A stretch of DNA of 41,203 bases from a virus. Where the stretch lies: positions 1-41,203 of IMG/VR virus record IMGVR_UViG_3300018083_000061. One strand, 5' to 3'. Under the pieces are notes generated by a model. The model worked only from the letters and a program-made list of their open reading frames with translations, ran no database searches and was not told where the DNA came from. Both the position numbers and the translations under genes were made by a program. Shown piece by piece: positions 1 to 41,203 of the stretch (the stretch's first letter is position 1; every line of letters starts with the position of its first letter).

Positions 1-793
1 CAGCCAGCACGTCGTGGGAAAGCTCCGGAGCGACCGACGGCGCCGTGCGCGGCGCGGGCGCCGTGCGCACGTGCATCGTCGCCGTGCGTGGCGCGGGCGC
101 TTCACCCCAGTCAATCACGGCGTCAGGTCCGGCGAATACGTGGATGCGTCGACCGGCGTACGGATCCTGCCCCTGGACGAACACCGGATCCGCCGTGTAA
201 TGGATCTGCACGGCCTGGGCGAGGGCGGGATCGTAGTCATTCGCCGCGCACCACATCCTCAGCGCCCCGTCGTTGACGGGCGTCTCAGACCAGATCCACG
301 CGTGCCCCCGCAGGTATGGGTATAGATGCGCCTTGGCCGATAGCTGAAAGACCATCCCGCAAATCGCCAGGGACCCCGGTAGCGTCGCGCGCCATTCGGC
401 TATGGACGCGGCCGGATCAGCTGGATCAAGGCCCTGTAGACTCGCGTCCAGGTCGAGACAGACCCAATGGTGTGGCGCGCCCTCGAAGTCGGCCAGAGTC
501 TCGTGCTTCGCGTCGTCTGACCTCCGCGGCACCCACTCCGCAAGGCGTCCTGGCCGCTCCGCGCCTCGTATCACGCACCGGGTCGGATCCGGTGCGAGCA
601 GCGCGAGCGCCGCGGCCAAGTCGTCCAGGTCGTCGACAGGAATCGTCTCGGGACGGTACAGCCAACCGCCGTCGTAATCCTCCGGCGGGGCGTTCGGATC
701 GGTATACCGCTTCGCCAGGCGCTTGCCAGGCTCGCACTCCAAAATGGTTAGGAAGTCAGTCGTCGCGTCGACCGTCGGGATCTCTGCCGTCAT
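1..793 (-). CDS. DNA primase (archaeo-eukaryotic type), N-terminal part, runs off left edge
   Basis: Reading the minus strand from ATG at 793 gives 264 codons without a stop up to the window edge, so the 3' end is missing. The protein shows the primase-polymerase hallmarks: an hhhDhD motif 'WVCLDLDA' (D114, D116), a second motif region 'QLSAKAHLYPYLRGHAWIW' (residues 150-168) and 'IHYTADPVF' (197-205) followed by 'DPYAGRR', a combination usual in phage primase or primase-helicase N-termini. It would make primers for the phage polymerase; a D5-type helicase domain may follow outside the window. Residues 232-251 hold a short 'APAPRTA' repeat. The start has no clear Shine-Dalgarno sequence and an in-frame TGA lies about 17 codons upstream, so the start is forced but weak. 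It is transcribed divergently from the nuclease operon. Confidence 0.8.
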   Translation of the reverse strand, partial: MTAEIPTVDATTDFLTILECEPGKRLAKRYTDPNAPPEDYDGGWLYRPETIPVDDLDDLAAALALLAPDPTRCVIRGAERPGRLAEWVPRRSDDAKHETLADFEGAPHHWVCLDLDASLQGLDPADPAASIAEWRATLPGSLAICGMVFQLSAKAHLYPYLRGHAWIWSETPVNDGALRMWCAANDYDPALAQAVQIHYTADPVFVQGQDPYAGRRIHVFAGPDAVIDWGEAPAPRTATMHVRTAPAPRTAPSVAPELSHDVLA

Positions 794-860
794 TCGTGCC
801 CAGGCGTCTACGCTGGCACGCGGTGCGAAGTTGCGCCAGGCTCATAGGGTCAGGGGCCAT
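756..860 (-). CDS. 34-codon ORF overlapping the primase start
   Basis: A short reading frame starts at ATG 860 with a very good Shine-Dalgarno sequence (GGAGG at 869-873, 8 bases upstream; a second GGAGGAG lies near 881-890). It ends at 756, inside the primase reading frame. The peptide is basic ('TACQRRRLG') with no recognisable domain. It may be a translated leader that delivers ribosomes to the poorly initiated primase start at 793. Alternatively it is the true primase N-terminus, joined by a +1 frameshift or an indel in the sequence. Nothing in the sequence decides between these. Confidence 0.4.
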   Translation of the reverse strand: MAPDPMSLAQLRTACQRRRLGTNDGRDPDGRRDD

Positions 861-1080
861 CGTCGAATCCTCCGCTCGTGTCTCCTCCAGCGATGTTTGG
901 CCCCTGACACTTTCCGTTGCGGCCCCACGTATGACCGATACCGGCGAGCACGCCCGGCAAGATGGCTTAGGACGCGGCGCTAGTACCGCCACGAGGCCAG
1001 GGCTAGACCACCCAACCCAGTCACGTGCTCGCCGGGCTTTGCGCGCAGCGCAGCAAGCCTGGCGTGATCGACAACACCGG
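861..1080. promoter_or_regulatory. Divergent promoter region between primase and nuclease operons
   Basis: These 220 bases separate the leftward primase unit from the rightward DNA-metabolism operon and should hold promoters for both. I see no convincing sigma70 box pair. A perfect 12-bp inverted repeat is present: CCGGCGAGCACG at 941-952 and its reverse complement at 1024-1035, separated by 71 bases. This is a good candidate for a pair of operator half-sites or regulator-binding sites. No coding frame here looks real. Confidence 0.55.
941..1035. repeat. 12-bp inverted repeat in divergent intergenic region
   Basis: The arms CCGGCGAGCACG (941-952) and CGTGCTCGCCGG (1024-1035) are exact reverse complements. 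With 71 bases between them they suit two protein-binding sites in opposite orientation better than a simple terminator hairpin. The same 12-mer also occurs once in coding DNA at 21368-21379, where it encodes an ordinary part of the baseplate plug gene, so some chance contribution from GC-rich composition is possible. Confidence 0.6.
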
Positions 1081-2418
1081 ATGATATCACACCACTCCCC
1101 CTCGTCGTTTTCCACGGCCGCTCAATGTGAGCGTAAATGGTGGTACGACCATGTCGAGCGCCGACGCGACCCCGACGTGACATGGGTCCAAATCGAAGTG
1201 GCCGGATCCGATTGGCAAAAGATCGCCACATCGAGACAGCGCTCGACGGCGCGGGGGCACGCCGTCCACGAATGCTTAGAGGATTACTACCTGTACCGGA
1301 CCGGGCCCGAGGAGCGGTGGCCCTGGTCCTCCTACATCGGACAAATCGCCTTGTCCGGGCGGGCCCACCTCCCGGCGCGGGAGGCGTGCCTCGAGATCCG
1401 CGTGGAGCGGTCCCTTGGCTCAGACCCATATCCGTCCAAAGCCGCGCCCGATCGGACGGCCCTCGTGCTCGACGGCGTACGCCTGCTCGGCTATGTGGAC
1501 TTGAGGGTTCGCATGGATCCGGCCCATACCGAGGCTAAGCGCCTGGGGATCTCGTCCGCGCTCGTCGCGGGGGGAGGCTGGTACACGTTCGACTATAAAA
1601 CGTCCAAGAACGTCGAGCGATACGCCCTCACGTCAACGGAAGCCCCCACCGATCCCCAGGGCGTCCTCTACACCGCCGACGCAATGATCGCCTTCGATAC
1701 CGAGGCCCACGGTATGCGTTGGGTGTACATGCAGACCGAAGGGAAAACTTTTTCGAAACCGGTCGACGCCCTGGTCACGTATGAGGGGAGCCGGGTACAC
1801 CTCGCGGCCCTCGTGGATCGCGCTCGTGACCTCGGGACACGTGACAGTATCGAAATGTGTCCGCCGAATCCTGACGCTTGTCAGAACTATGGCGGGTGCC
1901 CATACCACATCACTCGCGGCGGGCCATGTGAGGCTCAACGCAAAATAGGAAGGATCGCAATCATGGGTTTCAAGGAACACTATCTAGGCCAAAAAGCAGC
2001 CAAGGCCGCCGCCGCTGGCGCCGCCGCTGGCGCCGTCGAATCGCCCGCGGCCAACACACCGTCGACGCCTCCGCCGGAAACGCCGGCGCAAATCGCCACG
2101 ACGGTTGCCCCGCCCGCGCGCAAGCGCTTCGGTCAAAAGGACGCACCCAGTGCCACCGAGCCGCCCGTGGGCGCGAATGGCCCCGCGCCGGCTGAGCCAT
2201 CCGCGGGCGCGAATGGACCCGCGCCGGCCGACCCGCCCGTGGACCACGCACCCAAGAAAGCGCGCGCCCCGAAAGCGTCACTCGCTGATCAGGTGACGGC
2301 GTTACTGGACGCGATCAAGGCCGAGTTCGCCTGTGATGAAATGGGCGCGTTGCGGCTTGCGGAAACCATGCTGGACGTCAAGGCCGACGCCCTGAACGCG
2401 GCGCGAAACGCGGCGTGA
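1081..2418 (+). CDS. PD-(D/E)XK nuclease, RecB/Cas4-like with probable Fe-S cluster, plus C-terminal extension
   Basis: The 445-residue protein begins with the pattern typical of RecB-family nucleases, 'SFSTAAQCERKWW' (10-22). It then shows H63 in 'RGHAVHE', an acidic residue in 'GYVD' (D140), the core D-x-K in 'FDYKTSK' (D171, K173) and QxxxY (Q193, Y197). C16 with C260, C267, C273 and C283 resembles the one-plus-three cysteine arrangement of Cas4/AddB Fe-S nucleases. It likely trims DNA ends in replication or recombination together with the adjoining helicase. From residue 295 on there is an unrelated Ala/Pro-rich extension with two 'GANGPAPA' repeats and a short helical C-terminus. The frame is open upstream to 316, but 1081 is the only start that places the motif at the N-terminus. 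The stop overlaps the next gene's GTG. Confidence 0.8.
   Translation: MISHHSPSSFSTAAQCERKWWYDHVERRRDPDVTWVQIEVAGSDWQKIATSRQRSTARGHAVHECLEDYYLYRTGPEERWPWSSYIGQIALSGRAHLPAREACLEIRVERSLGSDPYPSKAAPDRTALVLDGVRLLGYVDLRVRMDPAHTEAKRLGISSALVAGGGWYTFDYKTSKNVERYALTSTEAPTDPQGVLYTADAMIAFDTEAHGMRWVYMQTEGKTFSKPVDALVTYEGSRVHLAALVDRARDLGTRDSIEMCPPNPDACQNYGGCPYHITRGGPCEAQRKIGRIAIMGFKEHYLGQKAAKAAAAGAAAGAVESPAANTPSTPPPETPAQIATTVAPPARKRFGQKDAPSATEPPVGANGPAPAEPSAGANGPAPADPPVDHAPKKARAPKASLADQVTALLDAIKAEFACDEMGALRLAETMLDVKADALNAARNAA
1963..2418 (+). CDS. Possible separately initiated C-terminal product of the nuclease gene
   Basis: Inside the nuclease gene and in the same frame, ATG 1963 is preceded by AGGAAGG (about 1947-1953), a strong ribosome-binding site at suitable spacing. 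The nuclease domain ends just before it, at a length (about 294 residues) normal for this family. Initiation here would give a 151-residue protein: 'MGFKEHYLGQKAAKAA', an Ala/Pro-rich linker with two 'GANGPAPA' repeats, basic 'KKARAPK', then an amphipathic helical end. I recognise no function. Either two proteins are made from one frame, or an ancestral gene pair lost the stop codon between them. Confidence 0.45.
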   Translation: MGFKEHYLGQKAAKAAAAGAAAGAVESPAANTPSTPPPETPAQIATTVAPPARKRFGQKDAPSATEPPVGANGPAPAEPSAGANGPAPADPPVDHAPKKARAPKASLADQVTALLDAIKAEFACDEMGALRLAETMLDVKADALNAARNAA

Positions 2419-4106
2419 GATCCGCAATCCAGCGCACGCCGGATTTGCTGCGCGTGTTGGGTCTCCCGCGGCGAACGCTTGACCTGCGGGAGGCCGCGGA
2501 ACTCGCCCGCGAATTGACGGCCCATCTCTCGTTGCATCCGAGCGAGGCCTTGCGACCGTGGCAGGGCCAGATACTCCACGAGATCATGGTCTGTGGTGGT
2601 GTGTATGCCGGGGCCCCTGTGGGCCTCGGTAAAACGCTCCTCGGATGGCTCGCGCCGGTCGTGCTCGATGCGGAGCGCCCGATGCTCATCATACCGGGCG
2701 GGCTGCGGCCGGACACGTATGCATTCTATCAGTCATACCTAGGTCGCTGGCGCCGGGGGCCGGGTATACGGATCGTATCCGTCGACGAGCTTGCACTCGT
2801 TGGCAACGTTGATCTACTCGACCGCGAGCGGCCGGATTTGATCGTGATCGATGAGGCCGACACGTTGCGAAACCCGCGTGCCGCGGCGGTCAAGCGGATC
2901 GGCCGCTACGTCGGGGAGTACGAGCCGGCCGTCTGTGCATGGACGGGAACGCCAGGCCGGCTCTCGATCATGGACCTCCATCACCTCCTCGTTTGGTGCC
3001 TCAAGGATGGCGCGCCGTTGCCGCTACGAGCAGGCGAGGCGGCGCACTGGGGTCTTGCGATCGACGAGGCGTCGGGGTATCGCGCGGCCTCTCGGCCATA
3101 CGCGGGCGCCCTCGAAATGCTTGGTGGGGGCGGCACCCTGACTGGCGTGCGCGCGGCGTTCCGTGCGCGCCTCACCGAGACCCCCGGTGTGGTCATCGTC
3201 GACGGTGACTCGTGCGCACAGCCACTCACGGTGCGTCAAATCGTAGCCCCGCCGGATGAGATTCTCGAGACCCATTTCAAAAAGTTTCGATTGAAGCACG
3301 TCACGCCCGACGGCTGGCCCACATCGGACTCGCTGTCCGTGTACCGGCACGCGGGCGAACTTGGGAGCGGTATGTACCTACGATGGGATCCACGTCCACC
3401 CCAATGGTGGTTAGGGCCCCGGTCAGGATTCTGTGCCTTCGTTCGCGACGTGATTGATCAGGACATTGGCTGTGATACGGAGCTCGCGGTCGCGCGCCGG
3501 TTCCCGACCGCGCCGGAGGTGTTGGATTGGGACGCGGTCAAGAAAAAGTTTACCCCCAACAGTGTGGCCGTATGGCTTTCGGATAGCGTTCTGAAAGCCG
3601 TCACCGAATGGCTGGCGGAATCGCCGGAGCCGTCGATCGTCTGGACGTGGAACGTTGCGTTCGGCGCGGCCTTGTCAGCCGTCACGGGCCTAAGATACTT
3701 TGGTGCCGGGGGGTTCGACAAGAACGGGGCCCACGTCTCCAAGGTCGCCGCGGGCGGCGCCACGGGCAGGCGGCCACCGTCAATAATCGTATCCGGCCAG
3801 GCGAATCAGCGCGGGCGGAATTTCCAGGCCTGGGCGCGGAATGGGCTCGTAAACCCCCCGCGTTCGAGTCGATACCTCGAGCAGTGCTTCGGGCGCACGC
3901 ACCGCGCCGGGCAGACCCGTCCCGTGGTCGTGGACGTATTCATGACCAGCGGCGACACGTTCGACGGCTTCGAGGCGTCCATTCGTGAGTCGGAGTTTGG
4001 GCGTGATACTTTTGGTCTGAGCCAGAAACTACTGCGGGCAAACGTCGTAAGGACTACTAGACCCCAAGACAGCCCGTATCGATGGCGATTCAAAGACAAG
4101 GAATAG
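2415..4106 (+). CDS. SNF2-like superfamily 2 DNA helicase/translocase
   Basis: The 563-residue protein carries the SF2 helicase series: Q-motif-like 'RPWQ' (Q50), Walker A 'GAPVGLGKTL' (66-75), DEAD box 'VIDEAD' (144-149), motif III-like 'AWTGTP' (175-180), and near the end 'QCFGRTHRAGQ' (about 490-500), the motif VI form typical of SNF2 proteins. It would use ATP to move along double-stranded DNA, probably in phage replication or recombination with the nuclease encoded just upstream. The GTG start overlaps the upstream stop (GTGA), which points to translational coupling and explains the lack of a separate ribosome-binding site. The family is common in phage replication modules; the exact substrate is not evident. 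Confidence 0.85.
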   Translation: MRSAIQRTPDLLRVLGLPRRTLDLREAAELARELTAHLSLHPSEALRPWQGQILHEIMVCGGVYAGAPVGLGKTLLGWLAPVVLDAERPMLIIPGGLRPDTYAFYQSYLGRWRRGPGIRIVSVDELALVGNVDLLDRERPDLIVIDEADTLRNPRAAAVKRIGRYVGEYEPAVCAWTGTPGRLSIMDLHHLLVWCLKDGAPLPLRAGEAAHWGLAIDEASGYRAASRPYAGALEMLGGGGTLTGVRAAFRARLTETPGVVIVDGDSCAQPLTVRQIVAPPDEILETHFKKFRLKHVTPDGWPTSDSLSVYRHAGELGSGMYLRWDPRPPQWWLGPRSGFCAFVRDVIDQDIGCDTELAVARRFPTAPEVLDWDAVKKKFTPNSVAVWLSDSVLKAVTEWLAESPEPSIVWTWNVAFGAALSAVTGLRYFGAGGFDKNGAHVSKVAAGGATGRRPPSIIVSGQANQRGRNFQAWARNGLVNPPRSSRYLEQCFGRTHRAGQTRPVVVDVFMTSGDTFDGFEASIRESEFGRDTFGLSQKLLRANVVRTTRPQDSPYRWRFKDKE

Positions 4107-4122
4107 GAATAGGTACAACCCA

Positions 4123-4638
4123 ATGACCACACGTTTCGGAAATCGTACCGCTGGCGTCACCTCGCCCGCGGCCAGTCAGAAAGGGCGCTTCGCTGGCGTC
4201 AATCCCGCCGGGAGCCGCTTCCCGCAAATGCCGTTCGACTTCAGTGGCACGATCGAATTGATTGAAACCCGCCGCGCCATCACGAAGGGCGATACCTTCA
4301 TTGCCGATCTGAAGGTCCTGGAATCGGACGTGGACTTCGTCCGACCGGGCGAGCAATTCGCTTGGGTCCAGGCCATGACGGACAAGTGGAATACCGGCGC
4401 CGGCAAGGTCATGAACTTCGTGATCGCGCTCGGGAATCTGGACGACGACGAAGTCGCCGAACTCATTAGAGAGGCCGAACAGGGCGTGTCCATCCTGGAC
4501 GCAGCGTGTGGCGTTGCCGTCGAAAAGTATGGTGAGAACCCCCTCAAGGGCTCGTCGTGCCGCGTACGAGTCACCAAAGGCGCCGAAGACAATTCGGGCG
4601 GCAATTGGCGCGATTGCGCTTTTTCGCCGGTCGAGTAA
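4123..4638 (+). CDS. Probable phage single-stranded DNA-binding-type protein
   Basis: This 171-residue protein starts 16 bases after the helicase with a good ribosome-binding site (AAGGAATAGG). After a Gly/Ala-rich N-terminus it has a beta-rich region beginning 'GTIELIETRRAITKGDTF' and ends with 'GGNWRDCAFSPVE'. That layout is seen in a phage family with predicted OB-fold-like, ssDNA-binding character that sits beside helicases and polymerases. The function is inferred from position and general pattern, not from a diagnostic motif. A three-dimensional match to an OB fold would settle it. Confidence 0.5.
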   Translation: MTTRFGNRTAGVTSPAASQKGRFAGVNPAGSRFPQMPFDFSGTIELIETRRAITKGDTFIADLKVLESDVDFVRPGEQFAWVQAMTDKWNTGAGKVMNFVIALGNLDDDEVAELIREAEQGVSILDAACGVAVEKYGENPLKGSSCRVRVTKGAEDNSGGNWRDCAFSPVE

Positions 4639-4960
4639 GAGCAATCCGGCGAGGGCGCACGTCCTCGTTTGGTACCCGGCGTGCGCCGGGTGGTGTGAGT
4701 GATTAGAGACATCGCTAGCCCCGAGTGTCAGGCGAACGGGATAACGGGAATGTACAACCCGGCCTATTGCAAGGGACCCGATCGGGGATTGAGCCAGTCC
4801 TTTCCGGACGGCCCTATACGGTGTGAAACACACCGGGGTCCAGTAGGAAGTCTAGTCACTCATACCACCGGGCGCACGGCGAATGCAGCCGATCACGGTC
4901 TGTTTCCTCCCGGTTCGGTGGACTCGCTCGTGCGCCCCCTTCATTTCGAAAGGAACAGAT
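4639..4960 (+). promoter_or_regulatory. Structured non-coding gap inside the replication operon
   Basis: This 322-base stretch is the longest gap in an otherwise tightly overlapping operon. It holds three dyads: a 7-bp stem ACCCGGC/GCCGGGT with a 4-base loop (4674-4691), the palindrome CCCGATCGGG (4777-4786), and a 7-bp stem CGGTGTG-AAA-CACACCG (4819-4835). A frame opening at 4699 lacks a ribosome-binding site and family features. The gap may hold a terminator and re-start promoter, a regulator site, a small RNA or part of an origin. I see no clear promoter boxes. The next gene has its own ribosome-binding site near 4950. Confidence 0.45.
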
Positions 4961-5503
4961 ATGTTGACACATAATTGGCTGTGGGTTGATCTCGAGACAA
5001 CGGGCCTGGACGAGCATGCGGGCCAGATCCTGGAGGTCGCGTGCGCCGTCGTCGACGACGGACCTGATGGCACGTTTGGAGTCCTCGACAGTGTCGAGAC
5101 TGTCGTTCTCACCGCGGAGAAGCCCGCCATGGACGACTATGTGCGCGAAATGCATACGCGCAACGGCCTGCTTGCCTTGATTGCGCGTGGCGAGGGCGTG
5201 CCCCTTGGGGAGGCCGACGAGATGTGCCGCGCGTTCGTGGACACCTACTGCGGCGGCCCGAGGGAGAAGGTCGTCCTAGCTGGTGGATCCGTTCACTTCG
5301 ATCTGCGCTGGATCAATCGCCACATGCCGCGATTTGCGGAGCGCTGCCACTACCGCGTATTCGACGTGTCCACGCTCAAGGCAGCGGCGCGTGTCTGGGG
5401 TCCGGGTTTCGAAAATATCAAATCCGACAAGCATCGGGCCATGTATGACGTCCAGGCGTCAGTGAAAGAGGCCAAGGCGTACCTCGATTTGGTTCGGGCG
5501 TGA
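4961..5503 (+). CDS. orn: Oligoribonuclease (DEDDh 3'-5' exoribonuclease)
   Basis: The 180-residue protein matches oligoribonuclease closely in size and layout. It begins 'WLWVDLETTGLD' (D10, E12), has 'HFDLRW' (D114), the family signature 'YRVFDVSTLK' (131-140), and ends with H158 and D163 in 'HRAMYDV', completing the DEDDh catalytic set. The enzyme degrades 2- to 5-nucleotide RNAs to mononucleotides; in a phage it could recycle short RNA from transcript decay or primers. ATG 4961 is chosen over the upstream in-frame start at 4883 because it has AAAGGA close by and matches the family N-terminus. Its stop overlaps the GTG of the DNA polymerase, so both are probably made together. Confidence 0.85.
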   Translation: MLTHNWLWVDLETTGLDEHAGQILEVACAVVDDGPDGTFGVLDSVETVVLTAEKPAMDDYVREMHTRNGLLALIARGEGVPLGEADEMCRAFVDTYCGGPREKVVLAGGSVHFDLRWINRHMPRFAERCHYRVFDVSTLKAAARVWGPGFENIKSDKHRAMYDVQASVKEAKAYLDLVRA

Positions 5504-7683
5504 TCTCTGAGCCCGTCCTCCTCCTGGACTTCGAGAGCCGCTCCCGCGCGGACCTCAAAGTTATTGGTGGACGCAACTATTGGACACATGCGTCAACAGA
5601 AGCGATCGTCTGCGTGGCTACGCTGGCGCCGATCAACGGGGTTCACTCGGGCGAATACTGGACGTGGTACTACGGCGATCCCATGCCGGACTTCGCGGAA
5701 GCGCCGGTCATAGCCGCGCACAACGCTCGGAACTTCGATCGCTTCGCATTCCCGCGTCTCGGCTGGCCGGAGCCACGCCTGTGGCTGGACACTTCGGAGA
5801 TGGCGCGCGCGAGCGGCTTACCAGGCAAGCTCGCGGACCTTGGCGAACGCCTCGCCGGCCTCGAGAAAGATTCCGAGGGCAATCGATTCACGCTCGCCCT
5901 GTCTCAGCCGAGCCGCGCCAAGGCGACGCTAGGACAACTCCCCGAGCTTACGCGACCGGTGCTCGAACGTGTCGCGAAATACTGCAAGACCGATGTCGAG
6001 ATAATAGTGCTAGCCTGGCCCCACTTAGAAGACTTCGCGGAGCTCGAACCGCGCGTGGCCAAAGTCTGGCACGAGGCGAACGATCGGGGCCTCCTGTTCG
6101 ACTCGGACCTGGCGCGGGCGTTGCTCGACGCGGACGCGCACGCCGCGGCGGAAATCACCGGCATCCCGATCGAGGCCATCCGAGATGAGCTGTTCGTCCC
6201 CGCGGCGCTCGCGCGCGGGGTCAAGCTACCCCGTAAGTTTTCGCCCGCGGACCTACGGAAGCGAATCGCGAAGGGCGTGGATCTCGAGACGGAGATCTTA
6301 CTCGCGGCGCGCTTGCAGGTGAGTGCGTTGCGGCACGCGGCTACGTTCTGTCAGCGCATTCGTGAGGCCGGCGGATACACGGACAGCGCTCAATACGACG
6401 ACGTGGAGCCCCTCACGCGGTCGGACAACTCCGCCGTAGCGGACCTCGCCCGGCATCGGCTGGCGCTCGCGTCCATAGCCAGCGGGAAGCTCAGGGCGGG
6501 CTTAGCGCGCGTTTCCCCCGATGGGCGTATGCGAGACAACGTCCGGTACTACGGGGCCCATACGGGCCGTGGTGCGGGCGGGGGGATGCAGTGGCAGAAC
6601 TTCCCTCACCCGGAGGGCCTGGGCGTCGACGGATGGTCGGTCGCCCCTGCCAAGATCGATGGGGTGGAGCATCCCGGGTGGGACGATGATCGGGTCTGCG
6701 CTGAGACTGGAGCGCACCGACTGTGGAATCAGGCCGAGATCAGCATGCTCTTGCGCGCGTGCGCAATGGCTCCGCCGGGGCGCGTGCTCGTTGCCGCCGA
6801 CTTCTCCGGGATCGAGGCGCGTGGCAACGCATGGGCCGCAGGGGATGCGGCGGCGCTCGCGCTATTCCGCGCCGGAGGTGATGCGTACAAGCCTCTTGCA
6901 TGTCGCCTGTTCTCGATCGATCCAGCGACATTCGGCAAGAAAACCCATTTCACCGAACGCGACACCTCGAAAAAGGCGGAGCTCGGGTGTGGGTACCAGA
7001 TGGGCGCCCCAAAGTTCAAGATCACAGCCGAAAAGGGCGGCATGGTCTGGCGCGCCGCGGCCGAATGCCAGACGGGCCCCGGCAGTCTGTGCAGCGATCC
7101 GATCTGTGGCGTGGTCGAACAGGACCGCAACGGGAACGCGTACACGCACGGATCGAAAATCATTGTCGATGCCTGGCGTGAAATGCACCCAGATATCGTC
7201 AACTTTTGGTACGCCCTCGAACGCGCCGCGGTTGAAGCCGTCGACGGTCGGACGTGCGTCGCGGTCGATTGCGCGGTGTCGCTCGCGTTCGACATGGTCG
7301 GCAAGGATCTCGCGTTGGTACTCCCCAGTGGGCGCCCGGTCGTGTACCGCAACGCGGCGATTAGCGAAGGTAAGTTCGGACCACAGGTCCGCTTCTACGG
7401 CCCGAAGGGGTACGCGCATCTATACGGTGGCCGGCTCTGCGAAAACGCCGTCCAGTCGTTCTCTCGGGATAAGCTTGTCGAAGCGATGGTCAATGCGGAC
7501 GACGCCGGTCTGGACATCATCCTGACCGTCCATGACGAAATCGTGGCCGAAGTCGAGGCCGCGCGCGCGGAGTGGGGCCTCCGCACGCTGTCCGAGTGCA
7601 TGACGCGCCCTTCCGAGGCGAAGTGGGACGAGGGGTTCCCGATCGCGGTTGAAGGATTCATAGCACGGCGGTATCGAAAATGA
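5500..7683 (+). CDS. Family A DNA polymerase with 3'-5' exonuclease domain
   Basis: The 727-residue protein starts with a proofreading exonuclease domain: 'LLLDFES' (D10, E12), 'AHNARNFD' (D80) and 'YCKTDVE' (Y161, D165). The polymerase domain carries motif A 'VAADFSGIEARG' (D434), motif B starting at R487 with K491 and Y499 ('GCGYQMG'), and motif C 'TVHDE' (H678, D679, E680). It has no 5'-3' exonuclease domain. This is the phage replicative polymerase, working with the nearby primase and helicase. An insertion after motif B (about 520-545) carries three cysteines (C523, C531, C536). The GTG start overlaps the oligoribonuclease stop and the stop overlaps the methylase ATG. Confidence 0.93.
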   Translation: MISEPVLLLDFESRSRADLKVIGGRNYWTHASTEAIVCVATLAPINGVHSGEYWTWYYGDPMPDFAEAPVIAAHNARNFDRFAFPRLGWPEPRLWLDTSEMARASGLPGKLADLGERLAGLEKDSEGNRFTLALSQPSRAKATLGQLPELTRPVLERVAKYCKTDVEIIVLAWPHLEDFAELEPRVAKVWHEANDRGLLFDSDLARALLDADAHAAAEITGIPIEAIRDELFVPAALARGVKLPRKFSPADLRKRIAKGVDLETEILLAARLQVSALRHAATFCQRIREAGGYTDSAQYDDVEPLTRSDNSAVADLARHRLALASIASGKLRAGLARVSPDGRMRDNVRYYGAHTGRGAGGGMQWQNFPHPEGLGVDGWSVAPAKIDGVEHPGWDDDRVCAETGAHRLWNQAEISMLLRACAMAPPGRVLVAADFSGIEARGNAWAAGDAAALALFRAGGDAYKPLACRLFSIDPATFGKKTHFTERDTSKKAELGCGYQMGAPKFKITAEKGGMVWRAAAECQTGPGSLCSDPICGVVEQDRNGNAYTHGSKIIVDAWREMHPDIVNFWYALERAAVEAVDGRTCVAVDCAVSLAFDMVGKDLALVLPSGRPVVYRNAAISEGKFGPQVRFYGPKGYAHLYGGRLCENAVQSFSRDKLVEAMVNADDAGLDIILTVHDEIVAEVEAARAEWGLRTLSECMTRPSEAKWDEGFPIAVEGFIARRYRK

Positions 7684-8390
7684 GGTACCTTGGCGGAAAG
7701 TCTCGCATCGCACGCCGTATGGCCAAGGTCATCAACGCCGAACGCCAGGGCGCGCTCCTGTGGGATCCGTTCTGTGGCGGTCTGTCGATGGCCGCTGCGC
7801 TTGGCCCGCCGATCATTTGTTCCGACGTCCATGCGGGCCTGATCAACCTGTACCGCGCTGTCCAGGCTGATCCCGGATTTCTGGACTGGATCCCAGAGCT
7901 CACGTCTGACGATTACGCGTTCGCCAAGACGTTGCCCGCGGAGGACCCCGTCGCGGCGTTCGTGGGCTTTGGGCTCTCGTTCCGCGGCCAGTGGTTCCGC
8001 GGCCTGGCGGAGGCCCGCGCTGTGCGTCCTGGGGGCCCGGTGTATTCGATGCTCGACTCGTCTCGCAATCGCGTGAAAGCAGACGTGGCGGCGGCGGGCG
8101 CGTCGTTCACCTGTCAGGACTTCATGCACGCCCTCATCTACGAAGGTGTCCACATGTATCTAGACCCACCATACCGCGGCACCCAAGGATACGCGGGCGT
8201 CCCGCCGTTCGACCACGACGCCTTCGAACTCCGCGTGTGTGAATGGGCTGACGCTGGCGCCGTCGTATGGGTGAGCGAGTATGATTTTCCCGTGGGGGAG
8301 GTCGTGTGGGAGGCCCCGCGCCGAATGTCCGGCGTATCGCGCAAGGGCGAGCAACCGATGGAGCGCCTCTACCGTATTGGACCCAAATGA
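7680..8390 (+). CDS. DNA adenine methylase, Dam/D12 class
   Basis: The 236-residue protein opens with the Dam-type motif 'MRYLGGKSRI', then motif I 'DPFCGG' (29-34) and catalytic motif IV 'DPPY' (162-165), the order of alpha-class N6-adenine methyltransferases. It transfers methyl from S-adenosylmethionine to adenine in DNA, probably at GATC or a related site, and may protect phage DNA from host restriction. GATC is frequent by eye in this window, which fits but does not prove the specificity. The ATG overlaps the polymerase stop (ATGA), and the next gene overlaps its own stop the same way. No restriction partner is seen, so it is an orphan methylase. Confidence 0.9.
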   Translation: MRYLGGKSRIARRMAKVINAERQGALLWDPFCGGLSMAAALGPPIICSDVHAGLINLYRAVQADPGFLDWIPELTSDDYAFAKTLPAEDPVAAFVGFGLSFRGQWFRGLAEARAVRPGGPVYSMLDSSRNRVKADVAAAGASFTCQDFMHALIYEGVHMYLDPPYRGTQGYAGVPPFDHDAFELRVCEWADAGAVVWVSEYDFPVGEVVWEAPRRMSGVSRKGEQPMERLYRIGPK

Positions 8391-8902
8391 TCATACTCGC
8401 AATCGATCCCGGGGTCCGGCTTTGCTCCATGGCCATAGCGGAGGACGAGGTCTTGCGAGCCGTGTATCAGAACGAGGCGCGATACGCCCGATCGGCGCTT
8501 TCGCGGATCCCTGATCTCGTGATCGTGGAACGCCCCGAATATCAAGGCGCACGCTCGGATGCGGCGCGTACCCAGGACTTGATCGCGCTCGCATGGGCTG
8601 GCGCCCACGCCGCGTATTGCGTGGGGGCACCTCAAGTACGCGAGATGACTCCTTCAGAGTGGAAGGGCTCCGAAGCGAAGCCGCCCCAACACCTTCGCCT
8701 TTGGGAAGATTGCCTGACCCCCGCTGAACGGAAACTTTTTTCGGCGGATACCGGTATGCGTATCATGAAGGCCGCCGAGAAATGCGCGTTACACCCCGGG
8801 CGACCCGGGGCCGACTACTACGGTCGCGCGAGAGGGAGCGAGGTCCACAATCTTCTGGACGCGACAGCCATGTTGATGAAATTCGTTGGGAGGTTTCGCT
8901 AA
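8387..8902 (+). CDS. RuvC-like Holliday-junction resolvase
   Basis: The 171-residue protein begins 'MIILAIDPG' (D7), has 'VIVERPEYQG' (E48) and ends with 'HNLLDATAM' (H154, D158). These are the spaced acidic residues of the RNase H-fold RuvC family, and the length is normal for phage versions. It would cut branched DNA made in recombination and replication before packaging. ATG 8387 overlaps the methylase stop (ATGA) and places the DPG motif at the N-terminus; the longer upstream in-frame start would add residues with no family support. It is adjacent to other recombination genes in one coupled operon. Confidence 0.8.
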   Translation: MIILAIDPGVRLCSMAIAEDEVLRAVYQNEARYARSALSRIPDLVIVERPEYQGARSDAARTQDLIALAWAGAHAAYCVGAPQVREMTPSEWKGSEAKPPQHLRLWEDCLTPAERKLFSADTGMRIMKAAEKCALHPGRPGADYYGRARGSEVHNLLDATAMLMKFVGRFR

Positions 8903-9579
8903 TGGCCAAGGCCAAAACTGCGATCACAGTGATCGACTCACAGGCACGCCCAGACACGCCGGACGCAATCATCGCAGTGGAGCGCGCGCGCCTCGCGATC
9001 GATCTTGCTGCGCGTCAGGCCGAGCTCGAGGCGGACGCTACACCGGAATCTCTCGCCGCGATCGTCGTGGCCGACGACGCGGATTACGCGACCGTGACGG
9101 AGTACCGTGCCCAGGTCCGACGGAGCAAGGACGAACTTGTGGCGCTCAGGCAGAAAGCGGCGCAGCCCTGGAAGAGAGTCGCGACGACGATTGAGGAAAT
9201 GTTCCGCCCGGGCATCCGCGCCGCGGAGACGATCGAAGCGGACTTCCGCGGTAAACTAGAAGCATACCAAGCGGCAAGAATCCTGGCCGAACGTGAGGCC
9301 CGTGAAGCCGCGACGATCGCGGCCGAGACCGACGACTCGACGGCCCTCGTGGAGGCCCTCACGGTGTCGACGGCGCTCGCCCAGGCGACGCCCGGTGGTG
9401 GCCGGCGCACGGTCTCGTGGGCCGTGAAGCGCATTGTCCCGGACTTGCTCCCGGATGAGTGGTGGACCCCGGACACGGCCAAAATCGAAGCCGTGGTGAA
9501 GGCACACAAGGGCGACGAGCCCCCGGTGATTCCCGGCGTGATTTTCGAGCAGTCTGTTAGCGTGGCGGTAAAGCGATGA
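8902..9579 (+). CDS. Coiled-coil phage protein, possible recombination accessory
   Basis: The 225-residue protein starts at ATG 8902, overlapping the resolvase stop by one base (TAATG). Its first two thirds are helical and rich in Ala, Glu and Arg, consistent with coiled coil. The C-terminal part 'WAVKRIVPDLLPDEWWTPD' followed by 'AVVKAHKGD' and 'IPGVIFEQS' is a recurring ending in phage proteins encoded near recombinases and replication genes. That family has no firm function that I can name. Position between a resolvase and other DNA genes suggests a role in recombination or DNA protection. Confidence 0.6.
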   Translation: MAKAKTAITVIDSQARPDTPDAIIAVERARLAIDLAARQAELEADATPESLAAIVVADDADYATVTEYRAQVRRSKDELVALRQKAAQPWKRVATTIEEMFRPGIRAAETIEADFRGKLEAYQAARILAEREAREAATIAAETDDSTALVEALTVSTALAQATPGGGRRTVSWAVKRIVPDLLPDEWWTPDTAKIEAVVKAHKGDEPPVIPGVIFEQSVSVAVKR

Positions 9580-9890
9580 ATGACGAAAAATACGAAGTGA
9601 CGGAACTAACGCCCGGGCAAGAGGCTCAGGTCATCGACGGCGTGATGGAGCGCGGACGGTGTCTGATTGTGACGGAATTCTGCGAGCCCACCGGTGGCAT
9701 CCAAGACGCTCTCACGTTCTTGTTCGCGGCCGAAGCGTCCATGACCGTGGTCATGCATTCGGCGATCCTTTCCGCGGCGGAAAAAGTCGCCGCCGCGAGG
9801 CTAGCGGACATCGTCCGAATTAGGGCGCGGGATGAGGTTCTTGCCCAGCTACGTGAGATAGGTGCGCTTGCCCTTACGGGTGCGGGATGA
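9576..9890 (+). CDS. Hypothetical 104-residue protein
   Basis: It starts with ATG overlapping the previous stop (ATGA) and its own stop overlaps the next gene, so it belongs to the coupled operon. The first half is acidic and mixed, the second half is Ala-rich and helical ('SAAEKVAAARLADIV'). No motif or family was recognised. The tight overlaps on both sides and codon use like its neighbours support it being a real gene. Confidence 0.6.
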   Translation: MNDEKYEVTELTPGQEAQVIDGVMERGRCLIVTEFCEPTGGIQDALTFLFAAEASMTVVMHSAILSAAEKVAAARLADIVRIRARDEVLAQLREIGALALTGAG

Positions 9891-10756
9891 GCGGCACGGC
9901 GCCCCGGCGGCATCTTCCGATCCCTACGCGGTTCTGCTCGGCGTCGATCCCGCTTGATCTGTTCGACAGTGGCGGGACGGAGCTCGTGCTATTCGTCGAC
10001 GGCAACAGTAAGATCACGCGCGAGAATGGGACCTACTGGGCACCGATGCCAAACGCGTTCAGTCTCCCCGCAGCGAGCGTGGAATGGGATGGTGACCCGT
10101 TCCGTGTAGCGCACATCGCGCTTCCGGCGTGCCCAGGCTCCACGTCCGTATGCCGTGAGTCGTGCTACGTGAAGGGCTTGGCAAAACATGACCCGGCGCT
10201 GTACGCCCTGTACGCCGAGAATCAGCGAGCACTCGACATTCTGTTTCGTGAGGGCCCGGCTTACGCAACGTACGCGGCAGAGACGTTGGCCACGTGGATC
10301 CGCCACTGTGCACCAGGTGGATTTCGTTGGCACGTGTCCGGTGACGTGACGTCCATCGATCACGCCGAGTGGATCGTGGCGGTATGTGAGCGTGCGCCGG
10401 ACGTACCTTTCTGGATCTATACGCGGACGCTCGACGTGGTGGGCTTCCTCGCCGGTACGCCGAACCTAGCCCTCAACATCTCCGCCGACCGCGAGAACCT
10501 CGAAGCCGCTCGTACTGCCGCGTATGCGTATGGAGCGCGCCTCTGCTATCTTTCGGACGATGGCAGCGTTCCTGATCTCCCCGAGGGCAGTGTGATTTTC
10601 CCTGACTACGCCTTGCGCGGTCGAGACCTCCCCAGCCCGACCGAGGCTCCATGGTGGCAGGGCCTCACGCAGGATCAGCGCGCCATGGTATGCCCGACCG
10701 ACTTTTTTGGCCAGTCGGAAGCGCACCGTTGCGGCCCCTGCCGGAAGTGTTTCTGA
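9887..10756 (+). CDS. Gp88-like cysteine-rich protein (probable Fe-S protein)
   Basis: The 289-residue protein resembles the phage Gp88 family of mycobacteriophage origin. It has an N-terminal cysteine group C82, C89, C93 in 'ACPGSTSVCRESCYVKG', a central region 'FRWHVSGDVTSIDHAEWI' (146-163) with 'PFWIYTRTLD' (174-183), and a C-terminal cluster C269 and C282-x2-C285-x2-C288. Such clusters commonly bind Fe-S or zinc; a radical-SAM-like barrel has been suspected for this family but the classical CxxxCxxC is not exact here. Substrate and role are unknown. It sits in the coupled DNA-metabolism operon (ATGA overlap upstream, TGATG downstream), so a nucleotide, RNA or DNA modification role is an inference only. 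Confidence 0.65.
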   Translation: MSGTAPRRHLPIPTRFCSASIPLDLFDSGGTELVLFVDGNSKITRENGTYWAPMPNAFSLPAASVEWDGDPFRVAHIALPACPGSTSVCRESCYVKGLAKHDPALYALYAENQRALDILFREGPAYATYAAETLATWIRHCAPGGFRWHVSGDVTSIDHAEWIVAVCERAPDVPFWIYTRTLDVVGFLAGTPNLALNISADRENLEAARTAAYAYGARLCYLSDDGSVPDLPEGSVIFPDYALRGRDLPSPTEAPWWQGLTQDQRAMVCPTDFFGQSEAHRCGPCRKCF

Positions 10757-12021
10757 TGGCAAAACGCGATACCTGGACCCCCGAGCAACGCGCACGCGAA
10801 CGAGCCACTAAAGCAAAACGTAAACGTGCACGCGGCCAGATAAACCCCGGCATCCCATACCGCCCGCGCGTACCCCGAGGGCCAAGCGGGAGCCCACCGA
10901 CCCCGCATCTAGCCGACGGCCTGGAACTCGCGGGGCAGTCAATTCGCAGCGACGCCAATGGGAACGTTTCGGGCACATGGGATTTGGGCCGGCGCGCAGG
11001 TGACGCGAACCCAAAACCCATTCCGCCGGACTTCTCGCTTCAACGCATTGCCCGCGCCACGCGAAATGGCGATGAGATCCTACGTTGGGAAACTCACGAG
11101 CGCGCGAAAGCCGAAAGCTTCACGGCGTTCAAGCAAGCGCTTCGGGATGAGCTCGAACAATACCGCGGCGTGGCGCTCGCGGTGCCCGCACCAGAGGAGA
11201 CATGGAGGGATTTCCTCTCATGCTATTGGTGGGGCGATCCGCATATTGGCATGCTCGCGCACGCAATCGAGACATTGAGTGGACACTACGACCTAAAGAT
11301 TGCGGAAGCCCAGTTGATCGAATGCTTTCGCCAACTCGTTTGGCGGACCCCGCCGAGCCGCGTGGGACGCATCGTCAACCTTGGCGACTTTTACCACGCG
11401 GAGACAAATACCCAAACCACACCCGGTCATGGGAACAAGCTGGACGTCGACGGCCGCGCGTACAAGGTGCAGAAGACGGGCCTTCGAGTCTTGCGCGCAG
11501 TCATCGATCTGGCGAAGCAGCGCCATCAAATCGTGGAGTTCGTAGCGCTTCCAGGCAATCACGACCCTAACATGGCGTTTCAAATCGCGGCGTGGCTCGC
11601 GGCCGTTTACGAGAACGACCCACGCGTGGTGGTCGATGAGTCAATCGCGGCGTACAACTATCGTGAGTTCGGCGAGAACTTGATCGCCACGTGCCATGGA
11701 GACGGGGCGAAGGAGGGAGCGCTCCCGTTGCTGCTCGCCACGCGTCAGCGCGAGTCTTGGGGGCGCACGAAGTATCACCAATTCCATGCCGGGCATATCC
11801 ACCACACGCGCAAGATCGAGCACAGCGGGTGCCTAACTTGGTATCACAATACGCTGGCCGACAAGGACGCATGGCACGCGTTCAAGGGATACGACGCGGA
11901 ACAGTTCCTGGAGAGCACGACGTACCATGAGCGCTTCGGACCCGAGGGGTCCGCTCAGGTGGGCATCGAGCGCGTGCGCGCGGCGCTCGCGAGCGAAACC
12001 AGTGTGGGCACACCCACGTAG
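10756..12021 (+). CDS. Metallophosphoesterase (calcineurin-like)
   Basis: The 421-residue protein has a basic disordered N-terminus (about 1-50, many Lys and Arg) and then a binuclear metallophosphoesterase domain: 'WGDPHIG' (D161, H163), 'NLGDFYH' (D211), 'LPGNHD' (N268, H269), H314 in 'TCHGD', and 'HAGHIHH' (H347, H349). The set is complete, so the enzyme should be active on a phosphodiester or phosphomonoester. Phage relatives are often called DNA-repair exonuclease-like, but the substrate cannot be read from sequence. ATG 10756 overlaps the Gp88-like stop (TGATG). The basic tail could bind nucleic acid. Confidence 0.85.
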   Translation: MAKRDTWTPEQRARERATKAKRKRARGQINPGIPYRPRVPRGPSGSPPTPHLADGLELAGQSIRSDANGNVSGTWDLGRRAGDANPKPIPPDFSLQRIARATRNGDEILRWETHERAKAESFTAFKQALRDELEQYRGVALAVPAPEETWRDFLSCYWWGDPHIGMLAHAIETLSGHYDLKIAEAQLIECFRQLVWRTPPSRVGRIVNLGDFYHAETNTQTTPGHGNKLDVDGRAYKVQKTGLRVLRAVIDLAKQRHQIVEFVALPGNHDPNMAFQIAAWLAAVYENDPRVVVDESIAAYNYREFGENLIATCHGDGAKEGALPLLLATRQRESWGRTKYHQFHAGHIHHTRKIEHSGCLTWYHNTLADKDAWHAFKGYDAEQFLESTTYHERFGPEGSAQVGIERVRAALASETSVGTPT

Positions 12022-12034
12022 GGGATACATACGA

Positions 12035-12253
12035 ATGGCGAAAAGCAGCTTGACCGCGGAGAAAAGTTCGAAGCACCGCGAGCGCAATGAGGCCTGTGCG
12101 GCCCTCGCGCGTATGCAGGCCGCACGCCCCCTGAAACCACCACCCGGGGCGATACCTGCCAGGCGTGCGACCGCATCGGAACTCGCCGCGGAGAAGGATC
12201 GACGCTTGGGCATACTCGGGGCCACGGGGCCATTTTTGGATCCACGAGAATGA
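12035..12253 (+). CDS. Small basic hypothetical protein
   Basis: The 72-residue protein starts 13 bases after the phosphoesterase gene, with AGGGGA about ten bases before ATG 12035. It is basic, helical and Pro/Ala-rich in the middle ('LKPPPGAIPARR') and has no recognised motif. Its stop overlaps the ATG of the next gene. Short charged proteins like this are common between phage DNA genes. Confidence 0.55.
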   Translation: MAKSSLTAEKSSKHRERNEACAALARMQAARPLKPPPGAIPARRATASELAAEKDRRLGILGATGPFLDPRE

Positions 12254-12432
12254 TGAATTGGCGTCTCAAAGTCGGGATAAGCATCCTACTTAGTCCGATA
12301 GTTTTCTTGATCGGTTTTTTATGCTACGTTAGCATTCGTGACCGGGATCCAACGCCACTAGTGTGGTTAGCACTGTCCATATTTATTTTCACTGGCGTGA
12401 GGTTCTGTGCCTCCGGGGTAAACCGCGAATGA
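12250..12432 (+). CDS. Two-helix small membrane protein
   Basis: The 60-residue protein has two hydrophobic helices, 'ILLSPIVFLIGFLCYVSI' (about 12-29) and 'LVWLALSIFIFTGVRF' (about 37-52), joined by a charged 'RDRDP' turn, so both ends should lie on the same side of the membrane. It overlaps its neighbours by ATGA on both sides. Its DNA is visibly richer in A and T than the rest of the operon, partly because hydrophobic residues use T-rich codons but perhaps also from recent acquisition. Function is unknown; a superinfection-exclusion or holin-like role would be guesswork. Confidence 0.6.
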   Translation: MMNWRLKVGISILLSPIVFLIGFLCYVSIRDRDPTPLVWLALSIFIFTGVRFCASGVNRE

Positions 12433-13478
12433 CCACGATCGAAATCATCCACGGCGATTGTCTCGATTTCGACCCCGTCGAACACGGCCGCAAGTTCCAG
12501 GCATTGATCGTCGATCCGCCGTACTCCGAGCACGTGCACGCGAACATTACGAGCGCCGGTACCATGGGCGGGGGCTCGCGGGGCTGGCACCGGCAAGAGC
12601 TTTCTTTCGGTGCGTGCACGCCGGAGCTTCGCGCCCACATTGCCGCGTGGGCCGCACGCGTGCAGGGATGGGCCCTGGTCTACTCGGACCACGAATCTTC
12701 GCACCTCTGGCGCGCGGCGTGCGCCGATGCAAAGTCGGAATATGTGCGGACGTTGCTCGCGGAATTGGAGGACGACACGCCCGAGGGATACGCGGGCTCG
12801 CTCCCGTGGGAGCGCTGGTCACAACCCCAGAAGTCCGGCGACCGACCCACGCAGGGCTTTGAGGTGGTCTCGCTTTTCTGGGGGCGCGCGCATTCCCGAA
12901 AGACCTGGAACGGCCCCGGGAGTCTGACGTGTCTCCGGCACAAATGCCTGCGGGGCGCGGACAAGCATCGGTCGGAGAAGCCGCTCGACCAGGCTCTAGA
13001 CCTGGTCTCGTGGTTCACCAATGGCCCCGGCGTACCGTGGGGTGAGCATCCCAACATCACCGTTGATGGCGATGAGGCGCGCGTGCCGGTGGTCGAGCGG
13101 ACTCCCGCCGCGATTGTCGATGGTCGCGCCATGACGGCCGTCCCATCCCAGAATCCATTCCTGCCGGTCTTGGACCTGTGTGTTGGGTCTGGCACCACGG
13201 CCGTCGCGTGTTCCCTCTTGGGCGTCGATTGCGTGGGTTTCGAGCTTGACCCCGGCAATGAGGGCCTGGCAGAGTTCGCAGATCAGCGCGCCCAGGCGGC
13301 TCTCGCCGGGAAGCTGAACAAAAGCGACCGTGAACGCGCGGAGCGCTGGGTGTTGGCCGCAATTGACGAAGCCGAGAGGGCGCCCTTTCCGAAGGCGGCC
13401 GATGGCTCAGACGTAAAAACGTGGGAACGCGCTCAGCGCCGCCTTGCACGCGCGCGCGTCGTCGGTGACAAGCTGTGA
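12429..13478 (+). CDS. Beta-class DNA methyltransferase (N4-cytosine or N6-adenine)
   Basis: The 349-residue protein starts 'IEIIHGDCLDF' and has catalytic motif IV 'VDPPYS' (28-33) near the N-terminus and the SAM-binding motif I 'LDLCVGSGTTAVAC' near residues 245-258, followed by 'GFELDPG'. Motif IV before motif I is the beta-class order. The middle holds 'SEKPLDQALDLVSWF', the usual K-P segment of these enzymes. The target sequence is unknown. With the Dam-type enzyme in the same operon the phage carries two methylases, which fits defence against host restriction. Its GTG/ATG neighbours overlap; it is the last sure gene of the rightward operon. Confidence 0.88.
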   Translation: MTTIEIIHGDCLDFDPVEHGRKFQALIVDPPYSEHVHANITSAGTMGGGSRGWHRQELSFGACTPELRAHIAAWAARVQGWALVYSDHESSHLWRAACADAKSEYVRTLLAELEDDTPEGYAGSLPWERWSQPQKSGDRPTQGFEVVSLFWGRAHSRKTWNGPGSLTCLRHKCLRGADKHRSEKPLDQALDLVSWFTNGPGVPWGEHPNITVDGDEARVPVVERTPAAIVDGRAMTAVPSQNPFLPVLDLCVGSGTTAVACSLLGVDCVGFELDPGNEGLAEFADQRAQAALAGKLNKSDRERAERWVLAAIDEAERAPFPKAADGSDVKTWERAQRRLARARVVGDKL

Positions 13479-13708
13479 AACGTTACCGCCCGCGTCGGTG
13501 GACGTTTGGCAGTGCGATCGGATTCATCAGGGCCCATGGGCATGCCATCCTGAATCCGAGTGGGGCGAAACGCCTAGCGTGTTGGGCGATCGATCGTGCT
13601 ACCTGTTACGCAGCGCCGCGATCGACGCCTCCTGAATCGCGTCTCGATTTTTCGAATCCTGCTCCACCTGATTCAGCTTCTCCAGGATCTGAGTTTGAGT
13701 CACCTTGA
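13475..13708 (+). CDS. Possible short last gene of rightward operon
   Basis: A GTG at 13475 overlaps the methyltransferase stop (GTGA), the same coupling as elsewhere in this operon, and opens 77 codons. The first 45 residues ('MKRYRPRRWTFGSAIGF' and on) look protein-like and basic. The rest runs antisense through the end of the convergent gene and contains the terminator-like hairpin at 13519-13558. No family was recognised. It may be chance reading. Confidence 0.25.
   Translation: MKRYRPRRWTFGSAIGFIRAHGHAILNPSGAKRLACWAIDRATCYAAPRSTPPESRLDFSNPAPPDSASPGSEFESP
13519..13558. terminator. Terminator-like hairpin at convergent junction
   Basis: Between the rightward methyltransferase and the leftward late operon lies an 8-bp perfect stem CGGATTCA (13519-13526) and TGAATCCG (13551-13558), with further inner pairing AGG/CCT and GCCC/GGGC. 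There is no long T run on either side, so if it terminates transcription it may be weak or act in both directions. Confidence 0.5.
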
Positions 13709-13916
13709 TCTCACCAAGCTCTTTTCGGAGCGTCGCGATCGTTGCATCGTCTAAGTGCTCGCGGACGGGCTCACGTTCGGGGATCGAGTAGCGGACCACG
13801 GCGCCCGTCGATAGGGCCGTAACGACCGCGACGATGAGTGCGCTCGGTATGCCGACCACGATCCCGTGTTTCGTCGCCCGAAAGTCTACCTGGGGTTCAC
13901 TATCGATCTTCGCCAT
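13599..13916 (-). CDS. Membrane-anchored coiled-coil protein, possible lysis-related
   Basis: The 105-residue protein has one transmembrane helix 'GIVVGIPSALIVAVVTAL' (about 18-35), then a charged segment and a heptad-like helix 'LRKELGEIKVTQTQILEKL' to the end. A single anchor plus coiled coil resembles phage XhlA-type holin partners or i-spanins, but there is no decisive motif. ATG 13916 is chosen because it gives a compact N-terminus; a longer in-frame start at 14015 would overlap the upstream gene heavily. It overlaps the previous gene by 17 bases and is the last gene of the leftward late operon in this window. Confidence 0.6.
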   Translation of the reverse strand: MAKIDSEPQVDFRATKHGIVVGIPSALIVAVVTALSTGAVVRYSIPEREPVREHLDDATIATLRKELGEIKVTQTQILEKLNQVEQDSKNRDAIQEASIAALRNR

Positions 13917-14085
13917 TACTGCATCGCTCGGGTTCGAAATACTTTCGGATCCCATGACAGGTCTTGTCGTTCTGCGGCGCGGCGGTCTGGGCGTGATCCC
14001 CATAGACCAGGCCACAATAGATGCAACGCCGCGCGACGCTCGGATTGTCCGGCTTCGTCGGGATCTCGTCTTCGTCGTACATCAT
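13900..14085 (-). CDS. Small cysteine-containing protein, possible zinc binder
   Basis: The 61-residue protein starts ATG 14085, overlapping the stop of the tail protein gene (ATGA). It has an acidic N-terminus ('[16 protein letters not shown]') and a CxxC pair 'RCIYCGLVYGDH', with more Cys at 'KTCHGI' and near the end 'ERCSNGE', which could bind one zinc ion. Function is unknown. The tight overlap on both sides supports it as a gene. Confidence 0.5.
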   Translation of the reverse strand: MMYDEDEIPTKPDNPSVARRCIYCGLVYGDHAQTAAPQNDKTCHGIRKYFEPERCSNGEDR

Positions 14086-14753
14086 GTCCCTACGAGTGCG
14101 AATGCCACGCAAACCGCCCGCGAGCCGCCGTGCGACATGGATCCCCCGGAAAGCGTCCCTCCAGTTGCGAGTGCAGCGTGTTGGTTCTGCATGCCACACC
14201 CAAGTCCGCTCGTGAGTTCTGCCACGGACTCGACCCAATCCCCGCCGCTCTCTCCCGTCGACGAGCCCATGCCCGAATCCGAGTTACACCCAATGAACGA
14301 AACGGCCAGTCGCGCGTTCCCTCCGGCGACGACAGTGGGCATGCTAAGAGTGGACGATCCACTCGTAGCGGTCGCCCCACCGGTCACGAACGCGGAAGTT
14401 GCGACATTTCGATAGGCGTGGATCCGGGCCTGGATCGCGGAACCCGTGCCAGTGACAGCGAGCGTCCCGCTTTCGCTCCCGGCGGACCGCGTGTCCCGGG
14501 TGAAAACATACGTTATCACCACACCATCGGTGGACGAGTTCTGCAACGTCCATCCGCTTGGGGTGCTCGCGGATCCGGTGTTGCAGTAGACGTGCAACAC
14601 GAACAAGTCCCCCGCGGCGTTCGTGGCGGGGTAATCGGGTGTGGGATTGCTAAGAGCGTTCGCGCCCGCGCCCGCGTCAATCCACGAAGGCGTGACGGTC
14701 GGCCCGCTGGCTACGTATGCCATGCGGGACCGTGCGAACCGCCAGAGCATCAT
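14082..14753 (-). CDS. Beta-rich tail or receptor-binding-type protein
   Basis: The 223-residue protein is rich in Gly, Ser, Thr and Ala with alternating hydrophobic strands ('[14 protein letters not shown]', '[12 protein letters not shown]') and few charges, typical of a jelly-roll or beta-sandwich domain at phage tail tips. It follows two other fibre-type genes at the end of the tail module, the usual place for receptor-binding proteins. It starts 'MMLWRF' at 14753, overlapping the upstream stop by ATGA. I recognise no named family; host-surface binding is inferred from composition and position. Confidence 0.6.
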
Positions 14754-15664
14754 GCGGCCTTACTCACGTTCACGAGGGCCCATGCCTTCGTAGTGTCATT
14801 GAGCGCGTTATTTCGTGTCGCCCGGACACGTAGGTTTCCAGAATTTTGATCGACCGTGAATGCGTCTAGTGCGCTCGCCGCGTCCGACCCCTCGTTGATC
14901 GTGGTGTAGGTGATCTCACCCAACGTGTACGCAGGACCCGTCGTGTTGTAGTGAATGAACAGAACTGCCGTCCGACACGAGGCGTATAGTTCACCGCTCT
15001 CCAGGATGCCCGTCGCCCAAAGTGTGACGTCCACGCATATAATACCGTTGTTGGCCATGCCCGCGACGATTTCGGACAGCGCGAGTGACCCGACAGTCGC
15101 GATCGAATTCGTGCTAAGTGACACGGGGCCCAAACGATAGGCCTTGAAATATGTACGTGTGTCTACGTCACCCTCCGGGGCGACTGTCACAGTGGAGCCG
15201 AAATCGGTCCGACACTCAAGCGAGCCAAGAGTCGAACATCCGAGAGATGTCCGTCCGGCGCCGGGGTCAGGGGGGTCCCCGCCGTCATTATAGAGTTCGA
15301 GAACCTCCATGGATATCGAGCTATCGCTTTCTCGATTTACCCCGGCCATCCCGCCAAGCGCCCCAGCACTGTTGAACTGTAGGTTTTGGCTTGACCCCCC
15401 GGGGGTCCCCGTCGCGCCCGTGGCGCCGGTGGGCCCCGTGGCGCCGGTGGGCCCCGTCGCACCCGTGGCGCCGGTGGGCCCCGTGGCGCCGGTGGGACCG
15501 GTCGCGCCCGGTGCCCCCACACTGTCATTGGGACGCCATTCGGGCGAGAGGCCTCCATCTTCGTTGATGATGGCAACGAGCACGAAATCAGGATCGGTCA
15601 GGGCGGGGACGGCACCCGGCCGCGCGTCGTTCGCCAAACCAACGGCAACAGTCTTGTTAGCCAT
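14750..15664 (-). CDS. Collagen-like tail fibre protein
   Basis: The 304-residue protein has an N-terminal head (1-49), a collagen-like rod of 13 G-X-Y triplets (residues 50-88, GPT and GAT units) and a beta-rich C-terminal domain of about 200 residues without known motifs. Collagen-like tracts in phage fibres form triple helices, so a trimeric fibre with a globular tip is likely. GTG 15670 is possible, but ATG 15664 overlaps the upstream stop as TAATG, the coupling used elsewhere in the operon, and is preferred. It lies between a probable beta-propeller tail protein and a small adhesin-like protein. Confidence 0.75.
15401..15517 (-). repeat. Collagen-like G-X-Y repeat tract
   Basis: Thirteen Gly-X-Thr/Pro triplets are encoded by near-identical 9-base units (GGCGCCACG, GGGCCCACC type). 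The DNA repeats are prone to slippage, so the rod length may vary between relatives. Confidence 0.85.
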
Positions 15665-16947
15665 TACCACGCCTTCACTTTCCGGAGCGCGCTGGGCAAG
15701 ATCTGGCTCATGGCGAGCTCGAAAGTCGTATCCTCTGCCGCATCATACTTCGCCATCCACAGTCCCCCATTGAACGAGAGCAGAAATTCCCATTCGTCGT
15801 CGGATGGGTCCGGGGGGATCCGCATGACGTTCGTGAGGTCACGCGACACGAGCGTCATACCGGCCCGCGTCATGACCACCACGCGGCCGAGCGAACCGAG
15901 CGCGAACGGTGTAGTACCGAGCGCAATACGCTCCGTCCACGAAGCCATGCCGGCCGGCGCAGACCATAGCTTTCCGTCCGTCGTGAACGCGAGCCATAGA
16001 TTGTGGGCGCTCGCCCAATGTAGGTGAGAGACAGAGCCCGAAAGGCCTGTGCCACTCGCGGCCCATGTCGTGCCATCGCTTGAACTGATCACGTATGGCG
16101 AACCGGCGATCCCGATCGCGCATTCGGCCGGCGCCGATGCAAAACACGTCGGGCTCGGAGGCGGGGCCCCCGTCCAAAATCCGCTTGTCGTGATTTGCGT
16201 CCAGTCGGTGGTGTCCGCGCTGAAAAGATCTTCCATCGAACGATAGAACAGCTGCGAACGCGCACACCAAAAATAGAATTTGCTATTGGAAAGCCCATCG
16301 TCTGGGGCCGCATCGAAGTAGCCCATTACATGCGCCGCCGCGCCCTCGATGCCACTTGGCAGTTGACCGAGCGCGAACCACGAGGCGCCAACGTTTCCGG
16401 AAGCGCGGAACTTCCACGTAGTGCTTTCTGTCGCGTATGCCACGATCCATGTGTTCCACCCCTCACCTGTGATCTCGGCGCCCCCAGCAGTCAGGCCACC
16501 ATTCGCGCCCGTGCCGGAAAAACCGATCCCGCCTGGGTTCGTCCACGCACGGCCGTCGACAGAGTAGTAGAGGCCCCCGTCGTTATAGACCCCCAACACG
16601 TCGCGGCGATAGCCCGAATAGTTCGCAACGGGAATCACGATCGGTCCAGCAAACAGACCATTCCCAAAACCAGCAAAGCTAACGCCCGTGGCTTCGGCTG
16701 GCAGCGTCCAATTGACTGCGGCCGAGTCGAGAATCGTCGCCAATCCCTGACCGATGCGGCCGATCAGATCGTTCAAAACCTGAGCGTCAAGGTCGGTGCC
16801 GGGGACGAGGCCCGCGGCTTCCACGCCGGAGCTAAGCGCCGTGCGTGTGGCGGTCCCGTCCCAATCTTCGCCGGGATCATCGTACAAGTCGTCGGTGGCG
16901 AGCACAGGAACGAGTGTGGGCTGTTCGGTTTCTTCGAGGTCGCTCAT
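15664..16947 (-). CDS. Tail protein with sialidase-like (Asp-box) repeats
   Basis: The 427-residue protein has an acidic N-terminus (about 1-35) and then repeated beta-type motifs with Asp-box character: '[10 protein letters not shown]', '[13 protein letters not shown]', '[10 protein letters not shown]', 'VSRDLTN'. Such repeats build beta-propellers as in BNR/sialidase folds, and large phage tail proteins use them for surface binding. No catalytic sialidase residues are evident, so a binding role is more likely than an enzyme. Its ATG overlaps the stop of the gpI-like baseplate gene (ATGA), linking it to the baseplate as fibre base or adhesin. Confidence 0.6.
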
Positions 16948-17612
16948 ACGGATCTCCCGTCGGTCAACTGTCCGGCGTCGGCTACGGCGCCGCCTTCATG
17001 GTCCTGTAGTATGCCCCCGAAACTCGTATCCGTGAAGGCGTCCCCCAAACGGAAGGGCGTGGCCGTCGCCGGGCGTGACACATGGAGGCGTACGCCTCCC
17101 GCGGTCGCTTGCCCAAGCAGGTCCGCCACTTGTCGTCGCGTCGCACCATTTGTGAAGTCTTCAGTGATGTCCACACGCATGGACGCGTTGCCCGTGTTCG
17201 TGAGATGTCCATGTGAGCCCAACGCGCGGACAATCGCGAGTATGTCTTCTGGGCGCCCCGCGGATTTGTTGATCAGGATCCGCGCGCGGATGCGCGTTCG
17301 GTAGTCCGGATCGTCCAGGTCCTGGCGCGGCTCACCGACACGATTGCCAATGTAGTCCAGACTTTTCCCGAACGCATCGTCGATGTACCGCGAGAGCAAC
17401 ACGTTCCAGAGCATGTTCTCCGCCTCTTGGATCTCGTCCGCAACGGCGCGAAGAATCGCGAGGTAGACAGGCTTCTGAAAGCGTTCAATCAAACGCGAGC
17501 TCCCCCTGTTCGCATGCGCGGTGATCGTACCAAGGCCGTCGACGTCCACTTCGAAATCGTCGGGATCGATTTCGACTTCAGAATCGTCCGGCAATATAAG
17601 CACGTCCACCAT
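16944..17612 (-). CDS. Baseplate/tail protein, gpI or DUF2612-like
   Basis: The 222-residue protein carries the recognisable stretch 'KSLDYIGNRVGEPRQ' followed by 'DYRTRIRARILINKSAGR' and 'ILAIVRALG', seen in contractile-tail baseplate proteins of the tail protein I/DUF2612 group that attach fibres to baseplate J. It directly follows baseplate J: the J stop and this ATG are adjacent. It precedes the fibre genes, as expected for the protein joining baseplate and fibres. Confidence 0.75.
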   Translation of the reverse strand: MVDVLILPDDSEVEIDPDDFEVDVDGLGTITAHANRGSSRLIERFQKPVYLAILRAVADEIQEAENMLWNVLLSRYIDDAFGKSLDYIGNRVGEPRQDLDDPDYRTRIRARILINKSAGRPEDILAIVRALGSHGHLTNTGNASMRVDITEDFTNGATRRQVADLLGQATAGGVRLHVSRPATATPFRLGDAFTDTSFGGILQDHEGGAVADAGQLTDGRSV

Positions 17613-18833
17613 CTAGATACTTTCTTCGGTGACGCTGATCCGCGCCGTGGAGAACGTGGCACGCTCGCGATACCCCATGGGCAAGTTTGCATCGTCACCG
17701 GGGGCCAACGTCAAGCCGATCGCGAACTCGGGTACGTCCACCACCCCAGTCACATTGAACGCCTTGGACCGAATGAAGAGCGCGATTACGTCTTCAGAAA
17801 CCTGGTAGAGGTTTCCCGCTTCGGCTAGCGCAGCCTTCACTCGTGCCACGCCGTCCGCGGGAAACGAATCATTGACCGTGACGGTCAAGTCGATGTAGAT
17901 TTCGATCCGCGCCACGCGCGAGAACAGGATCTCGTGTGTCTGATCTTCGGAGTCGGTCGCCGTGCCGGACTGATTTCCGTGGGTGTCGATCCCTCCGGCC
18001 GCACCCTCCTCCCAAATGACTTGTGCGATAAGGTCATCGTCCACACTGGGCGTGGGACCATCATCCAAGATGACTTCCACACTGTGCGGCGGAAGGCCAT
18101 TCGTGTCAGTCGTATCGTTCTTGTTCTCCAGAACGAGGACCTTTTCGATGGTCGCGAACTCGGGATGATCGTTCGTGTCCAACAGCGCAGCGCGGATGGC
18201 CCGGACCGTAGTGGACCCTTGGCTTGCACGCTCATCCGCGGCACGCTGGCGAAACTCGACATTTGTCGCGACGTTGCGGCCTAGGATCGCATCGTCTGGA
18301 TTCGTGACGGCCGTCCAGCCCGAAACGCTGGTGTCAATCACGGTCAACGTGCCGGCGTTCGTGGCCACGGGCCCCGTGACAGTGCACGTGAAGTCGCCCG
18401 GGAAATCGCCAGGGTCGTCCGTCTCGTTCTCCACCTCGACGTCCAACGTGTACGTAATATCCGGCCGGCCGTCGACACTCACGACGGACCCCGCCGGCAC
18501 GGTCGTTCCCGCATCGAGCGTCAAGAGCACGCCCTCACACCGGCTGGCCCGCGCGCCCAAACGCTCGGATCCCGTGAGTGCAAGCAGCTGATCTAACGGG
18601 ACGTCCAACGCCCCCTCGGGATCGCCGCTGGTGTGCACGGCGAAACCAAGTTCCCAGATCTCGGCCAGTTCGGACGCAAGCGCGCCAACGATCTGACCGA
18701 GTGGCGCGGTGTCCGAGTAGTCCTGACTCGGGCCGACTTCGGACGATGCCGCGAGGCGCGCGACAATGTCCGCTCGGATCTGGGTGAGTGGTTTCAGGAC
18801 GAAGCCTTCCGCTTGAACGCCGAATTCGGTCAT
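17613..18833 (-). CDS. Baseplate J-like protein
   Basis: The 406-residue protein has the length and order of Mu gp47/P2 gpJ family proteins: N-terminal 'LTQIRADIVARLAASSEV' (16-33), a segment 'LDQLLALTGSERLGARAS' with 'AGTTVPAGSVVS', and the C-terminal acidic helical half with 'IEIYIDLTVTVNDSFPADG'. It forms the wedge periphery of the contractile baseplate. The ATG overlaps the upstream gp25-like stop (ATGA). Confidence 0.88.
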   Translation of the reverse strand: MTEFGVQAEGFVLKPLTQIRADIVARLAASSEVGPSQDYSDTAPLGQIVGALASELAEIWELGFAVHTSGDPEGALDVPLDQLLALTGSERLGARASRCEGVLLTLDAGTTVPAGSVVSVDGRPDITYTLDVEVENETDDPGDFPGDFTCTVTGPVATNAGTLTVIDTSVSGWTAVTNPDDAILGRNVATNVEFRQRAADERASQGSTTVRAIRAALLDTNDHPEFATIEKVLVLENKNDTTDTNGLPPHSVEVILDDGPTPSVDDDLIAQVIWEEGAAGGIDTHGNQSGTATDSEDQTHEILFSRVARIEIYIDLTVTVNDSFPADGVARVKAALAEAGNLYQVSEDVIALFIRSKAFNVTGVVDVPEFAIGLTLAPGDDANLPMGYRERATFSTARISVTEESI

Positions 18834-19222
18834 GATGATACCGCTCCCAATGAAAGGCCGACGAGGAATGGCCCGGACACGTCCGCTCCTGTGTCGGTCT
18901 TACCAACGAAGTCCGCGAACAGTTCTCGCGTCGCGTTCTCGTATCGCAGTTCCAGGCTTTCGACTTCACCCACGCCCGTTGTCACGCGCGCGGCATCGGT
19001 GAACAGCGCGGTCAAGAGTCCGCGGTCATACTTCTGTCCATAGACGAGTCCGAAGTAGTCGATCCCCTCGCGCGTATCAAGGAACCAAGTACCAAGCCAA
19101 AAATTGAACGTGCAGGAAAGATTCTGCCGGACGTACGTCGCTCGATCTGGCACGCGCCGGAGGCCCTGGGATAGATCCCAATCACCGCTGGAATCTTGGA
19201 GGAAGTCCGTCAGCTGAGCCAC
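18830..19222 (-). CDS. Baseplate wedge protein (W/gp25 or GP46-like)
   Basis: The 130-residue protein sits directly before baseplate J, the usual place of the gp25/gpW wedge subunit. It contains 'NLSCTFNFWLGTWFLD' (about 34-49), 'REGIDYFGLVYGQKYD' and 'ESLELRYENATREL', compatible with this family. The start is taken as GTG 19222 with AGGA a short way upstream; a longer in-frame start at 19450 would run over the preceding gene in another frame and reads as low-complexity Arg/Gly. Confidence 0.7.
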   Translation of the reverse strand: MAQLTDFLQDSSGDWDLSQGLRRVPDRATYVRQNLSCTFNFWLGTWFLDTREGIDYFGLVYGQKYDRGLLTALFTDAARVTTGVGEVESLELRYENATRELFADFVGKTDTGADVSGPFLVGLSLGAVSS

Positions 19223-19233
19223 AGTTCTTGATC

Positions 19234-19701
19234 CTATCCGATCGGTAGCACAGTGCCACCAGGTGGGGATACCGTCGCGGTACACGTGCGCGTCGCTGTG
19301 TCGAGCGCACCCGCAAGCCCCGCGGCGGCCGCATCCTTGCTGTTTGGTGCCGCGGCCAGGGCTGCGAGTGTCGCCGTGATCGCCCCCGCGCCGGGGCACG
19401 AGGCGCACGTCCCGGCCTGCACGGGGCCGGCCACCGTGACGGCCGTCCAATACGCCGCGACGGCCGCGGAGAAGGCCGCCGCCGCGGCGGCGGCATTGCC
19501 CGCGGCCAGGCCCCCGGCGAGCGTCGACGCGAACCCAGCACGCCGCCCGGTGAGCGCGGGCGTGTTCGCCCCGAAGACGGCATCTACGCAGTAGTCATCG
19601 TACGCGCCCGCGAACGCGTCCGCGGCGGCGGCGCTCGAAGCCTGGTCGACGTCCAGCAACGCGCGGATCGCCGATTGGAGAGCGCCTGTATCGAGGGCCA
19701 T
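19234..19701 (-). CDS. Ala-rich baseplate-region protein of unknown function
   Basis: The 155-residue protein is extremely Ala-rich with predicted helices ('LAGGLAAGNAAAAAAAFSAA') and a 'TCASCPGAG' pair of cysteines. It lies between the spike and the gp25-like gene. I recognise no family. The location within the baseplate operon and adjacency to the spike stop suggest a small structural or assembly protein. The GC-rich, repetitive composition makes its reading in other frames look open too, but only this frame fits the gene spacing. Confidence 0.6.
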   Translation of the reverse strand: MALDTGALQSAIRALLDVDQASSAAAADAFAGAYDDYCVDAVFGANTPALTGRRAGFASTLAGGLAAGNAAAAAAAFSAAVAAYWTAVTVAGPVQAGTCASCPGAGAITATLAALAAAPNSKDAAAAGLAGALDTATRTCTATVSPPGGTVLPIG

Positions 19702-20355
19702 CTATGCCTTGAGCTTCGTCGACGAAGCTTGTGCGCCCGCGGGCGCGAGGTTACCCGGCGTGGTCGGACCCCACGGCGTGCCGAATGATGCGGACGCGTC
19801 CAAGTTCTGTTGGATCGCGTCAACTGCGGACTTGAGCGCCACGAAATCTTCGCTATCGCTGGTCGCGCCTACGCGCACGAATGACGCCGTGAAATGCACG
19901 CGCAAGCCGTCGGGCTTTCCGATTGACTCGTCAACGTCCGGACCCGCCGCGCCAAGCGGCCGAAACATCGGGATTGCCACGGGATACGATGGCCCATTCT
20001 TGTGTGCGTCCGACGCATCGCTGACTTGCCCGCGTTGGCGCCACAAGGCCGGCGAGAAGTCGAGATACACGAGCAGCACCGCGTCACCCGCGGCGAGATT
20101 CACGTGTGAGGAAAGCGCCGCACCGCCCCAATGGGCCACCATGACGTTGACAACGATCGACGGCGTCTCTTGAGTTAGGTCCCCGTCTTCGTCCTCCAGC
20201 GGGCGCCGAATCGCGGGCTGAACTGAACATGTTTGCGTGGTGGGATCGTAGGCTTTGACGATTCCGATCCCAGCAACGTGCACGTTGTGGAGCGCGCTTT
20301 CGACGGCCGCGGCCGTGACTTCGTCCGCGCGCGGACTCCCGCGTACGCCGCTCAT
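19702..20355 (-). CDS. Baseplate spike protein (gp138 N-terminal/gpV-like)
   Basis: The 217-residue protein shows the gp138-type spike pattern: 'GIVKAYDPTTQTCSVQPAIR' (31-50), then 'SIVVNVMVAHWGGA', 'LAAGDAVLLVYLDFSPALW' and 'DAHKNGPSYPVAIPMF', an OB-fold-like head that sits under the hub and pierces the cell surface. ATG 20355 overlaps the hub stop (ATGA). The C-terminus is short and Ala/Pro-rich with no long beta-helix, so the tip would be small. Confidence 0.8.
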   Translation of the reverse strand: MSGVRGSPRADEVTAAAVESALHNVHVAGIGIVKAYDPTTQTCSVQPAIRRPLEDEDGDLTQETPSIVVNVMVAHWGGAALSSHVNLAAGDAVLLVYLDFSPALWRQRGQVSDASDAHKNGPSYPVAIPMFRPLGAAGPDVDESIGKPDGLRVHFTASFVRVGATSDSEDFVALKSAVDAIQQNLDASASFGTPWGPTTPGNLAPAGAQASSTKLKA

Positions 20356-21200
20356 TTGACCTTCGGGCCTTTCGCCGTGCACTCGACGTACCAGTCATCC
20401 GAATGGGTGTCGAGTGTATAGGAACAGTCTTCAATGCGCGCCGTGATCTCCACGAATGGATGTTTGATCTGGACCTGGCGTCCGGGAAGCACGTCCGCCC
20501 CGATGAACGTCATGAACTCGACCACGTTTTTGGATGAAATCGATGGCGTGCCGACCAAGTTCGATTCGTCGAGCACGATCGCACGCGCGGCGAGCGCAGA
20601 CCCCAGGTTCAAGATCTGCAACGTGCCATCCTGCACCGACCATTCCAGGCCCGCGCTTCGGCAGAGCGACGTGAGGTAGTGCGGCGCGTGGCCGTCCATC
20701 ACACACCCTCCCAAGTAGACGGAAGCGCCCGCCCCCGCGTTGAGTTTACGCACCACGTCGTTCAGATTGCCAGCCTTCACACCAAGGGCTTTCGTCAACT
20801 CCTTCAGCACCTCGCCGGCTTTCGTCCCGGCCTTGAACGACTTGTGAATCCGCGCCGTCTGAGCCTTGTTGCCGCTGTCCGTGGTCGATACGGTGGTGAT
20901 GATATCCGCACCCCGGCGTTCGTGCTTCACGTGGATCGCTTGGCCGAGATAGATTTGCGTGAGCTTCCCGGTGTAACCGGCACTAACTGAGACAGTGGGG
21001 CTTTTCACTTTCGTCAGGCTCGCGCGGTGCGCGGGGCTGAGATTGTACACGACCACGTCGCATTTGTTCGGCTCGGGTTTCAACGTCTTGGACGCTTTGC
21101 ACGTGACGCGCAGCCCGGGGGACGATACGCCCTCGAGCAGGATGGTATCGATCTGTACCGAGAGCTTGCGCTCCCGATTCTCAGCGTTCGGATCAGCCAT
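20352..21200 (-). CDS. Baseplate hub protein (gpD/gp27-like)
   Basis: The 282-residue protein has the N-terminal pattern of phage late control protein D/hub: 'PGLRVTCKASKTLKPEPNKC' (28-47), 'VVVYNLSPAHRASL', and 'DIITTVSTTDSG', then a domain ending in 'EITARIEDCSYTLDTHSD'. It forms the trimeric ring joining tube to spike. It lies between the plug protein and the spike, and its ATG overlaps the plug gene by 8 bases. Confidence 0.8.
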   Translation of the reverse strand: MADPNAENRERKLSVQIDTILLEGVSSPGLRVTCKASKTLKPEPNKCDVVVYNLSPAHRASLTKVKSPTVSVSAGYTGKLTQIYLGQAIHVKHERRGADIITTVSTTDSGNKAQTARIHKSFKAGTKAGEVLKELTKALGVKAGNLNDVVRKLNAGAGASVYLGGCVMDGHAPHYLTSLCRSAGLEWSVQDGTLQILNLGSALAARAIVLDESNLVGTPSISSKNVVEFMTFIGADVLPGRQVQIKHPFVEITARIEDCSYTLDTHSDDWYVECTAKGPKVK

Positions 21201-21522
21201 TGCGCGCGGCCCATTCCGCGGCGGGGAAATACATGAGCTCTGTCAACTGATCAAATCCGGGCGCGTCGATCGTGCCAGTCAAATCCACGAACAGGATCTC
21301 GCCCGCGGGCAAGCCCTCGAGATGATGGAAGCGCGCCGTAAGCGGGCGGTTGGTCGTGACCGATATCCCGGCGAGCACGAGGACCCCATCGTCCGTGTAG
21401 AAAGACAAGGCCCACTCGCGCGCCCGTGCGACCCACGCGAAGTCCAGGACGTAGTTCGTCCCCTCGAGCTCCACGCGTTGCTGAAAGAACGCGTTACCTT
21501 GGGAGAGCGTAATCGTTTGCAT
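21193..21522 (-). CDS. Baseplate plug protein (Pam3 gp18/DUF6983-like)
   Basis: The 109-residue protein begins 'MQTITLSQGNAFFQQRVELE' and continues 'YVLDFAWVARAREWALSFY' and 'GEILFVDLTGTIDAPGFDQL', the pattern of the small baseplate plug protein found in simple contractile-tailed phages such as cyanophage Pam3. It follows the Dit-like gene directly (stop TAA adjacent to ATG) and precedes the hub gene. It likely closes the distal end of the tail tube. Confidence 0.75.
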   Translation of the reverse strand: MQTITLSQGNAFFQQRVELEGTNYVLDFAWVARAREWALSFYTDDGVLVLAGISVTTNRPLTARFHHLEGLPAGEILFVDLTGTIDAPGFDQLTELMYFPAAEWAARNG

Positions 21523-22269
21523 TTACAGCGCCCCGGCCAGCGCCTTAGCGCCGGTCTGTTTCGGACCGGGGGGCACGTCTGCTGCACTGACCGTGACAGA
21601 ATCTTTCTTGACCTGACCACGGGGTTCGAGCGGGACTGGGATGGCCTTGGCCGACTTCGTCGACACGAAAGAGATCTGGCGTAGCTCCAAGTCGATCGCG
21701 CCGTCTGCCCCATCTTCCGAGGTGCGCGCGATTTTCAGATTGACCAAAGCCATGTTCTTGAGCCGCGCCACCGAAAGCCCCAGCGTGAAGAGTTCTGAGC
21801 GTGCTCGCAAGTCCATGAGCGTTGCGAGCACCGACCGCAGGCGCCCGGGCGCGGACTTGAATTTGAGCGCGCGGTAGTGCGTCGGTCCCGCGGGCGCGCC
21901 GAGCCCGACCGCATCGGCCACGGCCGCAACGCCTGACTTCACGGCGTCTGTTAGGCCCTTCGGGGACAGAAGCGGGGTGAGGTCTGGGTACTTGAATTCG
22001 ATGAGCGGGACTGACTCAACTTTCCCCTTGAACTTGTCGTCCAAGTCGCCGCGGATCGGGTTCTCGGAAAAGAACAGGCGAACGTTGCACGAGACCTGCT
22101 CGGGGCGGATGTGATCCGTTCTGATCGACCCGTCCTCCAGCGCATGCTCAGTGACGATCGACGACGCGGTCAGATCTTCGCTTTCCCACGCGTCCGCATA
22201 GATCCGCACGGGCGCGCCGGATTTCGGCTTGTATTCGACGTACGGAAGTTCGTCACGGGGGCGTGCCAT
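21523..22269 (-). CDS. Dit-like distal tail/baseplate protein
   Basis: The 248-residue protein holds 'SSIVTEHALEDGSIRTDHI' (36-54), the N-terminal signature of Dit-like proteins of contractile-tailed phages, with a downstream 'YRALKFKSAPGRLRSVLAT' and 'LKNMALVNLKIARTSEDG'. The C-terminus is Ala/Pro/Gly-rich. It connects tape measure and baseplate hub, and its ATG follows the tape measure stop immediately (TAG ATG), fitting its order. Confidence 0.75.
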   Translation of the reverse strand: MARPRDELPYVEYKPKSGAPVRIYADAWESEDLTASSIVTEHALEDGSIRTDHIRPEQVSCNVRLFFSENPIRGDLDDKFKGKVESVPLIEFKYPDLTPLLSPKGLTDAVKSGVAAVADAVGLGAPAGPTHYRALKFKSAPGRLRSVLATLMDLRARSELFTLGLSVARLKNMALVNLKIARTSEDGADGAIDLELRQISFVSTKSAKAIPVPLEPRGQVKKDSVTVSAADVPPGPKQTGAKALAGAL

Positions 22270-23988
22270 CTACTTCGCCTTTTGCGTGAGTGCTTCGAGG
22301 GCCGCCCGGTTGTCCGTGCGGAGCGCCTCGGCCACGGCCTTTTTTATCGCGTCCTTATCGGCCGCGGTCGTGTTATTCCCGAACGTCAGATTGACGGTCT
22401 TGTTATCGTTCAGGATGGCCGTGGTCCCCTGAACCGCTGCGGTCGCGAGCGTGCCGGTGACCTGAGCCGGCGCAAGGCCAACTGCCTCAACTTTCGCGGT
22501 CTCCATTTCCCTGTTGATTCGTTGGGTGCGCGTCTCCTGTGGTGCCCCGATTTCGCCGGGCAAGCTTGAGGCGTACGCCGCCCGCGCACGCTGCCCTTCG
22601 GCCGTAAACTCGAACTCACCCGTTCCGCTTTGCCGGGCGTACGCGCGCATGTCCCGAACGTCCTCACGTTTTTTCGTATCGACGATCTTCTGTTCCTGAT
22701 CCGTCGTGTCGATCTGAAGCGCTTTCTTGACGATGTCTGGAAGGACGAGCACGTCCAGAAGCCCGTTCCATTTCTGCATGGCGCCCAGAACGAATTGTTC
22801 AATCGCCAGAGTCATGCCGTTCATGATGCTACTCCAGCCCTCGAAAATCGCCGCGAACGAGTCCGTGAAGTGAGCGGTCATGAGCGCAATACCAGCGAGT
22901 GCGCGCGTGCCAAACGAGGCATTAGAGTTACCCAGCGCATCGAACGCGGCCTGCCCGCTACCCACGAACATTTGAAACGATCCGATCGCGTCGTTCGCCC
23001 AGTCCCGGACTTTGCCCGACGAGCCCGCGCCGAACACCCCGTCCAGGGCATCCGCAAGCAAGGACTGCTTCCCGTTCAGGAATCCGATCACCTCGTCCAC
23101 TGCGAAAAAGATCGCCGCGAACTTGAGACCTTTGCCAATGAACGGCCGGAGCGCGCCGAACACGGGCCCCGCCAGCGTCGCCGCGAGCGCAACACCCGCA
23201 TTGTCCGCGAGGGTCGTGCCCTTCGTGAAGTTCGAGACGAAGCCGACGGCCTTCGAAATCCCCTCGGCCACCTTGGACAATTGTGGGAACAGCGCACCCG
23301 CAATCGTCCCTTTCAGCGCGAACATGGAGCGATCAAGCCGCGCCAGGTTATCGCGATACTCGCCCGCGCGTGCGATCGTCTGGGCGTCGACGATGCCGCC
23401 GGACTCCTCCAGCTCCTTACGCAGAGCTGCGATCCCATCCTGGCCTCGCTCTAGTGTCGGGATCAGGCGCACGCCTGCGCGCCCGAAAAGGCTCGTCGCG
23501 ACCGCGGCCTTTTCGTTCGCTGACGCGAGCTTACCAAAGCCATCGAAGATCTCCGGCAACACGTCAGCGAGTTCACGCGGCTTGCTCGTGTCAATCTTGA
23601 GCTTGTTCAGGGCTTCAACCTGGGCTCCACTGGCCTCCGTCGTTTTGCCAAGGCTCTTTTGCAGGAGGCTTAGTGACGCGTTGAATTCTTCCGTGCGTAC
23701 GCCAGAGACTTCAGCGGCGTAGCCATAGACCTGCAACGCGTCCGTCGCGATATTCGTCTGGGCGTGGAGGTCATCCAAGACGTCCAACTGCTCTGCGAAA
23801 TGATTGAGCCCGCCGAGAAGCGCGTTACCCGCGAACGCGCCGATGAGCCCCGCGCCCAGGCCGGCGAGCGACGAGGCCCCGTCCTCTGCGCGTTTCGCGA
23901 ACTTGTCGACGGCTTTGTTGCCCTGATCAAGCTTCCCCTGCCCGTCGAATACGACGGACAGACGTGCGAAGACTTCTTTCAGGGCCAT
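22270..23988 (-). CDS. Tail tape measure protein
   Basis: The 572-residue protein is largely helical, with an N-terminal region 'ARLSVVFDGQGKLDQGNKAV', Gly/Ala hydrophobic segments ('LAGLGAGLIGAFAGNALLGG' at about 41-60; 'GVALAATLAGPVFGALRPF' in the middle) and a charged C-terminal half. It directly follows the frameshifted chaperone gene, as tape measure genes do. At roughly 1.5 angstrom per residue the tail would be near 80-90 nm long, a rule-of-thumb estimate. Confidence 0.85.
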   Translation of the reverse strand: MALKEVFARLSVVFDGQGKLDQGNKAVDKFAKRAEDGASSLAGLGAGLIGAFAGNALLGGLNHFAEQLDVLDDLHAQTNIATDALQVYGYAAEVSGVRTEEFNASLSLLQKSLGKTTEASGAQVEALNKLKIDTSKPRELADVLPEIFDGFGKLASANEKAAVATSLFGRAGVRLIPTLERGQDGIAALRKELEESGGIVDAQTIARAGEYRDNLARLDRSMFALKGTIAGALFPQLSKVAEGISKAVGFVSNFTKGTTLADNAGVALAATLAGPVFGALRPFIGKGLKFAAIFFAVDEVIGFLNGKQSLLADALDGVFGAGSSGKVRDWANDAIGSFQMFVGSGQAAFDALGNSNASFGTRALAGIALMTAHFTDSFAAIFEGWSSIMNGMTLAIEQFVLGAMQKWNGLLDVLVLPDIVKKALQIDTTDQEQKIVDTKKREDVRDMRAYARQSGTGEFEFTAEGQRARAAYASSLPGEIGAPQETRTQRINREMETAKVEAVGLAPAQVTGTLATAAVQGTTAILNDNKTVNLTFGNNTTAADKDAIKKAVAEALRTDNRAALEALTQKAK

Positions 23989-23992
23989 GGGG

Positions 23993-24597
23993 CTACGTTG
24001 ACGCCACCGCGGCGCGGGCCGCAGATACGGAATCGATCAAGTCATTTGCGGCAAGTACGCGCCACAATGGCCAGTCTAGCACCTCATCGAAGGTGACGCG
24101 TAAATCCGGGGAAAGCACTAGGCGCCAGACGTACCACTCGTCTCTGCAAGCTTCGGGGATTGTGACCCGGAGCTGTCCACCTTGAGATTTTCCGCCAGGC
24201 TTCCGAGAAACCTTTCCACCAATTCGCCTAAAAAATCGCCGCACTCGAACTCCACAGCGGCTTCGATCCACTTACCGAAATCGCCCATGCGCCCGGCGAA
24301 ATGTTGATCGACACAGGCAGATAGTGTCACGCTGGTGCCGCTCTCCAGGCTCTGGACCTGAGTGTACGGCGCGAACGTCTGGACGATGTAGTCCAGCGTC
24401 GGCCCGAGGTCGGGGGAGCTCAGGAGGTACACCACAGCGTTTGCGATGCGCGCTCCACCACGCCCCTGACCCATGCCGGCGAACAGCGCCGCGCTGGCGT
24501 TGCCCAGACGTGCACACACCTGCAACGTCTCGCGCGCCTTGGCGTGTGTCAGCACGTACCGATATCCCCCCATTTCGACCACATGGTTCTGAATCAT
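23993..24597 (-). CDS. Tail assembly chaperone, -1 frameshift fusion (gpG-T-like)
   Basis: A -1 shift at TTTTTTA (24229-24235) joins residues 1-123 of the short chaperone to 78 residues of the second frame ('RRIGGKVSRKPGG', then 'DEWYVWRLVLSPDLRV', 'DWPLWRVLAANDLID'), giving 201 residues. The second frame has no plausible start of its own near the expected place but contains a well-formed domain with Trp-rich helices, as usual for the T part. It ends 4 bases before the tape measure ATG at 23988. This matches the conserved G/GT arrangement of long-tailed phages, where the ratio of both forms controls tail assembly. Confidence 0.75.
24118..24597 (-). CDS. Tail assembly chaperone, short form (gpG-like)
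   Basis: The 159-residue protein starts at ATG 24597 with GGAGG five bases upstream and contains 'MGGYRYVLTHAKARETLQVC' (9-28) and 'FGKWIEAAVEFECGDFL' (107-123). It lies between tail tube and tape measure genes, the standard place of tail-assembly chaperones. A slippery heptamer at codons 121-123 allows a fraction of ribosomes to shift -1 and make the longer product; those that do not shift read on to the stop at 24118, ending in 'KLAETSGTSGA'. An upstream in-frame start at 24690 lacks support. Confidence 0.78.
   Translation of the reverse strand: MIQNHVVEMGGYRYVLTHAKARETLQVCARLGNASAALFAGMGQGRGGARIANAVVYLLSSPDLGPTLDYIVQTFAPYTQVQSLESGTSVTLSACVDQHFAGRMGDFGKWIEAAVEFECGDFLGELVERFLGSLAENLKVDSSGSQSPKLAETSGTSGA
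24229..24235 (-). promoter_or_regulatory. Programmed -1 ribosomal frameshift slippery site
   Basis: On the minus strand the zero-frame codons are GAT TTT TTA, so the heptamer T TTT TTA fits X XXY YYZ exactly. After slippage the -1 frame continues AGG CGA. Fifteen bases downstream a hairpin of 7 pairs with a 3-base loop (24197-24213, arms AGGTTTC/GAAGCCT including one G-U pair) could stimulate shifting, though its spacing is longer than the usual 5-9 bases. Confidence 0.75.
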
Positions 24598-24637
24598 TCT
24601 GCCTCCAGTTTCAACCCGGTGCCGCCGGGCGCGGGGG

Positions 24638-25066
24638 TTACGTGCCGGCTTCGATGACCTTCGGCGAAACGCAGACGATCTTCCAGTCACGCGGACCGGC
24701 CTGGCCGCCGTAGGCGATCGTCGGGAAGCCGACGATCCATGCCTCGTCGGTGACGAACAGGCTAGCCCCGTTGCCGTCGCGACACATGAATGGGCCCACG
24801 CCCGCGCCTCCGGGGGAGAGCAAGTCTTGCGTGTGGATGCCCGTCAATACGCCGTTCGAACGGGATGACTGCATAAAGTGAATCGTCGCAGTTGCGGTGC
24901 GTCCGAGCACCTTGGACCGGGTGATACCGCCGTCGACACCGCGCACGAGCTTGAACGCTTCCACGTCCCACTCGATGTCAATCATCGAGTCCTCCGCGAA
25001 GCCCTCGAGCAGGATACCGTTGAAGAGCGTCTGAACTTGATCGGGGTCGTAGTGTTTGGTGGTCAT
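24638..25066 (-). CDS. Tail tube protein
   Basis: The 142-residue protein contains 'MIDIEWDVEAFKLVRGVDGG' (28-47) and 'TATIHFMQSSRSNGVL' with 'ASLFVTDEAWIVGFPTI', the pattern of contractile-tail tube proteins of the DUF3277 type. It sits directly after the sheath gene and before the chaperone, the expected order. It forms the rigid inner tube driven through the envelope when the sheath contracts. Confidence 0.85.
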   Translation of the reverse strand: MTTKHYDPDQVQTLFNGILLEGFAEDSMIDIEWDVEAFKLVRGVDGGITRSKVLGRTATATIHFMQSSRSNGVLTGIHTQDLLSPGGAGVGPFMCRDGNGASLFVTDEAWIVGFPTIAYGGQAGPRDWKIVCVSPKVIEAGT

Positions 25067-25075
25067 GGCGAATCC

Positions 25076-26467
25076 TTACAGCTTGACGAAGACCGACACG
25101 TTTGCATGACGGATCGCGCCGGAATAGGTGAAGTCGATCACGATACCCGGGCCACCAAGCACGCGTGCCGCGCGGTCATTGTCCGAGATCTGAGCGAGCG
25201 TTGGAATCGAAATCGTCGGCTCGTTCCCGTCCTTGTCGATGGCCAGGATGCCGCCGGCCGTGATACCGGCCGCGATACGCGCACGGCAAATGCTCTCGTA
25301 TTGTGCGAGACCGCGTTGGCTCATTGGGATCTTTCCGGAGTTCAACGTGACGGCTGCAATATCCTCTTGCAGACGTACCGCGAACCAATCCTCGAACCGG
25401 GTCTGATCCATCGGCTTACCTCCGGCCGCATCGCCACCAAGCGTGTGGTGTCGCCCGGCCGTGGTCTCAATCACGGTGTAGCCCTTATCACGCAGCTTCG
25501 TCTTTTGGTCGGGGCTAAGACCGTTCGCGCGCACGCCCACGAGGGGCTTGGCGTTGAAGTCGCCACCTGCATTCGGCGGCGCACCGGGGTCGAATGGCGC
25601 GCGCTCTGCCGCGGAAGCAACGCCAGCGAATCCGTCCGTGCCAGTCTTGTCGAAAATGCACATGGTCCGCTTGTAACTGACCGCGTCCAATTGTGATTGA
25701 ATATCGCCCGTTTCGGCGTCATCCATAGCATTCGTGTCGGACGTGTTCGTGAAGTAGAGGACGCGCCGAGTCTCAGCCCAATCCGCGATTTCCTTGGTGA
25801 TCGCCTTCGAATTGTAGGCGCTCGCGAGATGGTAGAAATCCGCGTCCGCGTCGTAGATGGTCGACAGATCCGCGTCGACGCCGGGGTCGGTCGTGCGATC
25901 TTCAACTTCGAGACGTTCGTGGCGCCAATCGCGAAGATAGAACCACTCGCCTTCGGCCATCGAAAGATCGAGGTGCGTCGCGGTTCCGCCGGAGGCGGTG
26001 CAAACGAGGTCCTCCAGAGGCTCGCCCGTATCCTGCAAATCTTCGATCGCGGCTTGGAGAGCGTCACAGACCTCGTCGACGCTTGAACCCGTATCCGACG
26101 TGATCGAGATGTCGACGGGGTCTTCGCCCACTACTTCGATCGTGATCGAATATACAGTCGAATTGAATGAATTTGGAGTGACGCGGATCGTCGGGGTCGC
26201 TGCATTCTCCAGGCGCAAGATCTTGATCGGGTTCGGCTGTGGCGATTGCTGGAGGGCGCGTTCGAGCGCGAGCACGGCCGGATGGTTCGACGGCAACGAA
26301 ACGGGCGAACCGGTGAGGTCGGACTTGGATGTAACGACGCGGGAGAGATCACCGTCCAGGGCCGCCGACGGAATGTATGCCGCGATACCAACGGTACCGA
26401 AACCGACCTGCGTAAGGGCAGGGCCCTCACTCGCAACGATGACCGTGGAAAAATCGTTCAGGGACAT
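25076..26467 (-). CDS. Contractile tail sheath protein (DUF3383-like)
   Basis: The 463-residue protein begins 'MSLNDFSTVIVASEGPAL' and has an acidic central domain, then the C-terminal part of DUF3383 sheath proteins: 'DWFAVRLQEDIAAVTLNSGK' (about 355-374), 'GLAQYESICRARIAAGITAG' and a final strand ending 'HANVSVFVKL'. It is the strongest evidence that the phage has a contractile tail. It lies 8 bases before the tube gene. Confidence 0.88.
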   Translation of the reverse strand: MSLNDFSTVIVASEGPALTQVGFGTVGIAAYIPSAALDGDLSRVVTSKSDLTGSPVSLPSNHPAVLALERALQQSPQPNPIKILRLENAATPTIRVTPNSFNSTVYSITIEVVGEDPVDISITSDTGSSVDEVCDALQAAIEDLQDTGEPLEDLVCTASGGTATHLDLSMAEGEWFYLRDWRHERLEVEDRTTDPGVDADLSTIYDADADFYHLASAYNSKAITKEIADWAETRRVLYFTNTSDTNAMDDAETGDIQSQLDAVSYKRTMCIFDKTGTDGFAGVASAAERAPFDPGAPPNAGGDFNAKPLVGVRANGLSPDQKTKLRDKGYTVIETTAGRHHTLGGDAAGGKPMDQTRFEDWFAVRLQEDIAAVTLNSGKIPMSQRGLAQYESICRARIAAGITAGGILAIDKDGNEPTISIPTLAQISDNDRAARVLGGPGIVIDFTYSGAIRHANVSVFVKL

Positions 26468-26490
26468 GGGGCTTATTTCTTTCGTAGCAC

Positions 26491-26507
26491 GGCGCGATTG
26501 CCGCGCC
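26491..26507 (-). terminator. Hairpin before the tail sheath gene
   Basis: Between the tail-terminator-type gene (stop at 26511) and the sheath ATG (26467) lies a 6-bp GC stem GGCGCG/CGCGCC (26491-26496 and 26502-26507) with a 5-base loop. There is no T run after it in the leftward direction, so it may trim or partly stop transcripts, or expose the sheath start, rather than be a strong terminator. Confidence 0.35.
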
Positions 26508-26510
26508 AGT

Positions 26511-27122
26511 TTAGGGCGTAATCACCCCGTTGATCTTGGCTCGCTCGATGGTCGTAATAGGTGCGTCCTGGGCGTATGACGCGCCGTTGAAGTAGAGGCG
26601 CCCGATGTACACCGACACGGCGCGTCCATCCTCCCCGTCGTATTCGTCGTCCGTGATCTCTTCCCACCCGCGGTACGCGAGGCCCGTGGCTACGAGCTCA
26701 TCCCGAACGCTCGGGAGACGCATGCGGTCAACGACGGCCCTGAAATGCTCCGACGCTGGCGTGCTCTGATTCGGGGACTCCACGCGAACTTGGATCTCAA
26801 AGTCCCGCTGGCCGTGCACGGATTCGATGATGCCCCCAAGCCGGGCCTCGGGATCTTCCGGGTCAGGCTCGAACGTATCCCCGTCGATCGCAACATCGGG
26901 ATCGTACGTCTCGCGGAGTTCGTCACGTCCCACGCCGCTAACCTTGACGATGTGCCAATGGAGCGTGGTTGGGCTCGACGGTGCCGGGAATTGTCCCGTA
27001 AGCGAGCGCGCACGCACGACGCTAGGGCTCAGACTCCCGAGGATACTGGGCTGGGACCCTGGTACCGTAGCAATGCGGGCGAACAGCGCCGAGAGTGCCG
27101 GCTCTAGATCGGCCCACACCAT
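26511..27122 (-). CDS. Tail terminator/neck protein
   Basis: The 203-residue protein starts 'MVWADLEPALSALFARI', and has 'PTTLHWHIVKVSGVGRDELR' and 'QRDFEIQVRVESPNQS', then 'LVATGLAYRGWEEITDDEYD', the pattern of neck/tail-terminator proteins (LIC_12616-type) placed just before the sheath in such phages. ATG 27122 is 2 bases after the stop of the previous gene. The long acidic loop 'EPDPEDPEARLGG' is probably exposed. Confidence 0.68.
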   Translation of the reverse strand: MVWADLEPALSALFARIATVPGSQPSILGSLSPSVVRARSLTGQFPAPSSPTTLHWHIVKVSGVGRDELRETYDPDVAIDGDTFEPDPEDPEARLGGIIESVHGQRDFEIQVRVESPNQSTPASEHFRAVVDRMRLPSVRDELVATGLAYRGWEEITDDEYDGEDGRAVSVYIGRLYFNGASYAQDAPITTIERAKINGVITP

Positions 27123-27124
27123 GG

Positions 27125-27607
27125 TCACTTGGTGCCGCCTTGCTCGACCGTTGATCCGATCGCGCCCCACATTTGACTGCTGGCGATCAAGGGCGTTGTC
27201 GCCCCGGGATACTTCGCGAGCTTTCGCGGGAGGTAGTTCTCCGACAACGCCGGCAAAATACCCGACGAGATACGTTGCCGCATGAGGCCCGCCACATGGA
27301 CCCCCACCCGTGCAAGGATCTGAAGTTCGTTCGCGCCCTTCAACACGGCCGCGCCCGCGCGGCGAAGTCCGGTCAGGATATCGGTCTTGTTCGCGTCGAG
27401 AGTGCCCCGCATCCAAGAGCGCTGGGGTACGCCCAGCCCATGCTCGTGAGCATTCGCGATCTGTCCGACCGTTGCGCGCGTCGCGTCGTTCGCCTTGGCC
27501 GCGGCCTCGTCTCCGAAGATGCCAACCTTGACGTACGGCCGAGCCTTGGCGAGCCGTGCGCGGAGCGCACGCCAGCCGTTATCACGCACGCGGACTCCGC
27601 CAGCCAT
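27125..27607 (-). CDS. Head-tail joining protein (HK97 gp10-like)
   Basis: The 160-residue protein has a basic N-terminus ('WRALRARLAKARPYVKVGIF') and central 'ANAHEHGLGVPQRSWMRGTL', the typical layout of HK97 gp10/tail-completion proteins, where 'EFG/EHG ..IP.R.F.R' is the recurring motif. It lies between the DUF4054-like connector and the tail terminator, as expected. It joins the capsid connector to the tail. Confidence 0.75.
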   Translation of the reverse strand: MAGGVRVRDNGWRALRARLAKARPYVKVGIFGDEAAAKANDATRATVGQIANAHEHGLGVPQRSWMRGTLDANKTDILTGLRRAGAAVLKGANELQILARVGVHVAGLMRQRISSGILPALSENYLPRKLAKYPGATTPLIASSQMWGAIGSTVEQGGTK

Positions 27608-27919
27608 TTACTCGCTCCCCGCGCCGATGCCGTAGGCCGTGGCGTAAAGCGCTTCGAGACGCGCGCGTTCCTGGAGGTACAGCGTTCCCGCTTCGAGCGG
27701 CATCGCTTTCTTGCCGATGATGCGCGCGTCTTTCCCAAGCGGGTCCGCGGCCAATATGTGCGCGGCGAGCCACATCACAGCTTCGCCGCGATCATCCTTG
27801 AACATCGTGGTGTCCGTCTGGCGTTCGGCCGCGGCCAGCGCGGCCGTAATCCGGGCGGGGTCTCGCTGAAAGACCGCAGTGAACTCACCCCGAATTGTCA
27901 CGAACTCCGCCGCTGTCAC
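27608..27919 (-). CDS. Head-tail connector (DUF4054-like)
   Basis: The 103-residue, mainly helical protein has 'FVTIRGEFTAVFQRDPARIT' (6-25) and 'VMWLAAHILAADPLGKD' (48-64), matching the compact adaptor proteins with a conserved 'AHxLA' helix. It lies between the capsid-side small gene and the gp10-like gene. It likely forms the ring that stacks under the portal. Confidence 0.7.
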   Translation of the reverse strand: MTAAEFVTIRGEFTAVFQRDPARITAALAAAERQTDTTMFKDDRGEAVMWLAAHILAADPLGKDARIIGKKAMPLEAGTLYLQERARLEALYATAYGIGAGSE

Positions 27920-27928
27920 GGCGCCGCC

Positions 27929-28132
27929 CTACTCGGACAATAGCGGGATCAGCGCCCCGTCAGAGACGTATTGCTCGATCGATTCGGCATACTTCTCGCA
28001 GAGACGATCCGAGAGTTCGATCATTCGCTTGCCCGTGAGAGTGAGCGTGATCGACGCCTCAATAGTGTCAGAATGAGCGGCTGACAGCGTCAGCTTTTTT
28101 CGATCCCGGTGATTTCGAACGACGAATTTCAT
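27929..28132 (-). CDS. Small hypothetical protein after major capsid
   Basis: The 67-residue protein starts at ATG 28132 with TTGGAAG upstream and begins with beta-type strands ('KFVVRNHRDRKKLTLSAAHS') followed by a helix 'ELSDRLCEKYAESIEQYV'. No family was recognised. It lies between the capsid and connector genes and is probably a minor structural or assembly protein. Confidence 0.6.
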   Translation of the reverse strand: MKFVVRNHRDRKKLTLSAAHSDTIEASITLTLTGKRMIELSDRLCEKYAESIEQYVSDGALIPLLSE

Positions 28133-28148
28133 GGGCTTCCAAGCTGGA

Positions 28149-28189
28149 CGCCTGGCGCCGGCCGGAGGAACTACAACCGGCGCCAGGCG
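28149..28189 (-). terminator. Strong hairpin downstream of major capsid gene
   Basis: A perfect 13-bp GC-rich inverted repeat, CGCCTGGCGCCGG (28149-28161) and CCGGCGCCAGGCG (28177-28189), with a 15-base loop, lies 11 bases beyond the capsid stop in the leftward direction. No T run follows, so it may act as a Rho-independent attenuator with partial read-through or protect the 3' end of the abundant capsid mRNA from decay. Confidence 0.7.
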
Positions 28190-28199
28190 AACCTTTGGG

Positions 28200-29246
28200 T
28201 TAGGGGGTCAGGTCCTCGTCCAGGTCCATGAACGCCGTACCAAGCGCGTAACGCACGACCACGCCACCAACGCGAGCGTAGGTCAGGATCTGGTAGGTGT
28301 AGCCCTCGACCTGGGGCGGGAGCTCGCGGAAGTCGTACGCGAGGATGAACTCCAGCACGGCGCGGTTTTTCTTGTACGCGATCGCCTTGGGGCCGTCTGC
28401 TTCGCTGGCCGTATTCAGGCGCTTCCAGTAGTTGATCACCTTCGGGCCGTCCGCATCTTGATTCTCGAGGAACACCTTCTCGCGCGAACGCGAATCCGTA
28501 GCGGAAAAGCGGCGCTTGAGGAGGGGCTTGAACGAGAGCGGCACGGCGATGAAATCCGCCTTGAAATTCTCGGCGGAGTTCTGCTCAACGCCGTCGACAA
28601 GGCGTTGCAGATCGTTCACGAGGGCCGCAGAACGCGCCGAGTATTCGGCGTCGTCGTCGGGCTCGGCGTCAGTCGGATCCCATTCGCCCACGAGGGAATG
28701 GACCTCCTGGAAATTCGAATTGTTCGTGAGGCCCTCGATCGCGCGGTCTTCGTCACCGACCGCGATCAAGTTGTCCAGGAACTGTTCGTGCGCGATGCGC
28801 GCCGACATGCCGCGTTCGCGGTCCACGCTGGTACGCGCGAAAGCCGCTTTCTGCAAGTCCTGCACCGACCAATGGTAGGACGAGCCGAAGTCATACATCG
28901 GTTTGTAGAAGCGCTTTTTGAAGCGGTCCGCCGCGCCAACCGCGCTCGCGTAGTTCGTGATCCACTCGGCCATGGCGAGTCGATCCCACATATCGTAGGA
29001 GAACGTCTCGGCGCCGTCCGGGATGGTCGTGAAGTCCACGAACAGCCGGCCCTTGATTGGGTCCGTCAATACTTCGGTCGTCTGCGCCGAAGTGAATTCG
29101 AGCTCGCGCGCGAGGTGCATTGTATCGCCGGCCGCATCCGCGCGTTCGACTACGGTGCCATCGGCCCTGACTTCGTACAGCACGCCGAGTTCGGCAAGAC
29201 ACCGCTCGTGATTCTTGAATGCGGGGGTATTGATGAGTTTCAGCAT
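28200..29246 (-). CDS. Major capsid protein (DUF2184-like, HK97 fold expected)
   Basis: The 348-residue protein shows the DUF2184 capsid pattern: 'AETFSYDMWDRLAMAEWITN' (79-98), 'SSYHWSVQDLQKAAFA' and 'HEQFLDNLIAVGDED', then 'FKADFIAVPLSFKPLLKRRF' and a late 'QILTYARVGGVVVRYALGTA'. It follows the decoration protein and is followed by a strong hairpin, usual for the most expressed late gene. The ATG has only a weak upstream purine run (AGAAAGA). Confidence 0.85.
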   Translation of the reverse strand: MLKLINTPAFKNHERCLAELGVLYEVRADGTVVERADAAGDTMHLARELEFTSAQTTEVLTDPIKGRLFVDFTTIPDGAETFSYDMWDRLAMAEWITNYASAVGAADRFKKRFYKPMYDFGSSYHWSVQDLQKAAFARTSVDRERGMSARIAHEQFLDNLIAVGDEDRAIEGLTNNSNFQEVHSLVGEWDPTDAEPDDDAEYSARSAALVNDLQRLVDGVEQNSAENFKADFIAVPLSFKPLLKRRFSATDSRSREKVFLENQDADGPKVINYWKRLNTASEADGPKAIAYKKNRAVLEFILAYDFRELPPQVEGYTYQILTYARVGGVVVRYALGTAFMDLDEDLTP

Positions 29247-29278
29247 GGGAGTCTTTCTAAATCCTGATGTTGCCGGGG

Positions 29279-29827
29279 TTAGCCCGTGGGGCCAGTCGGA
29301 CCCGTGGGGCCAGTCGGACCCGTGGGGCCGGTCGCGCCGGTCGCGCCTTGCACCGCGTAGCCAACGCGCGCGACGACACAGAGCGTCGCCGAAAGCGCAC
29401 GTTTCACGACACAGCCGGCGAGGAGCGCCGCGTTCGCCGTGTCAGCGTCATTGCGGACCTTGCCACGGTTCGTCACCGCGTGGATAACATAAACGTTATC
29501 GCCCTTCGCCATTTGCTCGGCGGACTGCACGACGATGCCGGGACCCTGCTCGACAAGCGGAACCGCATCACCGATTTCGTACTCTACGCCGTCCTCCTGG
29601 TTACCTTTCGTGGTGTCGAGACAGACGAAGCCGACGCCCGTCACGGTGACTTCGTTCGCCGTGGTCGGGAGCTTTCGCTGGCCGTCGGCCGAACCGACGC
29701 AAGCGAACAGGCCTCCGTTCAGGGCGACTTCGGCCACGCCGCGGCCATCGATCGTGAACTGCCCCATAGGGCCAATGAGCTGGCCGGCGCGGGCTTCGGG
29801 GAACTGTGCGAGTTGAGTGCTTTGCAT
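29279..29827 (-). CDS. Head decoration/cement protein with collagen-like tail
   Basis: The 182-residue protein lies between protease/scaffold and major capsid, the place of P22 gp24-like cement proteins. It has 'ARAGQLIGPMGQFTIDGRG' (13-31) and beta-rich repeats such as 'YEIGDAVPLVEQGPGIVVQS'. The last 22 residues (161-182) are a pure collagen-like G-X-T tract running to the stop. Trimeric decoration proteins at capsid vertices or threefold axes could carry such a tail as a surface fibre. The tract resembles the one on the tail fibre (residues 50-88), suggesting exchange between the two genes. Confidence 0.75.
   Translation of the reverse strand: MQSTQLAQFPEARAGQLIGPMGQFTIDGRGVAEVALNGGLFACVGSADGQRKLPTTANEVTVTGVGFVCLDTTKGNQEDGVEYEIGDAVPLVEQGPGIVVQSAEQMAKGDNVYVIHAVTNRGKVRNDADTANAALLAGCVVKRALSATLCVVARVGYAVQGATGATGPTGPTGPTGPTGPTG
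29282..29347 (-). repeat. Collagen-like tract at end of decoration protein
   Basis: Seven G-A/P-T triplets plus a final Gly directly precede the stop codon. The DNA consists of near-perfect 18-base units ('GGCCCCACGGGTCCGACT' type), so unit number could vary by slippage. Confidence 0.85.
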
Positions 29828-29857
29828 GGTCGTGACTTTCGGGGGACCTGTTGGACG

Positions 29858-30355
29858 TTACAGAGAAACGCCTTTTTTCTTGGCTGCTTCGAGGCGCGCT
29901 TCGTACAGTGCGCGCGGGCCGTTCTTGTCGTCGTTCGAATCCGCGCGCGGTGCGGGCGGGGTATTGAGCGCCTCGATCACGTCGTGCGCCTTGCTGGACG
30001 TCGCGAACGTCGCATCGAAACGCGCCTCGACATAGACCTCGTCCCGGCCCTTGTCATCGAAGCTCGAATCGGCGCGCTTGATCACAGCGCAGCGGAGCTC
30101 GCGATCGGAGAGCGGCGACTCGACGCCCGCCGCATCCTTACGCGTAACGGCGAAGTCTGCGCCCATGACGGTCCGTACCTTCGAGACGAGCGCCGCATGC
30201 TTGGCATTCGCGGCTTCCGCGTCGTGTCGCGCCACCGTCTCGGTCATCGTTCTGACCGACGCTTCGGCCGCGTCCCCACGCGCCTCAAGTTTCGCGATTG
30301 CGGCCTGTGCCTCGACCTCGTTCTCGTACGTCTTGCCGTTGATCGTGATTTTCAT
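29858..30355 (-). CDS. Possible internally initiated scaffold protein
   Basis: An in-frame ATG at 30355 (residue 191 of the protease/scaffold gene) opens exactly at the boundary between the protease and scaffold halves. It is preceded by AGGA about ten bases upstream. Initiation here would yield a free 165-residue scaffold beginning 'MKITINGKTYENEVEAQ', analogous to lambda C/Nu3 where the scaffold is made from an internal start. This is inferred from domain layout and a moderate ribosome-binding site. Confidence 0.5.
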   Translation of the reverse strand: MKITINGKTYENEVEAQAAIAKLEARGDAAEASVRTMTETVARHDAEAANAKHAALVSKVRTVMGADFAVTRKDAAGVESPLSDRELRCAVIKRADSSFDDKGRDEVYVEARFDATFATSSKAHDVIEALNTPPAPRADSNDDKNGPRALYEARLEAAKKKGVSL

Positions 30356-30925
30356 GGGTTCGGATTCCTGAGCGTCGATGTGTTGGATTTCTTCGCCGGC
30401 TGCATCAAGTCGGCACTCGCGGCCCATGCGCCCCTCACCGGGGCGAAGCATGGCCACATGGTTGTAACGGATCGTGGTCTGAGCCTGGTCATACCGCTGG
30501 CCTTCGTATACACCGGGGGTCGCGTCGATCTTGCACGTGTACGCGCCGGAAAGCTCGGTATGCGTGCGCCGCTCAGCGCCCTCGATAGCATCCTGGCGAC
30601 CGAGCACCATGCCCGCGCGCACGCGCTGGCCATCATCGTGTTTCGCAACAGACCCCGCCCGGACGTGGCCGACGGTTACCGCGGCGAACTTCGCCGGGGT
30701 GACGTTGCCGGCGGGGTGTCCGAGCGTAACCGGCACATCTTCCAGGCTCGCGAGCGAATCCGCGTGGAAAACCTCGTCAGGGTGCCGGAGTTCCTTTACC
30801 TCGGACCCGTCGGCGCGCTTATAGGTAAATACGCCGGTCCGCGTGGGGTACGCAGTAACGCGCATGAGGCCGCCGGGCGTACGCTCCGCGGCATCGATGC
30901 GCGATTCACAATACCGAAGGCTCAC
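29858..30925 (-). CDS. DUF2213-type capsid maturation protease fused to scaffold
   Basis: The 355-residue protein has the DUF2213 protease-like N-terminal half: 'RYCESRIDAAERTPGGLM' (4-21), 'YPTRTGVFTYKR', 'EVFHADSLASLEDVPVTLGHP' start at about 51, H71, and 'ELSGAYTCKID' (S about 126). The second half from residue 191 is a charged helical scaffold with 'KTYENEVEAQAAIAKLEARG', ending basic ('EARLEAAKKKGVSL'). Scaffold is cleaved out during capsid maturation. The GTG at 30925 is supported by the family N-terminus. It lies before decoration and capsid genes, matching the usual order. Confidence 0.78.
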   Translation of the reverse strand: MSLRYCESRIDAAERTPGGLMRVTAYPTRTGVFTYKRADGSEVKELRHPDEVFHADSLASLEDVPVTLGHPAGNVTPAKFAAVTVGHVRAGSVAKHDDGQRVRAGMVLGRQDAIEGAERRTHTELSGAYTCKIDATPGVYEGQRYDQAQTTIRYNHVAMLRPGEGRMGRECRLDAAGEEIQHIDAQESEPMKITINGKTYENEVEAQAAIAKLEARGDAAEASVRTMTETVARHDAEAANAKHAALVSKVRTVMGADFAVTRKDAAGVESPLSDRELRCAVIKRADSSFDDKGRDEVYVEARFDATFATSSKAHDVIEALNTPPAPRADSNDDKNGPRALYEARLEAAKKKGVSL

Positions 30926-30967
30926 CCTATATGAGTGCCCCAGAATGCAGACACGCGCAAGTCGGCG

Positions 30968-31216
30968 CTATTTCCGGGCGTATTGCGAGCGCACAGCCTT
31001 GGGTAGTCCCCGCCAACAGTGTGGGCATAGGACAAAAAAATGCGGGTCCCCCGTCTGGGCAAAGTATTCCGCACGTCTCCCGAGTCCCGGCGGTTCGCAA
31101 CCGCTACACCAATACGTGGGGTTGGCGATTGCGTCTGGCTTTCGCTGAGTGTCGATCGAACGCGAGGCCCGGCGACGCCACTCCCCCAGTGCAGCTTCGG
31201 ACGCGGTGTAAATCAC
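30968..31216 (-). CDS. Small zinc-ribbon-type protein
   Basis: The 82-residue protein has two CxxC pairs, 'YWCSGCEPPGLG' and 'VLCPHCWRG', spaced as in a zinc ribbon, with a basic N-terminal part ('GEWRRRASRS'). It starts with GTG overlapping the upstream stop (GTGA). It may bind nucleic acid or protein; no family was recognised. It ends 42 bases before the protease gene. Confidence 0.55.
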   Translation of the reverse strand: MIYTASEAALGEWRRRASRSIDTQRKPDAIANPTYWCSGCEPPGLGRRAEYFAQTGDPHFFVLCPHCWRGLPKAVRSQYARK

Positions 31217-31509
31217 CGGGGCCCCACGATCGGTGCGGGCTCACAGACCTTGGCGCCAGCGCCCAGAATCATCCCAAGGGGCAGGGCGAAGATCACGGCG
31301 ATGCAGATCCACGCGACTGGACCTAGTTTCGAAAAGGGCGCGGTGTCATCGGGCATGAGACCCCCACCCGTGCACGCGCGGAGTACGCGCGCATATGGCT
31401 CAGACTCCGCGGCGTATCCTGCTCGTGTGTGTGCCTCCACGCTGGCGACGATGGTTTCGGTTTTAGTCCCGGTATACCGGGGGCCGGGTGTGATTTCCGT
31501 CGTATTCAC
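31213..31509 (-). CDS. Small membrane protein with one helix
   Basis: The 98-residue protein starts at GTG 31509 with a perfect GGAGG six bases upstream, overlapping the previous stop (GTGA). It has a soluble N-terminal half and one hydrophobic helix 'VAWICIAVIFALPLGMILGA' (about 66-85). An internal ATG at 31356 with GGGGGT upstream could give a 47-residue membrane peptide alone. Function is unknown. It belongs to an accessory block inserted among the head genes. Confidence 0.55.
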   Translation of the reverse strand: MNTTEITPGPRYTGTKTETIVASVEAHTRAGYAAESEPYARVLRACTGGGLMPDDTAPFSKLGPVAWICIAVIFALPLGMILGAGAKVCEPAPIVGPR

Positions 31510-31967
31510 TGCATACCTCCAGGATTTGCGGCGCGCTTCTCGCCGCGTGAATTCATGAACCCCCACGATCGACCATGCTTCGGGCCGGCGCGAAACAGCG
31601 TCCATACCGGCCGACGAAGTAACTGGACCAAGTGATACTCATCGGTCAAACGATTCCTCTGTCCGGCTACGAATACTTGGCATGCCTCACACCATTCGCC
31701 CCGCCAAAAGTACGGGGTGGACTGGACGTAGGCCCCCGTCAAGAGTCGGCTCTCACACCACGTCCAGGGATGATAGTGCCAACCGCGCCGATCATCGTCG
31801 CTATCGTGGAAGTAGTGCAGAAAAAGATACCGGGCGCCGTATACGCGTGCGAGCCATCGGGGGAAATGCCACCGGCTGAGGTAAGGCCCATCAACGTCGA
31901 TGAACTCATACCGTGCGAGCAGGAATGCGAGCAGGCGCCACCATGCCCAGACGAACCGAGCCCTCAC
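31506..31967 (-). CDS. Cupin-like metal-binding protein
   Basis: The 153-residue protein shows the double-stranded beta-helix metal motif: 'WHYHPWTWCE' (H64, H66, E72) and later 'EYHLVQL' (H112), followed by 'VWTLFRAGPKHGRSWGF' (121-137). The same pattern occurs in uncharacterised cupin-like proteins of phages and bacteria. These usually bind Fe, Zn or Mn; catalytic or binding role is unknown. The aromatic-rich N-terminus may associate with membranes. ATG 31967 overlaps the upstream stop (ATGA). Confidence 0.6.
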   Translation of the reverse strand: MRARFVWAWWRLLAFLLARYEFIDVDGPYLSRWHFPRWLARVYGARYLFLHYFHDSDDDRRGWHYHPWTWCESRLLTGAYVQSTPYFWRGEWCEACQVFVAGQRNRLTDEYHLVQLLRRPVWTLFRAGPKHGRSWGFMNSRGEKRAANPGGMQ

Positions 31968-32158
31968 TTTACAACCCGGCCCCGCCGGATCGCTCGCAGG
32001 ACCACGCGCCCATGCGCGTAATAGTCCGTGCCGTCCCGCTTGACCTCTGCCTCGAACTCTCGCACCGACTCGGCCTCACCGGCCGTCGGTGGCATCGTCT
32101 CTCGCTCGTGCCTCATGCCCTGGTTATACGGTGCAAAATGTCTCAGCGGTAGTGCCAT
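31964..32158 (-). CDS. Hypothetical 64-residue basic protein
   Basis: It starts at ATG 32158 with AGGAAA about ten bases upstream and its stop overlaps the cupin-like gene's ATG. The sequence is charged with a basic end ('VVLRAIRRGRVVK'). No family was recognised. The upstream gap of 34 bases to the M41-like gene is the only space in this block. Confidence 0.5.
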   Translation of the reverse strand: MALPLRHFAPYNQGMRHERETMPPTAGEAESVREFEAEVKRDGTDYYAHGRVVLRAIRRGRVVK

Positions 32159-32192
32159 ATGTACGATTTCCTAAAATAGGTATGGGGCCCAC

Positions 32193-32612
32193 CTACACGT
32201 CTGTGGCGGACCCCCGGATCATGATCGCGATATCCGCGGCGGTCAGTGGCCCGTGAAGCAAGGCCCGGGCAACCCGGGTGTGTATCTCATGGCGGGACAT
32301 AAGTACGGCCCACGCTGCCCGCTCTAGGACACGCACGCGCGCGTTCCCGCGTACGCCCGCGCGCCGGAGCTCAGACGTGTCAGACCGCGCGTGTATCAGG
32401 TCCCCACAGTGCCGCTCCCACGCGAGGCCGGCCGCGGTCATGAGCAACCCCGCCTCGCGCGGCCAAGGGCGCGGCTCCCACTCGGTCATACCGAGGTATT
32501 CATAAATGCCATGCTTCTCGGCGCCGAGCCACGCGCGCCGGAGGCGTAGGCCCAACGCCACACCCACTACGATGTGCGCCGCCTCGTGCTGGGCATCAGC
32601 AAGCGTAATCAT
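32193..32612 (-). CDS. Small M41-like zinc metallopeptidase-type protein
   Basis: The 139-residue protein has the zincin motif near its N-terminus, 'QHEAAHIVVG' (H9, E10, H13), in the form typical of FtsH/M41 peptidases, and a following 'AAGLAWERHCGD' that resembles the region of the third metal ligand. It lacks an ATPase domain. It might cut a phage or host protein, or be an inactive binder. It overlaps the MuF gene stop (ATGA), so it is made together with the head protein. Substrate is unknown. Confidence 0.55.
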   Translation of the reverse strand: MITLADAQHEAAHIVVGVALGLRLRRAWLGAEKHGIYEYLGMTEWEPRPWPREAGLLMTAAGLAWERHCGDLIHARSDTSELRRAGVRGNARVRVLERAAWAVLMSRHEIHTRVARALLHGPLTAADIAIMIRGSATDV

Positions 32613-33784
32613 ATCGGGATGCGCACGTTACGCCGCAAGCGAATACCGCCACGCGGGCCGACCGTCTCCACGTTGCCCGTGACGAACTTTTCGCCGCGCT
32701 CGCGTGCAATGCTGATGCGGTGCCGACCGTCACTGGGGAAAACGGAATTGTCCGGATACACTCGAACAGTCACAGGTAGCGCGGCACTCACACCCCCGCC
32801 CGCGCGTAGATGAGCAAAACTTTCCGGGCGGAATGGAAGGATCCCGCCCCGCGTTAGATCAGACGGTATGGGCCCCGGTAATCCCGCGTCAGTGGGGGGA
32901 AGAGCACTGAACCCGTAGCGCCGTTCCTGAGCGACAATTTCCGCGGGACGTTCGGGCGCGGGACGTTGGTCGAACAGGTCCCGTATCACGGGGCGCGCCG
33001 TGCATCGGCATTGAATACGCTGGCCAGGGTGCGCGCGTTCGCTCGTTCCTGGAATCAGCGGCGGATTATCCCACCGGAAGATCCGCCCCTTCAATACCCA
33101 ATGATCTTCCTTGCTGTCCTCGTATTCTCCGCCGGGGCGCCCGCGCACGGCGTAGTCACCCGCGACAGTCCACTCATACTCCTCCACGCCGGCCGCGGTC
33201 TGCGTTGTCTGCTGCATGGCCGAATTGAATTTGTTGGCCTGATCCCGTGCGATGAGTTTCGCGCGAGACTCGCTTACGCTCAGGCGTTCTTGGATCTGTT
33301 TTGCAACTTCTTCCCAGCGTTGCCCCCCGGCCTGTGCCGGCCGCACGATATCGGCGATCTGTTGGATCTGCCGTTCGGCCATGTTAGTCACGAGGCTCAC
33401 GTTGTCTTGCAGAAACTCCTCCAAGAGCGCCTGGGGAACGGCGTTGCCTACTGGAATGTTCGCAACGCGTTCAACATATTTTGCCTGGCGCGTGGCCACG
33501 CCACGCGCACTCCGGCGCAGCCACGGTTCGAGCCCGCTCGCGCGCAGAAGCGCTCGAAACGCCGCACGCAAGTCATCGGCTAGAGCATCGGCCCGGAGCT
33601 CCGCGCGCGCCAACGTTTCGACATGATCGCTCCACGCACGAACGATGGACGTCAGGCGCTGCCCATACTCGCGCTCAAATAGGTCTGACTTCGGCACCGG
33701 CGCGCGGACAGTGCCCGGCTTCGGAAGCTTGCGGCCGTGCCGACGATACAGGAGCACCGTCGCGGGGCGACTGGGTGCGCGCAC
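32609..33784 (-). CDS. MuF-like head morphogenesis protein with ParB-like C-terminus
   Basis: The 391-residue protein has the SPP1 gp7/Mu gpF head region: 'VSLVTNMAERQIQQIADIV' (about 129-147), 'SESRAKLIARDQANKFNSAM' (about 170-189), 'YEWTVAGDYAVRGRPGGEYE' and 'PGQRIQCRCTARPVI', a region that binds the portal inside the head. The last 60 residues differ: 'LPVTVRVYPDNSVFPSDGRH', then 'RISIARERG', which resembles the ParB-like motif 'DGxHR' followed by a helix. MuF proteins often carry variable, sometimes toxic, C-terminal domains delivered with the DNA. It sits right after the portal gene. Toxin or nuclease function is inference. Confidence 0.75.
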   Translation of the reverse strand: MRAPSRPATVLLYRRHGRKLPKPGTVRAPVPKSDLFEREYGQRLTSIVRAWSDHVETLARAELRADALADDLRAAFRALLRASGLEPWLRRSARGVATRQAKYVERVANIPVGNAVPQALLEEFLQDNVSLVTNMAERQIQQIADIVRPAQAGGQRWEEVAKQIQERLSVSESRAKLIARDQANKFNSAMQQTTQTAAGVEEYEWTVAGDYAVRGRPGGEYEDSKEDHWVLKGRIFRWDNPPLIPGTSERAHPGQRIQCRCTARPVIRDLFDQRPAPERPAEIVAQERRYGFSALPPTDAGLPGPIPSDLTRGGILPFRPESFAHLRAGGGVSAALPVTVRVYPDNSVFPSDGRHRISIARERGEKFVTGNVETVGPRGGIRLRRNVRIPI

Positions 33785-35560
33785 CTATTCGTCCTTCGGT
33801 GGCGCCGCGGGGTCTTGTCCGGGGGGTGCTTCCTTGGGATCTTTCGCCGGAGTGCCGCCGCCCTCGCCTTCGGCCGCGGCGCGCGCGAGCTCCGCCTCAT
33901 CCGGCGGGGGAGGCGCGCCGGACTTGCCGAATGGCGCGGCGGGTTCGGGCTCCTTCGCCTTGAACCCTTTCCCCGCTGAACCCATGAGGGCTTCAGCTTT
34001 GGGCTGGTCCACCTGGTAGGCAAGCATGATGATCTGGACGCCCGCGTCGCGTGGGATCGTCTCGCCGCTCACCTGGGCGACGATGTCAACGAGGGATGAG
34101 ACCTGCGTTCCGTTGAGGACCTGCTGTTGTACGTTCTCTCCCACGGGGCCCGCGCCCGGCTTCGCCACTGGCGCCGTTTCACCCGTAGGTCCAGTGCCGC
34201 CGCCCTCGCCTTCGGCCGCGGCGCGCGCGAGCTCCGCCTCATCCGGTTCGATTCGCATGGAGCGATCGATCGTGATCTCTTGCGAATAACCGTCCTTGCC
34301 GTAGTGACTCTTCGCCGCTTCGTCCGCCGTGATAATCCCCAATTGGATGTCGATATCATCAGCTTGCGCATTTTTGAACCTGATGTCTGCGGCTTCAGTC
34401 GCGTTCGGCGTCCAGAGTTCAGGCCACTTGATCGTCAGCCGATCGATCGCTTCCACGCGCACGCCCGAGATCTCTGCCTGTGCAAGTACGGCCTTGCACA
34501 GGTACAGGGTGGGCGTATCGAGCTCGCCCGTCCGATACGCGTGCACGCGCATCAGCCACCAGCGGATCGAGCTATCGCCCGTCGCATTGAGCCCACCCGG
34601 CTCGTCGCTCAGAAGGATCGCGATCGGGACTTCGGCCGCGGATGCGACGCGGAGCAAGCCCTCACGCGTGATGTCCGAGAGACCCGCAAACGTAGTGTTC
34701 TCCCGCTTGTAATCTTCACCATCAAAATCAAGCGTCATGTTCCGCGCGACGCTTCGCGACGCGTTGAAAAACGCGAGACGATTTTCGATCACTTGCCGCG
34801 CGGGGCCCGTCAATCTTTGGTAGAGGCCTTTGATACGCAGCACGCCGATCGACGCTTCCGAGATGACCTGTTGTGCCGAACGCCACACGAGGCCGTCCGA
34901 TTGCAACGCCTCGTATGCACGCTGGAGGACGCTATCATCCCAAAAGCCCTGTGTGACCCGTGTCTGATCATCGGTCAACGACCCGCCGAACGAGACGAGA
35001 CGCGACGCGTGAATCGGGCCAGCGGTGCCGCCCCCCTCCGGGGGTGTCACGTCGTAGTAGGTCGGATTCCCCAACGCGTCGAGCATCCATGGACGCGGGG
35101 TCAGGTAGCGACGATCGATCACACGGAGGAAATCGATCTGCTCCCCCATGACAAATGGAGTCGCGGGATCCGCCGTATGAGAGCCCAGCCAAACTTTCGC
35201 ACCACCATACAATCGTCCCCAGATTGCCGCGGTGCGCGCGAGGCGTACGACTTGCCACGCGCGTAGGACGTTCGAGATTTGTTCCTCAGTATCATCATCC
35301 CCCACGACCGCGCCATCCGTATCAAAGCCGGTAAGCTCGAACCCCTCGCGGTATGCCTCCTTTGGGTACACGTCGACGATCTTCGCCGAAAGATGCTCGG
35401 CCCGATACATCGCTGTGAGTTCCGGATCTGGAAGACGCCGAACGAGGCCACTGAATCGCGTCGCCTTGATCTTGTCGGATACCCCGCCAAAACCCATTGC
35501 CACATTGAGCCAGCTGTCCAGCCGCTCGGTCACGTCGACGAATACTTCGCTCAGGCTCAT
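33785..35560 (-). CDS. Portal protein (DUF1073-like)
   Basis: The 591-residue protein follows the DUF1073 portal layout: 'YRAEHLSAKIVDVYPKEAYR' (52-71), 'ARTAAIWGRLYGGAKVWLG' (108-126), 'HASRLVSFGGSLTDD', and a central 'SAAEVPIAILLSDEPGGLNA', ending in an acidic, Pro/Ala/Glu-rich tail (from about 440). In that tail the unit 'PDEAELARAAAEGEGGGT' occurs twice, encoded by an exact 54-bp repeat. The portal forms the DNA channel at one capsid vertex. It lies between terminase and MuF genes, the usual order. Confidence 0.85.
   Translation of the reverse strand: MSLSEVFVDVTERLDSWLNVAMGFGGVSDKIKATRFSGLVRRLPDPELTAMYRAEHLSAKIVDVYPKEAYREGFELTGFDTDGAVVGDDDTEEQISNVLRAWQVVRLARTAAIWGRLYGGAKVWLGSHTADPATPFVMGEQIDFLRVIDRRYLTPRPWMLDALGNPTYYDVTPPEGGGTAGPIHASRLVSFGGSLTDDQTRVTQGFWDDSVLQRAYEALQSDGLVWRSAQQVISEASIGVLRIKGLYQRLTGPARQVIENRLAFFNASRSVARNMTLDFDGEDYKRENTTFAGLSDITREGLLRVASAAEVPIAILLSDEPGGLNATGDSSIRWWLMRVHAYRTGELDTPTLYLCKAVLAQAEISGVRVEAIDRLTIKWPELWTPNATEAADIRFKNAQADDIDIQLGIITADEAAKSHYGKDGYSQEITIDRSMRIEPDEAELARAAAEGEGGGTGPTGETAPVAKPGAGPVGENVQQQVLNGTQVSSLVDIVAQVSGETIPRDAGVQIIMLAYQVDQPKAEALMGSAGKGFKAKEPEPAAPFGKSGAPPPPDEAELARAAAEGEGGGTPAKDPKEAPPGQDPAAPPKDE
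33851..34246 (-). repeat. Exact 54-bp direct repeat in portal gene
   Basis: Copies at 33851-33904 and 34193-34246 are identical over 54 bases (18 codons), while the flanking bases differ at once. They encode 'PDEAELARAAAEGEGGGT'. The identity, including third codon positions, points to a recent duplication or gene conversion in the disordered C-terminal tail. Confidence 0.85.
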
Positions 35561-35564
35561 CGCT

Positions 35565-37061
35565 CTAGGCTAGCCCCATGTCGAGGCCAAAACCAGCTGC
35601 CCGAAGCTCTGGCCCGATTTCGGCCATGGCATCGTCAAAGCCAGCCATGGACCCACATTGCGCCGCAAGCCACAAGATCGCCTGCGAAGTCGTATCGACG
35701 GTATCGTCAATGCCCCCGGCGAGCCCAGTGAATCGTAACAGGAGGCGCGCTTTCTCCGGGTACCATGCGGCGTTCTTGTCGAAATGTACGCCGCCAGCTG
35801 TGAAATGGTGTGAGGCCGCGCGAGCGCGGTTCGCCTTGGATGGGCCGCCCGCCACAGGAATCGCGAGCACGCCGGGCATGCTGGGTTTGAGGGTTTCGAC
35901 GATCGCCGCGCCGTTGGCCGCTTCCTCCACCAAGATGTAATGGGCCTTCCACGTCGCGCGGAGGACTTGGATCGCTTGCACGGTCGCCGCGAAACCGCGC
36001 TTGCTGTGCTCCGAATAGAAGCAATAGAAATGCCCCGAGTAGTATCCCCACACCTCAAGTGCAACATCGTCGGCGGTGTGCTTCCCAGTGAACGTTGGGT
36101 CCACACTGATCACGAGGACACAATCCTCCGGGCGCGGCGCGTTAGCGAAGTCTCCGAAATGCTGGGCGTCGAAGATCTTGTCTGACCCCGAACTCGGATC
36201 TTGCTGCGCGTGCGAGCGGAATACCTCGCCCAGCTCTCCGCCGGATCCCTTGGCGAGGCGTTGCATTTCCGAGCGCTTGTTTGCTTCGGGCCACAGCTCC
36301 TCCCCCGCGCGTGCGCGCCAGTCGAAACGATTCTTCCGATCCGGCTCGAACAAGTACGGAAGATTGACGTGCCGGAAATAGGGCTCGTCCCGGTACGCGT
36401 CGAGCAGGAATCCGCTCGGGTCCTCCAGGTGGAGACGCTGCATGTACAGCGCCACTTTTAGCGGGTAGTTGATCTTGCCGCGGGTCAACACTTTCTGTCG
36501 AAACCACGACTTCGCGTTGTCGAGGTTCTTGCCCGCGACGGAATCGTTAGCATTCGGGTCAAGCGGATCGTCCACAATGAACATGGCGCCGTGCCGCCCG
36601 ATGAGTGAACCTCCGCGCACCGTGCCGGCGAGACGGTATCCGCCCGCGAACGTGGTCAAGTATTTCTTCGCCCCGCCGTCGACGACCATCTCCCCCCACC
36701 GGTCCCGATACCACGGCGAGAGTAACAGACCCCTCGTCGTATCGGCCAAGTGATTGACCAGCGTGTCAGAATGCGACGCGCAAAGAATCGGATACGCGGG
36801 GTTCTGAGACCATAGCCAGGCCGGGCCCATGACGCTCCCGATCGTGGACTTCATGTGCCCCGGTGGGACGTTGCACAACAAGATTTCGCATTCGCCCGCG
36901 ACAAGCGCCGCGAACTGCTCGGCCAACACGATTTGATGGCGACCCTTGACATAGCGTTGGATGCCAGGGACGTGTGGCCCCGCAAGCTCCAGGAACGCAG
37001 GGAAGCCGGCGCGGCGCACTGCCTCGCGATCGGCGCTGACTACCGAAGGCGCGCTATCCAT
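35565..37061 (-). CDS. terL: Large terminase subunit
   Basis: The 498-residue protein carries the packaging ATPase: Walker A 'NVPPGHMKST' (64-73, Lys in the deviant position common in terminases) and Walker B 'MFIVDDPLDP' (160-169). The C-terminal nuclease domain has 'VLVISVDPTF' (D321), 'YILVEEAANG' and a late 'GIDDTVD'. It cuts concatemeric DNA and pumps it into the procapsid through the portal. Its start overlaps the upstream gene by 22 bases and it stops 5 bases before the portal gene. Confidence 0.92.
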   Translation of the reverse strand: MDSAPSVVSADREAVRRAGFPAFLELAGPHVPGIQRYVKGRHQIVLAEQFAALVAGECEILLCNVPPGHMKSTIGSVMGPAWLWSQNPAYPILCASHSDTLVNHLADTTRGLLLSPWYRDRWGEMVVDGGAKKYLTTFAGGYRLAGTVRGGSLIGRHGAMFIVDDPLDPNANDSVAGKNLDNAKSWFRQKVLTRGKINYPLKVALYMQRLHLEDPSGFLLDAYRDEPYFRHVNLPYLFEPDRKNRFDWRARAGEELWPEANKRSEMQRLAKGSGGELGEVFRSHAQQDPSSGSDKIFDAQHFGDFANAPRPEDCVLVISVDPTFTGKHTADDVALEVWGYYSGHFYCFYSEHSKRGFAATVQAIQVLRATWKAHYILVEEAANGAAIVETLKPSMPGVLAIPVAGGPSKANRARAASHHFTAGGVHFDKNAAWYPEKARLLLRFTGLAGGIDDTVDTTSQAILWLAAQCGSMAGFDDAMAEIGPELRAAGFGLDMGLA

Positions 37062-37528
37062 CCGTCGTCAGCCGCAGTGAGGGTTTCCCCGTTCAGCTTC
37101 CGCGTCAGGGCGATCAACACGCCGGCCTCCATATCCGAAAGCCGGTCCCACTCCTCCGTAGTTTCCGGCGTGGCGTCGACGTTACCGGCGCGACTGAGGG
37201 CGACAAGAGAGTTCGCCCAACGCATGACCTCAGCTGCGCTCCGTGCTTCGATGGCACGGCCCATCGCTTCGATGATGGCCTCGCGCGTGGGCACGATCGG
37301 GACGAACGGCTTCTCTTCGCCCGGCGTACGCGCGGCTTTCCACTTGTCGCGCGCCTCACGCACGGCGCGTTTCGTCACGCTGTTCCCAAGTTCGGCGACG
37401 ATATCGCCGCTGGACGACTTCGGGGCGTGCTCGCAGAGCGCCGCGATCATCTCGTCGAACGGAAGCGCGGCGATACGCTCAGACTCGTACGGCGGGAGAT
37501 CATCCCACGGGCTTGCAGGATTTGACAT
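37040..37528 (-). CDS. Possible small terminase subunit
   Basis: The 162-residue protein lies directly upstream of the large terminase and overlaps it by 22 bases, the usual position of the small, DNA-recognising subunit. It is helical, with a basic central helix 'TKRAVREARDKWKAAR' and an acidic C-terminal helix 'EEWDRLSDMEAGVLIALTRK'. No helix-turn-helix is obvious, so the assignment rests on position. ATG 37528 is taken; an upstream in-frame start at 37591 would overlap the previous gene more. Confidence 0.45.
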   Translation of the reverse strand: MSNPASPWDDLPPYESERIAALPFDEMIAALCEHAPKSSSGDIVAELGNSVTKRAVREARDKWKAARTPGEEKPFVPIVPTREAIIEAMGRAIEARSAAEVMRWANSLVALSRAGNVDATPETTEEWDRLSDMEAGVLIALTRKLNGETLTAADDGWIARLR

Positions 37529-37940
37529 GCGGTCGATCGTCCAATTCCGTTTGGCCCCGCAGCTCAAACGCGAGCGCAAACAGGACCTCACAGGCGAGGT
37601 GTGCGAGATGAGGCAAACCCGTCTCAGGGTCCAAGTCCTCGCGGTCCTGGAACCACGCCTTGCCGTGCCGTCTCATGGCGCCGTACAATCGCGAGTAAAC
37701 GATCCCCCGCTCCCAATTCCGCGCCGCATATTTCTTGGCGCCGAACTGCAACACGCGCGCCACGGCTTCGATGGCATCTTCGGGGATGAGCTCCCACGGG
37801 ATCTTTCCCCCGTCGAATTTCAGACCGACCGGGACTAGGGTCACACGCGTGGCGACATCCACGGCCTCGACCGCGGACTCGTCCGCGGACTCGTCCGCCG
37901 CGATTCTCAGGGCCTCACAGATATTCTCTGCCGTCTCCAT
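37500..37940 (-). CDS. dATP/dGTP diphosphohydrolase-like protein (DUF5664 type)
   Basis: The 146-residue protein has the pattern 'GLKFDGGKIPWELIPEDAIE' (39-58), 'LQFGAKKYAARNWERG' (64-79), 'YGAMRRHGKAW' and 'DPETGLPHLAHLACEVLFAL' (104-123; H111, H114, E118 probable metal ligands). This is the phage family annotated as dATP/dGTP diphosphohydrolase, MazG-like in fold, which trims purine dNTPs to dNMPs. In some phages relatives help make 2-aminoadenine DNA, in others the role is unclear. ATG 37940 has a strong GGAGG upstream. A run 'ADESADES' near residue 15 comes from a 12-bp tandem repeat. Confidence 0.72.
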   Translation of the reverse strand: METAENICEALRIAADESADESAVEAVDVATRVTLVPVGLKFDGGKIPWELIPEDAIEAVARVLQFGAKKYAARNWERGIVYSRLYGAMRRHGKAWFQDREDLDPETGLPHLAHLACEVLFALAFELRGQTELDDRPHVKSCKPVG

Positions 37941-38023
37941 CGTAGGACTACCTCCAGCGCCACAGCTTGGGCGACAAACCAGGATACGACGCCCAAGATC
38001 AGAAGGTTTCCGAGGCGGTTTAT
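37907..38023 (-). CDS. Possible 38-residue transmembrane peptide with ATA start
   Basis: In the gap after the holin-like gene a frame opens with ATA at 38021-38023, overlapping that gene's TAA as ATAA, with GGCGGA just upstream. It encodes 'NRLGNLLILGVVSWFVAQAV' and on, one hydrophobic helix followed by a basic tail ('RWRRQR'). A TTG start a few codons later is another option. A second small membrane protein next to a holin-like gene would be sensible, but the non-standard start keeps this uncertain. Confidence 0.3.
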   Translation of the reverse strand: MNRLGNLLILGVVSWFVAQAVALEVVLRWRRQRISVRP

Positions 38024-38280
38024 GTGTCCGCCTTTGGCCTGGGCGGCGCAAGATGAAGGACGATTGCGGTCAACACGGCCGATACCAGCGGGCCCCACGC
38101 GCTGTCACCGAGCACTCCCGGGAGCATCGGAAGTATGGCGCCCAGCGCCGCGGCCAGAGCCGTCTTCCCGACCATGCTCGCGTGTTCTTTGCTCATGACC
38201 CCAGTCTGGACCATGGCACCAAGGATGGCAACCCAGGCCCCGGCGCACGCGACCGCAGTCAATACCGCCCGAGCGATCAT
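38020..38280 (-). CDS. Holin-like membrane protein
   Basis: The 86-residue protein has three hydrophobic segments: 'AVLTAVACAGAWVAILGAMV' (5-24), 'TALAAALGAILPMLPGVLG' (about 41-59) and 'PLVSAVLTAIVLHLA' (about 65-79), with a short charged turn and a basic end 'PPRPKADT'. Size and topology suit a class I holin. No endolysin is seen nearby, so the role is not proven; it could also be another small phage membrane protein. ATG 38280 overlaps the upstream stop (ATGA). Confidence 0.5.
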   Translation of the reverse strand: MIARAVLTAVACAGAWVAILGAMVQTGVMSKEHASMVGKTALAAALGAILPMLPGVLGDSAWGPLVSAVLTAIVLHLAPPRPKADT

Positions 38281-38483
38281 GGGTCCGACAAGCGCCGAAG
38301 CGCCGCCGAGATCAGGGTGAACTTCTGCTCGATTTCGAACATGGCCAAGCGTGCCGCATGGACGTCGACGGTGTCTGCCTCTCGCCCGTTCAACGCGGCC
38401 ATGACCGTCGGCCAAGACGCATTGAACGCGCTCTCAGCGACGGCCAGCGCGGCCCGTCCCCGTTCGGCATTTATTGCACTCAT
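38277..38483 (-). CDS. Hypothetical helical protein, 68 residues
   Basis: The protein is predicted entirely helical ('AERGRAALAVAESAFNASW', 'HAARLAMFEIEQKFTLIS'). It overlaps both neighbours by ATGA. No family was recognised. The start at ATG 38483 (MSAIN) is preferred over 38492 because of the overlap with the upstream stop. Confidence 0.5.
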   Translation of the reverse strand: MSAINAERGRAALAVAESAFNASWPTVMAALNGREADTVDVHAARLAMFEIEQKFTLISAALRRLSDP

Positions 38484-38677
38484 CGCGCACACCTCGTGTA
38501 ATACAGGACCGGGGTCCGGCCCGCAGTATCAGGATCCATTTGCAAGCGAAGCTTATCGACGGCTTGCTCCGCTGTGTCCGCAGTGACGATGGAGCCACAC
38601 CATACGGCGGACCACCAGGGCACGGGGCGGTACGCTCGAACCATCTGGACCGTGATGGGCGTCAAGTAATCCGTCAC
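38480..38677 (-). CDS. Hypothetical protein, 65 residues
   Basis: It begins 'MTDYLTPITVQMVRAYRPVP' and has a Trp-containing middle ('WWSAVWCGSIVTADTAEQAV') with a short helix, resembling small alpha/beta phage proteins. No function was recognised. ATGA overlaps on both ends show it is part of the coupled cluster. Confidence 0.5.
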   Translation of the reverse strand: MTDYLTPITVQMVRAYRPVPWWSAVWCGSIVTADTAEQAVDKLRLQMDPDTAGRTPVLYYTRCAR

Positions 38678-38808
38678 TCCTGGACCTCCAGTCGTTTGAT
38701 CTCACTATACTCTGGGGAGGCGCGATACCTGGAAAGCTTCACTTCGGCCTCACGCTTCGCCGCGGCTCGCGCTCGCGCGCGTTGCTGGCGTCGACGTTTA
38801 CCCGTCAC
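38674..38808 (-). CDS. Very small basic protein, 44 residues
   Basis: GTG 38808 overlaps the preceding stop (GTGA), GGAG lies about ten bases upstream, and the stop overlaps the next ATG. The sequence is very basic at the start ('TGKRRRQQRARARAAAKR') and may bind nucleic acid. It is too short for firm calls, but the overlaps on both sides support it. Confidence 0.45.
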   Translation of the reverse strand: MTGKRRRQQRARARAAAKREAEVKLSRYRASPEYSEIKRLEVQE

Positions 38809-39035
38809 GAGTGATCTCCAGCGGCGAGGCGCCGCGCCGCTTTTAGCTCTGCGCGCACCTCGCGCCGATCCATGCGGGGAGCCCGCCGCGCCGCGATCTG
38901 GCACGATACCCATGCCCCGAGGGTGACCCCCTCGGACGCTGCGAGAGCTTCCAGCTTCGCATACTCGGCTGGAGTCAACCGGATTTTGAGGGGCTTGGTC
39001 TTACGTTCGGCTTCGGCGGTATTCATGATCAACAT
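38805..39035 (-). CDS. Ribbon-helix-helix-type small DNA-binding protein
   Basis: The 76-residue protein has a basic strand followed by two helices, 'PLKIRLTPAEYAKLEALAAS' then 'EGVTLGAWVSCQIAARR', the classic CopG/MobC-like ribbon-helix-helix layout. It may repress a phage promoter or bind DNA for packaging. Two starts are possible, ATG 39035 or ATG 39026; neither has a clear ribosome-binding site. It heads the run of overlapping small genes leading to terminase. Confidence 0.55.
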   Translation of the reverse strand: MLIMNTAEAERKTKPLKIRLTPAEYAKLEALAASEGVTLGAWVSCQIAARRAPRMDRREVRAELKAARRLAAGDHS

Positions 39036-39057
39036 ACGGCGGGGCCAGATGCAAGTT

Positions 39058-39291
39058 TCAGAATGGTGGCCGCCGAATATCGTACCCCGGCCGCAAACCG
39101 GGCGTCGGCGGGGGTTCGATCACCGGAGGCATTTGCGCGAGGAGATACTCCCGTAAGATCTCGGCCGCGGCGCGCACCTCAGCGAACGTCAGGACCGAAA
39201 CATACTCCTCCTCGGGGCTCGGGCCGCCGCTACGGGAAATCCACACGCGCTCGGATTCTATGTGGACTGAGGTCACCGGGGGCTTCTCCAT
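39058..39291 (-). CDS. Hypothetical protein, 77 residues, possibly leaderless
   Basis: The protein has a beta-type N-terminus ('TSVHIESERVWISRSGG'), an acidic patch ('PSPEEEYVS'), a helix ('AEVRAAAEILREYLLAQM') and a Pro-rich end. No family was recognised. A good -10/-35 pair lies immediately upstream (39298-39325), placing the transcription start at or next to its ATG, so the mRNA may lack a leader. There is no room for a ribosome-binding site. Confidence 0.55.
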   Translation of the reverse strand: MEKPPVTSVHIESERVWISRSGGPSPEEEYVSVLTFAEVRAAAEILREYLLAQMPPVIEPPPTPGLRPGYDIRRPPF

Positions 39292-39297
39292 GATACC

Positions 39298-39325
39298 ACT
39301 ATATACCAGCGTGGGCCCCGGTCAA
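39298..39325 (-). promoter_or_regulatory. Sigma70-like promoter in the late gene cluster
   Basis: On the minus strand TTGACC (39320-39325) and TATAGT (39298-39303) are separated by 16 bases, close to the sigma70 consensus. They lie in the only gap (39292-39336) between tightly packed genes. With a start about seven bases after the -10 box, transcription would begin at the ATG of the 77-residue gene. Confidence 0.55.
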
Positions 39326-39336
39326 GGGTCTATGAC

Positions 39337-40221
39337 TTACGTGAACACCGGTCCAGGTTTCAGCGTTGCGCGAACGAGCTCATCCGTGGGGGTGTCGTAC
39401 AACCCCGCACAGATCAGCCGTCGTACGACCCACGCATCGCAGAGGTACGCCGCGCAAATCAGCCACGCGGGAGCAACGCCGTACAACGCCGCCCGCATGA
39501 GCAGATCCACGGCGAGCACAGTCCTAACGTTCCGCACCGGCGTACACGCATGGGCGACGATGAGTAGCACCGCGGGGAGAAGTCCCACCGGGTGATACCA
39601 CAACGCCATGCCGGCCCACATCGGTGAGACCAGCGCGAGGTCAACGAAGAGCCGATGCCACATACCCCGCTGATGCTCACGCCCATAGTCGGTGTCATGG
39701 GGCTGCACGATTGCGCGCCACAACCGAAACGCCAGGCGGGGGCCAAATATGTAGGCGGTCACACACGCGTACACGAACGCTCCTACTGCCAACGGCGCGA
39801 CGACGGCCGACGTCCACGCGGCCCATACGATCGCGGGCACAGCGAGGGCTCCACCTTCCGGTTTGAGCGCGAGCAGCAACGCGAACGCGAACGCCAAGGA
39901 CCAATCACCATGCACCCGAGCCGCGACGACGCACGCGCACGTCAGCGTCGCGACGGCCGTATCCTGCAAGCGCCGCCGCGCAAGATGAACCAACAGCGGA
40001 GACGCTGCCAACGTCAGCCCACACGCGACGACAGCGAACACCGCCGCCGCATGGTGCGACGCACGTAGGCACACCGCCCAGCCCCACCGAATGGGGCTCG
40101 GGAAATCACGGGCCCGCGCGTCGACTAGATAGGATTCCGCGTGAAGCCGGGAGATCCAACGAAAAGACTTGCCGCGCGAATGCGCGGTGTAGGTCCGCTC
40201 GTCAGGGCCGAGGCGGATCAC
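39337..40221 (-). CDS. Multi-span integral membrane protein
   Basis: The 294-residue protein has a soluble basic N-terminus (1-48) followed by about six to eight hydrophobic helices, for example 'AAAVFAVVACGLTLAASPLL', 'VATLTCACVVAARVHG', 'WSLAFAFALLLALKPEGGAL', 'VVAPLAVGAFVYACVTAYIF' and 'LLPAVLLIVAHACTPVR'. No transporter or enzyme motif was recognised. A membrane protein of this size is unusual for a phage of this type; roles such as superinfection exclusion or envelope change are possible but not shown. The GTG start overlaps the previous stop (GTGA). Confidence 0.6.
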   Translation of the reverse strand: MIRLGPDERTYTAHSRGKSFRWISRLHAESYLVDARARDFPSPIRWGWAVCLRASHHAAAVFAVVACGLTLAASPLLVHLARRRLQDTAVATLTCACVVAARVHGDWSLAFAFALLLALKPEGGALAVPAIVWAAWTSAVVAPLAVGAFVYACVTAYIFGPRLAFRLWRAIVQPHDTDYGREHQRGMWHRLFVDLALVSPMWAGMALWYHPVGLLPAVLLIVAHACTPVRNVRTVLAVDLLMRAALYGVAPAWLICAAYLCDAWVVRRLICAGLYDTPTDELVRATLKPGPVFT

Positions 40222-40451
40222 TTGGCCACCGGATCATCGAGACGACGACGCGCGGTTTCGAGATACCCCTTCGCGCTCCCGATGCCGTCGAACGCGTACG
40301 CGATCAAATGATCGATCGCTTCGTTCTCAGTGACGTTTTGCAATGCGCGCGTCACGGACTTGAGCGCGGATTGCGCGTCGTCGATCAGTTCCGAGTTCGT
40401 CTTGTTTGCACGCCCTGGGGTTGGAGCATTCAAGCAACCTTTTCGTTTCAC
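40218..40451 (-). CDS. Small helical hypothetical protein
   Basis: The 77-residue protein begins at GTG 40451 overlapping the previous stop (GTGA), and its stop overlaps the next GTG. It has a basic start ('[16 protein letters not shown]') and long helices ('IDDAQSALKSVTRALQNV', 'AKGYLETARRRLDD'). No family was recognised. Longer in-frame extension upstream to 40679 crosses the previous gene and is not supported. Confidence 0.5.
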   Translation of the reverse strand: MKRKGCLNAPTPGRANKTNSELIDDAQSALKSVTRALQNVTENEAIDHLIAYAFDGIGSAKGYLETARRRLDDPVAK

Positions 40452-40852
40452 GGCCTGGCTCCTCGCGCAAGTGCGCATGCCGTCGCAACGGCGTTGATCC
40501 CGACAAGCAGGGCCCCGGCAGAGATACCCAAACCGTGAATGGGACTGGCCACCATGATGCCTTCGAGCAGCACAACGAACCCAGTTGCCTTGACCGGGCC
40601 CGCGAACGCGTGGACCCATCGCCATACGGTGGGCGCGGAGTACAGCATGCCGCCCGCAACGAGGGCCCACGAGAGCCACGTGAGGGCCCCCACGTGCGCG
40701 ACCATGTATGTGGCCAACGGGACGAAACCACCGATCAAAACCCCGACGAGGGCCGCCGCGCGATTCTTCGCGGCAAACGCGGTCTTTACTTGAGTGATGA
40801 TCGCGGGCGCCAGATTCGGCGCCCGGCGTGCGGAGCGAACGAGGGCGGTCAT
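40448..40852 (-). CDS. Small multi-span membrane protein
   Basis: The 134-residue protein has a basic N-terminus and four hydrophobic segments: '[20 protein letters not shown]', '[20 protein letters not shown]', '[19 protein letters not shown]' and '[19 protein letters not shown]'. It could be a holin-like or other phage membrane protein. ATG 40852 overlaps the pentapeptide gene stop (ATGA). No family signature was seen. Confidence 0.55.
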
Positions 40853-41203
40853 TCTGGCCTTTCTAGCAAATTCGCATCGTACAATGCGACCCACGCCGCC
40901 ATGGCGATATTGATCGACTCCGTGACGCCGTGCGCGGAGTGCATGGGACAATTCTCCCATGCGTGGCCACCCCACGCCTCGATCGCCTTGGCGCGGGTCT
41001 CGGGTGCCACACAGAGACCCGCGAGATGATCCGCCGCGTAATCTTCCCACGTGCGGCCGTCGGGCATCGTCGCGCCCTTGAGGTTCGCGCCCTCGAGGTT
41101 CGCGCCCTTGAGGTTCGCGCCCTTGAGGTTCGCGCCCTTGAGGTTCGCGCCCATGTTGAGGTTCGCGTCTTCGAGGTTCGCGCCCTTGAGGTTCGCGCCC
41201 TCG
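40849..41203 (-). CDS. Pentapeptide-repeat protein, 5' end beyond right edge
   Basis: The C-terminal part of this gene reads in from the window edge; the frame stays open to 41203, so ATG 41154 is only an internal Met. Repeats of the form 'GANLK/E' (A-N-L-x-G) run from the edge to about residue 28 of the 41154 frame, coded by near-identical 15-base units. They predict a right-handed quadrilateral beta-helix. A distinct C-terminal domain follows: '[19 protein letters not shown]', then '[18 protein letters not shown]', a module often attached to phage pentapeptide proteins. Role unknown; beta-helices of this type can mimic DNA, but that is not shown here. Confidence 0.78.

Follow-up and report, generated by a model that had tools for sequence, protein, structure and literature searches.

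Tail gene order and the tail assembly chaperone

In an uncultured virus (IMG/VR record IMGVR_UViG_3300018083_000061; the whole stretch of 41,203 nucleotides that was analysed is referred to as the window), a short gene ahead of the tail tape measure protein gene is overlapped and extended by a second open frame in the -1 register, which raises the question of whether, and by what route, this second frame is translated. A -1 programmed ribosomal frameshift in a tail assembly chaperone gene of the Phage_TAC_15 family is proposed as the answer, with a probability of about 0.93. The proposal draws on features that can be read from the sequence, namely the slip site and its exact conservation, the open -1 frame and the selection acting on it, the protein family and the gene order.

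The structural genes concerned lie on the minus strand in the order sheath, probable tube, chaperone and tape measure. The contractile tail sheath gene (25076..26467; phrog_205, E 4e-64; PF11863 DUF3383, 49.4 bits) is followed by a gene for a KPP10 Orf10-like structural protein, the probable tail tube (24638..25066; phrog_280, E 2.2e-32; PF11681, 22.8 bits, slightly below the cut-off of 25). The zero-frame gene of the overlapping pair (24118..24597; ATG at 24597, TAG at 24120-24118) lies between this gene and that of the tape measure protein (22270..23988; 572 aa; phrog_8125, E 6.7e-33). It encodes a protein of 159 aa that passes the curated cut-off of Pfam PF21822, Phage_TAC_15 (30.2 bits against 22), and matches the tail assembly chaperones of phrog_1613 (E 2.4e-5); it is considered the TAC-N, or gpG-like, product. 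The relatives tested score 47.6-84 bits for Phage_TAC_15.

An AlphaFold2 model of the chaperone built from 11 relatives (pLDDT 85) resembles predicted phage tail chaperones, with 11 predicted viral proteins matched at E <= 0.001. The best of these is itself a predicted tail assembly chaperone (E 4e-6, TM 0.64), and the chaperone of Citrobacter phage Moogle was matched weakly (E 0.018). A search of solved structures with the model gave no match. The proposed shift site falls within the last long helix of the model (104-142).

The -1 frame and the predicted fusion

The -1 extension (TAC-C, or T-like part; minus strand, 23993..24229) is entered at the A of TTA (AGG CGA ATT ...) and its peptide begins RRIGGKVSRK... 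It consists of 78 codons and the stop codon TAG (23995-23993), after which four bases precede the ATG of the tape measure gene at 23988. Joined to the chaperone, it would give a fusion protein (TAC-NC, or gpGT-like; minus strand, 23993..24597) of 201 aa plus stop. The position of the slippery heptamer (24229-24235), the 78 codons, the four-base gap and the 201 residues had all been given in an earlier note on this DNA and proved correct when re-read in the sequence. Modelling of the -1 part predicts a disordered basic linker followed by a compact, separate helical domain that starts near residue 24 and has pLDDT >90 across its last 40 residues; solved structures searched with this model yielded no match.

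Relatives were collected from scans of IMG/VR, which gave twelve loci besides the window, several loci coming from the same contigs. L007, a partial match confined to the sheath, was left out, as was L003, which was rejected as a chance match in an unrelated ORF. Phage records searched with the chaperone of the window and with the -1 ORF gave no match, and the phage collection contained no relative of the window at the nucleotide level or for the chaperone protein; phage-record searches with two relatives, and a scan of genome contigs, were likewise without a match.

Comparison of the -1 frame in relatives, which had been suggested as a check, showed it to be open in all of those examined. In every metagenomic relative it continues past the zero-frame stop, and its product contains a P...W..W...W.L motif, the P and the three W residues of which are invariant or nearly so among 11 sequences. 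Substitutions between the window and L005 indicate that the -1 frame is under purifying selection: past the zero-frame stop its pN/pS is 0.356, compared with 1.3 and 2.2 for the other two frames, and in the overlap it is 0.448, compared with 0.69 for the tail of the zero frame. The -1 frame is thus taken to be translated and to be under selection, and this includes the part that precedes the zero-frame stop.

The slip site

The heptamer T TTT TTA (minus strand, 24229..24235) is read in the zero frame as GAT TTT TTA, a phase that fits tandem -1 slippage, and lies 36 codons ahead of the zero-frame stop, where the -1 frame leads into the conserved ORF. By count alone TTTTTTA is unremarkable, with 0.35 copies expected on the minus strand of the window and one seen; it is the in-phase occurrence within a gene that is remarkable. 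The heptamer at 24235-24229 is the sole in-phase case, with none elsewhere among the 9,338 codons examined. Its codons are also uncommon in the window genes examined, where TTA accounts for 14 of 784 leucine codons (1.8%) and TTT for 63 of 310 phenylalanine codons (20%), and just one of 21 Phe-Leu pairs is spelled TTT TTA. A count of leucine codons in the long ORFs of the L001 and L002 loci gave no further TTA.

The exact T TTT TTA also occurs in six uncultured relatives (L001, L002, L005, L006, L011 and L014), where it occupies the same pair of codons and the same alignment columns; the proteins of these relatives share 23-66% identity with that of the window. The site is therefore not specific to this phage, as the earlier note had supposed. 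At the slip position L016 and L037 carry T TTT TTC, L012 carries T TTC TTC and L015 carries T GTT TTT. A canonical heptamer is absent in three of the 13 metagenomic loci, the window being counted among the 13 (L012, L013 and L015). In L013 (2680-2970) the -1 frame is open and conserved, with GAG GTG CTC AAA at the usual codons and no clear slip site there; the sequence CTA AAA AGC occurs a few codons past these.

A second in-phase slippery sequence, A_AAA_AAG, occurs in the window towards the end of the tape measure gene. It is probably there by chance, being not conserved in L005 and having a -1 frame that extends for only about 28 codons; it was rejected as a further slip site.

Candidate stimulators

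Downstream of the heptamer, an inverted repeat (AGGTTTC-TCG-GAAGCCT; minus strand, 24197..24213) of seven pairs, one of them G-T, begins 15 nt past it. The repeat had been described earlier as a hairpin at this distance; it exists as such, but a role as stimulator was rejected, its stability being that of shuffled sequences and no counterpart being found in the relatives. Over 39 nt, folding was no better than that of shuffles (z 0.16). Longer stretches downstream of the heptamer folded worse than shuffles; over 79 nt, z was +1.07, with 180 of 200 shuffles equally or more stable. No structure common to the relatives was found after the heptamer, z < -2 being reached only in L014 and L016. A crude stem scan for a conserved stem 3-12 nt past the heptamer placed only L016 clearly beyond shuffles (2/200), with L001 and L011 borderline. 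Downstream RNA structure, which is common in frameshifts of the G/GT type and not required, was hence not detected in these analyses, in which pseudoknots were tested only crudely. A Shine-Dalgarno-like stimulator was also rejected: the window and L006 have a GGAG approximately 14 nt upstream, which is missing in the contexts read for L001 and L005.

Routes to expression of the -1 frame

Alternatively, the -1 ORF could be translated independently, as a small gene that has a start codon of its own, perhaps through coupling to termination of the chaperone gene, at the end of which a GTG overlaps the zero-frame stop in the window (TAGTG, 24120-24116). A GTG with GGAG upstream is also present five codons ahead of the shift, and in records of cultured Pseudomonas phages the -1 ORF is listed as a hypothetical protein in its own right. 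However, conservation and purifying selection begin ahead of any such start, and a separate gene would leave unexplained why a heptamer composed of rare codons and open to synonymous variation has been retained by seven phages. The -1 frame of L001 is closed by a TGA directly at the heptamer, and L001 and L014 possess no ATG, GTG or TTG ahead of the conserved W motif, so that in these phages the domain has no simple route to expression other than a frameshift at the heptamer or immediately past it. Independent initiation or termination-reinitiation was rejected as the main explanation, and is regarded as very improbable.

Two further readings concern the run of T residues itself. Slippage of RNA polymerase, known on homopolymer runs, could add a base at T6, whereupon a share of the mRNAs would encode the same fusion protein directly. 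Yet six T residues are a short run for such slippage; the cultured relatives mostly have only five (G GTT TTT followed by A or C) and L012 has no run at all, and each of the nine loci with T TTT TTA or T TTT TTC has the run in phase for tandem slippage by the ribosome. Little probability is thus given to a transcriptional origin of the fusion. The error-prone nature of homopolymer runs also allows for a sequencing or assembly indel in a gene that is really one continuous frame. Against this, the two frames are related in the same way, and at the same position, in independent contigs of different metagenomic origin, the zero-frame tails of which differ in length (17-36 codons), and isolates share the arrangement; these independent loci refute an indel in practice.

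Proposed mechanism

Programmed -1 frameshifting by the ribosome is consequently the preferred reading, and the comparative evidence gives strong support to the earlier proposal of a G/GT-type fusion of 201 residues made by a shift at T TTT TTA. Most ribosomes would terminate at TAG 24120-24118 and produce the chaperone of 159 aa, while a minority would slip back one base during decoding of GAT TTT TTA, the P-site tRNA-Phe on TTT re-pairing with TTT and the A-site tRNA-Leu shifting from TTA to TTT. The slipped ribosomes would read 78 more codons, adding the flexible basic linker and small helical domain to the chaperone. By analogy with gpG and gpGT of phage lambda, the short and long forms may coat the tape measure protein, with the extra domain recruiting the tail tube subunit; we infer the slippage itself, its low rate and these gpG/gpGT-like roles of the two products.

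At the HIV site the junction residue is mostly Leu, with 20-30% Phe (reviewed in PMC5009743), so two junction peptides are predicted, ...GDFLRRIGG... and ...GDFFRRIGG.... According to the same review, U_UUU_UUA shifts less readily in E. coli than A_AAA_AAG does. This lower shiftiness was counted against the frameshift, together with the lack of a stable or conserved stimulator and the three of 13 loci that do not carry a canonical heptamer. A tentative and rather unlikely extension of the model is that slippage in the uncultured clade needs no 3' RNA stimulator, that the rare, slowly decoded TTA in the A site sets the ratio of short to long form, and that the clade has replaced G GTT TTT by T TTT TTA at the same site.

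Comparison with cultured phages and other frameshift systems

All cultured Pakpunavirus, Otagovirus, Nankokuvirus, Flaumdravirus and unclassified phages examined carry TCG GTT TTT in the alignment columns occupied by TTT TTA in the window, a finding which also contradicts the supposed uniqueness of the site; in Vibrio phage L027 these columns read TCT TTT. The annotated records that were looked at list two separate ORFs and no joined gene, the -1 part being called a separate hypothetical protein in PAK_P4 (L017, 8218-8849), L018, L019, L021-L026 and L028. Despite this annotation, these records of cultured Pseudomonas phages have TCG GTT TTT at the shift position and a -1 frame that is open throughout. 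A frameshift has already been argued for this group, in a description of Pakpunavirus Adele (PMC12846349, 2025) that assigns a conserved -1 shift to the chaperones of Vandenendeviridae and Andersonviridae and places it at GTTTTT, which is invariant there.

The window shares with these two families a contractile tail, a Phage_TAC_15 chaperone (84 bits for that of PAK_P4) encoded between the tail tube and tape measure genes, a -1 extension of similar size and the placement of the slip site, which falls in the same pair of alignment columns. It differs in the spelling of the site, T TTT TTA rather than G GTT TTT, and in its 41 kb record, the genomes of the cultured group being approximately 84-102 kb in the records examined. 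For the Felix O1-like Citrobacter phages Michonne, Mijalis and Moogle, a translational shift to the -1 frame has likewise been reported upstream of the tape measure gene (PMC4591319, PMC5543628); these are distant in sequence and their slip site is GTTTTT (PMC12846349).

The G/GT shift of lambda and its wide conservation are textbook knowledge (PMC5009743). The arrangement in the window resembles it in its location ahead of the tape measure gene and, with the ratio here being inferred, in an abundant short form and a rare -1 fusion; lambda differs in having a non-contractile tail and a chaperone of another family. The lambda G/GT slip site is G GGA AAG. With HIV-1 gag-pol the heptamer (U UUU UUA) is identical, a match limited to the slip site, as the gene is unrelated and the shift there involves eukaryotic ribosomes and an RNA stimulator.

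This kind of frameshift is therefore already known: it has been described for the majority of long-tailed phages, with lambda G/GT, the Felix O1-like myophages and Vandenendeviridae as examples. New are this phage as a further example and, within an uncultured clade, the T TTT TTA spelling. The comparison extends a conserved decoding strategy, described only recently, to an uncultured group of contractile-tailed phages, and shows a slip position that stays fixed through changes of spelling (T TTT TTA, T TTT TTC and G GTT TTT). The general picture of tail chaperone frameshifting is unchanged by this finding. In annotation, the -1 domain is best included in a fusion product, and neither omitted nor called a separate gene.

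Other features of the window

An open frame of 555 aa on the plus strand (29267-30934), opposite the minus-strand structural genes and with no PHROG match, may be a spurious antisense frame. The plus-strand replication half of the window encodes a DNA polymerase (5500-7683), beside which two DNA methyltransferase-like genes are located (7680-8390 and 12363-13478).
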